Positions 1-64,000 of a stretch of DNA of 64,000 nucleotides are shown here, piece by piece. The translations under genes were made by a program, and so were the position numbers. The notes under the pieces are model-generated. The model had not been told where the DNA came from, searched no databases, and saw nothing but the letters and a program-made list of their open reading frames with translations. Each line of letters begins with the position of its first letter. Position 1 is the first letter of the stretch. This DNA is from Labia minor (Eukaryota; Arthropoda; Insecta; Dermaptera; Spongiphoridae). Location of the stretch: the NCBI GenBank assembly GCA_963082975.1, contig OY720349.1, positions 63,176,501 through 63,240,500 of the forward strand, read 5' to 3'.

Positions 1-194
1 CATACTTTTTTGGTTTTTTTTTCTTTCTCATTTACTTTTTCTGTCTCTCAACTTGAAGAAATATAATATTTACTCCCTTAAATAATAAACATTCAAGTGG
101 TTCGGGAATTTATTTTGAGTTTAACGTAAATTAAAATGTATGCTATTTTGAAAAGAATATATTTTAAAAGAAACAATTTAATTAACAATATATA

Positions 195-1040
195 CGAGGT
201 CTGTTCAAAAGAAAAGGGGAATTTTGAATTTTCGCCTTCTTTTGTTATGTTGGTAAACATATGTTTCTTATATGTTGACATTATCAGCCATTTTGGATTA
301 GTATTTTGTCTTTGAAAACTGAAAAAGTTAGTCACATTTTTGTGTGTTCTTCAAGTTTTTGCTTAAAAAATGGATCAAAGAATCTGTATTAAATTTTGTA
401 TTAAAAATGGAAAAAAGTGCTCCAACGCATTTAAAATATTGACTGTGGTATTCGGCGAGTCTACTTTGTCTAAAAAAAGTTTATAAGTGGTACAAGCGCT
501 TTACAGAAGGCCGAGAAGATGTGGATGACTATGAGCGTTTTCTTCGATAACAATGGCGTGGTGGATCATGACTTCTTGCCAACAGGTCGTTAATAAGAAA
601 TACTACAAGGAAGTTATGCAACGTTTGAGTGAAGCAATAAAGGATCGGAATTGTGGAAAAACAAATCATGGATAATGCACCAACTCACACATCATTGCTT
701 GTTCAGGAATTTTTGGCCAAAAACAACACCGTAATCATGCTCCAACCTCCGTATTCACCAGATTTGGTTCCCTTGTGACTTTTTCCTGTTTCCATAATTG
801 AAGAGACCAATGAAACGAAATCGTTTTGCCACAATTGATGAGATAAAATCGGAATCGAAGAACGAGCTGATAGCCATACTGAAAAACGCATTTCAGAAAT
901 GGTTCGACGATTGGAAGAAACGCTGGCCTAAGTGCATTATATCTGAGGGGAATTACTTTGAAGGGCACAAAATTATGTTGATGAATAAATAAATACTTTT
1001 TACTAATTCAAAATTCACCTTTTCTTTTGAACAAACCTCG
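195..1040 (+). mobile_element. Internally deleted mariner element (cecropia-like termini)
   Basis: The element lies between TA dinucleotides (193-194 and 1041-1042). Its termini are imperfect inverted repeats beginning CGAGGTCTGTTCAAAAG on the left and matching the complement on the right. A transposase start is visible at 370 (MDQRICIKFCIKNG...), the usual N-terminal helix-turn-helix part of a mariner transposase, reading on to a KWYKRFTEGREDV stretch. A frame disruption and a central deletion follow. The reading resumes near 660 with ILDNAPTHTS and PPYSPDL-P-DFFLFP, which belong to the second and third catalytic aspartate blocks. About 850 bp remain of a usual 1.3 kb, so the copy is dead. 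A related relic is at 36974. Confidence 0.88.
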
Positions 1041-1042
1041 TA

Positions 1043-2696
1043 AATAAATAAAAATTTTCTTTTTTCTTTTATCTTAATGTGTCACAACAATTAAAAAAAT
1101 TTTAAAATGAAAAGTATAATTGTTTTATGAAAACAAAATAAACGTATCGAAATAATTCTTGGTTTGAAGTCTACCAAAATAAACATAATTATAAAGAAAA
1201 ATATGTAGAATTAATATTTTATGATCAATTCTGAATTATAAATGGCCTTAAATTTAAGTATATTATATCCTTATTTAAAATTTATTTAAAAATGAATAAA
1301 ACGTTTTGAACTTGCTTAAAACTTAATAGTCTTAGAAACAAATTCAATTTATTTTTTTTTTTTTTAAATTTATTTGGAGAGTATAAATTCCTATTTTTAA
1401 TAAAAAAAATATATTTTTATGTCGTTCACGTTTCTGTTTTTCATTTTTTTTATTTTTTCGAGAAAAAAAAAATAGATGAAATAACAATTTGCCCCATTCC
1501 CTTACCCTGATCGATAATTGAACATGGTTGTTAGACTTGATACAGGGGTGGTGGGAGGGCAATCGAATAAAGCGCGTATCAGAATGAATATCAATAAAAA
1601 ATGCAATTTCATCCAAGAGCCAAACACATGTAATTTATTAATTCTATTCTCTTTAAAACCGTAACCTAAAAAAAACTTTGGGATTTGATTAGTCAAGAAA
1701 AATCAATTTAATTTAACCATTAAGGTCATGTCCCATATTCCATTAAGCATCAACAATTTTATTATTATTATTATTATTATTGAATATCTTTTTGTTAAAA
1801 AAAAAATAAATAATAAAAAAAGAAAAAAAAATCTACCACAATTTAGTTAATTTTATACGTAATTCAGATTATTAATTTAGATTTTATAAATGTTTTTATA
1901 AGGATTTTAAGTGTTCAAAACATGCGAGAATATTATTTTTTTACATACTGTGATTTTTTATGACACTGAGGGTAAAAAACCATGATAAAAATCACGTTTA
2001 TAATATATAAGTGATTTTTATATTGTTGTTGTAGAAGTTATATTTTTATTTGATATATTTTGAATTTTTCATTGAAATTAATGTAAACCAATAAATCAGA
2101 AGATTGACGAATAAAAAATAATGACGAGTGGGAGTGGGTGGAAGAAGTGAAGGTGAGAAAAAGGAAGATCAAACCGAAACTAGAGTAAAGTGATAGTATT
2201 GGTGAACGTGAAATAATGGTTTCGAATGTGACACTGTGCTTTACCACTTATTTTTCTAAAGTGGATTAACATTTTATTGACCAACTTGAGCCTCAACCGT
2301 CCTGCCTTTAAAGAGTGAATCTGTAGAAATCCCTTTGGAGACAGAAAGCTTTGTATTCCCTCGGGGCATCACCAATTAATTCCATTGAGAACGGGTGGAG
2401 AAAAAAACAAATGAAAACAGAATTAACCAGGCTTTTCGAGATCAACCACAACAAATGATACTTATCTATTAATATATTTAAATTCTTTGTAAACAAAATA
2501 TAGGGAAAGATTAAATAAAAGTTAAAATCTTAAGTTAATCTAAGAACAGGACTATATATTATATTTGAGTATATTTATATAAATTCAAGAAACATTGAAA
2601 AAATATATAATTTTATAATATGAGATTTGACTTTTCAAATATGGTACTTATCTTTAAATAATCTTCTTTAGATGACTAGATAAATTTATAATATAC
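1043..2696. other. A+T-rich stretch without recognised gene
   Basis: No coding sequence or RNA gene was recognised. The only visible structure is a short (TTA)n tract near 1759-1782 and homopolymer runs. A slightly more G+C-rich part around 2090-2240 and 2290-2410 has short open frames without recognisable motifs. Confidence 0.5.
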
Positions 2697-3233
2697 TAAC
2701 TTCTCAGAGCGCCGAAGGCTCTGTCCCCTGTACTCCCGATGTAATTCATAGTAATTTTTCATAGTCTGTATGCGAATGATTTTAATTCAATCAGTATATT
2801 TTTTTCCTCATTTGGATCTTCGTTTTCATTCAAATTTGCAAATTGCACTATTTTTCAAAATATAAATTTAAATGTAAAAATATTAGTTTTAGAAAATATT
2901 AATCAATTAGGAATAATATTCAATTTAATTTAATTTTAATTTTAATATATTTAATATTAGAATTTAAATATTATAAACATTCTTTGTTTGGAAATTTCTA
3001 GAATTATTTTTATTTTGAGTGTCAACTTCTTAATTGGGCCACCAGAGGCGCTCCTCGTAGCGTTGTTTATTCCGGTCGGTTTTTTGGCCATAACATTGGA
3101 CGGATCATCTTTTTTGAAATTTTCAAAATTTTACCTTATCCTTGGGTCATGACGGTTCTAATGATATCCAAACCATTAAGATACATGAAGCCGTTTAGAA
3201 GGAGTTCAGGATTGCGTAGTCGCTTAATTATAT
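2697..3233 (-). mobile_element. Helitron-like non-autonomous repeat, decayed
   Basis: The left edge (gctctgtcccctgtactccc near 2718) resembles the better preserved 3' end at 33700-33775, which has the same cluster of clustered 'gctccg-cccc-tgtac-cccg' words. The right part (3050-3220) has the phrasing common in such repeats, such as 'ttggccataacattgg'. The terminal CTAG expected at a Helitron 3' end is degraded here. This is a family resemblance seen inside the window only. The boundaries are approximate. Confidence 0.35.
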
Positions 3234-3240
3234 AGATATT

Positions 3241-3634
3241 TATGTAATAGCATTCCTGTGCCACCTAGAAGTATAAGGATAAAGTCACTGGTGACGATAA
3301 ACGAACTTTTAATTGTTCTCACTATAAATAATCAAATTAATGTTTCATATTTATAGAGTTATTATAAATAAACTCAACTGTTGTTTTATAATGTTGTTAA
3401 ATAAATCACAGGGTGTTGCTTTCTAAAGTAAAAGATTTTATTATTTTATTAAAATTATATATAAAATTAATACATTATTTTATTATAATAGTTACCTAAG
3501 TAAATATATATAATAACAACATTAAACATGACACATTAGTTTGATTATTTATAGTGAGAACAATTAAAAGTTTGTTTATCGTCACCAGTGACTTGATCCT
3601 TATACTTCTAGGTGGCACAGAAATACTATTACAT
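3241..3634. repeat. MITE with about 103-bp terminal inverted repeats
   Basis: The segment 3241-3343 is the near-perfect reverse complement of 3532-3634. Both arms begin with TATGTAATAG, followed by a shared 'tgtgccacctagaagtataa' word. About 190 bp of A+T-rich sequence separates the arms and no coding potential was seen. Length near 400 bp and long inverted arms fit a foldback or MITE-type DNA element. The family could not be named. Confidence 0.7.
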
Positions 3635-3645
3635 ATATATATATA

Positions 3646-4866
3646 CCATCATATTTATTTCAAAGACTCGTATTTTTATTTTATTTTTTTGCAATATGTA
3701 TTGTCATAAGCAATATCCCTCGCACCGGCTCCGCAATATCACCGTCCCTCTTAAGGATATTGCCGAAAAGTTAACTTTTTTATTTTTGTAATTTTTAGTA
3801 ATCTTTATTTTAAGAATAAAACTGCAATTTATGCTATAAATACCTAGGTACCATTAACTACAATAATCATGTCACTATAGGTATTAGCATTGAGATTTTT
3901 CAAAACCCGTATTGTGCGTCATATTTAGTTTTGTATATACAATTATCTTGTTTTACTTATAGGAGTTTATTAGTTAGTTTGTTGTTTAAACTTTTTTGTA
4001 ACTAATAAATAATATTAACTTTAAAAAAAAAATCTGCACACAAAATGAAGATTTTAGAGAACTAGAAATAAAATAGGCAGTTTTGTATTGATAAAATAAG
4101 AAGTAAGTAAATAATAAGCACATAGTGGGAGCAAAAATATGTCTTATTTTCAGCAAACTATTTTATTCCATAAGTTTTTATTTTTTCTTTTATTCTTACT
4201 ATACAAAATATTTACATACACAAAAAAAGAAAGATGGTTAGAGGATTGTTGATAATGAGGAGAAGTACTTTCTAGTTCAGAAATAGACAACATTAATGTT
4301 AAAAAAAGAAAGATTATTAAAATATATTAAATTGAAAGAATTTCAAATTTAGAGTTTTACATTGTTGGATATCTTACTACACTCTTTTTTTTGTAATCAT
4401 TAGCTTACCGCTAATGAAGCATTTTCGAAATAGACTCGTCCAAATAAAAACAAATCAAATCTTAAGTTACAAATTTGGCTTACAATGATGATTATATTTA
4501 TAATTGAAATTATTTTTAATGAATAAACATATTTTACTTTCATTTTATTTTTAATTATAATAATAATACTCAAATGTGTTTTGGCTCTCCTCATACATGG
4601 AAGTTCCCCGTACCATGTAATGATGTAATGGATAGGGTTTTTTTTATATTTTGTTGAGAGAAACTATCTATTATATGTAATACTTTTGAATTTATTTTAT
4701 AAAAACTATACTATATAAAAATCCTTTGTGTTCTATCTCATTTTTTTAATTTTAAAATAAATTAATATACTATACCATATTGTACTATATATTCATTTTA
4801 TATTTTTTTTATAATATAATATCAAATAATTTCTTTTGATTTATAATATCTAATTTATTTTAATAT

Positions 4867-4910
<44 letters not shown>

Positions 4911-5332
4911 TAAATTTAAATATATATTAACTATTTATAAATTTCATTAGTTGTTTTGTTGACATTTGTGCGAAAGTACTATGAGAGAGATATTTTTGCT
5001 ATAGTTGAATAACAATAAATTAAAGTGTAAAATTACACAATTTGAACTGATCTGATATTAATCCACAATTTAGAGCTGTTGAAATCACGTAGCAACAAGA
5101 TTAGTGTTAGAGAACATTTGCTGACCGATAGAATTTATTTTTCTATTTATTAAAAAATTAATAAAATTAATTATTTAATAGAATATTTTTTCGAAGGGAA
5201 ACCTTTCTGGCTTGACAGTCAGAAAATATTAACAAGTTAAATCAAAAATAGGAATAGTAGATTCAATGTACCTCAGTATAATTTCTTTTTGTTTGACTTA
5301 AACAATACCAAACAATAACATCAAAAAAAAAT
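3646..5332. other. A+T-rich stretch without recognised gene
   Basis: No gene was recognised. A (TA)n microsatellite lies near 4868-4905. Several short frames at 4400-4600 are compositional. Confidence 0.5.
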
Positions 5333-5930
5333 CTCGACTATCTCGCAAATTTGAATTGGATTAAATAACATATATTATATTTAAATCAAATTTAATTAAT
5401 TAAATTATAAATTAAAATTAATAAATAATATTTATTAAACCAGCGCGTGTTCGGATCATTGTTGATGGCATCACGTCACGTGCTGGCGCGTGATTACCAC
5501 TCAACGTGTTAAAAAAATTAAATCCGGTACTTTCAACTATTCAATCAAACTGACATTCTATATATAGCAGTTTTATACAATTTTTAATCATGTGAAAAAC
5601 TATCAAACATATATTTTTATTTTTACGGTCAGTTTAGAGGAAAAAAAAATGAAAAGGCGGTAGGTAATGACCCTCTTCCGGATGAGCTATATTTCTCAAA
5701 AGTTGATAGAAAACTACGAATTTTTAATAATGCCCGTGTACCAAATTTCATTATTGTAACTCAAACTGTTTTTGTGTATGTAATCTTGTCTACAAACACA
5801 CACACACAGACAGACATTTTTCTCAACCTTAGTGAAAATGACTGAGGAACCTTCAAAACGTATCAAAACATCAAAATCTCGACATCGAAAATTTTCGTGA
5901 TCGCAATATACTATCACTGGCGAGATAGTA
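5333..5930 (-). repeat. Family A Helentron-like repeat, copy 1
   Basis: This copy is reversed relative to the other family A members. Its right edge reads 'gcgagatagta', the complement of the family's left terminus TACTATCTCGC, and its left edge contains ctcgactatctcgca. It carries the family's internal landmarks: a (CA)n tract at 5798-5808, the phrase 'gcatcacgtcacgtgctggcgcgtg', and aattaattaaattataaatt. The outer terminal hairpin is missing from the left edge, so the copy is truncated by a few bases. The family plan is described under 11719-12282. Confidence 0.7.
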
Positions 5931-6837
5931 AAAAAATGATTTATAAAACAATTCTAAAATAAAAAAAAATCAAATTTCAATATCAATAATGTTAAAATTA
6001 TTTTTTTTTTATTTTGTATTATCATAGATCTTATTCTTGCTAAGGAATTTAGTAAATCAATTAAATGATCAAGATATATAATATTATCTAAAGTTAATTT
6101 TCTTGTGTAACTAAGTTAAGAAGAGACAGTGAACAAAGTTTATTCAAATATGTCGCGGTAACAAGTATGATTTGTTTGTTATCTATTTGTTATTGTTTCT
6201 TAAATAGCTTGATACGAAATTATCTTCATTCTCCTAATTTCTAACTTCAATTTAAACATTTTGAGTATAAATCAGATAATCTGTAAAATAAGAAATCTTT
6301 TTAGAGAATTTTAATTGACATGTTGATTAATTTGTAACTTATTTTGTTTAAAGTTTTCTTGACATAGACTATAGTATTTTCTTGTTTTAGCTGAAAACGT
6401 AAATCTCTCTCATTTAGTTTAGAACAAAAAACGATTTACAAGTACGCTTAGCCGTCTCTTTAGAAGTTAGTGACTGACTTAAAGGTGATCCAAGTAATTC
6501 AAACAAAATTTTATGTATAGTACAGTTCCCGTACCTCAACTCCAATAGAACTATATTTAATACAAGTTTATTCTATTAAACAAACAAAATAATATATAAT
6601 TATTTTAATATTAAAAGACCTAGAGAGTAATATTTTACTTTTTTATTTAAATTAAATTCTATTTAATTCATTTAATTGTTCAATCTGTTCCGTTTCAATT
6701 GATATAACCATTTATTGATTATTGATTATTGTTATGCTTGCAAAAAATAACAACATTATAACTAAAAACCCTGCACAAGTTCTCTTTGATTGTACAATCA
6801 TTTCTGTTATATTACTTAAAAAATATTTTTAAATAAG
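5931..6837. other. A+T-rich stretch without recognised gene
   Basis: No coding sequence, RNA gene or repeat family was recognised here. Confidence 0.5.
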
Positions 6838-6935
6838 CTGGAATGTCTCCACTCGACTATCTCGCAATTTGAATTGGAGGAAATAACATATATTATATTT
6901 AAATTAAATTTATTCTAAATTCTAAATTAAAATTA
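6838..6935 (-). repeat. Family A repeat, terminal fragment
   Basis: About 100 bp match the hairpin end of family A in reverse orientation: ctggaatgtctccac, then tcgactatctcgcaatttg and the A+T-rich inner zone. The rest of the element is absent, so this is a solo terminal fragment. Confidence 0.6.
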
Positions 6936-6944
6936 ATCTTATAA

Positions 6945-7216
6945 ATAAAAATGAATCGCAAAATGTGTTGGTAACCGCATCACTCAATAACGCCTGGACC
7001 AATTTTCACAATTCTTTTTTTAAAATGTTCGTTGAAGTCCAAGGATGGTTTTTACGGCGAGAAAAAATCGGAAAACCCTTAAAAACAGCCCTTTTTCCCC
7101 ATACATATTTTTCAATATTATGCAATATGTACATAATTACTAATTGATAAAAATAATAGCTGATAATAATGACCTGGGATGAATCAGAATATTGCATTGT
7201 CATCGGAGTTACATAT
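6945..7216 (+). repeat. Family C repeat, truncated copy
   Basis: The segment matches the reverse complement of 39950-40255, including 'gcaaaatgtgttggtaaccg', 'atcactcaataacgc', 'cttaaaaacagccctttttc' and 'gacctgggatgaatcagaat'. It stops where family B sequence begins at 7217, so either a junction of two elements or a chimeric family is present. A short frame at 6965-7147 has no recognisable motif. Confidence 0.6.
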
Positions 7217-7730
7217 GTAAAAGTATTTTTAGCATGTTTGTCCGTCCGTCCGCTGTGTGTCCGTGTAGATGTGTACAGCTTGAACCGCTCAACGGATTTT
7301 GATGAAATATTGTATATTTACTTAATGCATCAGTATGATGAATTAATCAACTTTTGATGCAAATCCAGAAACCGGAAGTGGTAGTATTAGCGATCGACGA
7401 TAGGAAGGGAAGGGTTATTTTCACACCAAATTTCACATGAATAGATTTTTTTTACATATCTCCACAAATCATGCACTTTGTATTGGTTTTATGTTTTATC
7501 CTCGGGAAAATAATCTTCATTAGTTTTTTCTCAATTTAAAATTATATGACGTCACCCAGCCCTTCATAAAGTCACAGCCAGCTCCTACATATATATTATA
7601 AATAAAATAAAATTAAAAATATTTATGTTATAAGCCTATCTGTTTTTTATTGCATTAATAGATTCATTTAAATTATTTGAAATTGTTTCTGTAGCTGGAA
7701 ATTAATTGACTTCAAACCGTCGGTCGGTTC
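7217..7730 (+). repeat. Family B Helentron-like repeat, copy 1 (5' truncated)
   Basis: The copy starts inside the family at 'aaaagtatttttagcatg', passes a short GTCC tract (7238-7262), and ends at the 3' sub-terminal repeat 'accgtcggtcggtt'. The left terminus is missing and the 3' hairpin is lost. The family plan is described under 49539-50202. Confidence 0.65.
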
Positions 7731-7788
7731 TGCGCCTTTTTGCAAAAACTATCTATAACAATATATGACTTCTTTATTAGTCACTTGA

Positions 7789-7826
<38 letters not shown>

Positions 7827-9480
7827 CAATGTTATCATATATCTCAGACTAATTGAGTGACGCCTTATATATATATAAATATATATATATATATAAATTA
7901 ATGATAAACCTGAAAATATAAACCACTTATGAAGGCAATATGAGAAACAAAAAAAAAAAATACAAACCAAGAAAAGCACTAACTTTGTAATTTTCTAGTT
8001 ATTAGCTTCTATTGATCCTTGCTTATCATCCTGAAAATGCCTTATTGATCTTTTTATATATATATATATATATCAATTCTCCATTAGTCACCTGTATATG
8101 TATGTATATCTTCGCGCCTTATCAGCTTTAGGCTTAATGTTTCTTTCATTAACCTATAAATATTCATACAAAAGTTTACGACAAACTGAGTTTCTTTAAA
8201 AGAAATCTCTTTACATCTTTCTAGCTCTTAGTATACAGGTAGAAAGAAAAAAAAAGAAAACATGAAAAAAATGATAAATAAATGAAAATCATTTTTCATA
8301 TAAATGTATCTTTTTTATATTTAGGAAAGAAGAAAAAATGGGCTGACTTTGTACTTTTTATATTTTTTTCTCCTCTTCCTTTTGATAGATAATGATGATG
8401 AGAAGGGTTGAGAAAGGAGATGATATAGTTCAGATCAGGAAAAAGTATTTTATATACGTTTATACAGGGTTATTATATAAAATTATTTCACACACACACA
8501 CACACACAGATCACCAAACCCTATAAGTAATTTTTCTTTTTGACTATTCGATCTATCTATAAAATTAATTTAAATAAAGTAATTCTTTAAATAGATATTT
8601 TATTTTATATATGCATTACAATTTTCTAAACCATTAAATCTTTTAATTGGAATTTTCTTTCATTTGATATATGGAAATAAAAAAAAGGTTAGATAAGATA
8701 GTCTATTTTTTTTATTTTTGTATTTTCAAAACATGATAAATTTCAGGAGGGAATAAATGGATTGCGTTTCCGTGTTTTTCATGTATCTATTTATTCTATT
8801 TGGTTATTTTTAGTAGCTAAACGAACAAAAAAAGACAATCAAAAAAAAAAAAATTAATTCAAGAATGACAGCCCCAAATCTTTACTGTAATTTTAATGCA
8901 ATCGTGTTAACACGACAGTTAGATTATAAATTCATTTTTTTCAGAATTATTTTTGGTTAAAAGAAACGAAGGGATATTTTTTATTAACTTTTTATCCATT
9001 CCATGACTTAATTAATGATGAATTATGAATTCATATTGTAATAAAATAAGTATTGAATATTTGAATAATATAAATATGAAATTATATTTAATGGTTTTGA
9101 TTTTTATTGAATATTTAAAATTTCCTTTTTTTATATAATTATAACTATTAGATTTAGTTTTATTGATTCTACTTTTTCCATTGAATCTCTTTGAGTTTAG
9201 GAGATATACAAGTGCATTTTATCATTTTTCTTTAATAATTTTAGAAATTCATTTTAGAATTTTGATTCCCACTTTTATATTTGTGTAACTCTCTAACTTT
9301 CTTCCTTCAGTAATTGGTCATGTTATCTGTCTTGTCCCTTTTATTACCTCTACTATAGTCAATTTTACCTAATTTTTTTTTATATGTCTAGGTATCTGAC
9401 AATCCCTTTGAATGTTCTTAAATGTTATGAAGTACTTCTCTCCCTCTCACAACCCCTTTCCCATTTTTGAAGTTCGTTAG
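7731..9480. other. A+T-rich stretch with microsatellites
   Basis: No gene was recognised. (TA)n tracts occur at about 7793-7825, 7868-7896 and 8056-8073, and a (CA)n tract lies near 8491-8508. Confidence 0.5.
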
Positions 9481-10210
9481 AATTTGATTGGGATATAACT
9501 AGTATAGGTAGTCTGTTATCCATCAAGCTTATGTTCAATATATATTTTAGTGTCTTTTTACAGTCACTATCTTAGGTAGGCTAGCATATTTATCTTAAGT
9601 CCAAGCAACATTTTGAAGTAGGGATCTTCTCAACTTCATCCCATTTTCTCGTTTCCCAGTTCTCGGTGGGATCATCTAGATCAGAATAAGGGTTTCTTTA
9701 ATCTGCTTCCAGTTGGTGTACCTCCTTGTTCTGAATATACCCCAGCTTAAAATTTAGGAATCTTGTTGCTTTCATTGTCGTTTCCCTTAAATGGGTTGTG
9801 CATTATGTTGCGTAAATGTATACCTAACATACTTAATTTCCTTTCTTCACCTATGCTCTGGTTATTCAGTTTTCTTCTGCGTTTCATTCTTCTGAAAGTC
9901 ACAATTTTCCTCTTATCTATGTTTAATTTTTCTTTGTTGCATATTTTTGTAAGCTGTCCAATTTATTATTTCTCTCTCATATTTCATTAATATCCTATAA
10001 GTACATGTTGGTAATGGTATGGTATACAGGTATGGAAAACAGGATGAGCTATGACATATTTTAGAATGGTGGTCTAGACAAGAAACATACCGAAGTAGAC
10101 AACGACCACCAACATAATGGTTAGATGATGCGACGTATTCATACAAACTGAATACAAGAAGCACAAGAAAGGAAAATGTGTCCAGCTGTGTTTGACTGAT
10201 GATGATGATA
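9481..10210. pseudogene. Decayed RTE-like non-LTR retrotransposon pieces in opposed orientation
   Basis: Read on the - strand, 9700-9990 gives broken frames with KEKLNIDKRKIVTFRR, KLNNQSIGEERKLSMLGI and similar blocks. These are typical of the region just after the catalytic YxDD box of RTE/endonuclease-type LINE reverse transcriptases. On the + strand, 10050-10195 gives SRQETYRSRQRPPT-WLDDATYSYK, resembling the conserved RPRxRW-DD C-terminal tail of the same group. Many stops make both parts non-functional. The head-to-head order suggests two separate insertions or an inversion. Confidence 0.5.
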
Positions 10211-11422
10211 TCTAATCTTGAAAAGTTTATATAAAGATATTTATTATTATTCTCTAAATGTATAAATAAATATAAAATTATTAAAATAGTATTTAAAATA
10301 AGTTTTTAATTACATTTAGTTCCATACAAATCCAGTTTAAATATAAAATGATTCTTTAGACCAAATTTCTAACCAAAGGATCTGTACCATCCAAATACAC
10401 GAACGAGATTTTCTAAAAAAGTTTGGTCTGAAAAGTTTAAATAAATAATACTAAACAGTCTAAACATTGAGGAAATCCCACTCGTGGCCTATGACATTAA
10501 AAGTAAAGTAATTTCTTCGTCGGTTGAATTTCTATTTTTTCCGGGAATTTTTACGTTTAGATTAATAAAATATTCAGTTAATTTTACATATGATATACAG
10601 GAAGGAAGATGTAGATAAGAGGATAGTTCCGAAGAATTGTCAATATTTTATATAATATCATGTTCCATCTGATCATGGCACAGGATGGAGAGTACTAAAA
10701 AGAATTGTACAAGCGTTCGAATTCGAAGAGGTGAAGGGAAAAAAGGAGGTTTTCAACTTCCCTTTTAGTAGCAACCCATAATTATCTTTAATGAGAGATT
10801 CCCTCTTATTCGTGACGCAAATATTGATAGAAGTTTACCATGACTTTTTCTCTTTTACTCTCATGTTATAGCTTCTCTTTTTCTTTCTCCCTTAGATTTT
10901 TTTTTACTTAATCTAGCATTTATAAATCAATCTCTATAATTATTATTTTCAAGTGATTCTTCTTTTCTTGTTTTATTTATAATTATATATCATATGAAAT
11001 CCTTTCATTTAATTTATTGTCTGAATGACATTTATCATTTATAAACTATTTTTTTTAATTAATTTGAAAGAGTAGAGGTTATAACATCCAATACGAAATT
11101 AAATAAATGAATCAGTTATTCTAAACAAAAATTTATTCATATTGAATTTAGTTGGTAAATTACATATAAAAGAATTATGAATTGAATGGAAGAAGTAGGT
11201 TAGAATTAGAGACGTTGGAGAAATGTGTTTATTGCGGTAAATAATTTAATTTGTAGTTATGTAGAGTATAGAGTAGCGATGTAATTATTTAATATTAACT
11301 TATTAGTTTTTTTATTATATTTAGGATTATTGAAAAATTATGTGATGTTTTTTCATATAATTTCTTAATAAATATAATCAGCAATAGAATAATAAAATAA
11401 ATGTAAATTAATTAATCAAAAA
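10211..11422. other. A+T-rich stretch without recognised gene
   Basis: No coding sequence or RNA gene was recognised. The segment 10600-10760 is slightly more balanced in composition but gave no motif. Confidence 0.5.
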
Positions 11423-11495
11423 TGTTCTCGCCCGGGATCGAACCGGGGACCTTCCGCGTGTTAGGCGGATGTGATAACCGCTACACCACGAGAAC
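11423..11495 (-). tRNA. tRNA-Val (anticodon AAC)
   Basis: Read on the - strand, the gene begins GTTCTCG and ends CGAGAAC with discriminator A, giving a perfect 7-bp acceptor stem. The D-arm contains box A (TGGTGTAGCGG), the anticodon loop is CCTAACA with AAC as anticodon, and the T-arm contains box B (GGTTCGATCCC) in a CCCGG/CCGGG stem. Total length is 73 nt with no intron. The transcript is followed by TTTTT, a Pol III terminator. Two identical genes lie at 60335 and 60712; this copy shares the 3' flank 'atttttga' with them. Confidence 0.97.
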
Positions 11496-11718
11496 TTCTT
11501 ATATATAGAATTTTAATCATTTGAAGCTGAACGGGATAATATAGATCAGAGATAATACATTTCATAATATGTTTATATATATAGAGATAACATATATTTT
11601 TATAATTGAACTAATCTGAAATTACTTTAATAAAATTAATTAATTTCTTATTTATTGTTTATTAAAAAAATAAATAAATAAATAAATAAATCAGTGTGGG
11701 TGCAATTTTTTCCTTTTT

Positions 11719-12282
11719 TACTATCTCGCCAGAGATCACGAAATTTTGATGTTTTTATACGTTTTGAAGGTTCCTCAGTCAGTTTCACTAAGGTTGAGGC
11801 TAGGCAAGGCTATGTGTGTGTTTGTAGACAAGATTACACAAAAACAGTTTGAGCTACAATAATGAACGGGCATTATTCAACATTCGTAGTTTTCTATCAA
11901 CTCTTGAGAAATGTAGCTCTTTCAGAAGAGGACCATTACCTACCACGTTTTGATTTTTTTCCTCTAAAGTGACCGTAAAAATAAAGATATATGTTTGATA
12001 GTTTTTCACATGATTAAAAATTGTATAAAACTGTTATATATAGAATTTCAACTTGATTGAATAGCTGAAAGTACCGGAATAATTTTTTAACATGTTGACT
12101 GGCAATCACGCGCCAGCACGTGACGTGATGCCTTCAACAATGAGCCAAACACGCGCTGGTTTAATAAATATTATTTATTAATTTTAATTTATAATTTAAT
12201 TAATTAAATTTAATTTAAATATAATATATGTGTTAATTAATCCACTTCAACTTTGTGTGATAGTCGAGTGGAGACACTCCAG
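11719..12282 (+). repeat. Family A Helentron-like repeat, copy 2 (near full length)
   Basis: The family plan is as follows: a left terminus TACTATCTCGCC, a TG-rich microsatellite zone (here only 'tgtgtgtttg'), an A+T-rich body, an inverted sub-terminal repeat near the right end (GCGAGATAGT in better copies; here altered to gtgatagtcgag), and a short 3' hairpin TGGAGACACTCCA ending in G. Inverted sub-termini, an internal microsatellite and a hairpin beside one end are the plan known for Helentron-derived non-autonomous elements such as DINE-1. This assignment is inference. No protein is encoded. Copies in this window: 5333, 6838, 13701 (split), 32762, 57760 and 59586. Confidence 0.72.
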
Positions 12283-12867
12283 ATTTTTTCTAAAGAATAT
12301 TAACATTATTTTAAAAACTTATATAATTTTTATTATTTATTGAAGAATTATTATTATTTTATTGAAATTATTTTAATAAGCTGAATGTCTATTTATATAA
12401 TATTTTATTTTTCGTTACTATTATAAAAACAAACTAAAACATTGGTGAAATACTTTTATTCTGTTATAAAAGACTATAAAAAATTGATTAACTTTCAGGG
12501 AATATGTTTGTTTTGAAGTATCAAATAAAATATAAGTAAAAAAAATCAAGAAAGTTGAAATCCAAGCTGAGAAAAAAGTTGTACGTTGACCAAGAAAAAA
12601 CACCGCTCCTCCTTACTGCCAGAAATAAAATGGCAACACCCGATTCAGCTTTTAATCCAAGAAAAAAACTTTATGTATATCTTATCTTTTTTTTAGATTT
12701 TTTCTAATACTATTTAACAAATCAGATACTTTTTTTGGTGTCATTTCAAACTTTTTAATTAAAAGAGTTTGATCTTTTTTAATAACTATTTGAATTAAAG
12801 ATCATAAAAATTAAATCTTTATTTTTTGTAGTCTTAATGATAAAAAAAAAAGCAAAATGTGCAGCAT
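12283..12867. other. A+T-rich stretch without recognised gene
   Basis: No gene was recognised. The frame at 12421-12603 is compositional. Confidence 0.45.
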
Positions 12868-13015
12868 CGTACACGTGGCGGAAGTGAAACTTCTTACAAT
12901 CTAGAGAATAAGATAAATTTTAGTTGAGAGTGTGAGTGAGAGAGAAATAGAGAAAAATAAAGGGATCATTTCGAAAGACATATAACAGTATAAAATTTTC
13001 GTAACAAATATTCGC
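12868..13015 (-). repeat. Module downstream of the Helentron-type endonuclease frame
   Basis: On the - strand this segment follows the stop codon of the endonuclease fragment. It contains aagtttcacttc, then a run of ctctctcactcac, then ttacgaaaatttt in the opposite order to the strand. The same ordered words occur on the + strand at 21125-21220 (gtttcgtaacg, aattcactctcc, aagtttcacttc). The two segments therefore look like divergent copies of one module, perhaps the 3' region of a Helentron. Confidence 0.4.
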
Positions 13016-13032
13016 TTTATTATTATTATTAT

Positions 13033-13602
13033 CTACTCTATCATCATATCTACATTGCCTGTACTATTGTCGGTTGGTGCTTCAATTGGTAATACTGATA
13101 TTAATGGCTTGTGATAACTAAAATAAGATATATATGTTCGTGATTCGACATTTTCTATATAACGTGTAAAAACAGCATCTATTGTAGTTCCAGATTTTGT
13201 TGTTGATTCCTTGGGATCGTTATTTATAAGCAGACCAAATGTTTCTTGAAGAAAGTTGATCAACGGCAACGAATCATCAGATCCAAAATTTACATTAAAA
13301 TCTCCCCCGAGAATTAGAGGGATTTTATCTTCGCCTCGTTCAAGTGCATTAGCACCTGTGTGGCTATAAACCAGTAGTGAACGGTGTATGAAATAAATAA
13401 TATCGTCTAAATTTTGGTCGTTATTTTTTTTCGGCATAGTGAAATCTGTGGAGTAGAGAAAAGCAGTTTTAAATGCAATAATAATTTTAAATCGATTTAG
13501 TAGTGTTAAAGTAATGTTGAGATTCGGATAAATAACGTGAATGGTCATCGACGCACATAACTGTATGTGTTGGCGTGTGAATCGCCGACCATGTTCACAC
13601 AC
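13033..13602 (-). pseudogene. Endonuclease-domain fragment, probably from a Helentron
   Basis: The open frame gives about 189 residues with no credible start (the first codon is GTG), so it is a 5'-truncated fragment. Its second half carries an endonuclease/exonuclease/phosphatase fold signature: ILGGDFNVNF near residue 98, then GTTIDAVFTRY, and SYFSYHKPLIS near the C-terminus where the family has its last catalytic histidine. The upstream LDDIIYFIHRSLLVYS helix fits the same domain. In Helentrons, an endonuclease of this type follows the Rep and helicase domains. The SYFSYHKP wording is familiar from such proteins in arthropods. No Rep or helicase part is present, so the piece cannot act alone. 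Family A repeat copy 3 begins about 100 bp to the right. Confidence 0.6.
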
Positions 13603-13700
13603 ACAATTACATGCGTCGGTATGCGTGCACGCTGTATATTTGACTTGAGAATTTTAATTATTTCACGATATATATATATATATATATAAATATCAATTTT

Positions 13701-13816
13701 TACTATCTCGCCAGAGATAGTATTGCGATCACGAAAATTTTCGATGTTGAGATTTTGATGTTTTTATACGTTTTGAAGGTTCCTGAATCATTTTCACTAA
13801 GGTTGAGAAAAATGTC

Positions 13817-13862
<46 letters not shown>

Positions 13863-14253
13863 GGCAAGATTACGCAAAAACGGTTTGAGCTAGAATGATG
13901 AAATTTGGTACATGGACATTATTCAAAATTCATAGTTTTCTATCAACTTTTGAGAAATGTAGGTCAACCGGAAGAGGGTCATTACCTACAACGTTTTGAT
14001 TTTTTTTCCTCTAAAGTGACCGTAAAAATAAAGATATATGTTTGATAATTTTTCACATGATTAATAATTGTATAAAACTGCTATATATAGAATTTCAGCT
14101 TGATTGATTCGCTAAAATTACCAGAATTAATTTTTTAACACTGCAAATCTCACGCGCCAACACGTAACGTGGTGCCATCAACATGCGCTGATTTAATATT
14201 TATTATTTATTATTTATAATTTATAATTAATTAAATTTAATTTAAATATAATA
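13701..14253 (+). repeat. Family A repeat copy 3, left part (interrupted by the hAT pair)
   Basis: The segment begins TACTATCTCGCCAGAGATAG and includes a long (TG)n tract at about 13819-13853 and the family's body. It stops at the target duplication of the hAT element (14254-14261, TATTATAT) and resumes at 20847 after the nested transposons. The target duplication itself was originally family A sequence. Confidence 0.82.
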
Positions 14254-14261
14254 TATTATAT
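14254..14261. repeat. 8-bp target duplication of the outer hAT (left)
   Basis: TATTATAT directly precedes the outer hAT 5' end and is repeated exactly at 20839-20846. Confidence 0.9.
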
Positions 14262-14399
14262 CAGTGGTTCTTAAACTGTGGTCCGCGGACCCCTGGGGGT
14301 CCGCGAAGCCTTTACTGGGGGTCCGCGGTCCTCGGAAAAAAATCATCGTAAAAATATATACATATATAAATATTTAAAGTTCATTGTGTAACTATATCC

Positions 14400-14407
14400 T
14401 CCTAGAG
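14400..14407. repeat. 8-bp target duplication of the inner hAT (left)
   Basis: TCCTAGAG lies immediately before the inner hAT and recurs at 17735-17742. The site belongs to the outer hAT, at base 139-146 of that element. Confidence 0.93.
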
Positions 14408-17400
14408 CAGTGGTTCTTAAACTGTGGTCCGCGGACCCCTGGGGGTCCGCGAAGCCTTTACTGGGGGTCCGCGGTCCTCGGAAAAAAATCATCGTAAAAA
14501 TATATACATATATAAATATTTAAAGTTCATTGTTTAACTATATCCTCCTAGAGAATTACGGCTATAATTTAATACTATTAATAATACTATTTTATTTTAT
14601 TAAATTGATAATTATGTCAATTAATTTTTTGTGAATAAATAAACATATATAAAAAACTATATATAAAATTTGAATTTTCATCCATTCATTCATTTAAAAT
14701 CATTTTTCGATTGTTCCTTTAAAATAACCCCTCTTAGGGGCTCGGAAGGGGAGGCATATAAGGGAATTTTCTTTCACTTTGTTATTGGGGAAAACCAGGG
14801 GAGGGGACAGTCTTACCCGGAAAAACCCAAATTGTCAGCGTCCACTCTGGGGTTTTAAACAGTTTTAAAGCAAATGTTAATTATAAGTTCATTTCTCAAC
14901 GAGTTGTATCTTTAAATTATTTTTATTAATGTTAATTATAAGTTCATTTCTCAACGAGTTGTATCTTTAAATTATTTTTATTAATTTAATTAATTATAAT
15001 TAAATTATAGCTAATAATAGTTTATTATAGCTAATAATTTTTTTTAATTTTTAGTGTAATTTGCATGATCATTATTTTATAAAAACACTAAACACATTTT
15101 GCAATTTCCCAGAAAGGCTGTTTTTGAGAGTAAGTATAAGTTAGTTTTATGAATAAAAAATATTTATTTTAATAATATTTTAGAATCAAATTACGAAATT
15201 AATAATATTTTAGAATCAAATTACGAAATTAATAATATTTTAGAATCAAATTACGAAATATATTTATTATATAAATTAATATTCATTTAAAATGATATTA
15301 AATCATTTATTTAAAATGATTTAAAACATTTATTAAAATGATTTAAAACATTCATTTAAAATGATATTAAAACATTCATTTAAAATCATATTAAAACATA
15401 GCTAGTAAATAATAATTCGTTATATTTATATTATATTTATATTATATTTATATTATTGTAGTTCAATGTTAATAAATTACTCCATAAAATGGATCGTTGG
15501 CTACAAACTGGTTCAACACAGAAACGGAAAGAATCAGATGATGAGGCATCAACAGCAAACTCTACCAAGAAACGCAAAACTAGAAAATATTCGGATGATT
15601 ATTTATCATTTGGATTTACTTATATTTGCAACAATGATGTGGAAAGACCAGTCTGCGTTCTATTTCAGGAAAGTTTATCCAATGAAAGTATGAAACCTGC
15701 TAATCTCAGACGTCATTTACAAACAAAGCACAGCGAGCATGTTAGTAAGTCTATCGAATTTTTTAAAATGAAAAAAGAAGAACTTAATTCAAGTCAGAAA
15801 TTGATGGTAAAGACGGGATCTGGTGGTATGAGTAAGAAAGCAGTAATGGCATCATATGAAGTAGCTCTACTTATTGCTAAAGCAGGAAAGCCGCATAATA
15901 TAGCAGAGCAATTAATTCTTCCTGCTACAAAAGTAATTACAAATATAATGTTAGGAACTAAAGCAGCAAACGATATAAATTTGATTTCATTATCAAATGA
16001 TACGGTTAAGAATAGGATTGAAGACATGTCATGTAATATAAAAGAAGAATTAATATCGAGAGTGCGCAAAAGTCACTATTACTCATTACAATTGGATGAA
16101 AGTACTGATGTCACTAATAATGCCAATTTGTTAGCTTTCATTAGATATGAGTTTGAAAATCAAATACAAGAAGATGTATTGTTTTGTGATTCACTACCTT
16201 CACGAACGACAGCTAATGACATATTTAACAGTTTGAATAATTTTATAACCGAAAATGAAATAGAGTGGCCAAAATGTGTTGGAATTTGCACTGATGGTGC
16301 TCGTGCAATGTCAGGTACAAGAACTGGATTGATTGCTCTTATTAAAAATGTTGCGCCTCAGGTTGTTTGGAATCATTGCTGCATTCACAGAGAATCATTA
16401 GCAGCCAAAAATATGTCACCAGATTTGAAAAGAACATTAGACGAAGTAGTTAAAATTGTCAATTTCATTAAGGCTCGTCCACTTAATTCCAGAGTTTTTA
16501 AAATTTTGTGTGAGGAAATGGGTAGTCAACATACACATTTATTATTACATACAGATGTACGTTGGTTGTCCCGCGGGAAAGTACTCATTCGCCTTTTTGA
16601 GCTTCGAGATGAAATACGATTGTTTTTAATAGATGCGCATTTTGAACTGACCGAATGTTTCAATGATTTTATCTGGTTAGCTAAGGTGGCTTACTTGACT
16701 GATATTTTTACAAAATTGAACGAACTTAATTTGAGCCTGCAAGGTACTGTTGTAAATATATTTAAAGTTGAAGATAAAATAGAAGCAATGATTAAAAAAA
16801 TCGACTTGTGGTCGAAACGCATCCAGAACGGTGTATATGAGTCTTTTCCAACTCTCAATGATTTCATAGAAAGCTCCAGTGAAAAATTGCTTAATCAAAC
16901 GCGTCAATTATTTGTTGAACATTTAATTACTTTGAAAAGCAACTTCAGGAAGTATTTTTCTACTCCTGATCCTTGCAATAACTGGATCAGAGATCCATTT
17001 AATATGGAAATTACAAATGCTAAACATTTATCTGCACCTGAACAAGATATTCTCGTGGAATTATCATGTGATACAACTTATAAACTAAAATTTAACAAAA
17101 CTGAATTGAGCAACTTTTGGTTACTTCTCAGGTCAGATTATCCTGCGCTTGCAAATAAAGCACTTCAACACTTGATTCCATTCTGCACAACATATTTATG
17201 CGAACAAGCTTTTTCGGTACTATTTTATATTAAGTCTAAATATAGAAACAAATTAAATGTAGAGCCGGATCTTAGATTAAAAGTTTCCAATATTAAGCCA
17301 GATATTGAGATTCTTGTTTCAAGAAAACAACTGCATACATCTCATTAAATATGTAAGTTATATTTAATGAGATAGATGCAGTTATTTTTTAAAATATTTC

Positions 17401-17734
17401 TTATTTAATATTTTCTGAAAAAAATTATAAAATATTTATATGAATTTAATGTAAGTACCCATTATAATTTGTGAGATTTGTTGCTATGACAATGTTTGTA
17501 TTTTCTTTCTTCAATATTATAATTTCTAATAAAATGTGTTCTACAATATGCAAAAAAATCGTTATTCACCAATCACTGTTAGAAATATTCATCATATATC
17601 CTTGTCCTTATGAGATCGTAAGCCAGAAATTAATTAATAAAATGACGTAAAGTACCTAAAGTTGTGATGGGGGTCCGTCAAAAAAAATTTTTTCAAGTGG
17701 GGGTCCGTGGAGTACATAAGTTTAAGAACCTATG
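14408..17734 (+). mobile_element. Inner hAT transposon inserted in the outer copy
   Basis: This complete 3327-bp element has the same termini and orientation as its host copy and is flanked by TCCTAGAG on both sides. It is 85 bp longer than the outer copy. The excess is fully explained by a 55-bp tandem duplication (period start near 14876 and 14931) and one extra 30-bp unit in the aataatattttagaatcaaa repeat (three units at about 15172-15260 against two at 18305-18361). Base differences elsewhere are very few, for example g/t at about 14388 versus its partner, so the insertion is recent. Confidence 0.95.
15489..17348 (+). CDS. hAT transposase, ZBED5/FAM200-like, with damaged BED finger (inner copy)
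   Basis: The 619-residue frame encodes a hAT-superfamily transposase, the nuclear enzyme that cuts and re-inserts elements with matching termini. A basic stretch KKRKTRKYSDD (27-37) may be a nuclear signal. A BED-type zinc finger spans about 43-81, with C56, H76 and H81. Its second cysteine, residue 59, is Phe in this copy (TTT at 15663-15665), where the outer copy has Cys. The RNase-H-like core shows LDESTD (D203), CTDGARAM (D269), a CCIH motif (297-300) and the RW pair at 358-359. The C-terminal dimerisation part has LCEQAFS with the catalytic glutamate E572. The ATG at 15489 is chosen because MDRWLQTG resembles the start of FAM200/ZBED-type proteins. Catalytic residues are kept, but DNA binding through the finger is probably impaired. 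Confidence 0.93.
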   Translation: MDRWLQTGSTQKRKESDDEASTANSTKKRKTRKYSDDYLSFGFTYICNNDVERPVCVLFQESLSNESMKPANLRRHLQTKHSEHVSKSIEFFKMKKEELNSSQKLMVKTGSGGMSKKAVMASYEVALLIAKAGKPHNIAEQLILPATKVITNIMLGTKAANDINLISLSNDTVKNRIEDMSCNIKEELISRVRKSHYYSLQLDESTDVTNNANLLAFIRYEFENQIQEDVLFCDSLPSRTTANDIFNSLNNFITENEIEWPKCVGICTDGARAMSGTRTGLIALIKNVAPQVVWNHCCIHRESLAAKNMSPDLKRTLDEVVKIVNFIKARPLNSRVFKILCEEMGSQHTHLLLHTDVRWLSRGKVLIRLFELRDEIRLFLIDAHFELTECFNDFIWLAKVAYLTDIFTKLNELNLSLQGTVVNIFKVEDKIEAMIKKIDLWSKRIQNGVYESFPTLNDFIESSSEKLLNQTRQLFVEHLITLKSNFRKYFSTPDPCNNWIRDPFNMEITNAKHLSAPEQDILVELSCDTTYKLKFNKTELSNFWLLLRSDYPALANKALQHLIPFCTTYLCEQAFSVLFYIKSKYRNKLNVEPDLRLKVSNIKPDIEILVSRKQLHTSH

Positions 17735-17742
17735 TCCTAGAG
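17735..17742. repeat. 8-bp target duplication of the inner hAT (right)
   Basis: TCCTAGAG repeats 14400-14407 and is followed directly by the continuation of the outer hAT (aattacggct). Confidence 0.93.
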
Positions 17743-18592
17743 AATTACGGCTATAATTTAATACTATTAATAATACTATTTTATTTTATTAAATTGATAA
17801 TTATGTCAATTAATTTTTTGTGAATAAATAAACATATATAAAAAACTATATATAAAATTTGAATTTTCATCCATTCATTCATTTAAAATCATTTTTCGAT
17901 TGTTCCTTTAAAATAACCCCTCTTAGGGGCTCGGAAGGGGAGGCATATAAGGGAATTTTCTTTCACTTTGTTATTGGGGAAAACCAGGGGAGGGGACAGT
18001 CTTACCCGGAAAAACCCAAATTGTCAGCGTCCACTCTGGGGTTTTAAACAGTTTTAAAGCAAATGTTAATTATAAGTTCATTTCTCAACGAGTTGTATCT
18101 TTAAATTATTTTTATTAATTTAATTAATTATAATTAAATTATAGCTAATAATAGTTTATTATAGCTAATAATTTTTTTTAATTTTTAGTGTAATTTGCAT
18201 GATCATTATTTTATAAAAACACTAAACACATTTTGCAATTTCCCAGAAAGGCTGTTTTTGAGAGTAAGTATAAGTTAGTTTTATGAATAAAAAATATTTA
18301 TTTTAATAATATTTTAGAATCAAATTACGAAATTAATAATATTTTAGAATCAAATTACGAAATATATTTATTATATAAATTAATATTCATTTAAAATGAT
18401 ATTAAATCATTTATTTAAAATTATTTAAAACATTTATTAAAATGATTTAAAACATTCATTTAAAATGATATTAAAACATTCATTTAAAATCATATTAAAA
18501 CATAGCTAGTAAATAATAATTCGTTATATTTATATTATATTTATATTATATTTATATTATTGTAGTTCAATGTTAATAAATTACTCCATAAA

Positions 18593-20452
18593 ATGGATCG
18601 TTGGCTACAAACTGGTTCAACACAGAAACGGAAAGAATCAGATGATGAGGCATCAACAGCAAACTCTACCAAGAAACGCAAAACTAGAAAATATTCGGAT
18701 GATTATTTATCATTTGGATTTACTTATATTTGCAACAATGATGTGGAAAGACCAGTCTGCGTTCTATGTCAGGAAAGTTTATCCAATGAAAGTATGAAAC
18801 CTGCTAATCTCAGACGTCATTTACAAACAAAGCACAGCGAGCATGTTAGTAAGTCTATCGAATTTTTTAAAATGAAAAAAGAAGAACTTAATTCAAGTCA
18901 GAAATTGATGGTAAAGACGGGATCTGGTGGTATGAGTAAGAAAGCAGTAATGGCATCATATGAAGTAGCTCTACTTATTGCTAAAGCAGGAAAGCCGCAT
19001 AATATAGCAGAGCAATTAATTCTTCCTGCTACAAAAGTAATTACAAATATAATGTTAGGAACTAAAGCAGCAAACGATATAAATTTGATTTCATTATCAA
19101 ATGATACGGTTAAGAATAGGATTGAAGACATGTCATGTAATATAAAAGAAGAATTAATATCGAGAGTGCGCAAAAGTCACTATTACTCATTACAATTGGA
19201 TGAAAGTACTGATGTCACTAATAATGCCAATTTGTTAGCTTTCATTAGATATGAGTTTGAAAATCAAATACAAGAAGATGTATTGTTTTGTGATTCACTA
19301 CCTTCACGAACGACAGCTAATGACATATTTAACAGTTTGAATAATTTTATAACCGAAAATGAAATAGAGTGGCCAAAATGTGTTGGAATTTGCACTGATG
19401 GTGCTCGTGCAATGTCAGGTACAAGAACTGGATTGATTGCTCTTATTAAAAATGTTGCGCCTCAGGTTGTTTGGAATCATTGCTGCATTCACAGAGAATC
19501 ATTAGCAGCCAAAAATATGTCACCAGATTTGAAAAGAACATTAGACGAAGTAGTTAAAATTGTCAATTTCATTAAGGCTCGTCCACTTAATTCCAGAGTT
19601 TTTAAAATTTTGTGTGAGGAAATGGGTAGTCAACATACACATTTATTATTACATACAGATGTACGTTGGTTGTCCCGCGGGAAAGTACTCATTCGCCTTT
19701 TTGAGCTTCGAGATGAAATACGATTGTTTTTAATAGATGCGCATTTTGAACTGACCGAATGTTTCAATGATTTTATCTGGTTAGCTAAGGTGGCTTACTT
19801 GACTGATATTTTTACAAAATTGAACGAACTTAATTTGAGCCTGCAAGGTACTGTTGTAAATATATTTAAAGTTGAAGATAAAATAGAAGCAATGATTAAA
19901 AAAATCGACTTGTGGTCGAAACGCATCCAGAACGGTGTATATGAGTCTTTTCCAACTCTCAATGATTTCATAGAAAGCTCCAGTGAAAAATTGCTTAATC
20001 AAACGCGTCAATTATTTGTTGAACATTTAATTACTTTGAAAAGCAACTTCAGGAAGTATTTTTCTACTCCTGATCCTTGCAATAACTGGATCAGAGATCC
20101 ATTTAATATGGAAATTACAAATGCTAAACATTTATCTGCACCTGAACAAGATATTCTCGTGGAATTATCATGTGATACAACTTATAAACTAAAATTTAAC
20201 AAAACTGAATTGAGCAACTTTTGGTTACTTCTCAGGTCAGATTATCCTGCGCTTGCAAATAAAGCACTTCAACACTTGATTCCATTCTGCACAACATATT
20301 TATGCGAACAAGCTTTTTCGGTACTATTTTATATTAAGTCTAAATATAGAAACAAATTAAATGTAGAGCCGGATCTTAGATTAAAAGTTTCCAATATTAA
20401 GCCAGATATTGAGATTCTTGTTTCAAGAAAACAACTGCATACATCTCATTAA
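18593..20452 (+). CDS. hAT transposase, ZBED5/FAM200-like, intact (outer copy)
   Basis: This 619-residue frame is identical to the inner copy except for residue 59, which here is the expected Cys (TGT at 18767-18769), so the BED finger C56-x2-C59...H76-x4-H81 is complete. The catalytic residues D203, D269 and E572, the CCIH motif and the RW pair are all present. A C-terminal dimerisation segment (about 540-619) ends in KQLHTSH. The gene sits in an element now interrupted near its 5' end by the inner copy. The 5' terminus is therefore about 3.3 kb further from the gene than normal, which could alter expression and mobility of this copy. Protein length is normal for the family (about 570-700). 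No intron was seen. This is the best candidate in the window for a working transposase. Confidence 0.95.
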   Translation: MDRWLQTGSTQKRKESDDEASTANSTKKRKTRKYSDDYLSFGFTYICNNDVERPVCVLCQESLSNESMKPANLRRHLQTKHSEHVSKSIEFFKMKKEELNSSQKLMVKTGSGGMSKKAVMASYEVALLIAKAGKPHNIAEQLILPATKVITNIMLGTKAANDINLISLSNDTVKNRIEDMSCNIKEELISRVRKSHYYSLQLDESTDVTNNANLLAFIRYEFENQIQEDVLFCDSLPSRTTANDIFNSLNNFITENEIEWPKCVGICTDGARAMSGTRTGLIALIKNVAPQVVWNHCCIHRESLAAKNMSPDLKRTLDEVVKIVNFIKARPLNSRVFKILCEEMGSQHTHLLLHTDVRWLSRGKVLIRLFELRDEIRLFLIDAHFELTECFNDFIWLAKVAYLTDIFTKLNELNLSLQGTVVNIFKVEDKIEAMIKKIDLWSKRIQNGVYESFPTLNDFIESSSEKLLNQTRQLFVEHLITLKSNFRKYFSTPDPCNNWIRDPFNMEITNAKHLSAPEQDILVELSCDTTYKLKFNKTELSNFWLLLRSDYPALANKALQHLIPFCTTYLCEQAFSVLFYIKSKYRNKLNVEPDLRLKVSNIKPDIEILVSRKQLHTSH

Positions 20453-20838
20453 ATATGTAAGTTATATTTAATGAGATAGATGCAGTTATTTTTTAAAATA
20501 TTTCTTATTTAATATTTTCTGAAAAAAATTATAAAATATTTATATGAATTTAATGTAAGTACCCATTATAATTTGTGAGATTTGTTGCTATGACAATGTT
20601 TGTATTTTCTTTCTTCAATATTATAATTTCTAATAAAATGTGTTCTACAATATGCAAAAAAATCGTTATTCACCAATCACTGTTAGAAATATTCATCATA
20701 TATCCTTGTCCTTATGAGATCGTAAGCCAGAAATTAATTAATAAAATGACGTAAAGTACCTAAAGTTGTGATGGGGGTCCGTCAAAAAAAATTTTTTCAA
20801 GTGGGGGTCCGTGGAGTACATAAGTTTAAGAACCTATG

Positions 20839-20846
20839 TATTATAT
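20839..20846. repeat. 8-bp target duplication of the outer hAT (right)
   Basis: TATTATAT matches 14254-14261 exactly, immediately after the 3' terminus aacctatg. Confidence 0.9.
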
Positions 20847-20896
20847 TATTTAATCCAATTCTCAAATTGCGAGATAGTCGAGTGGAGACACTCCAG
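20847..20896 (+). repeat. Family A repeat copy 3, right part
   Basis: The segment resumes the family A repeat interrupted at 14253: it has the inverted sub-terminal repeat gcgagatagt followed by the hairpin TGGAGACACTCCA. This closes the outermost level of the nest. Confidence 0.82.
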
Positions 20897-20904
20897 CTAA
20901 TTAT

Positions 20905-21245
20905 ATATGACTTAACTAGCGCGCATGCGCGCCATGGACTTTGGACCTAGCGAGAGGGTATTAGAACGAAAGACAGCACAAAAGCCTCTTTCTCAAAGAC
21001 GAAAGACCGGACAAAAGAAAGACCCAGATAGCCTCTCTCTCAAGAACGAAACACCGCACAAAAGAGAGACGGAGATAGAGGCTATCTCATTCTCACTCGT
21101 TATATCTATATCTTTTTTCTCTCTTGCGTTTCGTAACGCGTTACGAAATTTCAATTTTTCAATTCACTCTCCATTCTCAACCAAATGTCAGGACGCCGCT
21201 AAAGAAGTTTCACTTCAAAAAAATCTAAAGAAAAATTGGTCTATG
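20905..21245 (+). repeat. G+C-richer module with direct repeats and two palindromes
   Basis: A perfect 14-bp palindrome GCGCGCATGCGCGC (20919-20932) contains GCGCATGCGC, the consensus of NRF-1/Ewg-type binding sites. Three degenerate repeats of about 40 bp follow, built on acgaaaga-c-gcacaaaag (20967-21080). A perfect 20-bp palindrome TTTCGTAACGCGTTACGAAA lies at 21129-21148. The right part shares ordered words with 12868-13015 in reverse. An open frame of 113 residues (20925-21266) crosses the module but has no known motif and looks repeat-driven, so it is not called a gene. A regulatory or structural part of a mobile element is the most likely identity. Confidence 0.5.
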
Positions 21246-21248
21246 ATT

Positions 21249-21588
21249 ACAATGTTAGAATATTGATAGAAAAGATATTTCTTTTATCCTTACAGCAAAA
21301 TTTCCATCAACATTTTATATTTATTTTAATAAGAAGACGATGAGAGAATTATTCAATTGAAAATATGAACCGAATATTACCGAATCTGAGCGAAATTTTC
21401 CGAGCGTTACGTCCAGTGACATGGGATTTTATTATTATAATATATTACTCCTATAAGTAATCTAAAAGAGCAATTTTTCAAAAAATTTTATATTTAAAAA
21501 ATTTAATTTAAAAATTAATTTTTGATAATTAAATTAGTAAATAATTTAATTCAATTTAATTTAATATTTAATTAAATTTAAAAGAAGG

Positions 21589-21625
<37 letters not shown>
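21249..21625. other. A+T-rich stretch ending in a (TA)n tract
   Basis: No gene was recognised. A (TA)n microsatellite occupies about 21592-21624 and served as the insertion site of the MITE that follows. Confidence 0.55.
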
Positions 21626-21627
<2 letters not shown>

Positions 21628-21801
21628 GTGGCGGATTAAAGGTCCAGAGCGCCCTAGGCAATCACTTTATCGGCGCCCATGTATCTGCCATAAATGTCCA
21701 TCATAATACTATAAATTTTAAAAATTCTGAGCTCGCGCGCCCCTTGTAACTATACGCCCCTAGGCACGTGCCTAGTTTGCCTTACGGATAATCCGCCTCT
21801 G
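21626..21801. mobile_element. 176-bp hAT-type MITE
   Basis: The termini CAGTGGCGGATTA and its near complement (taatccgcctctg) form inverted repeats. The 8-bp sequence TATATATG is found on both sides (21618-21625 and 21802-21809). There is no coding sequence. The interior is rich in gcgcc words. The 8-bp duplication and CAG ends indicate non-autonomous hAT; an enzyme source in the window is not implied, since the termini differ from the 14-20 kb pair. Confidence 0.85.
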
Positions 21802-22269
21802 TATATATGTATATTCAATTAACATTTTTTTAAAACACATAAAAATCAAATTACCATTATTTACAGAAGAATTTTGTTTTTTTGAAAGACCCACTGAAAG
21901 AAGAGAGTCGTCATGTGGCCGAATAAAACCGAATGTAACTGATTGAGCCCGAGCGTTATGGTTTACGGGACCAGCGAGTGAGTGAGTGACGTGAGATATT
22001 TTATATATATATAATATAATCCCGTTGATTTTTATTCAATCGGTTATTATTATTCAATTAGTTCTTTTTAATTTGGTTGTTACGGAATTCGGTGGTTGTA
22101 AAAGTACAGTAACTTATTTGAGGCAACTAGAACGCCAGCCTCAATTTACGGCAAATAAATTTATATTGTGAATATGACAAAATATGTACAATTGATAGAT
22201 AGTAGTACTTTCGAATGGTGGAGATTACATAACACGGGATTATATGAATTCTACACATGCTCATACATA

Positions 22270-22480
22270 GTTAAAATATAAAATCGAAAAGGTTAAGAAA
22301 CATAGGTTAAGACTTGGGAAAGATTGGCTGAAGTTTGGTTATAGGAAAATCAATTGAAAAACGGCCGGTGGCCAGACAAAGAACAGGATAACGAACTATA
22401 AAGGTAGGAATAGTATAAGCGAATTGTGAAAGATAGGAAATATATAGATTCTCAGAAAAGTGAATTTTAGGGGAATGTCT
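22270..22480 (+). pseudogene. Possible LINE tail remnant
   Basis: Broken frames around 22290-22400 contain words such as KTAGGQTKNR and KRPVARQRTG, loosely like the GRPxxRW tail of RTE-like elements. The match is weak and the segment is short, so this is a tentative call. Confidence 0.2.
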
Positions 22481-22694
22481 TTCGAGTAGGAATAAAAAGT
22501 CTGTAAGTTAACTTTTTAATTATTACAAGTACTATGAATCGTAATATAAGAATTAAATTATTATAAGAATTTATATTTATAGTTTGTTGAAATATCTTTT
22601 ATATCGTCTATACAACTGAATTATTAATATTTCTTCTAAATATTATAATTATAATGCAGTAATGAGGTATCTATATAAACTATCCATGCAAGGG

Positions 22695-22869
22695 CAGGGT
22701 AGTAGTGTTGTTTTGAGCGCCCCGGGCAAAACAAAATTTGACGCCCTTTCATACAAATTATCTTTTAAATAATGAATGTAAAAAAAATATTTTATTTTTA
22801 TATCAGCGCCCCTCAAAATATGGCGCCCCGGGCAGACAACCGGTTTGCCCGCCACTTTATCCGACCCTG
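22695..22869. mobile_element. hAT-like MITE, second family
   Basis: The ends CAGGGTAGTAGTG and (complemented right end) CAGGGTCGGATAAAG share CAGGGT. The inner G+C-rich words gcgccccgggcaaa and ggcgccccgggcaga are near inverted copies. Flanking octamers tgcaaggg and agcaaggc agree at six of eight positions, consistent with an aged 8-bp target duplication. No protein is encoded. Confidence 0.65.
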
Positions 22870-23864
22870 AGCAAGGCACATTTCTAAATATGTAAATTCT
22901 ATTGCATTACTACTAAATATTCAATTATATAATTTGTAGCATGTAATACAATTTAACATAACTAACAACTCTATGAATGTTTTAGGGTGTAAACATCGAA
23001 CAAAAATTTTCTTTCATAAAATCAAACACATTTCAATATGAGATTTTCGCCCGATGATTTTATGTGTGTGGATTGATTTTATTTATTTAATACTTTTAGT
23101 TTATTCAAGTAAAAAAAAATCGTATTCTATTTCTATTGAGATAGGAAATGTTATTGATGCTTGTAAATGCTTAGTGAATAGATTCCTATGTTCATTTTGT
23201 TAAACAAACAATCCTTTCCTTGTTATTTCGTATTGTAATTGAATTTATTCCAAATGATTAATCCACAACCCATACTCCGATTCACTTGAAAATACGTTAT
23301 TTAAAGCTTGTTTTATAATATATATATATATATATAAAATAAAATAAAATAATAATAAATACTTCTCGATTTGAATATAAAATATATTTTTAAGTCCTTT
23401 TCAAACATAAAACCCTTTTTAGTATAGGCTTCAATAAATCTCGTTCTCTCTCTCTTTTTTTTCGTCTGATAATAATCAGCTAAGCTGTAGGGCGATTTGG
23501 TTTTTGGCCAATTCCTCTTCACATCCTCGTTGCTAGATCATCCCTCTGGCCCTCTTCACTCTGTCCATCCAATAAATTCTTAGACTCCCTCCTATAATTA
23601 TCTTTTCAAAATGGATGATGATAATTATTATTATTATTATTATTATTAATTAAAGAACGAATTCAACATTTTTTTTTAAACAGAGAATTAAATATGTATA
23701 AATATTCAAACTATGTACCATATAATTATTTTAAAATCGTTTCAAACATTTACGGGATTACTAATCGATAAAGACCTAATTAATTTATATCTATTTAAAA
23801 ATAAAATAAAGGTTTGAAAACAATGTCTGGTATTGGAAGTAGATAGGAATTAGATAGTGCTAAT
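22870..23864. other. A+T-rich stretch without recognised gene
   Basis: No gene was recognised. A (TA)n tract lies near 23319-23335 and a (TTA)n tract near 23626-23647. The segment 23470-23590 is more balanced in composition, without a motif. Confidence 0.45.
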
Positions 23865-23945
23865 GCAGTTTAGGATTGAGAAAAATCGAGAATTGTCATT
23901 GCTGTGGCCAAAAACATTCGAGTTCAGTAGCGTTCCGGGGATAAA
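23865..23945 (+). pseudogene. RTE-like retrotransposon 3'-tail scrap
   Basis: The word 'gctgtggccaaaaacattcg' followed by agttcagtag parallels 'gctgcggccaagaactttcg' and aattcagtag at 37811-37840, where it encodes the AAAKNFRIQ end of an RTE-like protein. Only the last few codons are left. Confidence 0.5.
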
Positions 23946-25500
23946 ATTTATAAAATAAACTGTACAACAAATTTAAGATGTTTTAACTTTTAATTATTTA
24001 ATTATTTGGATTATTTGGATCATAGAAGCTCATTTGTGGTATTCTAATTATTTTTATTGCAGTTTAAATTTTTCTGAACTTGGTGTTGTTGAACCCATGA
24101 CCTTAGGTTTCTTAGGACAGAGCTATGCGAATGGAAATTCCCTTAAATATTAATTGATTATTTCATTTTAGTTTAAAAAATTATGATATTTTATCGTTAA
24201 TATTAATTTATAAACGAATTATGACTCCTAAATAATATTATGTTATTATTATATATTTTTTAATTATTAATACATAAGTATAGTAAATAAAATATATACA
24301 ATTTCATAGGATATACTATTTATGATGGATAATTATAATTTATTATGTTTTAATATGTAATCTTGTTTTATAATATTTTATTAAAATGAATGATAATATA
24401 AGATTATAATTTAAAATAAATGGCTTCTTTGCGTTTGTTACTTGTTGAATTTAGAAATTTATTTATCTAGTTTTTATTTTATTGTTGACGTTATTGTCAT
24501 TAAATCATCACCTTATTGATACAATATATTTTATAAATTTACTGCTTAAACTTTTGAAACAATAAATCATCACCTCCCTTTGCCTAAAGTCGATAAATTA
24601 CGTTTCAATAATTTTAGGTGTTTTGTTATACGAATTTACACTTCACTCTCTCCAATTCCCATATTATTTAGTTTTATATTAATGATTACAATGTATGTAA
24701 TATATGTTTATATGTTTATAATCTTGTTTATTCAATTTTATTCTAAAATATTTTATTGCTCATTAATTTTTATATTTAAATAAAATGATGGATAATGAGC
24801 TATCAATACACCTTTTGAATAATGAATTATAAAAAAAAAAAAAAAATACTTAAAAACATAAAAATAAAATAAAATTGTATATTGATATGTGGATATATAA
24901 TAAAAATGGAAACTAATTTTCCCGTATGATACAAAATTATAAAAAATAAAATTGCAAATCTATATAGAAATGGAAAAAATATAATTATATAATATAAATT
25001 ATTTATAACTGCATATATAAAAACAAAAGTAAAATAAAATGAAGTTGGAATATATTTTTTTAAAAGAAATATATAAATAAATAATTTTAATGAAAAAAGC
25101 TTTTTGAATTTTTTATATAATAAAAATACAATTGTATCCGCTTGATGCATCTAATAGCGGCTTGTAAGGGTAAAATAATTAAAAGAAAACTATTGTTCCT
25201 GAAAATCGAATGTGGGTTTAAATGGAATGGGATGAATCCTTAATATCTATTTAATTTTGCTCGAAGGACTAAAAAGAGGGATTAACAAAAATACGATAGA
25301 TACCTTGAAAAGTGGGTGGTCTGTATAAAAAGGTCTTTTTAAGATATTCAAGATTCGGGATAGATAAAAGATCCCTAAATAAAAAACTGTAATCAAATTT
25401 TGCAATATTTTAATTAAAATCAATTTAGTATAATAATAAAAGATTAATTATATTTAGGATCACCTAAATATAACAACTTAAATCTAAAATTTAATATAAT
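23946..25500. other. A+T-rich stretch without recognised gene
   Basis: No coding sequence was recognised. The open frames at 24580-24783 and 24827-25150 are made of Phe, Ile, Tyr and Leu as expected from A+T bias. Confidence 0.5.
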
Positions 25501-25504
25501 TCAA

Positions 25505-25640
25505 AGGGGAGAATAAGTGCACTTATCTGTTTGACCACGGGGATTGGGAAAGGGAATTCGCCGTCTCGCGTGTCTTGGATGATCGCCCTTCTGCAGATTG
25601 GTTGCCAATTGTTCCAGATATCAATTGGCTTTGAAAATTA
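25505..25640 (+). other. G+C-balanced block with a short coding-like frame
   Basis: In an A+T-rich surrounding this block is close to even in composition. One frame is open from 25502 to the TGA at 25631 and reads ENKCTYLFDHGDWEREFAVS, continuing SRVLDDRPSADWLPIVPDINWL. The residue mix is unlike the compositional frames nearby. No start codon, no clear splice donor and no known family were found. It may be an exon remnant, a transposon piece or a transferred fragment. Confidence 0.3.
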
Positions 25641-25689
25641 ACTGAACCCCAACGGATCCAAAGTGGCCGAAATGGTCCCCCTCAGGAAC

Positions 25690-27699
25690 CAATTTTTGTT
25701 TTTGTTTCAATTATTAATTACAACTATATTTTAAGTGAAAAAATGATTTCTTGGTTATATAAAAATTAAAATATGATTTTTTAGATAAATGATAAAAAGG
25801 AGATGTTTTAAATTTTTTGTCTTTTTTATATTGATTATTTTTTAAAAATTTGTTTTAAATCAAAATTATTGTATTCTATTATATTCTTTTATTAATATAG
25901 GCTCCTTTTTTATTTTTAATTTTTAATAACTTCTCTTTTTTGATATGATATTAATAAAAAATAATATTAAATTGTATAAAAATATATTTGTCTGTTTAAG
26001 TGTCCACTGTACGCTTTCTCAAATGCACTAAACACGACCAAATTTGATACATAAGTCCATCTCGGGCTCCCGGACCCCATTGCGCCCGAGGTGTTTTTTT
26101 ATTATCTAACTCTAAATTCAAATATTTATTTTGGTTTATTTGTTTTTATTCGCAGGGTGCATTTATGTTTTTATTAATTTTGTTTATAATTGAGAGCCTC
26201 CTGTTATAGAACTAACAAATAATGGTTTAATTTTTTTTTATTATTAATTTATTCTTGAATTTATAAGAATAATAATAATATAAGATTTGTTAAAAAAATA
26301 CAATTAAATAAAGGTACAATTTAGGGTCTAGTTCTTGTAATGAAAATTTAATTTAATTATTCTCTGAGAACAATGAATAATTAATTACTAGAGGATTGAA
26401 TAATAGTAGGTACTTGTTCCATTATCAAGTGGCATTTAATAAATTTTGAATTAAATTGTCTCTAGGTACACGATCGTTTTTTTTTTCCTTTTTTTAATTT
26501 TATTTTATACTCATGATACGTAAACTGATCATTAGTCAAGATTTGTATTTTTTTAAACTACTTAGTAGTTCATAATGTGAATAACACCACAACATAGCAA
26601 GTTAATACGTTTTTCGCGTGCAAGCATAAACTAAATTACATATCTAATATTATCATCTCGTAATTCAATAGAGAGAATCTCGGCCATTTCTTCTTTTTCT
26701 ATTTTTATAATGACAAAGACTATATAATTAGTATATTTATTTATTAGTATTAATATTATTATGAGTAATATATAAAGAATTATGTATATCACAATAACGA
26801 TGAAATTTAAATTTCCTAGAAAATGGTTTTTGATCTATATATATAAAAAAAAAAGTAAAAATTATCCAGAAATAGGAAAAATAATAAATTAATTTATATG
26901 CTATTAAAAGGATGTTAAAGAATATCAACGAACAAGGATGGAAATGTAAAAATTTGTTCATCTCTGAAATTAATGGTGGTATTGTTCTGATAAAAATCAA
27001 AGCAAGGCTAAATTATGGTTGTGGTTATTTTTACTGGTTAATTTCAAGAGAAAACCAAGAGAAAGATTCAATTTTAACAAAAAAGAAAAGTTGAATTCAT
27101 TATTATTTTTATATGTAAAAACAAATTAGAAATTGTAGTAATTTCTTAATTTCTTTTTTTTTTGTAAGTAAATTGTATTATATATAAAAATAAATTCCAA
27201 AGTAATTTATTCATAGAATAGATAATCAACAAAAATAGATTCTACCAGTAGTTATTCCCAAAACAAACTTTAATATCATTAAATCCCACTATTTTAAATT
27301 TGTGTTATTCAAAAATTGTTTGATTATAATGCGTATTAGGACCATGAGTATCTGTTTAAATAATTGTGTAAATAATTGTTTAAATTAACCATGAATAGTT
27401 AAATATCTAAACAGTCTAATAGAACAATAATTCAGGTTATAAAAATTTTGAAGATATATACATCTTTAAAATAATTATGAATAGTAAAGATAATAATAAA
27501 GATCTAGGTTGTTAGTTTATGTTTTTAGGTTTATCATGTGAACAATGTTTCTAATAATTTGTCAATATAGAATTTGATTATAATAATATAAATTTCTTTT
27601 CAAAAATTGAGAATGCATTTGTGTGTTTAGGTGAAGCAACTCAACTTGCATCACTTACATAATTAGCCTAATAAAATTATTTCATTTCAATTTTAAAAT
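25690..27699. other. A+T-rich stretch without recognised gene
   Basis: No gene, RNA or repeat family was recognised. The short frames at 26737-27094 overlap each other on both strands and look compositional. Confidence 0.5.
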
Positions 27700-28316
27700 A
27701 AGTTGACCTGTGGCCAGGTCCGAACCGACCGACGGTTTGAAATAAATTAATTTCCAGCTACAGAAACAATTTCAAATAATTTTAATATATCTATTAATGT
27801 AATAAAAAACAGATATGGATATAACATAAATATTTTTAATTTTATTTTATTTATAATATATAGCTGAAGTAGCCGGCGTTACCCTAGGCTGTGACGTCAT
27901 GAAGGGCTGGGTGACGTCATATAATTTTAAATTAAGAAAAACATAATGAAGATGATTTTTCCCGAGGATAAAACCAATACATTCATGGTGATATGTAAAA
28001 AAATCTCCTTATGTGAAATTTGGTGCGAAAATAACCCTTCCCTTCTTATCGTCGATCGCTAATACTACCACTTCCGGTTTCCGGATTTGCACCAAAAGTT
28101 GATCAATTCATCCCACTGATGCATTAAGTAAATATACCAAATTTCATCAAAATCCGTTAAGCCGTTCAGGCTGTACACATCTATACGGACGGACAGACAT
28201 CATGCTAAAAATACTTTTTTCTGTTAAGAAAATGCATGATTCGTGGAGATATGTAAAAATCTCCACATGTGAAATTTGGTGTGAAAACATACCTCCCTTA
28301 CTATCGTCGGTCGGTA
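27700..28316 (-). repeat. Family B Helentron-like repeat, copy 2 (full length)
   Basis: In reverse orientation, the left edge carries the 3' hairpin GACCTGtggcCAGGTC, then the sub-terminal repeat ccgaccgacggt. The right edge is the complement of the family's left terminus TACCGACCGACGATAG. The GTCC tract is at its shortest here (acggacggacagacat, 28186-28201). Confidence 0.8.
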
Positions 28317-28621
28317 AAAAATTAAATATCACTCAAAATTTATTTATTTATTAATTACTTATTTTTTTAATAATAACAAAATATAAAGTAATACTATACA
28401 ACTTTTTAGCCTCTCCTGAACTGAAAATTATTCATTACTGCAACTCATTCCTCGAACCGTTCATTTTTTAAGCCACATTCATCCAATTCCTATATTTTCC
28501 CAATTTTCTCAAAAGTATTTTTATATTGTAACCATGTCCTTAGTTTATCAACGAGTGGCTTCTCAATTGATGGAGCAAAAATTAATTAAAATATTAAAAT
28601 AAAACGAAATATAAGATTACT

Positions 28622-28632
28622 AATTATATAGT

Positions 28633-28634
<2 letters not shown>
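28622..28634. repeat. 13-bp target duplication of the R1-like LINE (left)
   Basis: AATTATATAGTAG precedes the oligo-T tract and recurs exactly at 29570-29582. Confidence 0.88.
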
Positions 28635-28666
<32 letters not shown>

Positions 28667-29571
28667 TACAGGAGTTGAAAAACCTTCAGAAGGTACCAGT
28701 GGGGAGTGCTTAGTCTAAAGCAGAGATGCGCCCCTCCTGGTTATGTGGGATTTTTACCTCACTAAAAACACTCTCCTGTGGGCCACGGAGAATCCCAGAC
28801 CGGAACCCTTTCGGATGACTTCAGTCTGGGCCGAGCTTTGTGCATTTTCGCTTCTCCTTAGTCTAAGCACCCCTCATGTCTCTTGGTTCGCAGCACCTCC
28901 TCCACAAATTCAGCTACGGCTTTCCACTTGTCCTTGCTCTGTAGCATTACGGATATGATAGAATCCGGTGCTACAGGTCCGACGCTGGTTGTAAGACTCC
29001 TCTTTTTTGTGATGAACCGCGAGCATTCGAAGAAGGTGTGATGAGCGGTATCCTCGCTACCCCGGCACCAGAGACAGAAGGGTGAAGCGACTTTGTTCAT
29101 TTTAAAAAGGTATGCCCGGAAGTACCCATGCCCTGTAAGAAATTGGCACAGGTAAAAATTTATATCTCCATGGCCCCTGTCAATCCACGATTTTACGTGA
29201 GGGACTAATTTCCTTGTCCATTGCCCAAGGTTATCTTCCCAACGACTCTGCCAACGCTGTAGTGTTTCTTTCCTTGCCTCTTGCTTGTTATTTCTGGTCA
29301 GGAAAATTGTTCTTCTTTCTTCAGCTAGAAGATCTATGGGAATAACTCCTGCTATTAAGAGAACCGCCTCCCCATCAACCGTTCTATAGGCGCTGGTAAT
29401 TCTCAAGGCACATTTTCGTTGGACCGATAGTAACCTTTTCCTATATTTCTTAATCCTCATGGCAACAGCCCAAATCTCCGATCCATATAACATCATCGAC
29501 TGGGCAGCCACCATAAGCAGTCTTCTCTTGCTCTGACTAGGACCACCGGTATTTGCCATCAGCCTCGACAA
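28635..29571 (-). mobile_element. 5'-truncated R1-like non-LTR retrotransposon
   Basis: Read on the - strand the insertion ends in a poly(A) tail of about 30 nt (T run at 28635-28665) after a 3' untranslated region. It is bounded by the 13-bp duplication AATTATATAGTAG. The 5' end is cut off within the reverse transcriptase gene, as happens in target-primed insertion. The long pure A tail, exact duplication and open frame suggest a young insertion. Confidence 0.9.
28858..29571 (-). pseudogene. C-terminal part of R1-type reverse transcriptase protein (5' truncated)
   Basis: About 237 residues remain in one open frame. The start LMANTGGPSQSKRRLLMVAA followed by SMMLYGSEIWAVA is the 'thumb' region after the reverse transcriptase palm in R1/Jockey-group LINEs. 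Further on, LTGHGYFRAYLF precedes FCLWCRGSEDTAHHTFFEC, a CCHC zinc-knuckle (C-x2-C-x7-H-x4-C) typical of the C-terminus in the R1 group. The catalytic palm with YADD lies upstream and is missing, so the fragment cannot reverse-transcribe. The frame is undamaged down to its stop at 28858. Confidence 0.85.
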
Positions 29572-29582
29572 TTATATAGTAG
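29570..29582. repeat. 13-bp target duplication of the R1-like LINE (right)
   Basis: AATTATATAGTAG matches 28622-28634; its first two bases touch the truncated 5' end of the LINE. Confidence 0.88.
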
Positions 29583-32500
29583 TAATTTTTGTAGTAATAA
29601 AACTAATGACTGATAATTTGAATTATAATAAGATATTATTAATCTTAACATATGTGATTTTCGAAATATTTATTTATGGTCTTCATGTGACAATCTTGAA
29701 AGATTAATTATGCATAATGATATATTTGGAAAGTCTTATTTTAAGTTTATAATAATATCATATTATAATTATCAGTTTTATTACTACTAACTACTACCTT
29801 AATGTTTAAACTAATAAATATTCCCTATTCTTATAGTTTCATTAGTAATAGACTTCGATATGAAGTATAGTGCAGTATAATCAGTCAGTGACATCTTTAA
29901 TTTCCCGTGAATGTAACTCAATAAAATCATGCTAGATCTTATAGTTTTTGGTTGGTAGTCATTTCATTAAAGCAGAAATCACTGCGAATTTCTAGGAAAA
30001 TAAAAAACTTATAAGTGTGTTTACCCCATCCACCATATTCTACAGATTTAGTCTATTGCCAATGTTTTTCTTCTGTGTATGATCAAAAATAAGTAATTTT
30101 CTAATTTTAATAAAGTTAAGTTTCCTAGTAATTATCCGGTACCTATATAGTTCAAAAGGTTCAACAATTTTTAAGTCTAAAATAGTTATGTATAATAGAA
30201 ATAGAAAAATTTATATGAATGACTTTGTTCTTGATTTATTATTATTTTATTATATCGTTATCTTTATTAAAATCATTTAAATTAATTGAAATAAATAAAA
30301 TTAATTTTAATATTTTCATTAATGAAGAATTTTAATTTATTTCATGGAGATCAAGGAAAATTTTAACAATTTATTTATATTAATATAGAACATGAATATA
30401 CAGAATTTATCTAAATCGTTTAAATCTAATAAAACATGGCAATTAATTATAATTGGTAAGTATTACTTTAAATTTGGTTAATTGAGATAGACTTTAATAC
30501 GTCTAGTTTGTATAAATATATTACATTATAAATGGAATTAGATCAATAAGGTAGATAAATCAAAAAGTAATAAAAAGAGAGAATTTACATATATATATAT
30601 ATTCGTGTGATACACTTAAAATCAAAATGAATAAATAAATGGACATATTTTTGTGATATGATTTTAATTCAATTCAATTATATTGTCGCTTTACTTAAAA
30701 AGCATATTTATGTAATTGTAGAAATTTAATAAAGAACTTGTATAATACCGCTAGAGGGACATTTAAATGTTTCAAAATTATTTTAATTAGATTATTGTTA
30801 TATGTGAAAGTTTCATGGTAAAGGCTTGTAGACCCCATCACCTGCTTTCCATTTGAACAAACATTACTAGTGAATAAAATACTCAGTGCATGAGGAAAAT
30901 TTACTCTGTTTGATGTAGACATTTTGGACTTGACAAGTAAATAAGTTTATTTATGGTATTCAAAGTTCTAATTGTTATGTATGTTTCTTATTTCTAACAA
31001 ATTTGTTCCAAAATGTGTTATAACGAAACATTTCATTTATATAAGATACAATTGAGAACATCTGCTGAGTAATCTGAAAAAATATTGAATCTTTAAATAA
31101 TAATATTTTTTAGTATTTATGTGTGTATTACTTTTTACATTTTTACATATTGCACTTTAGACTTGGACAAAGTATTTTCAACTTATTTTTCTAAAAATAA
31201 GCATATAATATAAACACATTACAATTTCCTGGCTTAATTACATTTTTTTGAAATAGATACAGAAATTATGAACTAATAATAATAATGTTTATAATTAAGA
31301 GTTCTAACTTAATCTCATTATGTTTTAAAAATCAAATTAATGTGTTTTTTTTATATTCTTCGCCATTTAATCGCACACGTTGATTAATTATTTTAATTGG
31401 AAAAAATCTATGCAATAAAACTACCATCAGTTTTTCAAAAAATCTTAAAAATGGTATAGGAATTAGCATAGATTATTTTCAAATATAGTAATCTATAATT
31501 AATTTTTATATAACAAAAATTATTAAATAAATAAATAAATATAAACTTGCATATATAAAACAAATTAAAATATTTAAAATCAGTGTAATATCAATAGTAA
31601 ACTATTCATTAAAAAATTTGAATAATAAATTAATTCAAAATAATAATAATTCAATTTTAGACCATATTATTATGAATAATGTAAATATATTATATATATA
31701 ATTAATCATTTAATTACTAAATTAATCATTTACATGTTTTTTAATAATGATTTTTTTATAATAGACAAAATTTCCTATTAAAGTTGTTTAAAAAATCAAT
31801 TATTTTATTTTAGATACATGATTTTTTTTTGTATATTTCATTCATAAAATTGATTAATGGTGCTTCTATTATATATTTACATTCCTTTACGGTTGAGAGT
31901 ACAATAAGTATTGTGTTATTTTTACAATGAATATTTGGGATTCAACTCGATCAAATCGATTATTTTTTCCCATATTTCATTTTTGCAAATTCATGATATA
32001 TTATATACCCCAATAGAAATATTTTAATTTGGATATTGATTTGTTTATTTTTTATTCTAGCCCATTTGATTTTCATCAATTTTTTTTTTTTTTTCAAAAC
32101 ATAGACGAGTTTTATTATTTAGGCTAAGATTCTGATGAGATGGATCAGCCTTTTATAAATATTTTATCTCGGGTTGAAGATTACCTATCTAGTAAATGAT
32201 TGATTCAAAACTTCTTTTATATATTTATACATTTATACATTCTATGACAATTATTCAAATACTAAATTTCATTAACCACATTTTATAATCAAAATAAATT
32301 AAAATCAATCAAATTTAATTAATTAGTATTATTAATAGAAATAATTTGTAATTTTAGTACTATATAAGAGAAAACATACATTATAATATAAGAAGTTTTA
32401 AAATATCTATTGTAGTCAATTGTTTAATTATCAAATTATATATATATCTATCTATCTACCTATCTTTTTAAGTTTATTTATTATCTTTTAATTGATTTGA

Positions 32501-32761
32501 CAATATTAACATATTCATTTGAAAGTTTTATTATGACTATTGAAAGACTCATATTATAAAGACTTCTTTCTACCTTATTATATTTACATTGATTATTTTT
32601 TTATTTTTTTGTTTTAAATTTTTGAACTTATTGACCATGTATACCGTCATTTTCAAATTTAAAAACTCACAAATTGACTATTTAAACTTTATTTACCACC
32701 CATGATAATTTATAATAAACTAATTTAGGGCGATATTTCCAAAATAACATTATTAACTTTT
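29583..32761. other. A+T-rich stretch without recognised gene
   Basis: About 3.2 kb with no recognised gene or repeat family. Small (TA)n tracts occur near 30589-30602 and 32440-32450. The 75-residue frame at 30695-30922 (-) has no motif. Confidence 0.5.
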
Positions 32762-33175
32762 TACTATCTCGGTTTAAGCTAGAATAATGAAATTTTGTAT
32801 ATGGGCATTATTAAAAATTCGTAGTTTTCTATCAACTTTTGAGAAATCATCCGGAAGAGGGTCATTACCTTCCAAGTTTTGATTTTTTTTCCTGGAAAGT
32901 GACCGTAAAAATAAAGATATATGTTTGATAATTTTTCTAATGATTAAAAATTGTATAAAACTGCTATATATACAATTTCAGCTTTATTGAATCGCTGAAA
33001 GTAATTTTTAAACACTGCAAATCTCGCGCCAGCACGTAACGTGGGGCCCTCAACAGAGCCAAACTCGCTCTGGTTTAATAAATATTATTTATTAATTTTA
33101 ATTTATAATTTAATTAATATATGAGTTAATTAATCCAATTCAAATTTGCGAGATAGTCGAGTGGAGAAACTCCAG
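32762..33175 (+). repeat. Family A repeat copy 4, internally deleted
   Basis: TACTATCTCG is followed directly by 'gtttaagctagaataatgaa', so the hairpin, the tgttgagattttgatg zone and the TG tract are all missing. The rest of the body, the inverted sub-terminus gcgagatagt and the 3' hairpin (here TGGAGAAACTCCA) are present. Confidence 0.72.
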
Positions 33176-33193
33176 ATTTTTTTATATTATCAT

Positions 33194-33591
33194 ATGAGGG
33201 GAGGTCAATAAGTTCGTGACTTGGCAACTGTTCCTATCAGCAGGCTACTATTAGCTGACTCCTGTCGGAGAGAAGAAAATGGAAAGAAGTGAATTTCAAG
33301 TGCTCATTAATTGGAGTTGTTTAACCGAGAAATATGGACCAGTTTTTTCCTAGTTTCATAAGCGTGAATGAAACGTGGATCCACCACAAAACAGTTTTTG
33401 GGTTTTTTCGGGGTGAATCGGCACCAAAGAAGCCCTCGATAAATCTTATTTTTTGGAATGAATAAAAAAATGGGAGAAGCATTGGACGAAATATATAGAG
33501 CTCAAAGGAGACTAAGTTGAAACATAAAATAATTTTTTATCCAAAAACATGCTTTTCATTCAAAAAGTCACGGTCTGATTGACCTGGTATG
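33194..33591 (+). mobile_element. Internally deleted mariner relic, second type
   Basis: Inverted ends aggtcaataagttcgtgactt and (complement) aggtcaatcagaccgtgactt are about 400 bp apart. Inside, MERSEFQVLI is the usual start of Mos/irritans-type transposases and the word ETWIHH comes from the first catalytic aspartate block (DETWIHH, here with the Asp altered to Asn, VNETWIHH). Everything between is deleted. The copy is a dead remnant. Confidence 0.72.
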
Positions 33592-33699
33592 GTAAGTGTT
33601 TCAGCGGAAGATAATTCTTGGGTAAAATTTAAAATACATCGTTATAAGTGTACCATGATTCAATTTCACCCAGAATATAAGGTTGAAATTTATAACTAA

Positions 33700-35671
33700 C
33701 TAGCTGCTCAGAGCTCCTTCGTCGCTCTTCACATCTAGACGGGGGCTCCGCCCCCTGTACCCCCGAGTGGTACATAGTATTTGGTTGAAAGTAGTAAAAG
33801 GTTTTCATCCATTTTGTTTCAAACAATGTATAACATAAAACATTCATTTCTTATTGTGTGATTATTTAAAATATATTTTAATTTATTTAGTAAATTAATT
33901 ATATATATTATTATTGAATATGTTATATCTATCTACTCGAAAGTTCTTGGCAGCTACAACCACATTTCTCCAAGTGTCCCCGGTGACCTCATCTTTCTTT
34001 GGCCAATAAATGCTGGAAAGAATAATCTGAATCTACTCTCATCTCCCAGGGTCATAGACCATGCGTGGCTCAACGGTACTCGAAAGTTCTTGGCAGCTAC
34101 AACCACATTTCTCCAAGTGTCCTTATCCTGAGCCTCTGTTCCATCTCTCGTACGTCATTCCCTGATGTACTCATCTTTCTTTGGCCCATAAATGCTGGGG
34201 AGAATCCTATTCTCTGAATCCACTCTCATCTCCAAAGATCATAGACCATGTCTAACACTCATATAATACAACAGACAAAATAATTGTTTTATATATTTTA
34301 ATTTTCATTCCCTTTTATAATAATTTTGATGAGATAAGCCTCTTTACTGCATGATAACAGGCGTTTTCCGATTGCAACTTCGATTTCAATTCTTCTCAAA
34401 TATTATTATCCTTCGTGATTACATTCAATTTTTCTACATATTCAAATTCTACATTTTGTATGTTAATACTGCTCCTGTTTGTTTCTAAATATATTTATTT
34501 ATCATTATTAATTTCAAACCTCATCTCTTTTCCTACCTCGATTAATTTTTCCTCGCTATCTGTAATTGCAATTGCCGAATCTCCTATTATATTTAAGTCG
34601 TCTGGGTCACCTAATATTTTACAATTGATTTCCACATCTTACTCTTTCTTTACTACCTTCAAGATAAATTTTAAGATCAAAATTTGAAAAAGTTTATCCG
34701 GATCTATTGAGTCATGCGTAGGTTTTACTAAAGTCTACAAATAATTAGTGAACAGAGATATTGAATTCGCGGTTTTTTTAATATCTGTCATAATGAAAAT
34801 ATCTTAATTAATGTTGATCGATTTGGCATGAACCCGCAATGATATCGTCTAATATTTCCTCCGCCTATAGTTTATAAGTATTGTATATGTTATAATAGAG
34901 TATAATATTTCTTGATCATTTCATTTCGATATTTTAATTTCATTGTTTGATTTTTATTGAATATTTTTAATTATAATAAAATTAGAGAAAATGCAAAGTT
35001 AGAGACTTGAGACAATTTATAAAAATTAATTTATAAAAATTAACGGTATAAAAGTATTGATAAAACTAAAGATAAATTAACAATATATACATTCATTAAT
35101 AGTATTAATTTAAATTAATGGATTTATTTGATTTTTTATTATTAAGTTCATTTATTAATTTTTTTAGATCATAGTTAATTCCCTCCCTTAAAATAAAAGA
35201 AGTACCTATTCAAATATGGAAAGAATAAATACAAAATAATTTAAGTTAAATATGATTTAAATATTTTATTATATTAATTAAAATGAGAACTTTTAGAATA
35301 AATTATTTAATTGAAATGATATTTGAATATTAGAATTTAAAATAAAAAGTTAAAATTTATAATAATTCTTTGATTGCTAGTTATATACATTGTGTAAAAT
35401 GAGTCCGCCAGTCAGTGGGCCACGCCTGGCTCACCTCTCTCCTCATCCCCTCCACCTCTCATTTCTTAGTTATTTCAATTTCCACAAATTGTCTAATTTT
35501 TAAAATATTCACTAATTTACTTTCTATTTTTATTCTTTAATCCTTAAATAATATATTTTCTATTTTATGTTAAAATGTAAATAACTTACATTTTAACATA
35601 TTAAACTATGACAGCAAAAAAGTAAACGAATTACATACATACATACAAACAGTCTCCTTTATATATATAGA
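33700..35671 (-). mobile_element. Helitron-like element holding retrotransposon debris
   Basis: Read on the - strand the element starts TCTATATATATAAAGGAGAC at 35671 and ends GAGCAGCTAG at 33700. The neighbouring bases are A on the 5' side and T on the 3' side, as required for Helitron insertion between A and T. A G+C-rich segment (gggggctccgccccc, 33739-33753) with hairpin potential lies close to the 3' end. The interior 33940-34780 is RTE-like debris, so the element is composite. No Rep/helicase gene was seen. Confidence 0.5.
33940..34780 (-). pseudogene. RTE-like reverse transcriptase relic
   Basis: On the - strand, 34780-34415 gives broken frames: HDSIDPDKLFQILILKF (palm region), GDPDDLNIIGDSAIAITDSE with a DDL remnant of the YxDD box, EEKLIEVGKEMRFEINNDK, and INIQNVEFEYVEKL. 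The segment 34255-33947 carries the C-terminal tail; its last part (ttcttggcagctacaacca on the + strand) occurs twice, at 33953 and 34085, from a local duplication. Frameshifts and stops make it non-functional. The same family occurs at 63460-63960. Confidence 0.65.
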
Positions 35672-36971
35672 TTATAATTTTTATCTCATAAAACCTTTTT
35701 TAAAAACAATTTTTCTTAGTTAAATATATATAGATTATAGAAGATATAATGTAATGTAAATGGGAATGAGAGAGCTTTTACTCCTTCCATCGTTACTAAG
35801 TTTCATTTTAAATATTTACTTATAGATATCACAAAAAACATGAAAAAAATAGATATTTTACTATTTATATTTAATAATAAAATAACTGTTTTTATATAAA
35901 GTTTGTTCTAAGTTTTATAAGTAAATTTATATATAAATTAACTTTAAGAAATCTATTCACTAGTTAGTTCATTGATAAGAGAAATAAAGATTTAAATAAA
36001 ATATCATTTCACGTGACATTTTAACTTTTATTTATTAATAATTCATTATACTTATCAAGTCTTAATAATTTCAATAATTTAATAAAAACTTTGAGTAGAA
36101 ATGGTATATCAACAGAGGGTTTTTTTTTCTCTGAATTCTCTTCAACCTTTCAATCCTCTTCTTCTCCTAACAACGGTGCACCAAACACCTTTTAACTTTC
36201 TTTTCTTTTACAATCTGTTTTATATATATATATATATATATCATACTTTACTAAAACTACCCTTTTTTATATGAAAATAATGTAGAAAAAGTTTTGTCAT
36301 TTTTTTAACTAAATTATAAGAAGAGAGAGGAAGAGAGAAAGAGAGAAAAAAAAAATACGAAACCTTTCTTTTTTTTACCCGTCTGTCGTTCTTACCCCTT
36401 TTCGTCGGTACTGATGGAAATGATGAAGTATTCATTCACCTTTAAAAAATAAATTAACATTTTTATAGAGCGTAATTTTTATGCTAAAACTTGAAGATTA
36501 ATCTATATGTATATAATGTATATATATAATATCAAAATTCTTTTGTAAATCAAAATTAAAAAAAAAATATATCGGAATGCTAAATATTTTTTTTACATTT
36601 TTAATACGGTTATATATCACCTGGTGTACTTTCTAGATTAACATTTGTTTAAATAAGAGAGTTAATTTGACAAAAAAAAATATAATTATTAAGTCAAAGC
36701 AAAATTAACATTTTATTTATTATATACATAAAATTAAATTAAATAAAAACATTATATGGATTATCGAAACTTTCAAATTGATATATATATATAATATATA
36801 TATACCAATATTTGCTTCAAGCGTTTTTCATTTTTACCCTACAACAATCCCAATAAATTTCTAATGTTCAAATTATTCTTATCAAGTGTTTATATACTTA
36901 TATATTAATTAAATTTTCTCCTACCAGCTTAGAGTAACGAGTATTTTCGTTTTCTGAAAGAATTTTATATA
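35672..36971. other. A+T-rich stretch without recognised gene
   Basis: No gene was recognised. (TA)n tracts lie near 36221-36241 and 36781-36805. Confidence 0.5.
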
Positions 36972-36973
36972 TA

Positions 36974-37660
36974 CGAGGTGTGTTCGAAAAGTAAGGTGAC
37001 TTCAAATTTCGCGGGCAATGTACTTTCGATTAAAGATTTTTTTATTTTTTTATGTCGGTACACTCTTACCGAACATCTGTACCAAGTTTCAAGTGTATGG
37101 CATTTTTTGTTTGGTTGTGAGAGGCGTAAAGGTTATAAGTGTTTTGAGTACTCGGCGATTTTTTGCTATCGAAAAATATGGATCAAAGGATTTGCATCAA
37201 ATTTTGTGTAAGAAATAAAATAAAGTGCTCCGAAACACTTGAAATGTTGACAGTGGCATACGATGAAACTGTAAAAAAAATGCTTACAAGTGGTACAAAC
37301 TTTTCCAAGATAGCCGGGAAGATGCCAATGACGAGCCTCGCTCTGGACGCCCAAGCACGTCAACAACTGATGAAAACGTTCAAGGAGAGAAGAAAATTGT
37401 TTTTGAAAATCGTCGAATCACTATCAGAGAAGTTGCTGAGGATGTCGGTATATCGCTTGACTCGTGCCATGAAATTTTTCCCAACGTTTTGGGCATGCGA
37501 CGTGTGTTCCAAAATTTCTAAATTTTAACCAAAAGAAGCGTCGCATGAGCATCGCTCAAGGGCTGTTGAATGACGTCAACGGCGATCCAGATTTACTCAA
37601 AAGGGTCATCATCAAAGGGTCATAACTAAAGAGACCTATGAAAAGACGGAGATTTGCAAC
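36974..37660 (+). mobile_element. Decayed cecropia-type mariner, 3' end lost
   Basis: The left terminus CGAGGTGTGTTCGAAAAG follows TA and matches the element at 195. The transposase starts at 37178 (MDQRICIKFCVRNKIKCSE) and continues with frameshifts through SRLTRAM-like helix-turn-helix words to about 37530. It then jumps to RPMKRRRFAT near 37640, so the catalytic core is deleted. It is cut off at about 37662 by an RTE-like tail that begins with a run of 12 G. The longest frame left is 121 residues (37163-37528). Confidence 0.8.
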
Positions 37661-37661
37661 G

Positions 37662-37860
37662 ATATATTGGGGGGGGGGGGAGACCGAGTGGGAAACGCCA
37701 GCTTGGAAGACCAAGGACGCGGTGGGTGGATAATGTAGGGAGGGACGTGAGAGAGGATAGGGATTGGTGGGTTGTGGCTCAGAATAGGGACACTTGGAGA
37801 AGTGTGGTTGCTGCGGCCAAGAACTTTCGAATTCAGTAGAGCCACAGAGATAGATATGTA
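37662..37860 (+). pseudogene. RTE-like retrotransposon 3' tail
   Basis: The open frame to 37839 reads KRQLGRPRTRWVDNVGRDV, then AQNRDTWRSVVAAAKNFRIQ and a stop. This is the conserved C-terminal tail after the reverse transcriptase in RTE/endonuclease-type LINEs. It is followed by gagccacagagatagatatg, a target-like tail seen again at 63940. Only about 200 bp of the element were inserted, so it is extremely 5'-truncated. Confidence 0.75.
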
Positions 37861-39324
37861 GATAGTATATATAAACGAGTCTAATGTATTCGCTATCTAA
37901 ATTCATTTTTAGTAATTATTTTTTATCATTAATCTTTGATATTTTTTTTGCAAAAATAAAAGCAACCAAGAAAATAAAAAAAGATTTATCAATAGAAATG
38001 AATGTTTTGCTGTTTAAAAAATTTATCCCTTTCTTTTCAATCAGTCAGTCAATGAATATAGAAAAGACAATCCCCCATCTTTCTCCTTGTATGGATTTTA
38101 ACTTCTGTTACAGAAAGCTCATTAATCACTTTACTAGGATCGTGTTACCATCTTTTATGGACACATTAATATTCATACCCTGTTCACCCCCCACATTGCG
38201 GTTTTCCTTTTATACATGTATATATCTATATATTAAAATTTAGATATTTACCAGGGATTGCAAATTTATGACGCTTATTAAGATTAATATATGAAAATAA
38301 ATTTGTTGAACATGCCTCTACAAAAATTGTAAATGAAAAAAAAAATCAAGTTTATTTTATTTTATATATGATTTTTACAATCTATTCAAGTACTGTTGAT
38401 TGAATAAACTTTTAGAATTATAATTTTATTATCTGCAGTAAACATTGATTCGAAAATAGAAATTGTTTACTTGAATCAATTCCTGTACCAAATTCTAATT
38501 TTATAGTAAATAACTTAATTGATTTATTCATACTGTAATTTATTAATTTAACTGAAAAAGTCAATCCGAAAGACATGCATTATAAATTTACTATTGGTGC
38601 AAATTATATATATATATAATGTTTTTTCCTTTTCACTGTGCAATCTTTTTATTATTAAATCTTTCCTCTCTTTTTTTAATTAATGTTTAATTTCAATTAA
38701 TTATTATATTTATTTATGAATTAAAAATAAATTATAAGTTGAACAACAAATAGACTAATATAAATTTGCTAATTTTTTTGTTCTTTTAAATTTTACACAA
38801 TTAAGAAGTTAATTTTCCACTCGATTATTTGATCCGGACTAAATACAAAAGTGGCCATCAACCAAATCACTTGAGGTCACTGCACTTTGAGCTCTCTACC
38901 CTTTTTTTTTTTATAAAGACCTATAATATATATTATGGAATTTTTAACAAAGTTAACAAATTAAATGGAATAAAGTTTATTTAAGTACAAACGAATAGGG
39001 CTTTAATTATTTTAAAATAAGTTGAATTAACAATATATGTTGTTATAGTCAAAAATTTTAAAACAATTTAAATATTGTTGAATGTATCATTTATATTGTA
39101 CATAATATATTTTAACTCTTTTCAAACAAAAAATAAATTCTGTTTGAATATACCTTGGAGAAATTTATATTGAGCCAGGTTGAGCTAGGGGCCTATATGC
39201 CCTCACTTAAATTAATTACATTAATTTAATTCAGATGACATGTTTTCATTTCTAACAATACTAATCTAGCAATACTATAATCTCACAAATACTCTAAATC
39301 TACTCTCGTCTCCCAGGGTCATCG
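37861..39324. other. A+T-rich stretch without recognised gene
   Basis: No gene was recognised. The 119-residue frame at 37884-38243 is rich in Phe, Ile and Lys, lacks motifs and is regarded as compositional. Confidence 0.45.
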
Positions 39325-39327
39325 TTA

Positions 39328-39440
39328 GGGTGACCAAACGTCCCGTTTTTAGGTGCTCTGTCCCGGCGTCCCCAAAAATGTCTTCGGGACAGCCTATTGT
39401 CCCCTTTTTGCAATATTTAGGACATTTTGTACTTTTTTCA
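39328..39440. repeat. hAT-like MITE fragment (TAGGGTGACC type)
   Basis: The segment starts tagggtgaccaaacgtcccg and contains ctgtcccggcgtccccaaaa and tcgggacagcctattgtccc. Ends of this wording are known from abundant hAT-type MITEs in many animals. Only one end was found, so it is a truncated copy. Confidence 0.5.
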
Positions 39441-39589
39441 AAATTTTTTCAATTTAGTGAATATTAGAATTTAAAATAAAAAGTTAAATATTATAATAAT
39501 TCTTTGATTGGGAATCGCTATGATAATTAATTTATATTCATTATGTAAAATAATTTATATTCATTATGTAAAATGAGTTCGCCTCGCAA

Positions 39590-40255
39590 GGTCCTTGAAT
39601 GAACAACACGGAGCATTATATAAATATTTATTAATATTATATAAAAAATATGCGGTTATTCATTAGATAATAATAAAATATATATTGTGATGTAATTTCA
39701 TAGAATTCGGTCCAACCAATTTTCTGTCTATAACATCCTTATTTTCCGAACAGACAGACAGACATGAAAAATTATAAAATCACTTTTGGATTCTAAAGGT
39801 CATGAAACGCAAAAAATTTTAAATTCTGAGGAATGTGCAGACAAAAACCTTTTTTTACACGCTTTTATTTAGCTTTAACTCGTGCCCTGTCGTCAAATCT
39901 TCCAACGTGAATTTGACCCACATCCCAATGTTTGAATGAGCTGAAATTTCGCATACATATGTAACGCCAATGACACTGCAATATTCTGGTTCATCCCAGG
40001 TCATTATTATCAGGCATTATATTTATCAATTAGTAATTATGTTCACATATTGCATAATATTGAAAAATATGTATGGGAAAAAGGGCTGTTTTTAGAGTTT
40101 TCTAGACAATTATTCTATTTTTTCTCGCCTTAAAAACCATCATTAGACTTCCACGAACATTTTAAAAAAAGAATTGTCAAAATTGGTCCAGGCGCGTTAT
40201 TGAGTGATGCGGTTACCAACACATTTTGCGATTCATTTTTAAATATAAGATAATG
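39590..40255 (-). repeat. Family C repeat, long copy
   Basis: Read on the - strand it begins near 40255 with aatcgcaaaatgtgttggta, passes the zone shared with 6945-7216, and continues beyond it to a GTCT tract (cagacagacagac on +, 39752-39764) and ttggttggaccgaattctat. An internal GTCT microsatellite is again typical of Helentron-derived repeats. Termini were not resolved. Confidence 0.55.
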
Positions 40256-40524
40256 AATTATCTATTAGAATTTAACGTATGGAGAAGAATGAATGCAAAC
40301 TTATACCAAATAATTGTTTAATCATTTAGAGAACGAATAAATGTAGTTAAAACATGCCGGAACAATATTTTTTGTGTGTTTTGTTTAGTAAAGTAATTAA
40401 AAAACTTTTTTGTTTTGTTTTATTTTTATTGAATCTTTTTTAATGAGATAAAATTTAGTACATATATAGCTATGAGTATGTAGGTATATAGTGTATTATA
40501 TATATATATGAATTACCTATTAAA

Positions 40525-40566
<42 letters not shown>

Positions 40567-41279
40567 AAGAATAATTTTCTATCTTCCATAAAGACATAGA
40601 ATATAATGCTTTATGTTTTTACGCATTATTATCATTATTATTGTTATTATATATTATTCTATTATCTAATCTATTCTATTATACATCTACCTTATAATAT
40701 AACAAAATAATTTCTATATAATTTAATAGAGTTAATTATAATCTATTATTAAAATGTTTGTTTTTAAATTACATATAAAGTATTTTAAAATAAACTAAAC
40801 AATTTTATGAATAAATTAATTAATTACCACTAGAAATATCCAAAAGGACGATAGGCTTGAAGTGTTATAATTCCTAATACTCTTGAAAATAACTTTTTTT
40901 TTTAAATATTAAGTAAAGGTAAGTTACAAAAAAGATAGGTATTTTTTAACCACTTAATGTATCTTAATTACAAAGAACAATTAAATATTCCATTTATAAA
41001 TATTTTTTTTAAGATTAAAAGTATTAAAATATTTAATTTATCAATTAAAAAATCAATGCACTTTTAAGTGTTTTATGAAAACTCTTTTTTTGAAAAATGC
41101 ATACTTTAATGTTATCCAACCATACTTATTTTTTAATTTGTTTAGGATTCATAGAATTGAAATTGGTTCTCGAATTAGAAATTTGAGAGGTTTATATAAT
41201 TCATGACACATTAAAATCTATATAAACATAAATATATAAATATTTAATTGATTTAGATTTTATGAATAGCTGAATTTTT
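40256..41279. other. A+T-rich stretch without recognised gene
   Basis: No gene was recognised. (TA)n tracts lie at about 40498-40510 and 40530-40558. Confidence 0.5.
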
Positions 41280-41927
41280 TACCGACCGACGATAGTAAGG
41301 GAGGTATTGTTTTCACACCAAATTTCACATGTGGAGATTTTTACATATCTCCACGAATCATGCATTTTCTAAACAGAAAAAAGTATTTTTAGCATGATGT
41401 CTGTCCGTCCGTCTGTCCGTCCGTCTGTCCGTCCGTATAGATGTGTACAGCCTGAACGGCTCAACCGATTTTGATGAAATTTGGTATATTTACTTAATGC
41501 ATCAGTGGGATGAATTGATCAACTTTTGGTGCAAATCCGGAAACCGGAAGTGGTAGTATTAGCGATCGACGTTAGGAAGGGAAGGGTTATTTTCACACCA
41601 AATTTCACATGAGGAGATTTTTTTATATATTACCACGAATCATACACTTTGTATTGGTTTTATCCTCGGGAAAATCATATTTATTAGTTTTTTCTTGATT
41701 TAAAATTATATGACGTCATCCAGCCATTCATGACGTCACAGCCTGGTCTTACATATATATTATAAATAAAATAAAATTAAAAATGTTTATATTTATTATT
41801 TATGTATTCATATCTGTTTTTTATTACATTAATAGATATATTAAAATTATTTGAATTTGTTTCTGTAGCTAGAAATTAATTTACTTCAAACCGTCGGTCG
41901 GTTCGGACGTGGCCACAGGTCAACTTA
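41280..41927 (+). repeat. Family B Helentron-like repeat, copy 3 (full length)
   Basis: The left terminus TACCGACCGACGATAG, the GTCY tract (41399-41440) with the order GTCTGTCC-GTCC repeated, the 3' sub-terminal repeat accgtcggtcggtt, and a slightly damaged 3' hairpin (GACGTGgccaCAGGTC) followed by aactta are all present. The tract is intermediate in length between copies 2 and 4. Confidence 0.82.
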
Positions 41928-43444
41928 TTATAATTTTGTTCGTAAAAATAAAAGGCTATATATTGTCTCTCTGTCAAAGTCATTTGAAGTGAAATTAGGG
42001 TTCACTTTAGAAAATTATTATCCAATTTAAGAAAGAAAAAATGAAGCTTGAAAATGTAAATTATTTCATATTATAAAGGTATTTGATAAATCATCTACTG
42101 TAATAAATAAGGTAGGTCAATTTTTGAAAAAATTATTTGATACTTTAGTTACTTACTTAGTCCTGTAGTAGATATGTACTTTGAAGAGATTTTATATTAA
42201 GCCAGGTGGAGCAAGGCCTCTAAGCTCCCACTATTTTTTAACACATTCACAGGTATGTGTTTATTACCTCAATGGGATCCCTGAGCCATAAAAACATAAA
42301 ACTGTCAAACATTTAAAATTAAATTGGTATTAAAAATTAATTTCTTTAATTTAGATTCACATATTAATTATAATAATATCAATGTTTTATTTGTTAATAA
42401 ACATCAAACATTATTTTTTTGGACGAAAGACGAAAGACTGTATTTGGAAAGATTTTAATAAATTACCATTTTCTATCACAAAATTATTCGAAAAAGGCCC
42501 TTTTTAAAATTAAATAAATATTTATTGATTAATGAATTTTGATAAAATAAAATTTGATTTTGAATAGAAAATTTTAGATTAAAGATTTATTTTAATGAAT
42601 TTTGATTTTCATTGATCTGATAATTTTATTTGTTAATTCTAAAAAATAAATTATTAAATATCTCAACTTTTTCGAGTGTTTTTCCTGCCTGAACAATAAA
42701 TAATGTTTAAGAAAATAATTATGATCGTATAATATCTATATTATTATTATTTTAAAATTGGAGTGGATTGAAATTATATAGAGATAGTTTGAGGTACGTG
42801 ATTCCCGGTATCGGGAACCTCTCTATTTTATAACGCTAGCGTGATAGATGATGAGATATCAATCAAAGTTGTGTGATTTCCTATATAAATATAAAAAGGA
42901 TTTTAAATATAATTAATTATATAATTATATTTCTAATAGTGATTAATAAGTTAGGTAATCCTTAAACAGATAGCGGATTATCCTTTTTTTTAACTCATTT
43001 CAAGCTGTTTTTTAAGAACTATACTTTTTAATCAAATGAAATATTAAAGCTCACCTATTTCTTAGTTGAAATTGGTAAACGTAAGAAAGAGGACCACTTT
43101 ACTTGAGTGAAATTTAAAGTTATTTACAATTCATTGCAAACCATTTGATAGGATTTTTATCTTAAATTCCTTTAAAAAAATGTAAGAAATTAAATGGTTT
43201 TTGTTGGATACCAAAATTATGTAACTTACTCCACCTTTGGAACATTAAAAGAAAATATTTCAACTTTGTCCCAATAATTAAGTATACAATAAAATACAAG
43301 AAAATACTCACTACACTTGATATGATAAATGTATCATATCTCTATAATATAATCTTTTCTTATTGGTATTATATATATAATAATAATTCTCTACTATCTA
43401 TCTATATATCTATATATCTATATATATATATCTATATCTATATA
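41928..43444. other. A+T-rich stretch; one stable hairpin
   Basis: No gene was recognised. A hairpin at 42791-42821 pairs GAGGT with ACCTC and TCCCG with CGGGA around a GTAT loop, with a 7-nt bulge on one side. The TA/TC-rich tract at 43393-43460 leads into the Helitron candidate. Confidence 0.5.
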
Positions 43445-44039
43445 TCTATATATATATATAAAAGGCAATGTCTGTCTGTGTGTCTCGCCTAAACTCAAAA
43501 ACTACCCGTCCGATTGCGATGAAACTTTCAGGGATTGTTGTGGGCATCCCAGTGAAGGTTTTAGTGTAGTTAAATCCAAAATTAATTTATCCAAAATTAA
43601 TTTAATTAGTAATATTTTGATAAAAGTCTATTCATGGTTACCATGGTTATATTGGTTACTTATAAGTAGGTATATACATAAAATTACAATATAATATTTA
43701 TATATATATATATATAATATAAGTATTATGTGTTTGAATTTTCATTTTAAATTCAATAATTTAACAATTTTAATTCTAATTAATAAATGATTCTACCTAA
43801 ATAGTAAAATCTTTAAAATGTAAAAATGATTAAATTAGATATTGAATAAAGAAAATAAAAAATTAAAGAAAATAATCACGATATTCAATTATTTTTTTTT
43901 AATTCATAATAAAATAAAAAAACAATTGAATGTTTAATAGGGCCTCCTCCTATCCCCATAAATTAGCCCTTCCAAGCCTCTCCTTACGGAATTTGGAAAA
44001 AGTAATGAAAAAGAAAGTTCGCCTTAAAAAAAAATATTA

Positions 44040-44640
44040 AAAAAAATAAGGCGTTTAGTCTGTACACCTTTTTGAATCAGCTGAGAATGCCTTTGATTTT
44101 TTGGATTTCGAAATGAAACCGCCACATTCGGGGCAACCTGAAATAAAACCTGCCTACCTAAGAAGATGCATGGTCTCCACTATTAGGAGTGGATCGCCCA
44201 TGCTAATCGAATCTTCTATCCTACGCTCAAAAGGTATCCAACAATTTGTTCCTATTCAGGCTATTCCCATTTTGGAACTGTGCTGAATTACCTTCCCAAA
44301 TGCCCGTTCATTCGATCCACCTCAAATACATTCTCAGTAATACAAAAAGGCACAATTCAGACATGGCATGCAATTAATACAACCCTTCTCTTATAATATA
44401 GGCATGGCACTTGCTTTATCCACCCACACTTTTCTATTTAATAATTCTAAACTAATCTATGGATTAGTAGGATGAGAACCAGCATCCTTCGATGGAAGTA
44501 GGAAGCAACCTCCTGAAAATCTCTAACAACAAAATATAAGTATATTCCAATGATTAGCCCCCCCCCCAGTGTAACGCAATTCTAATTACCTTTCTCTCTT
44601 CTGCTTCCTTTATCAATGATACTCATTCTTGAGAGATGTA
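44040..44640. other. Block of more balanced composition, unidentified
   Basis: The composition is noticeably richer in C and G than the neighbours. A 61-residue frame on + (44101-44286, MDFEMKPPHSGQPEIKPAY...) and a broken frame on - (CHVWIVPFCITENVFEV-like words near 44300-44380) were read, and neither matched a family I know. A run of ten C lies near 44559-44568. It may be a captured gene fragment or an old retroelement. Confidence 0.3.
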
Positions 44641-46769
44641 ATCTGAAATCCCCTAATCTCACTAAGTTCTAGAATATATTTCCCTATAATTTTCTAATTA
44701 ATATTATCAAAATAAAGAAAATTAATCAATCATAAATCAAATATAATTACTGTTATGTATGTTAAATTTTACTTGAAATATTTTATTTAGAAATTGAAAT
44801 TAATAAAATTTATTCCTATTTGAATTTGTGCCATGCTAAATAAATAAATAACGATGATTACTTACATTTGGTGAGCTGTATGAAGGTCATTTCATCATCA
44901 TCAGAAATGGAGAAGATAATCAAGAATTTGAATCAACATCCAGTAGAAGGAACGAAGATTGAATCATGAAATGGAAGAAAAAAAATAACATATATTAGAT
45001 TATAAAATTTTAAAATAGATAATTATAAATTGAATAAAAATCAAATTAATAATAAATACTGACCTCGAAGTTAATAAAATTGGATATAACTCGCAGATTA
45101 AACTCGAAGACTTGTATTGATATTCCATCTCACTCGACTGGATAAAAAAGAAATTCAATAAGATTAGTTATGTCATTTAAGAAAAAGAAAAATATAATAG
45201 ATATAAAAAAATAAATAATAAATAACATTATAATGATTGAAGAGGTGTAAGTTTTAAAAAAATTATTATTGCATTTTTTCAGTAATATTACATTAAAATA
45301 CTAAAATTCTAGAATTATCCTAGAGCCACTCCATTTTATGAATGGATGAATAAATTCATAAGTGTTTGAGTGGATTTTAATAGAAATACTTACAAGTTAT
45401 TATACTCAATTAAGTCATTAAAAAATTTTTTACAAAACACCACAAAACTAAAAATCTCTTCTTTCTTAAATATTAAAAAGATTATGGGATGCCACAGTGG
45501 AAATTTATCTTATTAATTTCATGAAGATATTCTTCTGTGTAATTGACATATAATAGAAATACCCTTAATTTACTTTCCAAAAGTGTTATATTATAATAAT
45601 AATAAATTGACAAAATAATATTCATTTTTCATTTGGATATTTCTATTCTAATTTATTAAATTGCTTTTATTTATTTATTTTAAGAAATTTTATGAGAATT
45701 GTTTTTTATTGATGTTATTAAGTATGAATAGGTATATAAATGCCCTTTAAAGTAGTATTGTATATTTTTTTTTTGATAATGTTATTCTAATCACCTGTGC
45801 CAATCAATGACAATCAATGATAAAGGCTTATTTATATTTATTTTTATATGATATTAATTTTATTATTATATTGATTACAAATTGGATATCATTTTATATT
45901 GAAACATTGAAAGCAATGTTGTTCTTTAATATATTCATAAAATTTAAATATTTGAAAATTGCAATGATATTTCAAATGTTAAAATAAATAAATCGATTTA
46001 AATATCTATAATAGATTTAAAATGTTTTATTTTCAAATTAAAAAAAAATATTTTAATTATTCGAAGCATTTTCATCGAACAAAGTCTGATAAAGCCACTG
46101 GAATAAATTGAGATTAAATAAAACTGATTTGAGAAATTTTTCATTTAATTTATCCAAAATTTGTTTTCCTTTTTTAAATAGAAACTCCAATAAAATAATA
46201 ATACGAGAATCGTAGAACAAAATTATTATTAAAAAGGATAAGATGTTGGTAAGTGAAAATATTAACTTGATTAAAATTGAATGGTAATTTACCAACTGAT
46301 TGATTGATTGATGTTGCAGTGTTATATTCATGGATTCAACACGAAGAAATTGATTTCCATACTGAAGAGCGATGTATTAATGAGATTAGAAATAATAAAT
46401 AAAATATTTTAAATTTATTTTTTATATTAATTTTAAAAATAAATAGTAAAAGATTTAATAATTATTTCAAATTTTTGAAAGAAAATTTAAAAATAATTCT
46501 AAAATTTTAAAGATGATTTTAATTTAAAAAAATATTTAATAAATATATTTAAAGAAAATTATATCTTATAATTGATTTTAAATCTTTTTAAAGAATTTGA
46601 ATAAAAATTTATAATTATAAATATATATATACATACATATATAATTTTTCAATGAAAAATATTGAAATATTGTTTTTTTTTAAAGTTTACTAATAAAATC
46701 TTGGTTTTAATTAATAAAATAAGTAAATCTTCATTTAATTCTTGATTAGTGAATGATTCAAGGGATGAT

Positions 46770-46920
46770 TTCGGTGAATAAATGGGACGGCGAGCGTCTT
46801 GCACTGCAAGGGGAATGAGAACTGCTTGCGATCGAGGCAGCAGAGCATCGGCCGGCAGGCATGCAGGTGGGGTCAGGCGGAGGAGACAGGAGAGGGGCGG
46901 GCGGGGCGAGCGGAGGTGAA
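46770..46920. other. G+C-rich island, origin unknown
   Basis: About 150 bp are roughly two-thirds G+C, against about one quarter around them. The + strand half is purine-rich with G runs (ggggcgggcggggcg at 46895-46909 plus gtgggg at 46867). The + strand has AG|GTGGGG and GAG|GTGAAC donor-like sites. An open frame on - (46758-46946) reads PPLAPPAPLLSPPPDPT and a Ser-rich stretch; one + frame has VLHCKGNENCLRSRQQSIG. Neither is recognised. Options are a host exon, a captured fragment or a regulatory CpG-rich site. Confidence 0.4.
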
Positions 46921-47899
46921 CATTTTACAAAAAGCTTTTCTTGCAATTTATTACAAATAAATATTATTTTAATTAAAGAAAAACATAAATATTATTTTTT
47001 TTTATAATTAATGGTGTTTTTAAATCGAACCGATAGAAACAATATTTAAATTTAATTATTTTAAGATTTTAATGAAAAATTTATAAAATTTATAAATATA
47101 ATTAATATATCAGTAAAAAGTTATATAAAATGCATTTTATGAAATGTAATTTTTAATAAAATATTTTTTTTAAGTTCATTATGGAAATGAATATATTTTT
47201 AAAAAAACATGGAGGTGGAGGGTGAGATAGAAATTGTTCAATTTTAAATTATCAATTGATTAACGAGTGTGATATAACATAAATTTAATGAAAATACCTA
47301 TAATAACAAAAAAAGAGGATAAATGGTGAGAGTTAAATCTTATCTTGCTTGTGTATTTGGGATGTTGCAGGTTGACATTTCATTTTGAAGCAATCGTTAC
47401 ATTTTGCTGATTTTTGTGTGTTCACTGCTTTTTAACATCAATAATATCTATAGACTTGTGAGACAAACAATAAGAATCTCTATAATAAGAGAATATACTT
47501 ATTCCGAAAACTATTAATTAAATGTAATAACTATTAACAATGAATAAAGTAGAAATAATTTTCCAACAAATAAAAATGTAATAATTATTAATAAAAAATA
47601 AAATTTCAATTATATTCATTTAATACATTATTATTATTATTATTATTAAGTGTTCAGTTATCACATACGTATATATGTATTATGTATACAGACACACATG
47701 CAAAAGCGAAGCTTTGCCGGGTCTGCTAGTAATAAATATTTTCTTACAATTTGTTATATCATATATTGTATTGTAATATATAAGAATAAATATGCCTTTT
47801 AATAGAGAAATGTCATTAAGACACCATAAATAAACATTAAAAAGACAAATATTCAAAACCTCACGTACATCCAGTTTACTTAAAATGCGGACAATGTAA

Positions 47900-48124
47900 A
47901 TGAAATAAGATCGATTGATGAATGGAACTTATTGGCATGAAGTGATACGACAATGCCAGGATCCTGCAACGAGGCCAGACATAGAAAGAAGATGTATCTT
48001 TGAATGGCTGGATGGAACCGACCGGAGAATCAACACTTGTCAAGCCTTGCCCCTGAACTCATTTCTATGTAGTAGTAACAATTCACAGCTTATTGATCGA
48101 CTCTTTATATTTTGGAATTGCTAA
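47900..48124 (+). other. Short coding-like frame, unidentified
   Basis: A 69-residue frame (47915-48124) reads HEVIRQCQDPATRPDIERRC and then IFEWLDGTDRRINTCQALPL. Its residue use is protein-like rather than compositional, but no start context and no known family were found. Its position soon after the Helitron end and its length suggest a remnant of a retroelement tail. Confidence 0.25.
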
Positions 48125-48480
48125 ACAAATTTAGCATTTATTAAAATAAATAAACGTTATTTTATAGTTAATTTCTAAGTTATAATTTTTCATTATAATT
48201 GTATTAATTTCTTTCATTATTAAATATTAATTTTATTATAATTTAATATTTTATTTTAATCTGAATGTGAATTCAAATTTACCTCTTCCATTACCTTCGC
48301 TGGATTCACCCAACTATTTTCTATTAATAATAACCAGAATGCTATCAATTAAATTAAAGATCAATTTGTTTAATTTTAAACCCACTCCTTTAATAATCCA
48401 ACTAAGCCTCCAATATGCGACAATATATATATACACGTATATATATGTTGGTTTATATTTCCGAGAATGTTATTATTATC

Positions 48481-49065
<585 letters not shown>

Positions 49066-49538
49066 ATATATATATATATAAAATGTCGTAAAAATAGTAA
49101 ATTCTAAGAATGATTTACTTTCTATCCAAGAATAGAATATTAATTTCTAAATCTTTTATAAATTTTATAAAAAAGTATAAGTACTTCCTGTTTCTCTATC
49201 TATTATTACTCCTCAAATAGAAAATTGTTTAAATTCAAACATTCCACAGTTTATCTTTCCTGAAAATATAACATATCTACAAAAATTATTTATTAACTTA
49301 ACTCTCTCTTATTTCTTAACTTAATCAAACTTTAAGAATTTTTATAATTTTTCTTTTTCTTTTGAACATTGAGTTTTACTTAGTGAGAAAAATAGTAGAG
49401 AATGTCTAACATTCTAAAAATAAAAATAAAAATTTCTCAATGTTTATTATTATTTTTTCGGATTCCTTTTTTTTTTGTTTAAATAATTATTAAAAGAATA
49501 TTAGGAAAGTTTATTTTATACCTACGTGTATAACTTTT
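49066..49538. other. A+T-rich stretch without recognised gene
   Basis: Nothing recognisable apart from a short (TA)n tract at 49066-49082. Confidence 0.5.
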
Positions 49539-50202
49539 TACCGACCGACGATAGTAAGGGAGGTATTGTTTTCACACCAAATTTCACATGTGGAGATTTT
49601 TACATATCTCCACGAATCATGCATTTTCTTAACAGAAAAAAGTATTTTTAGCATGATGTCTGTCCGTCCGTCTGTCCGTCTGTCCGTCCGTCTGTCCGTC
49701 CGTATAGATGTGTACAGCCTGAACGGCTTAACGGATTTTGATGAAATTTGGTATATTTACTTAATGCATCAGTGGGATGAATTGATCAACTTTTGGTGCA
49801 AATCCGGAAACCGGAAGTGGTAGTATTAGCGATCGACGATAAGAAGGGAAGGGTTATTTTCGCACCAAATTTCACATAAGGAGATTTTTTTACATATCAC
49901 CACGAATGTATTGGTTTTATCCTCGGGAAAAATCATTTTCATTATGTTTTTCTTAATTTAAAATTATATGACGTCACCCAGCCCTTCATGACGTCATAGC
50001 CTCGGGTAACGCCGGCAACGCCGGCTACTTCATCTATATATTATAAATAAAATAAAATTAAAAATATTAAAAATATTTATATCCATATCTGTTTTTTATT
50101 ACATTAATAGATATATTAAAATTATTTGAAATTGTTTCTGTAGCTGGAAATTAATTTATTTCAAACCGTCGGTCGGTTCGGACCTGGCCACAGGTCAACT
50201 TA
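49539..50202 (+). repeat. Family B Helentron-like repeat, copy 4 (reference copy)
   Basis: The family plan is clearest here. A left terminus TACCGACCGACGATAG contains the sub-terminal repeat CCGACCGACG. A GTCY microsatellite (49659-49704) is the longest in the window. The right part has the inverted repeat CGTCGGTCGG (50168-50177), then a perfect 6-bp-stem hairpin GACCTGgccaCAGGTC and the end aactta. Short inverted sub-termini, a GTCY tract and a hairpin close to the 3' end are the features described for DINE-1 and other Helentron-associated repeats. The class assignment rests on this plan. The 85-residue frame at 49566-49823 is a by-product of the repeat. Confidence 0.82.
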
Positions 50203-50675
50203 TTTTTATTTCGATTCTTAGTGAAAATGAAAAAAATTATTCTTTTCTTTTTCTCTCTCTCTCACTCTTTATGTTTTGTATTATATGTGATATATAGTAA
50301 ATGGAAAAAATATTAAAACAACAATACACAATACAATACTAAACAAATAAAACACGGAAATATGAATTAAGGGTAGTTTTCAATATTGTTAGATATTTCT
50401 CAATAGTGCCAAATGTATATATATATATAGGATTTGGCAGAAGCTTGAAAAAGCAGCTAAGTAGAACTAAAGGGGCATGTTGGGGTGCAAAGGGAAGAAA
50501 AGTGCACGGGATGCCAAAACATATCATTTATCAGATGTATTCTTTTATCCAGACAGAAAATAGTACTAATATTAGCAATGTGTTTGTTTACTAATGTTTC
50601 TGTGCATAAAAATCTTGCAAAAAAAATATATCATATCTCCATCAGCCACCATTTCTCAACGCTAAATCAATATGC

Positions 50676-50713
<38 letters not shown>

Positions 50714-51246
50714 TTTTATATACTTCTATGGTTATAGTGAGTGATTCATTCTTTGAGTTAAAACAACAAGAATACTTATTGAGCAAAATAAAGTCACAAT
50801 TCGAATTACACTTAGCATATCTTATTTGTATATCCTGAACTTTTTCATCATTTTGTTTTTTGAAATTCATAAAATTTTACTTAAATTTATTTTTTTTTTA
50901 AATTATATATCTTTTAATAAAAGGGGACCATGATATAATAATTAAAACTATAAATTTTTCCAAAAAATTATATAAGCTATTTATATTGTTATTTATAAAT
51001 AATATATTGTATATCATAGTATATATGATACGAAATTATTACTCATTACAAAGGTCACCAAGTGATTTATTAGTGAAAAATAGTAGTTAAACAACGTTTA
51101 ACGTTGTGTTACAGATGCTAGATACCAAATTAATAAAATTTAATGTAATTATTTAGATATAAATTCATTTTCAAAATGAAATTATAATTTTCAATTATGA
51201 ATAAATTACTTTCAGAGTTTAAGACATTAAGTCTCATTAAATATAA
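50203..51246. other. A+T-rich stretch without recognised gene
   Basis: No gene was recognised. A (TA)n then (GA)n compound microsatellite lies at about 50677-50713. Frames at 50406-50838 have no motif. Confidence 0.45.
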
Positions 51247-51296
51247 TAATAATAATAAGAAGAAGAAGAAGAAGAAAGAAGAGAGAGAGAGAGAGA
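51247..51296. repeat. Compound (TAA)n-(GAA)n-(GA)n microsatellite
   Basis: The tract runs from aataataataataag through agaagaagaag to gagagagagaga, directly beside the reverse transcriptase relic. Confidence 0.85.
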
Positions 51297-51299
51297 TCA

Positions 51300-52275
51300 C
51301 GGCCTGAGAACTACCACCCAATAACATGTCTCTCAGTGGTCTATAAGCTGTTTACATCATTAATAAGTAGTAAAATATATGACCACTGTGAAATAAACAA
51401 AGTTATTGGAGAGGAACAAAAAGGATGTATACGAGATGCATTTGAATGTAAACATCAACTTACAATAGACTCTATTATACTAAAACACACACAACTAAAG
51501 AAACGCAATCTTCATATAAGGTACTTGGACTACAGTAAGGCTTTTGACTCTGTTCCACACGATTGGCTGTGATTAGGGTTCTGAAAATATATAAAATTCC
51601 CTCAAATATCTCCGATATGGTTTTCCCTCACAACACTGTTGAATATCGGGAAGGAGGGATATTAGCTCAATAGTCGAGATCAGGTGAAGATATCCCATTT
51701 ACTATTTATGGACGATCTCAAGTTATACGCAGAAAGCCCCAAAAGCCTTCATTCTTTGATTACAACTGTGACCGAGTTCAGCCAGGATATCGGTATGACA
51801 TTTGGATTGGACAAATGTGCAATTATCAATTAAAAAGACCAAAAAAGCCTCAATGATTGACATAACGGTTCCTCTTTCAACGAATATAAAAACAAACTGA
51901 AACTATGAAAGTAGTTAAATATGAGGAACTGGCTATTCAAATCAAAACAATCTGGAAATTGGAGGTAGTGAAAATATTCCCAATTGTCATCTCTGCAGAG
52001 GGTATAGTGTCTGGGAAATTAAAAAGGATAATTAAGGAACTGGACCTGCCTACCAACATCTTAAGAACAGGCCAAAGAGCAGTTATACTCCAAACATGCC
52101 ATATCGTTCGGAAGTTCCTCAGTTAAATAAAAATTATTATCCAAAGGCGTATGGGTTAGGGTCAATTCCCTCTCCGTATCGACCGAACCTAGCCCTTAAT
52201 AAGATCTGAAAGGGATAGGTAAAAATTTTCTAGCAGCAATGCTGAGAAAGTGCAATAACTCGGATAATAATAATA
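51300..52275 (+). pseudogene. Dong/R4-like non-LTR reverse transcriptase relic
   Basis: Three pieces survive. 51300-51572 reads RPENYHPITCLSVVYKLFTS, then VIGEEQKGCIRDAFECKHQL and YLDYSKAFDSVPHDWL, palm blocks with the first catalytic aspartate. 51690-51835 has LLFMDDLKLYAESPKSLHSL and DIGMTFGLDKCAI, with the FMDD catalytic box. 51905-52126 has KTIWKLEVVKIFPIVISAEG and GQRAVILQTCHIVRKFLS, the C-terminal thumb end. Internal deletions and stops separate them. The FMDD wording and the TCHIVRKFL end fit the R4/Dong/NeSL group. The relic lies between a (TAA)n tract on the left and ataataataat on the right (52264-52275), in keeping with the (TAA)n targets known for Dong. Confidence 0.72.
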
Positions 52276-54060
52276 TATAAGCTACATCCTAATAACCATT
52301 CAATTAAAAAATTGATATCCCGTACTATCCTGATATAAAATAATTTCATTGAATTTTTTGCTCTGAAAAAATAAATTATTTTTTTACCAAATATTTTTTT
52401 TTTCATTTATCATTAATAGTACAATAATTAATATATAATATTTATAATATTCAAGTATGTTTATGCAAATTGTTTAAAACTTATTTAGATTATACTGACC
52501 TAGAAAAAATAATTATTTTCCATATTTTATTAAAAAATAAAAATAATTTTTTTTTTATTATTTAATTAAGTTTTATATAGATATACATATAGATAGATAT
52601 ATGCAATTTAATCTTGAAATGTTTTATTGAACCACTAAAATAAATGGAAAAAGGATAGCGAAAATGTAATTTTGATGTCGTCAGATACAGAAATAATTAA
52701 ATATTCATATATAGCGTATTAAATTTCAACATAACCAATGGGTTTCGCATATAGGAATAAAAGAATTTAAAAAAAACAACATATACTCATATATACTACA
52801 ATAATAAAAAAAAGAAATTAAATAAAGTTTACCTTTATTATCGAGAATTATTATTATACTTATAATAGAAATATTTTCAATAATTAATTCGACCTAAATT
52901 ATAAATTAGAATAATTTATCAATTTTTATCTGGGTAATAATATTTAACAAAAAAGATTTGAATTCCATTCAACAAATAAAAACACAAATAAAAAATAAAA
53001 TTTATATATACAAAAATATACGAATACATATTTATATTTAATCAAAAAAAAAAAATATTTCACCAAATTTTTTTAAAAATTATATGATTAATAACCATTT
53101 TTACTTTTTATTACATAAAAATGTTATTATTCGTTCATTTATTATTTTTCAATATACACAAATGTTTTATTTTCTGAATGGATTTTCATAAAAACAATAA
53201 TTTCAGGGATATAAAAATGTATGAAAATTAGATCAAATATAATTATAATCACTTCAAAAAATTAAAATTAATTAATCTAGCTAATAATTTTTTCATTTTG
53301 TCTTTCTCTTTATTTTTTTTTTTTTTTTTTTTTTGTTTTTGGTACTTTAGTTGACCTTTTATTCAGATTAAGACACGTTAGTTTCAAGTTATTAACTTAC
53401 ACATTTAGAATTATGTAGTTCTACAAAGGGAAGGGAACGTATGCGGATTGGTTGATGTTTTCTCAAAGGAAACATTAAATTCAATTGATCTTTTATTGGA
53501 CTAATTAAGATAATTGCATGGATTCGATTATGTATTAAAAAATGATATATTTTTAAAAAGGATTGAAATAAAATTAAAGATGTAAATGTGAAAAAATTGA
53601 GAAAGAAAAAATCAAATCACCTATAAAATTGATTATATAATAAAATCATGGGTTGATAAAGCCATCTTTTATGTGAATTCGCGTAACCGCGGTTGAAATT
53701 CTAATGGATTTTGGTAACCGACATCTAAAATCTTAATGAAGGATTTAGACATTAAACAATTAAAGGATAAATGAAACAAATTATCTGATTGTATGGATAT
53801 TTGAAAATAATAATAATAAATTATATACTTAATTATTTTGCTATAATATTATATAAATTATTAAATTAAAATAGGATTTTTTTAAAATAAAAATAAAATA
53901 TATTGGTAAATTAATAATTATATAATTATTTTGCTATAAATTATAATTGCTATAATTATTTTGCTATATAATATATAAATTATATACCTTTTAGTACAAT
54001 AAATTCATTGAACATATATTTTTATTTTATTTTAATAAATTGATAAAACGGACAAAGTAT
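52276..54060. other. A+T-rich stretch without recognised gene
   Basis: No gene or repeat family was recognised. A T run of about 20 lies near 53316-53334. Confidence 0.5.
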
Positions 54061-54313
54061 CACACCCTGTTATAACTATTCCTATTACTGGCTGTAATAA
54101 TAGTGAATTACATTATCTTATTTTTTTTTATTTAAATGTCTTATATTTAATCTGTTTAAATTTTTTTTTTTAATTAATGTGTATTAGTGCGAACATTATT
54201 TGTTTTCCTTTTCCCTTAATTTTTTTTTTCACCCTTTTGTATTCTGGGATAAAGACAATTTACCCAAAATCTGGCGCCCATAATTTACTTATAATACAAT
54301 TCAGTCATCGTGG

Positions 54314-54990
54314 GCAGGGCTTCGAACCGTTATTTTTTTCGTTTCGGTTTTCGTTCCGGTTCAATAAAAAAAAAAAATATCAGTTCGGTTCCGGTTTTCG
54401 TTCCGGCAAAAATAACGGTTTTTTCGGTTTTCGGTTTTCGGTTCAGCTCCGATTAATTAATTTTAAAGACCTTTTATTTGTATTAGAAATTTAGGTCGGG
54501 GTATGCCGAGTCTGCCATAAATATATAAAAATATTTCTTGCTACCACCCTAAATCATACTACATGAATTGATACAATATAATATAAATAATAATAATTAG
54601 TTAAAGGTATAATAATTAGAAGTATATAATATAAGATGTTAATATAATTTATTAAACGGAACAAATAAGTATGAATATTTTTTTACATCCTTCTACTTTC
54701 AAACACTCAACAAACGAAACAAATTCGTATATTTAATGTTAAAGTATACAGGATTCTTGGATATATTTACTTACAATTATAACTATAATTATAAAAGATG
54801 AAAATTACCTCTAATTATTAAAATATCTTCCAATATATTTGTATTTAAACTATTTCTATTGTCTCGTAAAATAAACTTTAAACCAGAGAAAGCTCTTTCA
54901 ACACTAACTTGTGTTGCAGTAGCTCCTCTTAACCACCATTGCAATTTTGTATAAATGAGGAATTGTATTTTTATTTTCCTCCCAAAATTG
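54314..54990 (-). pseudogene. Decayed hAT transposon with dimerisation-domain remnant
   Basis: The left edge CAGGGCTTCGAACCG is a hAT-style terminus, followed by an unusual tcggtttcggttttcg-rich zone (54330-54450). On the - strand 54960-54810 reads TKLQWWLRGATATQVSVERA, then FSGLKFILRDNRNSLNTNIL, the C-terminal dimerisation domain of hAT transposases with the conserved VERAFS glutamate. No more upstream coding sequence or second terminus was found, so the copy is 5'-truncated. Its terminus differs from the 14-20 kb hAT pair, so it is another family. Confidence 0.7.
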
Positions 54991-56169
54991 TTTTCTAGAA
55001 ATTGTTGTGTGTAGGTTTGTTTACCAATATATTTTATTTTTAAAAAATCGTATTTTAAATTAATAATTTAAGTTGTTTAATAAAAAAGCTTATCTATTTG
55101 GTATATTTTGTGTTCTTTTGATCTAAATCTGTAAATCTTTAAGATTTATACTCTAATACGATAATTAAATATGGAGTGGTATTTTACTACTGCAAATATA
55201 TTACTGAATATAAATATACATATTATAATAATTTAATTTTTTTTTTTAAATTTAAATTTAAATTAAAAAAATAATGGACCAGATCAATGATTTATATTTG
55301 ATCTTATTTAGAAGCAATTTCTATGTAAGCAACTATTTGCATAAATACAAGCATTACATTAAAATTCAAAATGGAAACAAATAAAATTCCAATGAGAAAA
55401 AGATTTTAAACAAATGCCAACGAATTTCGTTTTTTTTTTAATATAAATCAATATTAACGGAAGGTCCATTTCAAATACCTATACGTTAAAAGTGAAGGAA
55501 AAAAAGGAAAATTTTCGCAAATCCGATTAGTAAGTAATATCTGAAAATCGAAGAGAAATGTTATTTTCAATTAAGCGAGAGAGGAAGCATCATCCGTAAC
55601 TTCATCATTGATATTAACCGGTGCAGTAAGCGGTATGGAAACTTTTCCGAAAATATATCAAGTAGGTTTCAATATTTGATGAAGGGAACTCCGTCACGAT
55701 TTACAAATGTGTAATTAATCCAATATCTTTTCTGATCAAAAGTTCACTAATAGTTGTTGAACTTATCTTTGATGGGGGATCTTCTTCTTCTATCTTATCT
55801 TAACTTGATAAGAGTGAAAGGCGTATCCTAAAGCGCTGAGGCCATTAACTTAAAAGTAAATATGCTGATATGTATGGACATACAATTATTCGATTTCCCG
55901 ATTATAATTAGGTTTGAATATTCATCATTGATCTGTTACTTAATTAGTATTATTATATAAATATTTTAAATATTTAGTAATGATAGAGAGGCGAGTCTTT
56001 ATTTGTCAGTATCAGTTATGATGAATGTGATAAATCACAATTAATCACAATTAATGACAAATACAAATGAAAAAAAAATTAGCCAATTAAAAAAAGTTGT
56101 TTTAGAATCGTTAAAATAATCAATAGATATAATAGTGTGTATTATCTCCCTTTATTTATTTATTTCTCG
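54991..56169. other. Stretch without recognised gene
   Basis: Mostly A+T-rich sequence. The segment 55490-55860 is more balanced but contains no open frame or motif I recognise. Confidence 0.45.
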
Positions 56170-56310
56170 TAAATTCTTGGCCGAGGAATTCATATTTATC
56201 CATTCAAATTGGATGCATCAATCTTCATATTATCTACCCATCGGTCTCTTCTTAGTTGGTCGACTTATAAAGCACTAAACATTCCTAATCAATCTCGAGA
56301 ATTGTGTCTT
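56170..56310 (-). pseudogene. RTE-like retrotransposon tail scrap
   Basis: On the - strand the segment gives RRDRWVDNMKIDASNLNG and then PRPRIYEK, paralleling GRPRTRWVDNVGRDV and AAAKNFRIQ at 37690-37839. Stops and the short length show it is a remnant. Confidence 0.45.
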
Positions 56311-56529
56311 GCCTATCACAATCTTCTCGATTCCATTATTATATGAGGTCACCTGGTCTTGTCATTCCTGATTATGCTGCCAATTTTCTGTAGACTTACA
56401 ATATAAGAGATAGAATAGATATGGATTATTTTAGTTTATATATATATATATATATAGGAATATTTAATTCAAGATGAATTTGTCTAATCTATCGGTTACT
56501 ATAATTTCGTTCTTTTGATTTTTAATTTT

Positions 56530-56840
56530 TACCGACCGACGATAGTAAGGGAGGTATTGTTTTAACACCAAATTTCACATGTGAGGATTTTTACATATCT
56601 CCAGGAATCATGCACTTTCTTAACAGAAAAAAGTATTTTTAGCATGATGTCTGTCCGTCCGTCCGTATATGTATGTGTACAGCTTGAACGGCTCAACGGA
56701 TTTTGATGAAATTTGGTATATTTACTTAATGCAACAGTATGTGATGAATTGATCAACTTTTGGTGCAAATCCGGAAACCGGAAGTGTTAGTATTAGCGAT
56801 CGACGATAAGAAGGGAAGGGTTATTTTCACACCAAATTTC
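56530..56840 (+). repeat. Family B repeat, copy 5 (3' truncated)
   Basis: The copy starts at the family terminus TACCGACCGACGATAG, has a short GTCC tract (56651-56666), and stops after 'accaaatttcaa', losing the second half with the sub-terminal repeat and hairpin. Confidence 0.75.
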
Positions 56841-56862
56841 AAGTCTACCATCAGCCAAATGT

Positions 56863-57155
56863 GAAAAATGTCGTTTTTTCTATGAAATCCACGAAAATAA
56901 TTGAGATATCGATGAAATATTAATTTATTCGTGTTTAGAATCAGAAATAAATGAAAATGATATATAATTCATAAATTTAATATTTCTATTTAAAAAAGTA
57001 GCATTTTCGCTAATATCTTAATGAAAAATGTCGTTTTTTCTATAAAATAAAACAAATAAATAAATAGCTATCATAATTGAGATATCGATGAAATTTTAAT
57101 TTATTCGTGTTTAGAATCAGAAATAAATGAAAATGATATATGATTCATAAATTTA
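56863..57155. repeat. Local direct duplication
   Basis: The segment with 'gtgaaaaatgtcgttttttc', 'ttgagatatcgatgaaat' and 'attcgtgtttagaatcagaa' occurs twice, at about 56868-56975 and 57025-57155, roughly 160 bp apart. Confidence 0.75.
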
Positions 57156-57759
57156 TAATTAACATAATTTAATTTTATATTTAATTTAAATATGTAAGAA
57201 AATCCAACTATGGGGCAATTGTAATGACCCACGATGAATGTGAATTTATTATAAGTAAATTATAGGCGCCAGACTTTGGATAAATTGTCTTTATCCCAGA
57301 ATACAAAAGGGTGAAAATAAAATTAAGGGAAAAGGAAAACAATTAATGTTCGCACTAATATACTTTGCTTTTTAAAAAATTTAAACAGATTAAATATAAG
57401 ACATTTAAATAAAAAAAAATAAGATAATGTAATTCACTATTATTACAGCCAGTAATAGGAATAGTTATCACAGTGTGTGATGATAAAAAAAAATAATTAT
57501 ATCACGGGACGTGTTAGTTACAAGGTCATATCAGGATAATATATCTTTTTCAACTGCCAATTCTCAACTGATAAAAATATAAAAACTTGGAAGGAGATGG
57601 TTCCTCCCCTTAGTCAAAATATTATATCTATATATATATTTTACATTTTAACATTAATGCGACAAAATAACTTTGTTAATATAATAAGAAAAATAGAAAA
57701 CAAAATAAAATGAATAATAAAAAAATATAAATACTTTGTCCATTACAAATATAATATAT

Positions 57760-57809
57760 GTTAATTTTCTAATTCAAATTTGAGAGATCGTCGAGTGGAG
57801 AAACTCCAG
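57760..57809 (+). repeat. Family A repeat, 3'-end fragment
   Basis: Only the last 50 bp are present: aattcaaatttgagagatcg, tcgagtggag and the hairpin end aaactccag. Confidence 0.6.
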
Positions 57810-58919
57810 ATTTTTTAAAATACTTTACATTTTTTCAATTAAATTTTTACGTTTTTTTATTTTGATTTTAAGATAATAGTTTAATTACATTTGTCGACGA
57901 ATGAAAATAAAGAAGAAAGGGTCGAATTCGGTGAGGATAAAAGCAAAAATAAATTGGTCGTTAAGTTCTTAAAAAACACTCACTAATACATACATACATA
58001 TATATGTATATACAAATACACATTTTCAACACAAACAAAATATAATTGCAGATTAGCAAGTCATTAATCTTCGTTGATTGTTGGATTGAGATTACAACAC
58101 CAACACATCACACAATCTATGGATCTACGTTCCACCATCAAGATCTTCATTTTATTACCATCCATTCTTTTTTTATACACCAATAAAAATAACAAAAGAA
58201 AAATCCTATGTGAACACTATAAGGTCTTAATTTACTATTTCAAATTGAAAGAAAAAATAAAACATCAAATCTGATTTGCTAATTTCATCAAAATAGAAAT
58301 AAATAATTGAAAAATATTAATTTAAAAAAAAAAAAAAATGTTTATAATTAATCACATTTTAACATAATTTATGTAAAAACAAAAAATAAGGTTCGTTTTT
58401 TATTTTTTACAATTATCACTTGATGTTAATGAATGATATTAATTTCGTTCATATTTTATAATATTTTATTTATCCATCTTTTATAATTATTAATAATTTG
58501 AGTGATTTAATTATCTAAAATCAAAAAAAATTTAAAGGTACTTTATCGGAAGTCATTTTAAAATTACAGATTTTTGAGAGTTTTAGTGAATAACATTTTC
58601 TTGATATTCGAAAGATAATTTTGTTTGACATTGATTCAGTGAGTTTTCAGAAAATTGGATAACAGTGTAAAATCACGGTTGTAAAGTAGTACTTATGGTT
58701 AGCTAATGTTAACAAAAAATTTGCTTTAACATTCAAGGGATTTATTTTAATGCAGAATTTCAGTTTCAAACGCCTTTACTCTTAATACATACACATACAG
58801 ACAAACTCTCCCTTCAAAGACCATTCACAGCGGAATTGTTTTCGGATCTCAGGAACTTTAAGCAAATATAAAAATTTAACAAAAAACTATTAACATTATT
58901 TTAAAATACATGTATAAAT
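57810..58919. other. A+T-rich stretch without recognised gene
   Basis: No gene was recognised. The frame at 58074-58274 lacks motifs. Confidence 0.45.
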
Positions 58920-59561
58920 AAGTTGACCTGTGGCCAGGCCCGAACCGACCGACGGTTTGAAATAAATTAATTTCCAGCTACAGAGACAATTTCAAATAAT
59001 TTTAATATATCTAGTAATGTAATAAAAAACAGATATGAATATAACATAAATATTTTTAATTTTATTTTATTTATAATATATATGTAAGACCAGGCTGTGG
59101 CTTCATGAATGGCTGGATGATTTCATATAATTTTAAATCAAGAAAAAACTAATAAATATGATTTTTAAAACCAATATAAAATGCATGATTCGTGGTGATA
59201 TATAAAAAAATCTCCTCATGTGAAATTTGGTGTCAAAATAACCCTTCCCTTCCTATCGTCGATCGCTAATACTGCCACTTCCGGTTTCCGGATTTGCACC
59301 AAAAGTTGATCAATTCATCCCACTGATGCATTAAGTAAATATACCAAATTTCATCAAAATCGGTTGAGCCGTTCAGGCTGTACACATCTATACGGACGGA
59401 CAGACGGACAGACATGCTAAAAATACTTTTTACCGACCGACGATAGTAAGGGAGGTATTGTCTCTGTTAAGAAAATGCATGATTCGTGGAGATATGTAAA
59501 AATCTCCACATGTGAAATTTGGTGTGAAAACAATACCTCCCTTACTATCGTCGGTCGGTAA
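58920..59561 (-). repeat. Family B repeat, copy 6, with a duplicated inverted terminus
   Basis: Reversed copy: the 3' hairpin GACCTGtggcCAGGcC lies at the left edge. The right edge has the family terminus twice in opposite directions: 59430-59460 and 59531-59561 are a perfect 31-bp inverted repeat with a 70-bp loop. This resembles a rolling-circle end that switched strand. Confidence 0.8.
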
Positions 59562-59585
59562 AAAATTAGTGTATACTTTTCTTAT

Positions 59586-60180
59586 TACTATCTCGCCAGA
59601 GATAGTATTGCGATCACGAAAATTTTCGATGTTGAGATTTTGATGTTTTTATTCGTTTTGAAGGTTCCTGAATCATTTTCTCTAAGGTTGAGAATAATGT
59701 CTGTGTGTGTGTATGTGTGTGCGTATGTATGTAACCAAGATTATGCAAAAACGGTTTAGAATGATGAAATTTGGTACATGGGCATTATTTAAAATTCATA
59801 GTTTTCTATCAACTTTTGAGAAATGTAACTCAACCGGAAGAGGGTCATCACTTACAACGTTTTGATTTTTTTTCCTCTAAAGTGACCGTAAAAATAAAGA
59901 TATATGTTAGACAATTTTTCATATGATTAATAATTGTATAAAACTGCTATATATAGAATTTCAGCTTGATTGATTCGCCGAAATTACCAGAATTAATTTT
60001 TTAACAGTGCAAATCTCACGCGCCAACACGTGACGCGGTGCCATCAACAAAAAGCCAAACATGCGCTGGTTTAATATTTATTATTTATAATTTATAATTA
60101 ATTAAATTTAATTTAAATATAATATATTATGTTATTTAATCCAATTCAAATTGCGAGATAGTTGAGTGGAGACACTCCAG
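59586..60180 (+). repeat. Family A repeat copy 5 (full length)
   Basis: Starts TACTATCTCGCCAGAGATAG, has a short TG tract (59702-59722), and ends gcgagatagttgag with the hairpin TGGAGACACTCCA and G at 60180. It begins only 25 bp after family B copy 6. Confidence 0.83.
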
Positions 60181-60334
60181 ATTTTTTTTTTAAACGGCCG
60201 ATATTGAAAAAATATTGATGTTAATCAATTGCCAAGGTAAGCCTCTCGAAGGAGAATTCACTGCCCCTCCCTGGCATAAATTAGAATAACCAGATTTAGT
60301 TTGCTCTTTATAGACATTTCTTAATATATAACAA

Positions 60335-60407
60335 GTTCTCGTGGTGTAGCGGTTATCACATCCGCCTAACACGCGGAAGGTCCCCGGTTCGATCCCGGGC
60401 GAGAACA
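60335..60407 (+). tRNA. tRNA-Val (anticodon AAC)
   Basis: The sequence is identical to 11423-11495: acceptor stem GTTCTCG/CGAGAAC, box A TGGTGTAGCGG, anticodon loop CCTAACA and box B GGTTCGATCCC. Discriminator A is followed by TTTTT as Pol III terminator. It lies upstream of the first visible neurexin exon, in sense with that gene. Confidence 0.97.
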
Positions 60408-60711
60408 TTTTTGAATTTATTTATGGTTATATTATATTAATAAATAATAAATAATATTCAATACAGAAATCACACACACTAATTCTATAAAATAATAAAA
60501 ATTAAAATTAAAAGAAAATAATTAGAAAAGATGGATTAATGATTACAAGTTACCTAATCTTATTATTATAATATCTCTAGAATTACGACGAATTATTCTT
60601 ATTTATTTATTTTGTTTAGTAAATATTAAAAGTGAAAATTACTATTTACTAAATTTACTTTTTTTTTTTAATTTTTTTAAAAAATTAATTGCAAATAGAA
60701 TGAATCAAAAA

Positions 60712-60784
60712 TGTTCTCGCCCGGGATCGAACCGGGGACCTTCCGCGTGTTAGGCGGATGTGATAACCGCTACACCACGAGAAC
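60712..60784 (-). tRNA. tRNA-Val (anticodon AAC), opposite orientation
   Basis: The gene is identical to the one at 60335 and faces it; the 3' ends point toward each other with about 305 bp between. A T-run terminator is present on the - strand (the AAAAA at 60707-60711 on +). Its 3' flank (tgaatcaaaaatg on +) resembles that of the 11423 gene (ttaatcaaaaatg), suggesting these two copies arose by duplication that included flanking bases. Confidence 0.97.
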
Positions 60785-61321
60785 TTGTTATTATTAAATC
60801 TGGAATCATTCTAAGCTGAGAAAGGAGAATATACAGAGGGATTTAAAAAATAGTTTGCATATATATATATACTCACTATTCATTATTATTTTTAAAAATT
60901 CAAATATAACTGAAATAATATACATATATGTACATTAAAACAGAGTTAATTTTATAATATGAATTAATTTAGCTAATGAAAAAATATTAAAATAATTGAC
61001 GCAAATTGAAAATAAAAAATTTTAATTGTAATTAATGTATATTATTAATATTTAATATACAATAACGAATTCATTGTATAATTCAAAAGAACTCAAATTG
61101 ATTAATCATTTTGTATATATAAATTAAAATAAAATTTAAAAACAATAAAAATATAATAATATATAATCTTTTAAAATAAAAATTTACGAAAATCTAATAT
61201 CTGTTTCGAATTAGTATTAAATTATTTAATTATATTTTATTAATTTCTTTAATTTTTAATGCTTTTTTTTTAATTATGGGATATTTCCATTAATATATTT
61301 ATTGTTTTGTATTGTTTTCAG
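60785..61321 (+). other. Intron sequence upstream of the neurexin exon
   Basis: A+T-rich, no coding sequence. It ends in the polypyrimidine-rich acceptor ttttgtattgttttcag at 61321. Confidence 0.7.
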
Positions 61322-61471
61322 ATAAAGCTCCATCAGAGGCAACTTTTCGTGGTTTCGAATATTTATGGTATGATTTAAGTCGAACAGGAGCAGAACCGAT
61401 CGTTAGTACTCAAGACTTAATTACCCTTTCATTTAAGACAAGAAAAGCCAATGGACTCCTATTTTTCACAG
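61322..61471 (+). CDS. Nrx-1: Neurexin-1 internal exon, first half of an LNS domain
   Basis: The exon is bounded by ttttcag on the left and CACAG|gtgaga on the right, phase 1 at both ends. It encodes DKAPSEATFRGFEYLWYDLS, then DLITLSFKTRKANGLLFFTG. This matches the start of the second LNS (laminin-G) domain of neurexins, where vertebrate proteins have ATFKGSEYFCYDLSQ and ITLSFKTLQRNGLM. Neurexins are presynaptic, single-pass membrane adhesion proteins that bind neuroligins and other partners through these domains. Only this piece of a large multi-exon gene is visible. A frame continuing into the intron stops at 61512 and is not coding. Confidence 0.93.
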
Positions 61472-61643
61472 GTGAGATTTTTTATTTAATAAATAAACTT
61501 TCTATTAAATAAAGTTACAGTTTATTTTTTTTACTTTGCTTTTGTTTTGTCTTGGATTAAATACGACAAATAAATTAATATATATATAAAGAATAAATAA
61601 AAATGAAATTGGATTAAATAATATATTTTATTTAAATTTTCAG

Positions 61644-61804
61644 GAGATGGTGTTGACTTTTTGAATGTATATTTGCGGGATGGTGCTGTTTCCCTCTCAA
61701 TGGCTCTCGGAGGCGGAAAACTCGAAATGACCATCAAACCAAATCGTGTTCGTTTCGATGACCATCAATGGCACAGGATCACTGTCCAACGACGTGTTCA
61801 GGAG
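61644..61804 (+). CDS. Nrx-1: Neurexin-1 internal exon, second part of the LNS domain
   Basis: The exon follows a 172-bp intron, starts after ttttcag and ends GAG|gtaaat. It keeps frame with the previous exon and ends in phase 0. It encodes GDGVDFLNVYLRDGAVSLSM, then KLEMTIKPNRVRFDDHQWHR and ITVQRRVQE. DFLNVYLRDGAV and FDDHQWH are standard laminin-G strand motifs, and the aspartate of the first lies near the usual calcium site. The exon stops at the point that corresponds to splice site 2 of vertebrate neurexins, where alternative exons are inserted. Downstream exons lie beyond the window. Confidence 0.93.
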
Positions 61805-62884
61805 GTAAATTCAACCCTCATTTAAATACATTTTATTCCGTAGTACTGATCATTCAACATCTCTACCTCGCTTAGGCGGAAATCGAATATTTGTCTTTCA
61901 TATAATATTTAAATGCAAGAGGTTTTTTTTTTTAAAGGAACACATATTTATTGGCTGATAATGATGCCGAAATTACATAATATAAAATTACATGCTTCCA
62001 TAAATATTGTTGAATTGTAAAATTTGCATTAGGAAAGATTAGAAAGAAGTTGATTTATGAGAAAATCAATAGAAAAACTTGAATAGTTGGGCAAATGAGA
62101 GAATAGAATTGGATGGATCTGGATAACAAGAGTGTGGTTTCTACTGTTAAATACTTGGGAGTTTAGAAGCGTCACAGGCGAAAATAGATATAGATAAATA
62201 AATAAAATAATAAAGAGTTTATGATACAATCCCATATCTAAATGTGTTAATGAAAAGGCATTTCTACGATTAAATACGAGAACGATATGTATTAAAGTTG
62301 AATAAAGTTAGAAACTATAATCTCACGATCATCTTATATGTCTTCCTCTTCATGATTTATTCAGAATACTAAGTTGAAGTTCTTTTCAAATATATCTTTA
62401 AAAGATCTTTCAATTTCTTCTTCGTTATCTAATTCAATATTTGAATATTTTAGAAATAAATATATTCAATAATTTTTTTAAACAATATTTATTTTATTTA
62501 TTTGTTTTGATTAAATAGCAAAAAAAAAAATTTATTTAAATAAGTATAAAAATAATGCCATTTATTTCAAATGTAAATATTAATATTCATTTATTTATTT
62601 ACTACCCTGCTCTGAATTTTTTTATCTATTAAAATTATCGAAAGATACTAATTTAAAAATGCCAAATAAAAAAATAAATAATGACCTCATTAAAAAAATA
62701 TCTATCTATCTGTATATACTAGTAAACATATAAATATTAGTATATATACAATATATATAATCAAAAAGGTAAATGAATTAGTAAATAATAAAAAAATAGC
62801 TAGAAGAAAAATGGAATGAAAGTGAAATAGAAGTTTTGAGAAATAAAAGAGAAATCTTGAAATAAAATCAATAGATCGTATTTA
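61805..62884 (+). other. Neurexin intron sequence, start
   Basis: Begins with the donor gtaaat and is A+T-rich. No alternative exon was recognised in this part. The 68-residue frame at 62029-62235 (-) lacks motifs. Confidence 0.6.
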
Positions 62885-63050
62885 CCAGCGCATTGCAAGT
62901 GGCTCTGGACGTTCAAATATTACCCCATTTAGAGATCAGAGCATTCGAATCCACTGGGAAGCATGCCTCCTTCTCTAGAGATACCCAATGGAAGGCAAAT
63001 CGTGCCTCACTCAGCTGCTTTGCTTTGGGATTCACATTCTCCACCATCTA
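62885..63050. other. G+C-richer block with splice-like edges on the - strand
   Basis: The block is near even in composition. Read on the - strand, a long T-rich tract ending tttgtag (63051-63066 region) is followed by ATG GTG GAG and 44 codons: MVENVNPKAKQLSEARFAFH, then WVSLEKEACFPVDSNALISK and a TGA at about 62914. Its far edge is GCGCTG|gtaaat. The + strand offers a frame at 62893-63099 running into an A tract. Either an antisense exon, or an inserted fragment with an A-rich tail on the + strand, would fit. I do not recognise the protein. Confidence 0.35.
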
Positions 63051-63341
63051 CAAAAAAAAAAAAAAACAAACAAATTCGAGTAATTTGCTGATATTCTGAA
63101 GTAAAAGACGAAATAAAAATAATTTATATTTAGGAAATTCAAAAATTCTTAATTTAATTATTTAAATATATGAATATTTTAATTTTTGAAGTTTGAAAAT
63201 AATGATTTAGAAATTTAATTTTTATTTCTCCACATAATTATCTGATATATATATGGTACATTCACGTACAAATCAAAATCATAAAATTTATATTTTTTAC
63301 AATTGGGATTAAATATTTATTTATCTTATCTTATATAATCT

Positions 63342-63405
63342 TATTATAGCCAAAATTATATATACATATAATATATATATATATATAATTTTGGCTATAA
63401 TATTT
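63342..63405. repeat. A+T-rich perfect inverted repeat
   Basis: attatagccaaaattatata and its complement tatataattttggctataat face each other across a (TA)-rich centre, able to form a hairpin or cruciform. Confidence 0.7.
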
Positions 63406-63459
63406 TATGTATTTTTGAGATATAAACCACTCTAAGGATTTTTTTGAAATTCACACGAT

Positions 63460-63960
63460 AGAGAAAAATCGATCTGTATTGGGTTGAAATTAATAGTGAT
63501 AAGACAAAATATTTAGTAACAAAGAGTAACAGTATTAACATCCAAAATCTTAATATACAAAATGTAGAATTTGAATATGTAGAAAAATTGGGTGATGAGA
63601 GTAGATTCGGTGTATTTGAGAATAGGAAGGATATCTTCCCAGCATTTATTGACCAAAGAAAGATATGGTCACTGGGGAATGGCGGAGACTGCATTACGAG
63701 GAATTGCATGACCTCTATGCATCTTCAGAAATAGTTAGGGTTATAAAAGCGAAAAGGGTGTGATAGGCAGGGCATGTGGCTAGAATGGGAGAGGAAAAAG
63801 ATATTGGTGGGGAGACTGATTGGAAAACGTGCGCTTGGAAGACCAAAGACGCGTAAGAAGGGACGTAAGAGAGAAGGGCTCAGGATAGGGACACTTGGAG
63901 AAATGTGGTTGATGCGGCCAAGAACTTTCGAGTATCTTTGAGCCACATAGATAGATAGAT
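63460..63960 (+). pseudogene. RTE-like reverse transcriptase C-terminal relic
   Basis: Broken + frames read DKTKYLVTKSNSINIQNLNI and NVEFEYVEKL (after the YxDD box), then WRRLHYEELHDLYASSEIVR with VIKAKRV and GHVARMGEE, and the LGRPKTR tail ending at 'ggccaagaactttcgagtat'. The order is that of RTE/endonuclease-type LINEs. Frameshifts and stops throughout make it inactive. It ends with agccacatagatagatagat, like the tail at 37840. Confidence 0.72.
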
Positions 63961-64000
63961 ATAAAATATACAATAATAATAATATATATAATTAATTTAC

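Follow-up and report, generated by a model that had tools for sequence, protein, structure and literature searches.

The window, a 64,000-nucleotide stretch of the Labia minor genome (contig OY720349.1, positions 63,176,501 to 63,240,500), contains two copies of one hAT transposon, of which one is complete and lies within the left end of the other. The features of the nest are as follows.

14254-14261, no strand: left copy of the outer TSD, TATTATAT, from the reading of termini and TSDs and from empty-site paralogues
14262-14407, + strand: left end of the outer hAT copy, 146 bp, carrying the 15-bp TIR together with every GGTCCG repeat of the left subterminal region
14400-14407, no strand: left copy of the inner TSD, TCCTAGAG, corresponding to element position 139-146
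14408-17734, + strand: inner hAT copy, complete, 3327 bp
14546-14553, no strand: octamer TCCTAGAG inside the inner copy, unoccupied
14873-14982, + strand: 55-bp unit in tandem, twice here and once in the outer copy
15169-15259, + strand: 30-bp unit in tandem, three times here and twice in the outer copy
15489-17348, + strand: inner transposase, 619 aa, with F59 in place of the predicted BED-finger zinc ligand Cys59 (base 15664)
17735-17742, no strand: right copy of the inner TSD, TCCTAGAG
17743-20838, + strand: remainder of the outer hAT copy
18593-20452, + strand: outer transposase, 619 aa, Cys59 kept; weak, sub-cut-off Pfam matches to zf-BED and Dimer_Tnp_hAT
20839-20846, no strand: right copy of the outer TSD, TATTATAT

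The outer copy is comprised of 14262-14407 and 17743-20838, a total of 3242 bp, and both copies terminate in the TIRs CAGTGGTTCTTAAAC and CATAGGTTCTTAAAC. A complete inner copy lies between duplicated octamers of its host element, and the outer copy has a TSD of its own, as is characteristic of a nested self-insertion. The same-orientation nest with both TSDs intact, and the insertion site 139-146 bp into the outer copy, had been proposed from the sequence alone and proved exact to the base. The two copies differ by 3 substitutions in all and by a single repeat unit in each of two arrays, of 55 bp at 14873 and of 30 bp at 15169; the array differences account for their lengths of 3327 and 3242 bp. 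The arrays of the outer copy are contracted; expansion in the inner copy was considered and dropped, since its state of two 55-bp and three 30-bp units was the commonest (21/30 sampled copies). Empty outer sites, suggested as a check in the sequence-only reading, were found as paralogues: the joined outer flanks match further members of a ~640-bp repeat without a break (for example L036, 94% over 394 bp, and L039, 93% over 410 bp), and the empty sites in L021 and L036 read TATTATGT, one base from the outer TSD.

The short TIRs (15 bp, 2 mismatches) and the size of the element (3.2-3.3 kb) fall within the hAT limits of 5-27 bp and <4 kb given in the available text of PMC3517528, and an 8-bp TSD was present in 19/19 composites or copies that were read on both sides. 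GGTCCG repeats occur at element positions 19, 25 (inverted), 37 and 59, and again at 3265 and 3295; because the left repeats sit at 19-59, none of them lies outside the 146-bp left end. Among 87 sampled TSDs the consensus was near CTCTAGAG, and 86 had the central TA of the Buster-type consensus nnnTAnnn (PMC3517528, PMC3499496). The element is taken to be a young member of the hAT superfamily, assigned to the Buster type on its target site. It is abundant as well as young, and moves by cut-and-paste. One scan of viral_contigs found no relatives. A word-based whole-genome DNA search with the outer remainder gave no matches, the method skipping very common words, while pattern searches worked.

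Both copies carry full 619-residue frames that differ at one residue (F59 inner, C59 outer), as had been noted. The predicted finger motif is C56-x2-C59-...-H76-x4-H81 (Cx2CxnHx4H), and C59F in the inner copy would remove a zinc-ligand cysteine of this BED finger. Cys59 was present in 26/26 readable copies (30 were sampled; L030, L036, L041 and L052 were unreadable). Restriction of F59 to the inner copy of the window was considered and dropped, as L014 also has F59. The outer protein matched Pfam zf-BED weakly (16.7 bits, cut-off 20.6) and the inner protein gave no match to this profile; Dimer_Tnp_hAT scored 19.5 bits, below its curated cut-off of 21.4. NCBIfam profiles gave weak matches alone, far under their cut-offs, and PDB sequences gave no match to the transposase up to E 10. 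Open 619-aa frames were found in 16/20 composite-derived units, 2 of them with F59. The inner copy, with its finger broken, would probably be mobilised in trans by intact copies.

To examine occupation of the internal octamer, 604 Mb of genome was searched for the octamer site joined to an element end. This yielded 19 matches, of which 18 had entered the site carried by the family itself; the remaining one (L028) was a plain copy at genomic TTCTAGAG. The octamer at 139-146 was unoccupied at 1586 places, which support the inner TSD, and occupied at 18, including the nest of the window. Three occupied sites were same-orientation nests, two were inverted nests, three were copies of an inverted truncated composite, four held related MITEs, and six consisted of an outer left end followed by one whole copy (hereafter tandem-left-end units). 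Perfect 8-bp outer TSDs were present at 18/18 own-site loci, or 19/19 counting L028. Comparison of 400-bp flanks returned 6 matching rows, representing interspersed repeats, and no pair of loci was alike on both sides. Consistent with the recent origin suggested earlier, 19/20 composite-derived units differ by 0-5 substitutions from the majority (indels apart), the exception being L018 with 18. The octamer is occupied repeatedly and in both orientations. On structure alone, no fewer than four insertions are needed, one in the same orientation, one inverse and two of MITEs; the 18 cases are not proven to be independent of one another. Insertion inside another copy at any site was seen in 0/68 copies taken in map order. 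The genome-wide test covered one octamer, and other self-sites may exist.

Within the element, TCCTAGAG is the octamer that scores highest against the 87 sampled TSDs (7.72 bits, runner-up 5.87). With about 1600 copies present, the usual target preference, aided by open chromatin at the element's promoter and with no self-targeting, could account for the repeat insertions at this octamer, and stands about an even chance of being sufficient. TcBuster integrates at nnnTAnnn and favours transcription start sites (PMC3499496), in keeping with this explanation. A target model in which the eight positions are treated as independent and 1600 copies are assumed predicts 0.58 insertions at site 139-146 and 5.35 anywhere in the family. 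If one event per orientation is allowed, two full-length insertions against 0.58 is no significant excess. The family insertions seen at the site, however, number 14, or six with hybrids omitted and the three truncated composites counted once. Furthermore, 11/13 visible-left-end insertions at this octamer lie in the element's own site, a site that makes up some 19-32% of such octamers according to two approximate estimates (non-family octamers put at ~3,300 from one match in 182,485 non-element bases, or at ~6,800 from base composition). Self-insertions at the site exceed the target model if the haplotype-distinct composites are independent, which is not proven.

Three of the occupied loci (L025-L027) have common breakpoints over 6077 bp and three different TSDs, so at least this truncated nested composite moved as a unit. 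An identical 337-bp MITE (0 differences) lies at the site in L019, L021 and L022 with three different outer TSDs. These element and MITE composites probably also moved as units, although the proof is weaker because identical MITEs may land separately at a hot octamer. The six tandem-left-end units (L011, L012, L014, L016, L017 and L018) each have their own 8-bp TSD and are only 146 bp longer than the plain element. Because their haplotypes are all different, no tandem-left-end unit is shown to have multiplied. It had been suggested that the nest could move as hybrid units, and the predicted structure of outer left end with inner right end does exist at six loci; hybrid transposition is a likely source, not a proven one, since recombination of a nest in place yields the same structure. 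In such a collapse, recombination or single-strand annealing between the ~3.1-kb direct repeats would remove one body and keep the outer TSD. The different haplotypes of all six units are in line with collapse, as is L013, in which A1392G is common to the inner and outer copies and shows exchange or close kinship within the nest. Collapse would nevertheless need very frequent recombination, given a 6:3 ratio of tandem-left-end units to same-orientation nests in a family of low divergence, and a hybrid end pair just 146 bp longer than normal should be an easy substrate for transposase. Collapse is accordingly considered quite possible, but somewhat the less probable origin.

Incorrect side-by-side placement of near-identical copies during assembly is conceivable for copies just 3 substitutions apart, yet two array differences distinguish the copies and both TSDs are exact. 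An artefact was rejected as highly improbable because 18 similar loci, in five structural classes, have different flanks; contigs of up to 126 Mb also suggest a long-read assembly. Tandem duplication or unequal crossing-over without transposition would explain adjacent copies in the same orientation but was rejected as more improbable still, as the junctions fall exactly at element termini, the interrupted 8-bp site is repeated without change on either side, and the same octamer also takes inverted insertions and MITEs.

Taken together, we consider it probable that a preferred octamer in the element's own left end leads to recurrent nests, and that these give rise to composites and tandem-left-end units via mixed pairing of ends. 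The octamer at 139-146 is the best fit to the target preference of the element's own transposase, and the repeated landing of new copies there, in either orientation, would follow from this fit. As the insertion point lies further in than the TIR and every left subterminal repeat, the outer left end stays complete, and the inner copy keeps its own octamer intact. Transposase may then pair ends irrespective of which copy owns them, and an outer left end paired with an inner right end would move as a tandem-left-end element, a route consistent with the structures and TSDs at the six loci. In a more speculative and rather unlikely extension, the octamer is a built-in landing site: transposase bound at the left end would attract further copies, and the resulting tandem-left-end elements may be better binders that outcompete plain copies. 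If true, this would represent a self-renewing route to new end architectures for a cut-and-paste transposon.

Nested hAT elements are already known from maize double Ds, while recurrent self-insertion at one octamer together with tandem-left-end forms looks like a new form of such nesting. A search of open-access papers by title and start of abstract, which is weak evidence of absence, found none among the matches listed on a hAT element that inserts repeatedly into itself at a single internal octamer and gives tandem-left-end units. One genome with little divergence here provides unoccupied sites, nests in both orientations, element and MITE composites, a truncated composite in three copies, and tandem-left-end units. 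The family makes the route from nest to hybrid testable and is a natural set for measuring the preference of a transposase for its own end as a target.

Double Ds of maize (hAT, Ac/Ds) likewise has a hAT element inside its own copy, resulting in extra ends that transposase can mispair. The classical double Ds is inverted, whereas here the insertions at one octamer take at least four structural forms, and same-orientation nests are present. In maize B73, the available text of PMC3260210 describes nesting among Ds types as rarer; a single Ds-l4 within a Ds-l3 is recorded there, and double Ds was not found. Buster-type hAT elements (TcBuster, Mar) share the 8-bp TSD nnnTAnnn (PMC3517528, PMC3499496), the likeness here being by target site, and a BED domain is common to the Ac and Buster families (PMC3606216); the available portions of PMC3517528, PMC3499496 and PMC3606216 do not mention self-insertion for TcBuster or Mar. 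P-element self-insertions also enter copies of the same family (PMC4744444), as do LTR-retrotransposon autoinsertions, at non-random positions (PMC6911290); these elements differ in transposition chemistry, and the available text of both sources describes no single, repeatedly occupied octamer. Plant MULEs with tandem TIRs have doubled ends as well, some in several copies, but belong to another superfamily, and the more successful ones have both ends doubled (PMC3310237). The origin of their tandem TIRs is called unclear by the authors, nested insertion being one option named in the available text (PMC3310237), and the present family is relevant for this reason. In contrast to the MULEs, the nest and the doubled-left-end form coexist here, and the octamer at which one left end meets the next is identical to the TSD of the nest. 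Double elements found as insertions in their own right hint at how a transposon builds larger versions of itself.

The window contained two near-identical hAT-type copies, one within the other, with terminal inverted repeats CAGTGGTTCTTAAAC and CATAGGTTCTTAAAC. Their positions and those of a ~640-bp interspersed repeat are listed here.

Features of the window
14262-14407 and 17743-20838: outer hAT copy, target-site duplication (TSD) TATTATAT
14408-17734: inner hAT copy, TSD TCCTAGAG (positions 139-146 of the element)
13702-14259, 5333-5929, 11813-12282, 32770-33175 and 59587-60180: copies of the ~640-bp repeat

The same-orientation nest with both TSDs proposed by the sequence-only reading was confirmed, with TATTATAT around the outer copy and TCCTAGAG around the inner. 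The copies differed by three substitutions, one 55-bp tandem unit and one 30-bp tandem unit, and both carried a 619-aa frame; the single-residue difference claimed between these frames lies at residue 59. Each transposase frame has a hairpin (29-bp arms, 90% complementary) across its 3' end, stop codon included (17324-17388 and 20428-20492). Minus-strand frames at 28858-29571 and 13033-13602 may encode fragments of proteins from non-LTR retrotransposons (a reverse-transcriptase tail and an endonuclease).

The host of the outer copy is one of the ~640-bp repeats. Its joined outer flanks aligned without interruption to other repeat copies (94% over 394 bp at locus L036; 93% over 410 bp at L039), providing the empty outer sites proposed as a check on the nest. 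The sequence at the corresponding site in L021 and L036 is TATTATGT. At L036 a repeat of this type (638 bp) is itself located within a different hAT copy, which makes the nest three levels deep and supplies the outer insertion with an independent empty site.

The 604-Mb genome (71 contigs) was searched at up to three mismatches. The internal site was unoccupied at 1586 places (788 + 798) and joined to an element end in 19 matches, 18 of which, window included, were insertions into the family's own site; the 19th (L028) was a plain copy at genomic TTCTAGAG.

Composites at the internal site, by class
A: six with left end 1-146 plus one whole copy, without the outer remainder (L011, L012, L014, L016, L017, L018)
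B: three same-orientation nests (window, L013, L015)
C: four with a MITE at the site (337 bp in L019, L021, L022; 465 bp in L020)
D: two inverted full nests (L023, L024)
E: inverted truncated 6077-bp composite, three copies (L025-L027)

Perfect 8-bp outer TSDs were present at all 19 loci examined on both sides, and TCCTAGAG stood on both sides of the inner insertion wherever the right side remains (L013, L015, L019-L024, window). Comparison of 400-bp flanks between loci yielded six matches, within repeats, and no locus pair with both flanks in common. Close to all (19/20) composite-derived units were 0-5 substitutions from the majority over ~3.3 kb (L018 had 18), with further variation by indels, many within tandem arrays; 16/20 retained a complete 619-aa frame. 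Given so few substitutions, the burst is recent, in agreement with the recency claimed from the window. A1392G, common to the inner and outer copies of nest L013 and found in no other of 21 aligned copies among the differences listed, suggests exchange or sibling insertion.

Pooling of 87 TSDs (30 from L029-L058, 38 from L059-L096, and 19 from composite or junction loci) yielded a palindromic target preference near CTCTAGAG, with a central TA in all except L080 (86/87). Scored on these, TCCTAGAG, identical to none of the 87, was the top octamer of the element (7.72 bits; next 5.87). The target model predicted 10.8% of self-insertions at this site and, for 1600 copies, 5.35 self-insertions overall and 0.58 at the site; 14 family insertions (classes A, B, D and E) and four MITE-bearing ones were observed. 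Classes B, D and E, with E as one event, represent six insertions (model probability 3e-5), while the two full-length events forced by structure (one same-orientation, one inverse) have a probability of about 0.12 at the same mean, no significant excess. Insertions at TCCTAGAG with a visible left end were in the element's own site in 9/10 and 2/3 cases (two sets), the remaining two (L097, L098) being outside the family; the family's own sites account for ~19-32% of these octamers according to two rough estimates. Target preference thus explains the choice of site, and probably not all of the insertion frequency. Self-insertion at other element positions was not common: the 68 copies sampled in map order along contig C1 (L029-L096) included none lying within another copy.

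All three class E copies share internal breakpoints and have three different outer TSDs; the truncated composite was therefore mobilised as one unit. The ~27-bp spacer at the centre of its large palindrome is oriented in L025 opposite to L026 and L027. Both MITEs (element position 146) have family-like ends, CAGAGG...CCTCTG, and use the same octamer. The 337-bp sequence is identical at its three loci, which have three outer TSDs, and the element likely moved together with it as a unit; identical MITEs may instead have landed separately at the hot octamer, and the 30-bp array state is 3 in L021 and 4 in L019 and L022.

Class A has the structure expected from pairing an outer left end with an inner right end, and the octamer between its two left ends remains TCCTAGAG. 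The left-end GGTCCG repeats (19, 25 (inverted), 37 and 59) all fall within the first 65 bp, so by that measure nothing of the left end is missing from the 146-bp fragment. The same structure would result if nests collapsed by recombination between the two bodies with loss of one, the TSD then being the former outer TSD. The six bodies have different haplotypes, as collapse would allow, and multiplication of a single hybrid is thus not demonstrated. We regard collapse as a tenable but rather doubtful origin and hybrid transposition as a fairly probable one. The suggestion that hybrid units could in principle move matches the structure at six loci, with movement itself somewhat favoured.

At residue 59 the inner copy has Phe and the outer has Cys; Phe59 occurred in 2/20 composite-derived units (the window's inner copy and L014), and Cys in 26/26 readable copies of 30 sampled. 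The outer-type motif, C56-x2-C59 with H76-x4-H81, agrees with the BED signature Cx2CxnHx3-5[H/C] quoted in PMC3606216, and only the outer protein gave a Pfam zf-BED match, weak and under cut-off. In Hermes, the BED domain is reported to be essential to excision in vitro and to locate the left end (PMC10368747). The inner protein therefore probably lacks activity, and its copy was probably mobilised in trans. Full 619-residue frames in both copies, as originally noted, therefore need not mean two active copies.

The Labia minor family obeys the same TSD rule as Buster-type hAT elements (PMC3517528, PMC3499496) and, by target site alone, would be of Buster type. Nested hAT elements are known in maize (PMC3260210). 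MULEs also include elements with doubled ends, whose origin is described as unclear, nested insertion being one option (PMC3310237); class A units likewise have doubled ends, at the left. Within the literature searched, two aspects are apparently novel: a single octamer within the element's own left end has been used repeatedly, and nest and doubled-left-end forms occur together.
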